From Candidatus Hodarchaeota archaeon (GTDB lineage Archaea; Asgardarchaeota; Heimdallarchaeia; Hodarchaeales; YT1-039): a stretch of DNA of 19,654 nt. Position numbers and translations under genes: made by a program. Numbering within the stretch: the first letter of the stretch is position 1; each line of letters opens with the position of its first letter. Positions 1 to 19,654 of this stretch are shown here, piece by piece. Under the pieces are notes generated by a model, which saw only the letters and a list, made by a program, of their open reading frames with translations, made no database searches and was not told the origin of the DNA. The DNA lies in assembly GCA_016840025.1 (NCBI GenBank), contig JAEOTF010000454.1, positions 1 to 19,654 on the forward strand, read 5' to 3'.

Positions 1-165
1 AATGATCGACCGCATCAAAGGACGGACAGGCGACACAGGAAGAAATAAGCTCGCCGTGCAGACAACAAATGACAGCTGGGCCGTGGGGTTGGAGAAAGCG
101 ACAGGCGGAACGGAGGGAGAGAAAGAGATGATTGTCCGATATCCGCGCGTCATAAAACGCGCATT
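1..165. other. GC-rich foldable segment, possibly the end of an RNA gene
   Basis: By hand count 68 of the first 120 bases are G or C, against clearly AT-rich DNA in the rest of the window. The segment can fold: CGGACA (23-28) pairs with TGTCCG (133-138), and directly inside it GGCGA (29-33) pairs with TCGCC (51-55). A 6-bp hairpin GCGCGT/ACGCGC (145-150 with 157-162) follows. I found no signature of 16S, 23S, RNase P or SRP RNA that I could trust, and the window edge cuts the segment. The open frame over it (2-328, plus) gives an unconvincing low-complexity protein. An unidentified structured RNA is the more likely reading, and the strand is unknown. Confidence 0.3.
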
Positions 166-412
166 TCTCGGGACATTTTGTTATTTCAATTTTAAGGACT
201 GCACAGGAACCTGTGCGGGACATATATTGACAATTTTGCTCTTTTGTAGTTTTTACCATTTTATTTGCTCTCGGGTTCGATTTTTGTATTTTTGCCGTTT
301 CCATCACTTCTTCTTCTTATTCACATGAATTGAGTTAATAAAGGTCTGAAATCGCACCAAATTTTGTTATAGAATGCTTCATTTCATATGAATTAATGGA
401 AATTTAGTGGTT
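166..412. other. Intergenic region with a strong palindrome
   Basis: No gene is visible here. A near-perfect palindrome GCACAGG-AA-CCTGTGC lies at 201-216. A GGGACAT motif occurs shortly after the hairpin at 145-162 (at about 169-175) and again right after this palindrome (at about 217-223). T-rich DNA follows. It could be the 3' processing or termination region of the GC-rich segment, or spacer downstream of the minus-strand radical SAM gene. Confidence 0.35.
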
Positions 413-1483
413 TTATAGTGGTATTCGAGAGACAATTGATCTATCCCAAGTTGGATACTGTTCAATTATAGCAATTTGATAGCCTTCTCTTTCGAGTTCT
501 GATTTCAAGGCTTCCATAATGTCCCATCTTGTTTCTAACCGCTTTTTTTCTTTATTAAATTCAAAAAGTTCAGGGGGAACCCCCCACTCATTTTCTAATC
601 GATATGACAAAGATTCTAATTGATGTTCATCTCCTTCAACTACCCCTGTAAGGATTAAGCCATCTTCTGTAATCTCATGAAATGGTCTTGCAGTTTTCCT
701 TGCTGTACGAATTAATCGTTGTCTGAATTGAACTCCATCTTTTACATTCGCAGAGCAAAAATGCACATTAATGCCCAGATTCTCCGAGATCCACCCAACT
801 AGCTCTCTACCAATCTTTGCACTGTCGAGAACGGTAAAACTAAAGTTCGATAAAGGACGATATCCCGTTTTTTTCATCTCTCTCGTATTACTCTCAGAAA
901 ACTCCAGTTCATTTAAAATAAGGAAATCGAGCTCATAATTACCACAAAATTCTGCTGTATTTTGTAAAAATGCCTTATTATCAGGAAAAACAGGGATTTC
1001 TACCCCAACTTGCCAAGAATATTCTCTTGCTTTTAATATTGCTGGTTTTATAGTTTCATTCATAAGATGGAACCGAATTTCATCAAGACCTGCTTCAACA
1101 AGCTTATTTAAGTCCTTATCTACTATTTTGGATTTAGCGGTATAGAGATGTACGTGAAACTCTTTATTAAATCGACTTTTTAATGCCCTTATGAAATTAA
1201 TCGTCCTATCTATTCTCTCTAGGGGATCTCCACCTGTCATGCTAGCCCCTAATGCATCCATGGTTTTTACTTCTTCAAATATAGCTTCAATTTTCTTTAT
1301 AGGCCTCTCATTCACAAAACCGACATCTTTATTCTTTTTTGCATTGGATATTGGACAAAAAAAACATCTATGGCTACAAATACCCGTTACAAAAACCACC
1401 GTTTTTGAACCGCTTAAGCATAACCTACAGCCCTCTGGAAGGGCCCCGTGGAGATAATTCTCCTCAAAGATTGTTGTCGCCAG
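413..1483 (-). CDS. Radical SAM protein, COG2108-like (pyruvate formate-lyase activase related)
   Basis: This is a radical SAM enzyme of the uncharacterised archaeal group related to pyruvate formate-lyase activating enzyme; its substrate is unknown. The [4Fe-4S]/SAM cluster motif reads CSHRCFFC (CX3CX2C). A GGDPL segment follows as the SAM-binding glycine motif, and the C-terminus EQYPTWDRSIVSRIPL is typical of the family. The first conventional start is a GTG at 1399, giving 328 residues. The frame stays open upstream and encodes PEGCRLCLSGSKTVVFVTG, a CxxC-containing N-terminus expected for this family, so 1399 is probably internal. Between the upstream in-frame stop and 1399 there is no ATG, GTG or TTG. 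The best candidate is a CTG at 1481-1483 preceded by GGAGT (1488-1492), giving 356 residues and overlapping the end of the upstream gene. The product class is secure; the start is not. Confidence 0.8.
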   Translation of the reverse strand: MATTIFEENYLHGALPEGCRLCLSGSKTVVFVTGICSHRCFFCPISNAKKNKDVGFVNERPIKKIEAIFEEVKTMDALGASMTGGDPLERIDRTINFIRALKSRFNKEFHVHLYTAKSKIVDKDLNKLVEAGLDEIRFHLMNETIKPAILKAREYSWQVGVEIPVFPDNKAFLQNTAEFCGNYELDFLILNELEFSESNTREMKKTGYRPLSNFSFTVLDSAKIGRELVGWISENLGINVHFCSANVKDGVQFRQRLIRTARKTARPFHEITEDGLILTGVVEGDEHQLESLSYRLENEWGVPPELFEFNKEKKRLETRWDIMEALKSELEREGYQIAIIEQYPTWDRSIVSRIPL

Positions 1484-2207
1484 TTTTACTCCTCAATAAT
1501 TTTTTTTCTTCCATTTGCTGGATTAAATTCTGTATTTTGGTCGCATTCTTCGAATGAAGTTGAGCATGGTCACGATTGTGATAGATATCAAGTGCACGAC
1601 GGGTGAGAAGAGTATATTTACGATATTGTGCCTTCAGGGCAGCCATTGAATTTCCCACAGTTTTGTATGCTCTAGCCATCAACTCTGCATGTTGTATAGC
1701 GGGGTCTAGGATATTCAAAAGTTCTGCCTGGTTCGCATAAGCAAGATGCATTCGTGCCCTTGCCATTACTGCCATTCTCTTCTTTTTTAAATTTTTAAAT
1801 AATTCAGAGGACTCTCTATACACCTCTGACGCTTCTTTCCAGCTTTCTGTTGTATTTTTTACGGTTCCCTGAAGGAATTTGAGCCAAGCATCTATATAAT
1901 TCTTTTGTATTTCTGATTCCGCAAAATTTCGCAGCTTTTCGAAGAGCTTAACCTCTTCCTGTATTTTTAATATCCCTTTTTCTTGATGAGGACTACTAAC
2001 TTCATCGATTGCTGATCTAAGTATTATAGAGCATATTATATATTTTTCTTGAGCTTTAGTTATGTTTTTTGAACTCTCTCTCTCAAATTTGTCCAATAAC
2101 TCCATCATAAGACTAACTTGAGATTTTTTATCGCCTTTAGTAAAAAACAATTCTTCTAACACATCTAATGTGATGAGAAATGGATCGACCATGACTTTCC
2201 GCTTCAT
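1464..2207 (-). CDS. Helical protein of unknown function, possibly TPR-like
   Basis: A 247-residue, charged, almost wholly alpha-helical protein. Spaced runs of Ala, Tyr and Leu (for example around residues 120-215: WKEASEVYRESSELF, ARMHLAYANQAELL, AIQHAELMARAYKTVG) suggest stacked helical hairpins of the TPR kind, but I cannot assign a family. It has no signal peptide, membrane segment or catalytic motif. A second ATG five codons downstream (MVDPF) is an alternative start. The gene ends inside the start region of the radical SAM gene, so the two are probably co-transcribed and perhaps translationally coupled. Confidence 0.6.
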   Translation of the reverse strand: MKRKVMVDPFLITLDVLEELFFTKGDKKSQVSLMMELLDKFERESSKNITKAQEKYIICSIILRSAIDEVSSPHQEKGILKIQEEVKLFEKLRNFAESEIQKNYIDAWLKFLQGTVKNTTESWKEASEVYRESSELFKNLKKKRMAVMARARMHLAYANQAELLNILDPAIQHAELMARAYKTVGNSMAALKAQYRKYTLLTRRALDIYHNRDHAQLHSKNATKIQNLIQQMEEKKLLRSKTGDNNL

Positions 2208-2276
2208 GAGATATTATTACGGTGAGTGCAAGTTATTTCCTATTTTTGTAGATCTTTATTTCCACTTAATTTTTAA

Positions 2277-3479
2277 TTATGAGGTGAAAGCCTCAATAAT
2301 CCCCCCCAATGTCTCAACTAATAGATCGATGTCTTCTTTAGTATTGTAGTAATGTGTCGATATTTGGACCACTCCCCCTTTTTTATAGACTCCTAGTTCT
2401 CTCATGAGCATATGTGCACATAACATTCCCGATCTAACTGCGATAGACCCGATTTCATCCATAAACATAGCAACATCATGGCAATCTACGTTTTCCACGT
2501 TGAATCCAACAAGCGATGCTCTCTCTGAAGCTTTTTTGGAGCCAATTAGATCCACATTTTCGAGCATTTCTAAACTATCGATAAGTCTCTGTATCAATCT
2601 TGTTTCATGGTGGCGTATTTGTGTAAGCCCTATCCCCTCAACTATCTGCATTCCCTGAGTCATTATAGTTTGTGCGATCACGTTTGGTGTTCCAGGCTCA
2701 TATCGGTAAGGTGAACGTTCTAAAGAATAGTCACGGGGATTAACATCCTTTACAGAACCTGCTCCAGCGATCAGAGTGTTATTTTGGTCTATTCGATCTG
2801 AGAGACCCAGGAATCCTGAACCTTGGGGTCCAAATAAGCCAATTGAGCCATTACAGACAATTAAATCAATTTCAAGGTCTTTAACATTAATAGGGATGTG
2901 GCCAATCGTTCTACTTGCATCAATCGCTAAAAAAGCTCCGAACTCGTGTACTATTTTACTTACCTCTTTCAAGTCCAGCAGTGTACCTGCTGCTAAAGAG
3001 GTGTGTCCAAGAGCCACCAATTTTATTTTTTCATTTAAAGCCGTATTTAATGAGTCTAAACTGATTTTTCCCCCAGGAGCGTCTAATAGTTTAAGTGTAG
3101 ATCCTTGATTTCTACATTTCTGCATGATCGGTAGGATAAAAGAGTGATGTTCTGCTTTTGAAGAAATGATTTGATCTTTGAATCCAAGATTAATTGAAGA
3201 AAGACCTATGGCTGTCCCAAGTGCGGTATTGGAACAAAAAATAATTCGCTCTTTATCTGCTCCTATAAAATCAGCTATTTTCTTCCTACATCCTTCATAA
3301 GTCGAATGAGCTGCAACTGAGATCCTGTGAAGTCCACGTTGTGGAATCCCTGCCATCTCTCTATATTGACTTCCCATCCGCTCTAATAAACTCTGCGGTA
3401 CGAGTGTTACAGTGGCAGAGTCAAGATAAACAATTTCTTCCAAGAGGGGAAAGTCTTTTCTAAACTCTTTGGGTTGCAT
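2277..3479 (-). CDS. Class V aminotransferase fold, SufS/CsdA-like, lacking the PLP lysine
   Basis: A 400-residue full-length relative of the SufS/CsdA cysteine desulfurases. Landmarks in order are AEHHSF (His111-112, SufS EHHSN region), LVALGHTSLAAGT (159-165 region), IDASR (Asp187, the PLP pyridine-nitrogen Asp), YRYEPGTPNV (259-266) and VRSGMLCAH with the loop cysteine Cys354. The segment that should read SGHKLYGP, with the Schiff-base lysine, instead reads NGSIGLFGP (210-218): the His-Lys pair is Ser-Ile and one Gly is inserted. The Gln of the usual DGAQ/DAAQ motif is Arg190. A normal desulfurase reaction is therefore doubtful. It may be a non-catalytic scaffold or sulfur carrier, or have altered chemistry. 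AAGGA lies just upstream of the ATG. It sits alone between eL22 and the helical gene, all on the minus strand. Confidence 0.75.
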   Translation of the reverse strand: MQPKEFRKDFPLLEEIVYLDSATVTLVPQSLLERMGSQYREMAGIPQRGLHRISVAAHSTYEGCRKKIADFIGADKERIIFCSNTALGTAIGLSSINLGFKDQIISSKAEHHSFILPIMQKCRNQGSTLKLLDAPGGKISLDSLNTALNEKIKLVALGHTSLAAGTLLDLKEVSKIVHEFGAFLAIDASRTIGHIPINVKDLEIDLIVCNGSIGLFGPQGSGFLGLSDRIDQNNTLIAGAGSVKDVNPRDYSLERSPYRYEPGTPNVIAQTIMTQGMQIVEGIGLTQIRHHETRLIQRLIDSLEMLENVDLIGSKKASERASLVGFNVENVDCHDVAMFMDEIGSIAVRSGMLCAHMLMRELGVYKKGGVVQISTHYYNTKEDIDLLVETLGGIIEAFTS

Positions 3480-3592
3480 CTTCTTTTTCCTTGAACAGTG
3501 GATCTACCCTAACTGCGATATTTGTCAACGGGATCCACAAGTTTAGAATGTAGAGATATTGAATATACTATAAAGAATATAATAAGAATAAA

Positions 3593-3877
3593 TCATTCAA
3601 CTTCGAATTCTCTGTGAATTATGCTGTAAGTTGATGGTCCATCTGCTATAACCCGATTTATACCACCAATATTCGCTCTACCGATGTACTTTCTGACAAG
3701 TTTCTTGATATAACGCTTACTTACTAATTCATCATCTGTATGAATAAGGATTGAATTGCCTTCTCTAACAACTTTTGTCTTTTCGGGGATTTTTTCTTTA
3801 ATAAAGTCTACCAGTTCATTAACGACCTCTTGTTCTGAAATTTCTGAAATTATAACTTCAAAGGTGGTTTTACTCAT
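3593..3877 (-). CDS. rpl22e: Ribosomal protein eL22 (L22e)
   Basis: A 94-residue protein matching the eukaryotic large-subunit protein eL22. The core SKRYIKKLVRKYIGRANI followed by NRVIADGPSTYSIIHREF aligns with the human pattern SKRYLKYLTKKYLKK...LRVVANSKESYELRYFQ. The N-terminal half keeps the beta strand/helix pattern (FEVIISEI, LVDFIKEKI) and the SILIHTDDE strand corresponding to the eukaryotic ITVTSE. It lacks the long acidic tail of animal and fungal proteins. eL22 is absent from most archaea but has been reported in Asgard lineages, so this gene is the strongest single taxonomic marker here. There is no Shine-Dalgarno sequence at the ATG; translation may be leaderless or from a short leader. 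Confidence 0.85.
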   Translation of the reverse strand: MSKTTFEVIISEISEQEVVNELVDFIKEKIPEKTKVVREGNSILIHTDDELVSKRYIKKLVRKYIGRANIGGINRVIADGPSTYSIIHREFEVE

Positions 3878-4378
3878 ACGTATACCGACCAGATGCTTTT
3901 TTAATCATTTCACAGACCAGAAATATCTGTCTTGAAAAATCTTCGTCATAACAGAATACTGCAAAGAATGTAGTTTTTTTTTTTCATGTATTAATCTAAA
4001 CCTCCCATTTCTTTAAAAGGGGATAGTATCCCTATTTATAGGAGGAAATTTTCTTAAAAGCATTAATTTGAATATTTGGAAATAAATAGGATCTCCTTTA
4101 TTTATAGAGAGGGTATCTCGTTTCATGACCATTAGTAAAAACGAGTACCCCATAGGGAAACGATCTTTTTTAAATTCAAATAAAGCTTGATTGATGTTGG
4201 TTGATAACAAAAGAGAGCGTGATGACAGGTTCATTCTGTTTTCGCTAGAACACTCTTCTACCTTTAGAGAAGAATTAACCACATAAAGTTGACTTATTTC
4301 CTTGGAGGAGTGCAGAAACCATAGTGAAAAGCTTATTAATTCAGGTTAAAGCCGCTCTAAAATCGAGAGTAATTCCCA
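3878..4378. other. Intergenic region between divergent genes
   Basis: About 500 bases between the minus-strand eL22 gene and the plus-strand zinc-finger gene. It must hold both promoters. An A-rich ATTAAAAAAG lies about 30 bases upstream of the eL22 ATG on the minus strand, and GCTTATTAATT near 4329-4339 could be a TATA element for the plus-strand pair. A weak open frame on the minus strand (4013-4282, GTG start, no ribosome-binding site, no recognisable domain) is not supported as a gene. A run of nine T lies near 3976-3984. Confidence 0.4.
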
Positions 4379-4561
4379 ATGAGCAGTGATATCACGATTA
4401 GTAAGTGTAGTAGTTGTCAACATCCCATTCGGCCAGAAGATAAAGGAACAACAAAGCTTAATTGTCCAGAATGCGGCGTAATACAAATTATTCGTTGTTC
4501 TCAGTGCCGAGCTTTTGGGAACACCTATATTTGCCATGCATGTGGATTTCAAGGTCCATAA
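4379..4561 (+). CDS. HVO_2753-type small zinc-finger protein
   Basis: A 60-residue protein with four CxxC knuckles (CSSC, CPEC, CSQC, CHAC), enough to bind two zinc ions in two treble-clef/zinc-ribbon units. Between knuckles 2 and 3 runs the family-like CGVIQIIRCSQCRAFGNTYICHACGF. Proteins of this family lie directly upstream of the aEF-1beta gene in many archaea, and the same arrangement holds here with a 24-base gap, which supports both the call and a shared transcript. Its molecular role is not known; a link to translation is inferred from the neighbour. Expected to be cytoplasmic, since there is no signal or membrane segment. Confidence 0.8.
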   Translation: MSSDITISKCSSCQHPIRPEDKGTTKLNCPECGVIQIIRCSQCRAFGNTYICHACGFQGP

Positions 4562-4585
4562 ATTTATTAATAAAGGTGATAATAA

Positions 4586-4870
4586 ATGGGTGATGTCCTA
4601 ACTGTACTGAAAGTTGTTCCATCAGGCACAGAGGTCGATCGAAGCGATTTGATCAAAAAAATCAAGACTGAACTTAGTCTAAAAAATGATATCGAGATTC
4701 TAAAAACGGAAGAACAACCACTCGTATTTGGGCTTTATGCTCTTATGCTAACTTTTGTCGTTCCTGATACTGATAAAGGAGTAAACGATCTCAACAGTTT
4801 TCAGGAAGACCTTGAGAGTTTGGAAGAAATTGACAGTGTTTCAATTGAGATTCAAGCCCTTAATCCTTAA
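4586..4870 (+). CDS. ef1b: Translation elongation factor aEF-1beta
   Basis: A 94-residue guanine-nucleotide exchange factor that reloads aEF-1alpha with GTP during elongation. It is full length for the archaeal family (about 90 residues) and shows the usual pattern: an N-terminal strand VLTVLKVVPSGTEVD, a helix DLIKKIKTEL, the central EEQPLVFGLYALMLTFVVPD, and a C-terminal acidic helix followed by DSVSIEIQALNP. A GGTGAT ribosome-binding site lies just upstream of the ATG. It follows the zinc-finger gene, with which it forms a conserved archaeal pair, and a T8 run lies about 50 bases downstream. Confidence 0.9.
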   Translation: MGDVLTVLKVVPSGTEVDRSDLIKKIKTELSLKNDIEILKTEEQPLVFGLYALMLTFVVPDTDKGVNDLNSFQEDLESLEEIDSVSIEIQALNP

Positions 4871-4921
4871 TTATCTTATATTGTGAAAAAATTCATAGAT
4901 TATTTATTTAGGGGGTTATTG

Positions 4922-4929
4922 TTTTTTTT
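4922..4929 (+). terminator. U-tract terminator after aEF-1beta
   Basis: A run of eight T at 4922-4929, about 50 bases past the aEF-1beta stop and ahead of the promoter region of the next gene. Archaeal RNA polymerase stops at such U-tracts without needing a hairpin, and none is obvious here. Confidence 0.5.
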
Positions 4930-5061
4930 CAGCCAAAAACTAAAGAAATCGTTTAATTCCAGTGATTGCTAACGAAAGAGCCATGAAAATTTACGACAAA
5001 ATTCAAACTTACCTGAATCAACCTTGTTTTTACATTTCTATTTTTAAAAAAGTACTGACCT

Positions 5062-5175
5062 TTATAATTTATCCCTAATCAAAAAACAACGTTCTTAGCA
5101 CCTAAATTCCTTTGGTTTTGGTGCTTAAAAATAATAGGAAACACATCATTCTGATCCTGAAGGATTAGGATCAGA
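5062..5175 (+). promoter_or_regulatory. Promoter and two-hairpin leader of the GTPase fusion gene
   Basis: A TATA-like TTTATAATT starts near 5061, which would place the transcript start near 5088-5092. The leader then contains two strong dyads. Dyad 1 pairs AGCACCTAAA (5097-5106) with TTTTGGTGCT (5116-5125): nine of ten positions pair, with a 9-base loop. Dyad 2 is a perfect 9-bp pair TCTGATCCT (5150-5158) and AGGATCAGA (5167-5175) with an 8-base loop, ending five bases before the GTG start. This could be a leader controlling translation or, for dyad 2, a DNA operator. The rest of 4871-5180 shows only AT-rich spacer and the T8 run. Confidence 0.45.
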
Positions 5176-5180
5176 AGAGT

Positions 5181-6746
5181 GTGTATAATTTGTTACAACG
5201 GATGCGGATTCAAAACAGCATGTTATCTACAGGAAAATCCACACAAGCAGAAGAAGTGCTTGGAGTGATTCTTACTGAGTTTACTGAACTTGGACCTGTT
5301 CCAATTGCGTCTTATTCTCCTAAAGATTTCCTAACAGAACCTGATCTTGCTATTATTGCAACTAAGGCGATGACGCTGATGGGTATGGGAACGACACTAG
5401 ATAGAAAACCATATGAGGAAATGAGATTATATGGTCCCATCCCCTCAGCAATTCCAGGCATCCTTATGTTTACTTCCATGTTCTCTCTTCCATTCACTGA
5501 ATCTGAATTAAAAGAAATTCAGGATCCAAGAATTGCACTCTCGGGCGCAACACTAACACTTGTTCTCCTTATCTCTGAGAGTTCGAGAGATCAAGGCCGT
5601 TTAGTTACCGCGGCATTGGAGTCAGTTTTACGGAATTACTTAATTAATTATGAACACACAGCGCAGCTTCGAAAAGGGTTGGAGGACAGCATACTTGAAA
5701 AAATGTTTGATGAATCCGCACAGTTATTTAGATCCGTTACATCGGATGCTCCTCGGTGGAGAATTAAAAAACAAGACAACAAAGCCCTTATATCGATTTT
5801 CACAGAGGATGAGATGCTGTATACGGATTTGGATGATTCAAAAATACTTGATGAGATTCATTCTAAGTTAACCGCGGGTATAACTTCGTTTAGTGTACCC
5901 GTACCTGAGTTTAAACTGTATGAGTCCTACGCTGAAGGGGTTATCCTAATGTATGGACTTATTCGTCATAAAGAATATTCTTATATGCTTGCTGTGTGTT
6001 GGCATGAGGACATCCCTGAGAACGAAATTCTTTTCCAAAAAGGATTGATTGAAGAGACAATAAGAGAAACAAAGGATTTCGGGGTTGAAAATATCACCCA
6101 AAGAATCTCTCATGCAATAAATAAAAAGCCTAAGAATCAAAAACTGGATCAAGATAACCGTTCAAGCTTCCTTTCACGATTATTCCGTTCCATATTTGGA
6201 TCAGCGAAAAAGAACATACTTGTTCTTGGAGCTTCAGGTGTAGGTAAAACAACAATGGTTCAATCTATGAAAACAATGCTTAATGAGGGGCGATCTCTAT
6301 CAGAAGCGGAAGCGGAAGCAATCCAGAAAACTTTTGGGGTTGAATACGACAAATTTTCTTTTAAAGGTTCAATGATTGAAGCAAGAGATATTGCCGGTGA
6401 TAAATCCCTTTATGAGAAACTTTACCTTGAGGTATTAAGTGTACGAGATCCAGACGGTGTCGTGTATGTCGTTGATCCGATCTTAGATTTGAACATTCAG
6501 AAAGCAAATTTGGAGTTTACTCTTCGTTATCTCCCAAATGGTGTTCCTGTAGTTGTATGCATGAATAAAACCGATATGATGTCAATAGCTAATGCTTCTC
6601 TATTTAACCCTCTAAGGGTAGCTGAGATCTTCGATTTCCCTCGGCTCGCAGGAAAAGACTCACAATACCAAATATTCCAAACATCTGCAATCACAGGCAA
6701 AGGAGTCATTGACGCTCTTGATTGGATCGTGATACGGGCTTCCTAA
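5181..6746 (+). CDS. Ras/Arf-like small GTPase fused to a large N-terminal region
   Basis: A 521-residue protein ending in a small GTPase domain (about 343-520). Visible motifs are G1 GASGVGKT (350-357), G3 DIAGD (403-407), G4 NKTD (462-465) and G5 TSAITGKG (501-508). Asp407 stands where Ras/Arf proteins have the catalytic Gln, so intrinsic hydrolysis may be low. The first 320 residues are not a GTPase: two alpha/beta stretches (about 25-160 and 175-310) separated by a charged linker recall longin/roadblock-like modules fused to Asgard GTPases, but I cannot prove the fold. There are no membrane segments. It is likely a membrane-peripheral or cytosolic switch. The start may be the GTG at 5181 or an ATG at 5202 or 5220; the downstream ATGs would put dyad 2 farther from the start. 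Transcribed alone. Confidence 0.75.
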   Translation: MYNLLQRMRIQNSMLSTGKSTQAEEVLGVILTEFTELGPVPIASYSPKDFLTEPDLAIIATKAMTLMGMGTTLDRKPYEEMRLYGPIPSAIPGILMFTSMFSLPFTESELKEIQDPRIALSGATLTLVLLISESSRDQGRLVTAALESVLRNYLINYEHTAQLRKGLEDSILEKMFDESAQLFRSVTSDAPRWRIKKQDNKALISIFTEDEMLYTDLDDSKILDEIHSKLTAGITSFSVPVPEFKLYESYAEGVILMYGLIRHKEYSYMLAVCWHEDIPENEILFQKGLIEETIRETKDFGVENITQRISHAINKKPKNQKLDQDNRSSFLSRLFRSIFGSAKKNILVLGASGVGKTTMVQSMKTMLNEGRSLSEAEAEAIQKTFGVEYDKFSFKGSMIEARDIAGDKSLYEKLYLEVLSVRDPDGVVYVVDPILDLNIQKANLEFTLRYLPNGVPVVVCMNKTDMMSIANASLFNPLRVAEIFDFPRLAGKDSQYQIFQTSAITGKGVIDALDWIVIRAS

Positions 6747-6772
6747 GCCTCATTCATGGTTACATACATATT

Positions 6773-7756
6773 TTATTTCTTTTTTTTTCTTAGGACTTTG
6801 AAGAATTCTTCTTGTTCATTGATTTGTTCAAGACGGCTTAATCGAAGAGTGGGCAATGGGAGTGTTAATTTTTTGTTTGATGATTTATGTTGAACAATGA
6901 AGAAAGCTTGTTTACGAGTGATTCGTGCAATAGTGACAGCATTATTCATCCGGCGAACAGTCACGGCAGAAACAGCAGGAGCGACACCAGTAATGATAGT
7001 TGGCGTGGGATCGGATGAGCTATCAGAATGAGAACGAGTTTGACAAATACCATCTACAGGAGCAGAATCAAACCAAAGAACTTCAACATCAAGATCAACG
7101 AGGAGCTCATGAACACTTTGCTGCAGCGGAGACTTGGGCGCCAATCTCTCCTTTGGGAGAGGCTGCTCTCTTTTTTTAAAAATTTCAATAGGTTGTATTA
7201 TTTCCTCACCTAATAGATTGGTTAAGCGTTCAGCATTTTCAGCTGTTGGAATAGTATCCCCACTTTCATAAGAACGAATTGTCTTTACAGAAAGATTGAG
7301 GGTTCGAGCAACGTCTTTTAGGCTCAGAGATTTCTTAATTCGGAGTTCGCGAAGTTTTTTGGGAGAGATATTGATGTACTGTCCTCCTCGTTTCGCTCTT
7401 GTAACAGGTATTTGTTCCTCGAGTAAAAGAAATTTTAAAGTCTGTAGATTTAACGCTGGTACACCATGCCTTTTATAAATAACATTATCACAAATTTTAG
7501 CGTTATTTGAACGAGCTCCAAGAACAATGGGAGTAGCATCAAGCATTTCCGAAATTAGGAGAAGTTCAACTGCGTGTTGACCTGTCACGCTTTCTAAGTT
7601 TAGAATTACTTTTACAATGAAAATATGCTTTCTTCTAACTACACTTCTTGCTACAAAGTCAAAACTTGCAGATCTATAGGGGTGTTCATTAAAAACGTAA
7701 CCGCCTTCTATGAATACATTCCGAGCCTGATATAGTAGCTCAGTTCTTTCTAACAT
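6773..7756 (-). CDS. Archaeal XRE-type transcriptional regulator (COG1395-like)
   Basis: A 327-residue predicted DNA-binding protein. The N-terminal ~115 residues form an alpha/beta domain (AVELLLISEMLDATPIVLG) as in archaeal COG1395 regulators, which often link a restriction-endonuclease-like fold to an HTH. After the family-typical RGGQYINISPKKLRELR a Cro/XRE helix-turn-helix runs from about 132 to 188: LSLKDVARTLNLSVKTIRSYESG, with the YESG motif after the recognition helix. The ~135-residue C-terminal part (PAVSAVTVRRMNNAVTIARITRKQAFFIV) is unassigned. Targets are unknown. It converges on the GTPase gene, and its promoter region carries an inverted repeat that may be its own operator. Confidence 0.75.
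   Translation of the reverse strand: MLERTELLYQARNVFIEGGYVFNEHPYRSASFDFVARSVVRRKHIFIVKVILNLESVTGQHAVELLLISEMLDATPIVLGARSNNAKICDNVIYKRHGVPALNLQTLKFLLLEEQIPVTRAKRGGQYINISPKKLRELRIKKSLSLKDVARTLNLSVKTIRSYESGDTIPTAENAERLTNLLGEEIIQPIEIFKKREQPLPKERLAPKSPLQQSVHELLVDLDVEVLWFDSAPVDGICQTRSHSDSSSDPTPTIITGVAPAVSAVTVRRMNNAVTIARITRKQAFFIVQHKSSNKKLTLPLPTLRLSRLEQINEQEEFFKVLRKKKK
6780..6788 (+). terminator. T9 terminator shared by convergent genes
   Basis: Nine T at 6780-6788, about 34 bases past the GTPase stop, form a good archaeal U-tract. The same bases read on the minus strand encode the Lys-rich end (KKKK) of the HTH regulator, so the terminator is embedded in the neighbouring gene's last codons. Confidence 0.5.
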
Positions 7757-7832
7757 TATTCCACACTCAAACTCAATCTAAGGGGTTGGATGATTTTATG
7801 ATAGATTTATTGGGTTACTTCTCTGGTTTTTA

Positions 7833-7902
7833 TACAAATTATTACTAATTTTTAGAGATAAATGTGATGAAACTTTGCTAAAGGGGTTATTAGTAATTTG
7901 TA
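7833..7902. promoter_or_regulatory. Inverted repeat upstream of the HTH regulator
   Basis: TACAAATTATTACTAA at 7833-7848 is mirrored by TTAGTAATTTGTA at 7890-7902: the reverse complement of the second matches the first apart from a 3-base TTA insertion. The arms are 41 bases apart and lie 77-146 bases upstream of the regulator's start. A two-site operator bound by the regulator itself is a reasonable guess. The DNA is AT-rich, so chance is possible. Confidence 0.3.
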
Positions 7903-8030
7903 TTCTTTCTATGGTATCTAATTTGGACTGAATGTTTTAAACTCATCCTAGATGTATTATCCAATATATATTTATAGATGTTAATCAATCAATTAAACTG
8001 ATTGGAAGAATTTAGCATTTTTATTATCGT

Positions 8031-8936
8031 TTAAATGAGTCCTCGGTCTATTAAAGACCTAAACTCCTCAAATGAGAGTTTTCCACCAGATTTAAACTTA
8101 CCAAGGGCATCTTCAGCCTTCTCTTCCATTCTTTCTTTTGCTGCAGCTTGCTGCTTCTCGCGGTGTTCGTGACGAATTTTAGAAATTTGTGTACTTAATT
8201 CTCGAATAGTTTGAATCAGTTCAACATATTCTTGATGAGTTGCATCTGCTTCTTTCTTTTTGATTAAAAACTCTTGATGACTTTTATCCGCCTCTTTTCG
8301 GATTTCATCGGCTTTTTTAAACGCTTGAACCATCTCTCTATGATGATGACGAGAGTTTTTAGAACTTGCGCGTAATTCATGATTGATTGAGCGAAGCTTT
8401 GCTCTCATTGACTTTGATTTTCTAAAAGATTCACCAATTTCTCGATTTATAGATTCTACTTCTTCTTCAAACTTTAATTGATTTTCTAGCCTAGCGATTT
8501 GTTCCACACAAGACTTTTCTTCTTCTAAACCCAAGTTACTTGTGGTTTGAAGTTTCCATTCCAAACTATGAATCATTTTCCGTAGTTTATGAGCACTTAA
8601 ACGTCGTTTGGAGGATTTTTCGCTATCAGAATCTGTTAATTGTGACTTTTGCTGGTTTAGATCGCTTAACCGTTCTTTAAGCAGGTTTATTGCAGCTTGA
8701 ATCTCGTCACGTTCTTTTTTAAGCGTAGAAATCTTTTCATTTTCCGTGGGTCTGGAATTGCGTTGCTCTTTTGCATAAGAAATAAGATCTATTACCTCTG
8801 AATTGAGGTCATTTCTTCTTTTTGCTAATTCAGAGACAAGACTATTCAATTCTTCCCTTTTCTGGCGAATGTCCCGCGATTTAGCGTCTATTTCCGCAAT
8901 TCTTTTATTTAATGCTTCCATTGAACTTTTCTGCAT
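8031..8936 (-). CDS. Archaeal coiled-coil protein (COG1340-like)
   Basis: A 301-residue protein that is almost entirely heptad-repeat coiled coil from about residue 5 to 265, rich in Glu, Lys, Arg and Gln, with no membrane segment. The C-terminal cap KFKSGGKLSFEEFRSLIDRGLI is the recognisable end of a widespread archaeal family whose members are sometimes mislabelled phosphoserine phosphatase. The function is unknown; a structural or chromosome/ribosome-associated role has not been shown. AGGAGAAC is well placed as a ribosome-binding site before the ATG at 8936. A perfect 8-bp dyad lies about 42 bases upstream. It is divergent from the SerK-like gene. Confidence 0.75.
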   Translation of the reverse strand: MQKSSMEALNKRIAEIDAKSRDIRQKREELNSLVSELAKRRNDLNSEVIDLISYAKEQRNSRPTENEKISTLKKERDEIQAAINLLKERLSDLNQQKSQLTDSDSEKSSKRRLSAHKLRKMIHSLEWKLQTTSNLGLEEEKSCVEQIARLENQLKFEEEVESINREIGESFRKSKSMRAKLRSINHELRASSKNSRHHHREMVQAFKKADEIRKEADKSHQEFLIKKKEADATHQEYVELIQTIRELSTQISKIRHEHREKQQAAAKERMEEKAEDALGKFKSGGKLSFEEFRSLIDRGLI

Positions 8937-8977
8937 TCTATTTGTTCTCCTAACAATCTGCGACAGTCATGGGTACC

Positions 8978-9000
8978 AAATCCTAGGAAAGATAGGATTT
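8978..9000. promoter_or_regulatory. Perfect dyad in the 8937-9281 divergent promoter region
   Basis: AAATCCTA (8978-8985) and TAGGATTT (8993-9000) form a perfect 8-bp inverted repeat around a 7-base loop, 42 bases upstream of the coiled-coil gene. Its core, ATCCT-N9-AGGAT, resembles the ATCCT-N8-AGGAT core of the dyad before the GTPase gene at 5150-5175. The rest of the 345-base region is AT-rich spacer that must hold both divergent promoters; GGAG at 9270-9273 serves the plus-strand gene. Confidence 0.4.
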
Positions 9001-9281
9001 CCCAAAACACTAAGAAATTAATAACTTTTGCGCACACGAATGTTAGTTTGTTCAAATCTCCAAAAACCTATTTTATGCCTCTTTTATGGAAAATAACGTT
9101 TATTTGTCGTTTTTATTTGTTTTAATGGCGTAAAGTCCTTATTTTCAGAACAGATAAGTCATTAATAACGGTTAGAAGGTTCTATGAATACAAGGTGAAT
9201 GAATAAATACTGCTATTAATTTTGCTATTTTTTAGGATTTTCACAAAATACACTTATTTGGCTTTATATGGAGATTTTCTC

Positions 9282-10004
9282 ATGTTTGTTGAAAAAAGAA
9301 CTGATAAAAGAGATGTACCATTCAAAGAAATGCCCATTCAGATGCTTAACCTGAACTCATTAAAACCACATGAAGCCCTCGTAAGGCAAGAACTCGAAGC
9401 CTTCAAGAAAAGCGTCACAGAATTAGGAATATTCTATATGCCTGCTCTCGTGACATCAGAAGATTATGTCATCATTGATGGTCATCATCGCTGGGCTGGG
9501 CTTAAGGAACTAGGAGCTAAGAGAATACCGTGTATTGTATTAGAATATCTAACTAATGATTCAATCCAGCTCGATTCATGGTACCCAATTGTTTTAGGTG
9601 ATCCAAATATTATTCTTCGGCTACCTACCAGTGATTTCTTAGTCAAAATTGAGAAACTTTCTTCCAAAACTGAGGTCATCAATGAAGTTAGACATGGAAA
9701 GGGAGAGTTCGGCCTTCTATGCCAAGATGGTAATAATTATCTAGTTTTTGCAGATTTTCAAAAGATCACCGATATTATTCAGAACTCGGATGAACTCCAA
9801 CTAGGTTATATTGATACGGCTGAAAGTGCTATTAAGGAAATTGAACAGAAAAGGGCGGATTTTAGCTTAATTAGAAAACCCCTAACAAAAAAAAAGGTAG
9901 TCGAAACGGCAAAAATTGGGAAAATTTTTCCTCCTAAATCAACACGACATATACTACCCTTCAGATATCAAGATATAGAAGTAAAATATGAGGATCTCTT
10001 CTAA
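9282..10004 (+). CDS. ParB/Srx-fold protein, probable free serine kinase (SerK-like)
   Basis: A 240-residue ParB N-terminal-domain protein. The key motif is IIDGHHRWAGLKELG (Asp66, His68, His69, Arg70), with LKPHEAL (Glu31) ahead of it. In Thermococcus SerK, which phosphorylates free L-serine using ADP to make O-phosphoserine for cysteine synthesis, a Glu near residue 30 and the Asp of the DGHHR motif are, from memory, catalytic; both are present here. No DNA-binding HTH of true ParB is visible. The C-terminus STRHILPFRYQDIEVKYEDLF looks like a closing segment of this family. I chose the ATG at 9282 because GGAG lies 8 bases upstream and the upstream codons (from 9222) look non-conserved. Substrate identity is inferred. 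Confidence 0.6.
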   Translation: MFVEKRTDKRDVPFKEMPIQMLNLNSLKPHEALVRQELEAFKKSVTELGIFYMPALVTSEDYVIIDGHHRWAGLKELGAKRIPCIVLEYLTNDSIQLDSWYPIVLGDPNIILRLPTSDFLVKIEKLSSKTEVINEVRHGKGEFGLLCQDGNNYLVFADFQKITDIIQNSDELQLGYIDTAESAIKEIEQKRADFSLIRKPLTKKKVVETAKIGKIFPPKSTRHILPFRYQDIEVKYEDLF

Positions 10005-10510
10005 ATCTCAAAATTATGAGTGGTAGTGACATATTCAAGAAATAAAACTCCTCAATTATGTTCCGATTATAGAAAGAATAACAGTAACACCAAGTTATCT
10101 TTTAGATTGGAGATTTTCCAGAGATAAAGTCCTAACAGCTAGAACTTTTTCGGGTCTTTATTAGAGAGGAGGGGTACAGCATTATAGAAACCTTTCAATA
10201 AAGGCTAGGCTCAATAAAAACAAGGAATTTGAGAATGCAGCGTGCATTAATAGACAAATACTGCTAAAGGCATCTAACCAGAATGTAAAATACCAAAATC
10301 TCACTATGGCATAGCAAGGGCGACAAATATAGACTCGATTCGAGCTGAATAAACTAATGTTAGCACCTACAAAAGCCATAACGGGCAGTAAACCCATTCA
10401 TTGGCAGGTAAACAATGATGTTGATTTGGGAAGATGGCAACTTATTTCAGTTTCCTTGTCTCTCCAGATATTAATCAGAAAAATCGGTTTGAGTCTTTGA
10501 GTTGATAACA
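10005..10510. other. Intergenic region without a supported gene
   Basis: About 500 bases with stops in every frame. Visible elements are small palindromes: AATGCA-GCG-TGCATT near 10234-10248 and CTCG-ATT-CGAG near 10332-10343. The open frame on the minus strand (10182-10397) has no ribosome-binding site or recognisable domain. It may be a decayed gene or the long upstream region of the membrane-protein pair. Confidence 0.35.
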
Positions 10511-10771
10511 ATGGGCAATTTTGATGATTGGACTGCTGGTTTCCTAGATATGTGGAATTTAATTCCAAATTTTGCTTGGAATCTGTTTCTCGCTGTTACA
10601 TGGGCAGTTCGAGCCCTTGCAATTGTTCTCATTGTGTGGAGTTTAGGTGAAATGCTCTTTTGGAATCGAAACGCGGGTTTCCGAAGGGTATTACTCTCCA
10701 GCTGTGTCTTACTAATTGTTACGGTTCCCTTTCTTATGTCGGAACAACCGCTTCAATGGCCTCACATCTGA
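10511..10771 (+). CDS. Small membrane protein, two predicted helices
   Basis: An 86-residue protein with a long hydrophobic stretch at about 20-50 (LFLAVTWAVRALAIVLIVWSLGEMLFW) and a second at about 61-77 (LLSSCVLLIVTVPFL), separated by a short basic loop (NRNAGFRR). I recognise no family. A TTG nine bases upstream of the ATG could also start it. It is followed after nine bases by another membrane-protein gene, so the two are probably one operon and may form a complex. Confidence 0.5.
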   Translation: MGNFDDWTAGFLDMWNLIPNFAWNLFLAVTWAVRALAIVLIVWSLGEMLFWNRNAGFRRVLLSSCVLLIVTVPFLMSEQPLQWPHI

Positions 10772-10780
10772 GGAAATAGT

Positions 10781-11344
10781 ATGAGTGACACAATTCCGAA
10801 TATTTGGGAATCAGTAGAAAATAATGTGCTCGAGCTTTGGTTAGCAGCGGAGCTGGGTTTCCTAAGAGTCTTTGTACCTCTAATAATTTATAGTTCTTTT
10901 GTATTAATTCTTATTATTCCCTTACTGGGAAGAATTGTTCTATGTTGGGGCGTTTTAGAATATACTTCTGAATGGCATACGAGGGAGGGACTTCGAAAAA
11001 TAGGAAGAGCAATATTTGTAATTTTAGTGATGGTGCTTCTCGAAGCATCAGTCCCCAGTAACATTAAAGTTTATCACGATAAGCTTTCTCTAAAGGAACT
11101 AAATTCGTTGGTTAGCTTTTTTGAGTTAATTGCAGATGGTTTGCTCTATCTTTGTGCTATGCTCTCTTTAATTGTTATTATGATCGCGTTATTAGGTATC
11201 CTGTTAGCAGATTCCAATCATTCTCGTAATCGTGCCTTTTCAAGACTCCAGAAAGGGGTGCTTGTCTTTCTTCTTATCATAGTCCCTATCTCACTCTCAT
11301 ATATGGCTATTAAATTCCCTCAATTTCCATCTATAAACAATTAA
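10781..11344 (+). CDS. Multi-pass membrane protein of unknown function
   Basis: A 187-residue protein with about four hydrophobic segments (about 28-52, 72-88, 119-147 and 162-179) joined by charged loops such as EYTSEWHTREGLRKIGR and DSNHSRNRAFSRLQK. No catalytic or transport motif is visible. GAGG eight bases before the ATG is a good ribosome-binding site. It forms a tight pair with the small membrane protein upstream. Its composition recalls the 184-residue membrane protein at 14755-15309, but I cannot show homology. Confidence 0.6.
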   Translation: MSDTIPNIWESVENNVLELWLAAELGFLRVFVPLIIYSSFVLILIIPLLGRIVLCWGVLEYTSEWHTREGLRKIGRAIFVILVMVLLEASVPSNIKVYHDKLSLKELNSLVSFFELIADGLLYLCAMLSLIVIMIALLGILLADSNHSRNRAFSRLQKGVLVFLLIIVPISLSYMAIKFPQFPSINN

Positions 11345-11611
11345 GGACCAGCAGTTCGCCCACCAATGTAAGTAATGAGCGGAGTATAGTATAAGAACAG
11401 TATTAGACCAATCATCCATTTCTGATTATACAGTTGAATCTATCCTGGCCTTTGGCTTCTCAAAAACATTTATTTATTTAAGATAAGAGAATCTATAACT
11501 CAGAATCACCAAAACTAAATGATTAACCACTCTCATCATATTTGATTACTTTATCAATTAAGCAGAAGCATTATTTTTATTTGAGTGAAACGAAAACAAT
11601 TTATATCATAA

Positions 11612-11719
11612 GGGCCGGTAGCTCAAGGGTCAATATCGCGATAATGATCCGGCAAAGCCTGGTAGAGCGCCTCCTTGGCATGGAGGAGGTCGAGGGTTCA
11701 AAGCCCTCCCGGTCCACCA
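11612..11719 (+). tRNA. tRNA-Ala (GGC) with a D-loop intron
   Basis: All arms can be drawn. The acceptor GGGCCGG (11612-11618) pairs with CCGGTCC (11709-11715), including G3:U70, the alanine identity pair. The D stem is GCTC/GAGC, the anticodon stem CCTCC/GGAGG with loop TTGGCAT (anticodon GGC, 11677-11679), and the T arm GAGGG-TTCAAAG-CCCTC. A73 and CCA (11717-11719) are encoded. Between the two D-stem strands lies an insertion of about 31 bases; removing it restores a normal AGCCTGGTA D-loop. It is likely transcribed alone. Confidence 0.9.
11625..11655 (+). other. Non-canonical tRNA intron in the D-loop
   Basis: An insertion of about 31 bases (boundaries ambiguous by one A) at the first D-loop position. 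It forms its own hairpin: GGGTCA (11627-11632 region) pairs with TGATCC, and TATCGCGATA makes a self-complementary tip. Archaeal tRNA introns outside position 37/38 are known and are cut by the splicing endonuclease at bulge-helix-bulge structures. Here I can only draw a relaxed form (GCT/AGC outer helix, 3- and 5-base internal loop, 6-bp inner helix), not a textbook motif. Confidence 0.7.
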
Positions 11720-11844
11720 ATGGCTTATTCTTATTTTGACCCTTAAAGGAAAAGTACCCCTTTACCAAAACTTCAATATTAACTTCGTAAAGTTTTAGAT
11801 CAAAAGATAAATAATACATTCTCTTTCGTTTTGGAGAGTTATCA

Positions 11845-12225
11845 ATGACTGAAACAGTCTCAAAAACGGCAAAAATTCAATGTCCATGTGGACGATCCAT
11901 CGAAGACGCTTCAGATTATAAGCTTCTCTTTTTGAAGAAAGAAATGAATGAAATTGACATTTTATGCCCAAATGACGCTTGTTATCTTCGTGAACTTGGT
12001 TTCGTTTTGTTTAGTATTAAAAATGAGAACCCCCAACTTAATAAAGCAAAATTTTATGTTCCTTACGTTACTTGGAACGCAGCACAGCTAGGAGAAGAAA
12101 AATCACGCAAAAAACTAAGAGAACACCTCATAACTCTCGTTAAAAAAGAGATAGACTGGGACAAAATTATTGAAGACATAAAAGATCTAGGAACAGAACA
12201 GAATCGAGCAATAGAATCAACCTAA
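11845..12225 (+). CDS. Small zinc-binding protein of unknown function
   Basis: A 126-residue protein with an N-terminal CxCG (Cys13, Cys15) and a second pair CPNDAC (Cys41, Cys46), likely one zinc site, followed by LRELGFV. The C-terminal half is a charged helical segment (EKSRKKLREHLITLVKKEIDWDKIIEDIKDL). It has no membrane segment or signal peptide. GGAGAG lies just before the ATG. I do not recognise a characterised family; a nucleic-acid or protein-binding role is a guess from the zinc motif. It lies alone downstream of the tRNA gene. Confidence 0.65.
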   Translation: MTETVSKTAKIQCPCGRSIEDASDYKLLFLKKEMNEIDILCPNDACYLRELGFVLFSIKNENPQLNKAKFYVPYVTWNAAQLGEEKSRKKLREHLITLVKKEIDWDKIIEDIKDLGTEQNRAIEST

Positions 12226-12286
12226 GGTCTTTTCTATATAGTATTATCTGCTTCTAGGGTTTGGATTAATTACTCTATAATGTAAA

Positions 12287-13777
12287 TTATGGGTCATGTT
12301 GAGCTGCAAGAAACATCTCTAAAGCACTCAAAACTGCTCCGTCAATAAAATAAATCCGTTCTCTCCCTGTAGCAAAGACTTTCACTGCACCACGCCCTTC
12401 AAGGTCTTTCATGTGATATCGAATTGACGCAACATTCATTCCAAGGATCTCACTAAGGCTACTATTGGTGATTCCAACTTTTACCTCTGAAATATGTTCC
12501 GATACATTACCAGTAACAGCAAGGGCTTCTCCAGCTGTTACAAGCAATTGGTTAAGGATAGTAAGCTTTGGTTGTTTGAGAATCAGAGGAGCTAAATTAC
12601 CACTTTCTTCAAAGAAATCTTGTTCTTTTGCAAAAGAACTCATTCTTTGAAAATAAGGAGATGAAGGCCTTAATTGGCCAAGACTAGAGAGTATTTGGGC
12701 AGCGATATCGTATTGATGGCGTCGAGCAACCATATCGACGGCTATATGGTCGATAGTTTGTTTACCACGCTTGTAAGCAAATGAAAATACCTGACTGCCC
12801 AATTCAAGAGCTAAACCTGGAATTCCACAAGAGTAAAAGGCTATATGCTTGAGTACTGATTCAGAAATTATGTTTCCAAAAGACCCTGATGTATGACGGC
12901 CTGCTGTGAGACGTTTTTTCAAAAAATTAACCATTTCAACCATTGAATGAAAAGGGTGAAGAATAAAATGATGATGCCCGAACTGGTTAAGAAATGTGCT
13001 TTGAGGAGATTGGAGAGATGAATATTGGCTTAAGGGCTCAGATTCTAATTGTACATCTTCACGTGAATTAGACTGGTTAGTAGTTTCAAGCCACTCTAAC
13101 TGTGAGTAAGTTAAGGTACCAATCACTATCGGGAAACTCTTAAAATCATCATGAAGGGTTCGTAAAACAATTGGCCAAAATCTATATGCAACAGCGATAT
13201 TGTCTACAAAAAGAAGGTCTAATTGTTCAAATTGGTCTTCATGCTTACTGACCCATTGTTGAAACTGTCGGTTGAAACTTTCAAAGTCAGTTTGGAGATT
13301 TCCTGTCTTTTTCACAGCCCAATCAATGGTGTCAACAAATAAAGAGCGAATATTAACGTTAGTGTCTTCAGGATGTGGTAACCCATCAAACATTTGATCC
13401 GTTATTTGGAGTAAGGTTGTTCGACCACTCTTAGCAGCGCCTACTACCAGTAAATGAAGCGGACGTAATGTTTGAGCAAAGAGCTCAGGATCGTTTACAG
13501 GGCGAGAGATAACAATTAAATCATCACGCTTCCTTAGTCGTTTTCCTACCTCCTCAAAAAAAATTCGAGTATGCTCTCGATCAAAATAGGCAAGTTCAGG
13601 GAATTTGAGTGGTAGGTTGGGTGAAAATGGATCGGACTGAAAGCCGAAAGCAGAAAAAGCCGATTCAGCTTCAAATGAGGACTTATAGCCGCTTCTAATA
13701 CGGTCTACAAACTCCCCCTTTGTTTTGAAGTAACTACCCTTCTGACCTTCAAAACGTTTTTTTGAATGTTTGTTCAA
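12287..13777 (-). CDS. P-loop ATPase-like protein with C-terminal winged HTH, Walker A Lys replaced by Arg
   Basis: A 496-residue protein. FGFQSDPFSP (about 44-53) resembles the FG..PF motif at the start of ExeA/TniB-like AAA ATPases. The Walker A reads GAAKSGRTT (113-121), with Arg119 in place of the essential Lys. A Walker B-like LDLLFVDN ends at Asp192-Asn193. An AAA-like lid region (YSCGIPGLALELGSQVF) follows. The C-terminus (about 435-485) is a winged helix: NSSLSEILGMNVASIRYHMKDLEGRGAVKV then a wing ATGRERIYFI. It therefore looks like a DNA-binding ATPase relative that may bind but poorly hydrolyse ATP. Start TTG at 13777 with AGGT upstream; there is no closer ATG. Confidence 0.65.
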   Translation of the reverse strand: MNKHSKKRFEGQKGSYFKTKGEFVDRIRSGYKSSFEAESAFSAFGFQSDPFSPNLPLKFPELAYFDREHTRIFFEEVGKRLRKRDDLIVISRPVNDPELFAQTLRPLHLLVVGAAKSGRTTLLQITDQMFDGLPHPEDTNVNIRSLFVDTIDWAVKKTGNLQTDFESFNRQFQQWVSKHEDQFEQLDLLFVDNIAVAYRFWPIVLRTLHDDFKSFPIVIGTLTYSQLEWLETTNQSNSREDVQLESEPLSQYSSLQSPQSTFLNQFGHHHFILHPFHSMVEMVNFLKKRLTAGRHTSGSFGNIISESVLKHIAFYSCGIPGLALELGSQVFSFAYKRGKQTIDHIAVDMVARRHQYDIAAQILSSLGQLRPSSPYFQRMSSFAKEQDFFEESGNLAPLILKQPKLTILNQLLVTAGEALAVTGNVSEHISEVKVGITNSSLSEILGMNVASIRYHMKDLEGRGAVKVFATGRERIYFIDGAVLSALEMFLAAQHDP

Positions 13778-13851
13778 TTTTATTTACCTGAACCTTTCTC
13801 ACTATTTTCATTATTTTCAGTGTTTTTTAAGGATACGAATAAATAGCTCTC

Positions 13852-13892
13852 TCTCGACTAATCTTATTTCTGAAATTTTTTTCTCGACTAAT
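13852..13892. repeat. TCTCGACTAAT direct repeat, 30-base period
   Basis: TCTCGACTAAT occurs at 13852-13862 and again at 13882-13892, exactly 30 bases (about three helical turns) apart, 75-115 bases upstream of the P-loop/wHTH gene. Same-face spacing suggests two copies of a protein-binding site, possibly for that gene's own wHTH product. Confidence 0.4.
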
Positions 13893-14268
13893 TGTATTAA
13901 TACCAAAATCAATGATACAATACAGTAAGAATTGCAGAAAGAAACAATTTTAAAATTATACTATACTAAGAAAGGGCAATTCCACTTCTTAATCCTTACT
14001 AGTTAATCCCATAAAAAGAACGGATAATTTTGTCGTTCTCTTTCTTAGAGAATCGGGTAAATAAATTCTTCCACAAAAAATCTCAGGTTCAGCAATCATG
14101 ACCCTATCTATAGTGGAGTAATTTTTTCTAAGTATTACACACACTTGATATTACTATTCAAAATATAGATGTTACATTCACAAACCTATTATAATTTAGC
14201 AACATACTTACATCTAGGGACGGATTGAGAAGTAATAAGTGATTTCAGTTCAAAAGTTTATACTTCGT
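13893..14268. other. AT-rich intergenic region
   Basis: No gene is visible. AGAACG and CGTTCT (around 14018-14041) form a 6-bp dyad. Stretches such as AAATTATACTATACTAAG near 13952-13970 could supply a promoter for the minus-strand ATPase gene. This stretch lies downstream of the pilin gene. Confidence 0.35.
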
Positions 14269-14466
14269 CTAGAAACCACCTAAATTCTGTAATGTTTGAT
14301 CAGCGTTATCAATAAACCAATCAAAAATACCTGTAATGACCCCTGCAACTAGTAAGAATGCAAAAAGTGCCAAACCTATTAGAATCCCCTCTTCAATAAG
14401 AGGAGACCCTCGTCTGTCTCGAATAAGGCGACCAATTAATCTTTTTAGTGACATCTTCATCACCAA
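14269..14466 (-). CDS. Flp/type IVb-like prepilin
   Basis: A 65-residue precursor with a type IV prepilin signature: a basic leader (KRLIGRLIRDRRG), a Gly before the expected prepilin-peptidase cut, then SPLIEEGILIGLALFAFLLVAGVITGIF, with Glu at position +5 of the mature protein and a ~22-residue hydrophobic helix. The tiny mature size and Asn/Gly-rich tail (DNADQTLQNLGGF) resemble Flp pilins. It would be cut at the membrane and assembled into a surface filament. The start is ambiguous between GTG 14466, ATG 14463 and ATG 14457; GGTGAT upstream favours an ATG. TTTAAATT at 14486-14493 (minus) is a possible TATA box. No assembly ATPase or platform gene lies in the window. Confidence 0.6.
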   Translation of the reverse strand: MVMKMSLKRLIGRLIRDRRGSPLIEEGILIGLALFAFLLVAGVITGIFDWFIDNADQTLQNLGGF

Positions 14467-14754
14467 TTAACTGTATGAAGAGAAGAATTTAAAGACCAAA
14501 ATTACTAATACAGTCGGCTTTATGAAGAAAACGAGTCTGTAGTAAACCATTGAAAAAAGTACAGAGATGTAATGAAATTTATGCGAATGCATGAAGTTAC
14601 TTCTATTAGATGATGGAAAATACTGGATGCATGTAGAAAATTATCATTTATTAGCTTTTGAAGGAAAAAAGTTATTATCACTCTTTTTCAATTTTATCTC
14701 CGTATAATGGGTCTTTTAGATGAGAAAAAAGCATTATTCCCATCTACTGTAATT

Positions 14755-15309
14755 TTACAGAGGAATTAGCTCCAGAATTCCTCCAGGGGGGAAAAAAACA
14801 ACCAAAATCCCCTGAAGTATACTAATTAACCCTATAGGGATTGCTACAGGGGGTGAAGCGAGTAATTCTCCAAAAAGTCGGCTGAGATCCTCAAATGATT
14901 TTAAATTAAGATAAATTAAAGCATTAACACCAAAGAAGAGCAGAGCTAGAATTCGATAATCATCACTTACAGAACCAGCGAAGACAACATAACCTGTGCA
15001 AATTCCAAAGCTAATTATTATTGCTATTAAAGCAGCCCAAGGAACAGATTTTATAGGTCTTAGAGTTAAGGCAAGCCCTACAAGAAGGAGCAAAGCAATG
15101 TTTAAGAGTTCACCGCTGTCCATTATTAGGAACATAGACATGAAGAGTCCAAAAAGCCCAACAGTGAAACCTATCCAACGTATCACTGATTCCCATGATT
15201 GAACATTCTCTTCAATAACACCAACAAGTCTCTCAATAAGAGCTAAGGAAGAGAATACGCCAGCTACGATAAGTGTTAGGCCAGTAGCAAGTTCTATCAA
15301 TTCGGTCAT
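14755..15309 (-). CDS. Multi-pass membrane protein of unknown function
   Basis: A 184-residue, strongly hydrophobic protein with about six membrane segments: about 5-27, 43-62, 69-84, 90-113, 117-136 and 153-173. The loops are short and carry a few acidic residues. I recognise no family. GAGG nine bases ahead of the ATG is a good ribosome-binding site. It lies 288 bases upstream of the pilin gene on the same strand, so a link to the pilus is possible but unproven. Confidence 0.55.
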   Translation of the reverse strand: MTELIELATGLTLIVAGVFSSLALIERLVGVIEENVQSWESVIRWIGFTVGLFGLFMSMFLIMDSGELLNIALLLLVGLALTLRPIKSVPWAALIAIIISFGICTGYVVFAGSVSDDYRILALLFFGVNALIYLNLKSFEDLSRLFGELLASPPVAIPIGLISILQGILVVFFPPGGILELIPL

Positions 15310-15334
15310 TCTGAAATATCCTCGGTTTTTTTCT

Positions 15335-15383
15335 CATTATTAGGCTTGAGCCTTAGATATCCCCAATCAAACCATTATTAGGC
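15335..15383. repeat. CATTATTAGGC direct repeat
   Basis: CATTATTAGGC occurs at 15335-15345 and 15373-15383, 38 bases apart. The first copy runs into a palindrome AGGCT-TG-AGCCT. The pair lies 26-74 bases upstream of the membrane-protein start on the minus strand, where a regulator could bind. Confidence 0.35.
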
Positions 15384-15700
15384 GGTTTATGTCGCCCAAA
15401 ACACTAACACCATAATTTCATTGCGATGGTCTAAACCAATACTCATCAGGTTCTCTCGTGCTGGGCTTTTACCGCTTTTATTTTCATGTCACAAAAGAGG
15501 GTTGACCCATTCGATCATTGCATGACGTGCGTCAAAAGCTACTGCGAGGGCCCGTCTCTATTGTGAGTGTAAAACACTTACTGAAAACCGTCTCTAATGT
15601 CCCCGAAATTTTGCGCTGATTTTCATTTACTTCGTTTTAAGTATCGAATCAATCCTCGGTTTTCGGGATATTCTTATCATCGACGTATAAGATATTTTTT
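15384..15700. other. Intergenic segment rich in dyads, possible small RNA or gene remnant
   Basis: Locally richer in GC than its flanks. It holds several dyads (GGGT-TG-ACCC, TGACG-TG-CGTCA and GTGAGTG/CACTTAC around 15563-15581) and two copies of CCGTCTCTA (15552-15560, 15588-15596). On the plus strand it ends with TCTTAT/ATAAGA (15672-15677 with 15687-15692) followed by T6 (15695-15700), which looks like a terminator. The minus strand gives protein-like pieces broken by stops (for example SPARENLMSIGLDHRNEIM), so a decayed gene is the alternative. Neither is proven. Confidence 0.3.
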
Positions 15701-16081
15701 CGCTGGAAGATAAACTTATTCTTTTACTCTAGTTAGTATTAGATTAAAACCCAATTTTAGGAGATTATAGTCAATAACACCCTTTTAGCTTAGGTAAAAC
15801 TTCTATTGAAGCTTTTGATATTCCCTCATTTACCATCATGGGTAATATTAGTTTTTAACATTGGGAGTGTGTAAAAACAATCAAACAAGGGATTTATATA
15901 GATTTTTTGCACTTTAAGAACAATTTTTAAAAAATAAACTCCATAGTATCTAACCCAGTCTCATACAACCACAAAGAAGATTGTTTTTCTTATGAAACGA
16001 TAATTTGTAACACCCCCACCTAAATATCCCTTTTTTTAGCTGTTCTCTCCGTAAATATTTTACTGGGCGGATTCTCTCTCC
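15701..16081. other. AT-rich spacer downstream of the 5S gene
   Basis: I see no gene. The DNA is AT-rich with short open frames only; the longest coding-like piece is about 22 codons on the minus strand near 15775-15840. It separates the 5S transcript's U-tract from the dyad-rich segment. Confidence 0.4.
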
Positions 16082-16087
16082 AAAAAA
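16082..16087 (-). terminator. U-tract after the permuted 5S
   Basis: Six T on the minus strand, 13-18 bases past the last base of the terminal clamp. It fits archaeal U-tract termination and supports a short stand-alone 5S transcript. Confidence 0.5.
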
Positions 16088-16099
16088 TGCTTAAATTGC

Positions 16100-16250
16100 G
16101 CGTGATGCAGTTTCCGAGTTCGGAATGAGATCGGGTGTAACCTTGCTCCTTTGACCGCGTAAAGCGCAGCTTCCCCGTGTTCCCAAATTGGCTTCCGCAC
16201 AATAGTACTTACGGGAACGGAAGCAAGCTTAACTTTCGGCTGCATCACGC
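16100..16250 (-). rRNA. Circularly permuted 5S rRNA
   Basis: Read 5' to 3' on the minus strand, the native 3' domain comes first (16233-16165): GTTAAGCTTGC (loop B and helix II), then GTAAGTACTATTG...GGAAGCC...TTTGGGAAC (helices IV/V, with the archaeal AGUACU and UGGGAA landmarks), then GCTGCG (helix I 3' strand). A CUUUA loop (16164-16160) follows. Then comes the native 5' domain (16159-16112): CGCGGT (helix I 5' strand), GGAGCAAG (helix II), CCGATCTCATTCCGAACTCGG (helix III/loop C, the most conserved 5S segment). The native parts add up to about 117 nt, normal for 5S. New ends lie in loop B and are joined by a perfect 11-bp helix (16250-16240 with 16110-16100). Helices I, II and III all re-form from my hand alignment. 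Confidence 0.85.
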
Positions 16251-16270
16251 TGAAGCAGGCCTTTAATTTA

Positions 16271-16281
16271 TATCTTTTATA
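16271..16281 (-). promoter_or_regulatory. TATA-like box for the permuted 5S
   Basis: TATAAAAGATA on the minus strand (16281-16271). A TATA element centred near 16278 would start transcription around 16253, almost exactly at the first base of the 11-bp terminal clamp (16250). The 55-base gap also serves the divergent DHH gene on the plus strand. Confidence 0.45.
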
Positions 16282-16305
16282 ATCTTATTGAGGTGTACAT
16301 AATCA

Positions 16306-17343
16306 ATGAGAAGCTTTCAATTTCCTGAAAGAGTCCAGTCTTTTTTTGACTTAATCCATTATCAGTCCACAAAGAGTATACAATTGTGGTGCCATAAAAA
16401 TGCAGATATTGACAGTTTTGGAGCAGCGATAGGCTTATATCACCTTCTTAAAACGATGAAAAAGAGTCTTCAACTCTCTATTCACGTTGATTCCTGTTCT
16501 GTGGTTACTAAAGCGTTTATTGACGTTCTAGGGGTTTATATCAACCTTTCCAACTTTGAGAAATTACCTAAAAGCGATATGATTGTTGTTATTGATTTTT
16601 CTAATCCTGAAACGATTAATAGCTCTTGGAACTCTCTTTCTGGCTTTAAGGTGATAATTGACCACCATGAAGCGATTAAAAAACCCCCATTAACCGATGA
16701 ATGTGTTTGTGAAAGCGATTTTGTTGCGACGTGTGAAATAATAACTGCTTTGTATGTATATACTGGAATTCCAATCCCTCCACCCATAGCTAATTACCTT
16801 CTAGCAGGAATAATCTATGATTCACAAAGATTTAGATTGGGAGATAAAGATTTATTCTCTTCTACAAACGTTTTATTGAGAAATGGGGGAGATTATCAGT
16901 TAATAATTAAAACATTAGAACGACCTCGCCCTTTATCTGAAAGAATTGCAAGAATTAAGGCTGCACAACGAATGAAGAAAGTACGAATCAATGGGGTTGT
17001 TCTGCTTTTCTCCTACGTACGTTCTTTTGAGGCATCTGCAGCCCGAGCGTTACTAAATCTAGGCGGAGACATCGCTTTAGTAGTTTCAGAGCGCATAGAT
17101 GAAACTCGTATTAGCATAAGGGCATCTTTACGTATTGTTGAAAAAACTAAAATCAATATCTGTAATCAAATCTGTATCCCATTAGCAGAAAAATTTGGAG
17201 GCACTGGGGGAGGGCATGAAGGGGCAGGTGGAGTTAACCTCAAGAGAAAAATTGAATATGCCCAAATTTTAGACGCAGTCTTGAATATTATTTCAAATAT
17301 TAATACGTTAGTAGAACAAGACACTCCAGATTCAACAGAGTAG
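16306..17343 (+). CDS. DHH/DHHA1 phosphoesterase (NrnA/RecJ-like)
   Basis: A 345-residue Mn-dependent phosphoesterase of the DHH superfamily, likely acting on short oligoribonucleotides, pAp or similar nucleotide phosphodiesters; the exact substrate cannot be read from sequence. Catalytic motifs are complete: HKNADIDS (30-37), VVIDFSN (Asp97), IDHHE (Asp119-His121) and GIIYDSQRF (Asp172). The C-terminal DHHA1 substrate-binding motif is GGTGGGHEGAGG (298-309). The length matches NrnA-type proteins and not the longer RecJ. GAGGTG lies upstream of the ATG. It is divergent from the 5S gene with a very short shared upstream region, so a role in RNA turnover is plausible but only inferred. Confidence 0.8.
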   Translation: MRSFQFPERVQSFFDLIHYQSTKSIQLWCHKNADIDSFGAAIGLYHLLKTMKKSLQLSIHVDSCSVVTKAFIDVLGVYINLSNFEKLPKSDMIVVIDFSNPETINSSWNSLSGFKVIIDHHEAIKKPPLTDECVCESDFVATCEIITALYVYTGIPIPPPIANYLLAGIIYDSQRFRLGDKDLFSSTNVLLRNGGDYQLIIKTLERPRPLSERIARIKAAQRMKKVRINGVVLLFSYVRSFEASAARALLNLGGDIALVVSERIDETRISIRASLRIVEKTKINICNQICIPLAEKFGGTGGGHEGAGGVNLKRKIEYAQILDAVLNIISNINTLVEQDTPDSTE

Positions 17344-17474
17344 GACTAACTTGAAAGAAAGAAGTTTTGAATGATTTAGAGCAAATAAGCCCAAATAAAA
17401 CCCCAAAAAGCCGAACTTGATAGATCCAGGTTCGTTTAGCTTGTTAATTGAATATGTACCATCCAAATATCACA

Positions 17475-18362
17475 CTATCTAGCATTTACTCTTTGGTTAA
17501 GCTCTGAAAGGAACCCCAAATATGTACCATCAAGTAGAATCACTTCAAAATCGATTAAGGTAAATATCCGATCAATAAACGTCTGAATTGATCTTTGGGA
17601 GGGATAAATAGAAAAACTACTGCCTATTCTGGATGATGAAAGGATTTTGTTGAATCCTGGGAGAATTAAAATGCGGATCATTTTTGACTGGTCAATACTC
17701 TGTGACTTTGGCTGTTTATTGTTCCTATAAGCAATTTTTAATTCCGAATAAGATATCTCCCCTGTAAGGAGAACTGGGAACCTGTAAAAAGATTGGAAAG
17801 GCGTGTCCTGGGATTTTGAATGAAACTCTCGAAGATAAACAGTAGGATGAACATGACCTAATATTATTTCATCAATCTCTTGAAATACTGGTATTTGATG
17901 CCCATGGGCTAAACCTACAGTTCCTTCATCAGTTTCCAATATTTTTCCTTTGCCTGAGAAAATGGGAAAACCTTTAGAGGGTAAAAGCTTCTCGATATTA
18001 GGATCATGATTACCTTTGCCAAAGACTAATCTTGCATCGGATATTTGAGTTATCTCGTTCACTAACTTCTCAAGGAGTCTTTTTTCAAATTTTGTGGCTC
18101 CAAATGAGTGTTTTGTGTCTCCCAAGAAGATTATGTTAGCAGGGTCATTAATATCAACTATATTAACAAGATCTGTGATTGTTTCTTCAGAGATTCCTTG
18201 AATAGACACTCCTTGCCTTAGAAATTCAAGTTCTATCCCCAAATGAAGATCTGCCACTATAAGACTCTTTTCATAGGGATTTCCAATTAGTTTTACCCGG
18301 TGATTAAGGGGCTTAAAGGAACCATCTTCGAAGTAATCTATATTCCTCACTGGTAACCGCAA
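17475..18362 (-). CDS. Calcineurin-like metallophosphoesterase (COG1407-like)
   Basis: A 295-residue dinuclear-metal phosphoesterase with all five motifs: VADLHLG (Asp38, His40), FLGDTKH (Gly81-Asp82), GNHD (117-120), HGH (153-155) and GHVH (169-172). The HPTVYLRE stretch after the last motif is typical of archaeal ICC-like phosphoesterases, some relatives of which neighbour DNA-repair helicase genes. The ~100-residue tail carries no motif I know. The start is uncertain: TTG at 18362 (with GGAAG close upstream) or GTG twelve bases later. Its start overlaps the end of the SWIM gene by about 50 bases, so the two are likely translationally coupled. Confidence 0.8.
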   Translation of the reverse strand: MRLPVRNIDYFEDGSFKPLNHRVKLIGNPYEKSLIVADLHLGIELEFLRQGVSIQGISEETITDLVNIVDINDPANIIFLGDTKHSFGATKFEKRLLEKLVNEITQISDARLVFGKGNHDPNIEKLLPSKGFPIFSGKGKILETDEGTVGLAHGHQIPVFQEIDEIILGHVHPTVYLREFHSKSQDTPFQSFYRFPVLLTGEISYSELKIAYRNNKQPKSQSIDQSKMIRILILPGFNKILSSSRIGSSFSIYPSQRSIQTFIDRIFTLIDFEVILLDGTYLGFLSELNQRVNAR

Positions 18363-18615
18363 AATCTTCCGTCTTCTTGGTTTTTTTGGCTTTTTGTGCC
18401 GCCAAAATATGTTTACAACTGTACTCTATATTCAATAACCCATTCTTCTGGAAATCTACACAGCTGCAGAAGTTTTCAAAGACTAAGTACTCCCTCGACT
18501 TTCCTAGTACAACTAAGCGTTCTTTTTTTTGGGGGAGAATAATGTATCTCTTTATCATGCATTTTTCCACAAGGGATTTTGCCTCTTCTAACCTTCTTTC
18601 ATAAGAGTTCTTCAA
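18313..18615 (-). CDS. SWIM zinc-finger protein
   Basis: A 100-residue protein consisting mostly of one SWIM domain: FCSCVDF (Cys50, Cys52) and SCKHILA (Cys67, His69), the CxCx(n)CxH zinc signature. A basic helical N-terminus (YERRLEEAKSLVEKCMIKRY) precedes it. SWIM domains bind DNA or proteins, and small archaeal SWIM proteins often accompany recombination or repair factors. The overlap with the metallophosphoesterase gene suggests the two products work in one process, possibly nucleic-acid repair; that is inference. Confidence 0.75.
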   Translation of the reverse strand: MKNSYERRLEEAKSLVEKCMIKRYIILPQKKERLVVLGKSREYLVFENFCSCVDFQKNGLLNIEYSCKHILAAQKAKKTKKTEDFAVTSEEYRLLRRWFL

Positions 18616-18754
18616 AGTATATCCTTTCCTTGACTAATAAGATAAACTTAGCTGAGTTGAGAGATAACTGTGGTGATTAACTAGACTAAAGACTTTAATT
18701 AGTTGATACTTTAAGTTTACTAATTTGGCCTACTAAGAAAATGTTTATTGGCTG

Positions 18755-19654
18755 TTAGGCTTGGGTAAGTTCACTTGCTAGTATTTCAATAGGTATATTT
18801 GCCAATCCTAACATGGAGCGACGGCCGCGAATATTTTTGTTTTCCATTTTTGAAGTAATTATTCCCATCTTTATTAATTCTTGAATGTAATGCCATATCT
18901 GGGTTCGTTTTCTTGGTTTTCGGGTAATTTCTTCACAAATACTCTGATAAGTTAGAATAAGTTCATTTAAGGATATAAACGATTCAGGAAATTCTTTAAG
19001 GCAGATGACAAATGCTTGAAGAATGAGTCTTTGATGTAACGGGAGTGGTTGAAGTAGTTTATAGATATCAACGGAAGCTGTGTTTTTTTTAGCCTGTTGG
19101 ACGTGTTCGGGCAATATTACTCGAGAATGACGCATGTTAGCAATTTTCCCCGCATTCTGTAGAAGTTCCATAGAAAAACGCGCATCACCTTTTGTTGCTG
19201 TATTTTCTGCAATGAAATCAATAACTTCTGAACTGACGACAGATTTATGGAATGCGGCATAGATGCGATCTTCTATTATCGCTTTAAGCTCTTTGGTTTG
19301 ATAAGGGCGTAAAAAAATGTTGTTTCTAAGAATGGATCTTTTTATACTTTCATCCAGATTTTGGTAAAATGTTTGATTTCGTGCGGTCATGATGAGTGAT
19401 ATTCGAGAGTTGCCGCTGATTTGGTCGTCCCCACTTCGGGTTAACCAATAAAGAAGGTTTGTTCCTTTCTTTTGGTTGATATATTCTGCTTCATCTATGA
19501 GAAGAAGAAGATGAATTCTCTGTTTCTCCAAAGAGTTCAGTAGATATTGGGCTAATTCCTGTGTAGAAAATCCTCGCGTAGGAAAATGGGGATTTACTTG
19601 TCGAACTGCTTCTAATATGATAAGATAAGGCGAATTTAGCTTCCTACAATTAAT
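18755..19654 (-). CDS. cdc6: Orc1/Cdc6 replication initiator, N-terminus cut off by the window edge
   Basis: The frame stays open to the right end of the window and reads INCRKLNSPYLIILEAVRQ...PTRGFSTQELAQYLL, a classic archaeal Orc1/Cdc6 segment, so the apparent TTG start at 19531 is internal. Visible elements are Walker B LLLLIDEAEY, a sensor 1-like LIMTARNQTF, sensor 2 GDARFSMELLQNAG, and a C-terminal winged-helix domain (residues LPLHQRLILQAFV to the end) that binds origin repeats. The Walker A region lies beyond the window. The protein binds ATP and the origin and helps load MCM. I saw no origin-recognition-box repeats in the 139 bases downstream (18616-18754); the origin may lie upstream of the gene, outside the window. 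Confidence 0.9.
   Translation of the reverse strand: MNCRKLNSPYLIILEAVRQVNPHFPTRGFSTQELAQYLLNSLEKQRIHLLLLIDEAEYINQKKGTNLLYWLTRSGDDQISGNSRISLIMTARNQTFYQNLDESIKRSILRNNIFLRPYQTKELKAIIEDRIYAAFHKSVVSSEVIDFIAENTATKGDARFSMELLQNAGKIANMRHSRVILPEHVQQAKKNTASVDIYKLLQPLPLHQRLILQAFVICLKEFPESFISLNELILTYQSICEEITRKPRKRTQIWHYIQELIKMGIITSKMENKNIRGRRSMLGLANIPIEILASELTQA

What the first reader, a model, noticed from the sequence alone, without database searches (positions are those of the whole stretch)
16100..16250. Circularly permuted 5S rRNA gene
The two halves of a normal archaeal 5S rRNA are present, intact and in swapped order on the minus strand: 3' domain (16233-16165), CUUUA loop, 5' domain (16159-16112). 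Native ends are fused at helix I, and new ends open in loop B. Helix I (6 bp), helix II (GCAAG/CTTGC plus GGA/TCC around a bulge), helix III (CCGA/TCGG) and the IV/V arm can all still pair. The native parts total about 117 nt. Permuted 5S genes are, to my knowledge, described in some mitochondria, and Halococcus morrhuae has a 5S with a long insertion. I know of no described permuted chromosomal 5S in an archaeon, but I could not search.
Basis: partly seen in the sequence, partly recalled or inferred. Interest (0 to 1): 0.95.

Follow-up and report, generated by a model that had tools for sequence, protein, structure and literature searches.

The report
Permuted 5S ribosomal RNA gene
In this archaeal DNA, and in most of the 227 Asgard archaeal genomes searched (Asgard archaea are the closest known relatives of eukaryotes), the gene for a small ribosomal RNA (5S) has its two halves in swapped order, and its transcript is predicted to be cut and joined by the tRNA-splicing machinery into a circle that would restore the normal molecule, which likely explains why the 5S gene could not be found in some complete Asgard genomes.

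Summary
Window 16233-16112 (-) encodes both halves of an archaeal 5S rRNA in swapped order; helix I is closed by CUUUA and the new ends lie in loop B. The flanks form an 11-bp helix, then a 3-4-3 bulge-helix-bulge (BHB); cutting both bulges at the usual place and ligating would give exactly native CGGAA|GTTAAGC. Of 227 held Asgard genomes, 139 match a permuted-core model strongly and 64 have a conventional 5S; 5 have both, three of these by bacterial-looking genes. The outer helix has changes on both sides at 13 of 13 pairs in five sequences. Religation in silico raises the score against conventional Asgard 5S in 76 of 76 non-redundant genes. Two further breakpoints with BHB-like joints occur, and one conventional-order 5S carries a BHB-like insert at the main breakpoint. 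In 410 genomes of two other archaeal phyla no permuted gene was confirmed (41 had weak hits; the 13 examined were conventional). Best explanation: a permuted 5S gene whose RNA is spliced and likely circular. Expression, splicing and circularity are untested.

The parts
16262..16282 (-). TATA-like AT-rich stretch (TTATAAAAGATATAAATTAAA), a possible promoter
   Evidence: Read. Across 89 permuted loci with 60 nt upstream, TATA-like words are commonest about 25-36 nt before the outer helix (no background control was run).
16240..16250 (-). 5' strand of the outer helix (GCGTGATGCAG)
   Evidence: Pairs over 11 bp with 16110-16100. 13 of 13 pairs of this helix show changes on both sides among 5 sequences.
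16234..16239 (-). Leader element CCGA plus AA: CCGA forms the 4-bp centre of the BHB with 16117-16114. The predicted cut lies between 16234 and 16233.
   Evidence: CCG is invariant in the first five sequences.
16165..16233 (-). 3' half of 5S rRNA (loop B 3' side, helix II 3' strand, helices IV/V, helix I 3' strand)
   Evidence: Alignment with relatives; religation score.
16160..16164 (-). CUUUA loop that closes helix I where the native ends would be
   Evidence: In relatives 32 of 73 matched helix I segments contain UUCG (simple string count).
16112..16159 (-). 5' half of 5S rRNA (helix I 5' strand, helix II 5' strand, helix III with loop C). The predicted cut lies between 16112 and 16111.
   Evidence: Rfam 5S half-hit; alignment.
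16111..16113 (-). 3-nt AAA bulge of the BHB on the 3' strand; the predicted cut falls after its second base
16100..16110 (-). 3' strand of the outer helix (CTGCATCACGC)
16082..16087 (-). Run of six T, a possible transcription stop
   Evidence: Read; not tested.

Best explanation
This is a circularly permuted 5S rRNA gene whose transcript is predicted to fold its flanks into a bulge-helix-bulge, to be cut there by the tRNA-splicing endonuclease, and likely to be ligated into a circular 5S rRNA with the native sequence restored. The permutation itself is shown by the sequence and by relatives. The inferred steps are transcription, cleavage between 16234/16233 and between 16112/16111, ligation (probably by RtcB), and incorporation of the 122-nt circle into the ribosome. 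In the precursor, the leader CCGA would pair with the 3' strand of helix III. After excision the true 5' strand of helix III would take its place. The native ends would stay fused through the closed helix I.
For: (1) Five genes with the same breakpoint: 52 pairs, 91.7% of cells paired, 35 pairs with changes on both sides; 0 of 500 shuffles reach these values. (2) BHB geometry with a bulge 3' of the central helix on each strand, and a cut-and-join product equal to the native sequence. In 76 non-redundant genes the central 4 bp are complete in 53; with partner tails shuffled 1000 times the mean is 24.9 and the maximum 35. The outer helix run averages 6.2 against a shuffled mean of 1.0 and maximum of 1.7. 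(3) Many central-helix types occur: CCGA/TCGG, CGTG/CACG, CTGG/CCAG, CAGG/CCTG, ACAG/CTGT and others. (4) Religation in silico raises the score against an HMM of 28 conventional Asgard 5S in 76 of 76 (median 21.7 to 45.8 bits, span 48 to 112 positions; window 32.3 to 68.5). (5) Near-exclusive with a conventional 5S: 134 permuted only, 59 conventional only, 5 both, 29 neither, of 227. (6) Other breakpoints with their own BHB-like joints also give native-like sequence on joining; the score rises in 7 of 7 genes. (7) A conventional-order 5S with a BHB-like 23-nt insert at the main breakpoint (L292). (8) Splicing endonuclease in 226 of 227 and RtcB in 202 of 227 genomes. (9) The window has a tRNA-Ala with an insert in its D arm, so its genome probably splices such inserts.
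Against: There are no RNA data: cleavage, ligation and circularity are not observed. The inner helix of a strict BHB is absent, so the motif is of a relaxed kind. Pairing of at least 3/4 (66 of 76) does not exceed its shuffled maximum (68, mean 60.4), because leader and tail motifs are alike across genes; only the 4/4 count and the outer helix carry the signal. The 4th central pair is missing in 13 of 76 genes, and 10 of 76 have fewer than 3 in the two standard registers; 3 still do if mixed registers are allowed, and mixed registers would give a product one base off. One group (about 19 loci by my count, such as L228, L235, L248) mostly lacks the outer helix; by eye it has separate hairpins in leader and trailer instead. 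25 of 227 genomes show no RtcB at the cut-off used, including permuted ones (e.g. G054, G057, G058), so the ligase step is less certain there.
Confidence: 0.83

Rival explanations
1. A permuted 5S gene whose RNA is never joined: it would work as a linear permuted 5S with its ends in loop B, trimmed near the outer helix (as I would expect of the permuted mitochondrial 5S; recalled).
For: The 5S helices can form without joining. Permuted 5S is cited for mitochondria (PMC11528492 and PMC10085705, passages). E. coli is viable with only a permuted 5S whose native ends are linked and which is tethered into 23S rRNA (PMC7283268, abstract and passages).
Against: It does not explain the leader element that pairs with the 3' strand of helix III, the fixed 3-4-3 spacing, products that fit native sequence at three different breakpoints, or the conventional-order gene with a BHB-like insert at the same site.
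Confidence: 0.12
2. A 5S pseudogene or rearranged relic beside a normal working copy elsewhere.
For: The window's own genome is not held, so a second copy cannot be excluded there.
Against: Paired changes across 5 to 76 divergent genes. 134 of 139 genomes with a strong hit have no conventional 5S above cut-off, including the nearly single-contig genomes G174, G055, G053, G054, G012, G125 and G126.
Confidence: 0.02
3. An assembly or binning artefact.
For: Many relatives are draft metagenome assemblies.
Against: The same arrangement recurs across the phylum with different flanks and contigs, including a 4.9 Mb single contig. It lies divergently beside a DHH-family gene both in the window and in G057.
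Confidence: 0.01
4. The circle forms by splicing but is then reopened at helix I to give a normal linear 5S, as permuted tRNAs are. (This shares the cut-and-join steps with the best explanation, so the odds overlap.)
For: Permuted tRNA transcripts are circularised and cleaved back to the standard form (PMC10085705, passage).
Against: The helix I cap is short and contains UUCG in 32 of 73 matched segments, and in the Njord-like group helix I is lengthened, as expected of a permanent closure. No trimming signal was looked for.
Confidence: 0.15

Closest known systems
Permuted SRP RNA gene of Thermoproteus tenax (PMC4731332, abstract and passages seen)
   Same: Permuted archaeal housekeeping RNA that had seemed missing; ends in a BHB of leader and trailer; splicing endonuclease cleaves it; the circle restores a functional loop.
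   Different: Different RNA (SRP, not ribosomal); described there in T. tenax and T. uzoniensis; shown by RNA-Seq and a cleavage assay, which are lacking here.
Permuted mitochondrial 5S rRNA of brown algae (Valach et al. 2014; seen only as cited in PMC11528492 and PMC10085705; the paper itself is not held; Rfam name mtPerm-5S recalled)
   Same: 5S rRNA with its two parts in swapped order.
   Different: Organelle genomes; no BHB known to me (recalled). No permuted-5S family of Rfam is listed for the window at E 5 or 10 (one same-clan overlap was left out) or at gathering scores in 16 permuted loci.
Archaeal 23S rRNA made circularly permuted or circular (Pyrococcus furiosus PMC7758197; PMC12918454; passages)
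   Same: Archaeal rRNA joined through a BHB by the splicing machinery.
   Different: There the gene is in normal order and the RNA is rearranged afterwards. [quoted passage not shown]
Circular RNAs read from conventional archaeal 5S genes (PMC12558985, passages)
   Same: Circular 5S-derived RNA in archaea (Halobacterium salinarum, RT-PCR confirmed; Sulfolobus).
   Different: The genes are conventional; ends vary and the authors suggest a link with degradation. No permuted gene and no BHB at the 5S is mentioned in the passages seen.
Circularly permuted tRNA genes (PMC10085705 passage; red-alga and archaeal cases recalled)
   Same: Swapped halves, circular intermediate; BHB joint (recalled).
   Different: The tRNA is cut back to linear form; here the mature form is probably the circle.

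Membership tests
5S rRNA | The five helices and the conserved loop motifs, in any strand order | tested here: met
   52-pair structure with both-sided changes; religated HMM score 68.5 bits for the window against a median of 89.5 for the conventional genes the HMM was built from.
5S rRNA (Rfam RF00001, conventional) | Score at or above the 38-bit cut-off as a linear gene | tested here: not met
   23 bits in the window; none of 16 permuted loci reached the cut-off. Expected of a permuted gene.
Circularly permuted RNA gene | 3' part encoded before 5' part, native ends joined | tested here: met
BHB-processed permuted RNA (permuted SRP RNA / tRNA kind) | Leader and trailer form a bulge-helix-bulge whose product is the native sequence | tested here: met
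   the strict inner helix is absent (relaxed motif).
BHB-processed permuted RNA (permuted SRP RNA / tRNA kind) | Cleavage by splicing endonuclease and ligation observed in RNA | not testable with these tools
   Only the presence of the enzymes in relatives was tested: PF01974 in 226 of 227, PF01139 in 202 of 227 genomes.
Mitochondrial permuted 5S (mtPerm-5S) | Match to that Rfam family | tested here: not met
   Not listed for the window or for 16 permuted loci at gathering scores. One same-clan overlap was left out of the table, so a weak overlapping match there is possible.

The most novel reading that the evidence does not exclude
In most Asgard archaea the ribosome carries a permanently circular 5S rRNA, made by the tRNA-splicing machinery from genes permuted at three or more different sites, and these genes descend from intron-containing 5S genes (one conventional-order gene with an intron-like insert at the same site survives).
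Probability: 0.6. Interest if true: 0.96.

Novelty: new variant of a known kind. Interest (0 to 1): 0.92.

Why it matters
5S rRNA is indispensable in cytoplasmic ribosomes (abstract of PMC7283268, listing) and is normally a simple linear RNA. A permuted gene shared by most searched genomes of a phylum, the one nearest to eukaryotes, would mean that an essential ribosomal RNA depends on splicing there. It would explain the 5S genes that could not be predicted in the circular Heimdallarchaeum genomes (PMC8813620, methods passage). It shows why the standard 5S model misses these genes, and it gives a natural series (conventional, conventional with a BHB-like insert, permuted at three sites) for how permuted RNA genes may arise.

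Tried and rejected
Considered and rejected: an assembly join, a pseudogene, and a tandem pair of normal 5S genes (no conventional copy above cut-off in 134 of 139 genomes with a strong hit). The leader CCGR as a mere relic of a duplicated 5S was rejected because it complements, rather than copies, the 3' strand of helix III (e.g. CAAG facing CTTG in L263; CGAG facing CTCG in L337).

My first automatic anchoring of the BHB was wrong for many loci and was replaced. Model R3 cross-matches conventional 5S: 7 of 300 and 34 of 110 non-Asgard genomes matched at E<=1e-6. All 17 non-Asgard loci fetched (7 of 7, the best 6, 4) overlap a conventional 5S; the other 28 genomes hit were not examined. Three of these conventional genes pass the E<=1e-8 line that I used within Asgard. 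Within Asgard I therefore looked at the sequences: 117 genomes also match the full permuted model R1, and the 22 others were read one by one and are permuted (L336 is cut by its contig end).

Rows dropped before counts: 5 R1 matches that overlap a conventional 5S (G091, G178, G186, G212, G216). 12 weak R3 matches. 11 of 131 model matches set aside as other types before the BHB count. 120 loci reduced to 114 for missing flanks and to 76 at 93% similarity. Two bacterial-looking conventional genes (L161, L163) were left out of the HMM of 28. Of the five genomes with both types, the conventional genes of G045, G114 and G138 look bacterial (a bacterial 23S end beside the one in G114 by Rfam; the other two by eye), G017's is the gene with the insert, and G034's hit overlaps its permuted gene. 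29 of 227 genomes show neither type.

Limits: most searches over many genomes used stricter filters. G174 (1,418,269 bp) fits the 1.418 Mbp closed Ca. Odinarchaeum yellowstonii genome (PMC9246712, passage) and G012 (3,326,783 bp) roughly fits the 3.32 Mbp Heimdallarchaeum genome (PMC8813620, passage), by size only. Other phyla were barely sampled (8 genomes of named archaea, plus 300 and 110).

Literature: searches (open-licence PMC only, no preprints) showed no report of a permuted 5S in an archaeon. For most of the listed papers I saw only the listing; passages were seen of PMC12918454, PMC10085705, PMC7758197, PMC8813620, PMC8997704, PMC12558985, PMC7812874, PMC9723677, PMC4731332, PMC7283268, PMC11528492, PMC9246712 and PMC11291895. 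PMC9723677 lists a 5S gene for two other Asgard genomes.

Full report
What is there. On the minus strand of the window the order is: TATA-like stretch (16282-16262), helix strand GCGTGATGCAG (16250-16240), CCGAAA, 5S 3' half from 16233, CUUUA (16164-16160), 5S 5' half to 16112, a bulge AAA (16113-16111), helix strand CTGCATCACGC (16110-16100), T6 (16087-16082). Rfam's 5S model finds only the 5' half, under its cut-off. A swapped-order pattern matches once, and in 0 of 200 shuffles. The window lies in no held genome. It is Asgard-like: it carries an L22e-like protein, an EF1-type exchange domain and an Arf-like GTPase, and its DHH-family neighbour finds relatives at up to about 40% identity in the Asgard phylum. 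The placement is an inference.

Relatives. Two are named Njordarchaeota, one 'Asgard group' and one 'Crenarchaeota'; the last lies in the same phylum as the others by the tool's grouping. In all four genomes the only 5S matches down to E=10 lie on the permuted gene, and 0 of 4 pass the cut-off. Five aligned genes (with the window) give 52 pairs, 35 with changes on both sides; the outer helix has 13 of 13 such pairs.

Distribution. Model R1 matches 122 of 227 genomes of the phylum at E<=0.01. Five of those matches overlap conventional genes, leaving 117. Conventional 5S above cut-off: 64 of 227. A model of the unbroken core (R3) matches 151 of 227 at E<=0.05, of which 139 at E<=1e-8; these are the 117 plus 22 that I read individually. 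The split is then 134 permuted only, 59 conventional only, 5 both, 29 neither, and it follows blocks of the genome list, so it is probably by clade. Seven nearly single-contig genomes (G174, G055, G053, G054, G012, G125, G126) are permuted with no conventional copy above cut-off; G091 and G185 are conventional. In 300 and 110 genomes of two other phyla, 7 and 34 had an R3 hit at E<=1e-6. The 13 loci examined from these, and 4 from other named archaea, all overlap a conventional 5S.

The joint. The two bulges lie 3' of a 4-bp central helix on each strand, as in archaeal BHB introns (strand geometry recalled; the 3-4-3 form and the symmetrical cuts are stated in PMC7758197, passage). Cutting after the second bulge base and joining gives TCGGAA|GTTAAGC, the native 5S. 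Across 120 anchored loci and 76 non-redundant genes the leader element pairs with the 3' strand of helix III. Complete 4/4 pairing occurs in 53 of 76 against at most 35 with shuffled partners, and the outer helix run is 6.2 against at most 1.7. Pairing of at least 3/4 (66 of 76) is not beyond its shuffled maximum (68) and is not used as evidence. Allowing mixed registers, 60 are complete (shuffled maximum 34). Re-joining in silico improves the match to conventional Asgard 5S in 76 of 76; the window goes from 32.3 bits over HMM positions 4-50 to 68.5 bits over 4-116, and the 122-nt circle is predicted to fold into the 5S helices, with helix III as CCGA/UCGG. Inference: the precursor is held in a BHB by a leader strand that mimics the 5' strand of helix III, the splicing endonuclease cuts, RtcB joins, and helix III then forms. 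The endonuclease family is found in 226 of 227 genomes, usually as two genes, and RtcB in 202 of 227.

More than one permutation. Six genomes (L295-L300) are opened in loop C instead. In five of them the leader GCG[CTGG]AA and trailer [CCGG]TCA-CGC again form a 3-4-3 joint whose product is CCCGGTC|CCATCC; L295 differs in sequence but follows the same scheme ([CTGG]/[CCAG]). G088 (L301) is opened on the 5' side of loop B with CCGA/TCGG and only a short outer helix. Joining raises the HMM score in 7 of 7. One gene, L292 in G017, is in conventional order but has a 23-nt insert exactly at the main breakpoint, with a CACG/CGTG centre (read). Removing it raises the score from 18.1 to 32.5 bits. G017 also holds permuted genes, so its bin may be mixed. 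This gene is what one would expect of the ancestor: a tandem pair of such genes, with the outer parts lost, leaves the permuted gene with the intron arms as leader and trailer (inference; an origin of permuted SRP RNA genes from BHB introns is called plausible in PMC4731332, passage).

Native ends. Helix I is capped by short loops; 32 of 73 matched segments contain UUCG, and helix I is lengthened in the Njord-like group. That favours a permanently closed helix I, hence a circle rather than re-linearised 5S; this is inference.

Known and new. BHB-joined permuted RNAs are known (SRP RNA, tRNA), permuted 5S is known in mitochondria, archaeal 23S can be circular, and circular reads from conventional 5S genes have been seen in other archaea (Closest known systems gives the calls). 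A permuted chromosomal 5S gene was not found in print by the searches listed under Tried and rejected. The Heimdallarchaeum paper states that 5S genes could not be predicted in its genomes. In 16 permuted loci no Rfam family reaches its cut-off at the 5S, so standard annotation would miss these genes.

What is not shown: transcription, cleavage, ligation, circularity and ribosomal use. The 29 genomes with neither type, the group with separate leader and trailer hairpins, and the loop C inserts of many loci remain unexplained.

Noticed in passing
window 11612-11719 (+): tRNA-Ala(GGC) whose D arm is interrupted by an extra hairpin (about 34 nt), probably a non-canonical intron; ARAGORN reported only 11646-11719.
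   Followed up: partly
L292 128-265 (-), genome G017: Conventional-order 5S with a 23-nt BHB-like insert at the same place as the permutation breakpoint; a possible 5S rRNA intron.
   Followed up: partly
L281-L284, L286, L287, L338, L340-L350 (most): Permuted 5S genes with an additional hairpin insert of roughly 20-30 nt in loop C, flanked by CCGA and TCGG-like strands; possibly a second intron. Simple removal by the 3-4-3 rule does not give exactly the usual loop C.
   Followed up: partly
L228, L229, L235, L237, L240, L248 and similar loci: A group of permuted 5S genes that mostly lacks the outer helix: by eye, leader and trailer each form their own hairpin, while the central pairs (CGGG or CAGG with CCTG) remain.
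   Followed up: no
L302 (genome G212): Conventional 5S with a long insertion after GTTAAA (39.7 bits, just above cut-off); another possible insert-bearing 5S.
   Followed up: no
window 16306-17343 (+) and G057:C80:3082-4044: A DHH-family phosphoesterase gene lies divergently beside the permuted 5S both in the window and in the distant genome G057.
   Followed up: partly
L224 (G058:C510:3664-3968): Two permuted 5S copies in tandem, with different leader and trailer helices.
   Followed up: no
window 3593-3877 (-): A short protein matching ribosomal protein L22e (E 5e-6), which I recall as mainly eukaryotic.
   Followed up: no
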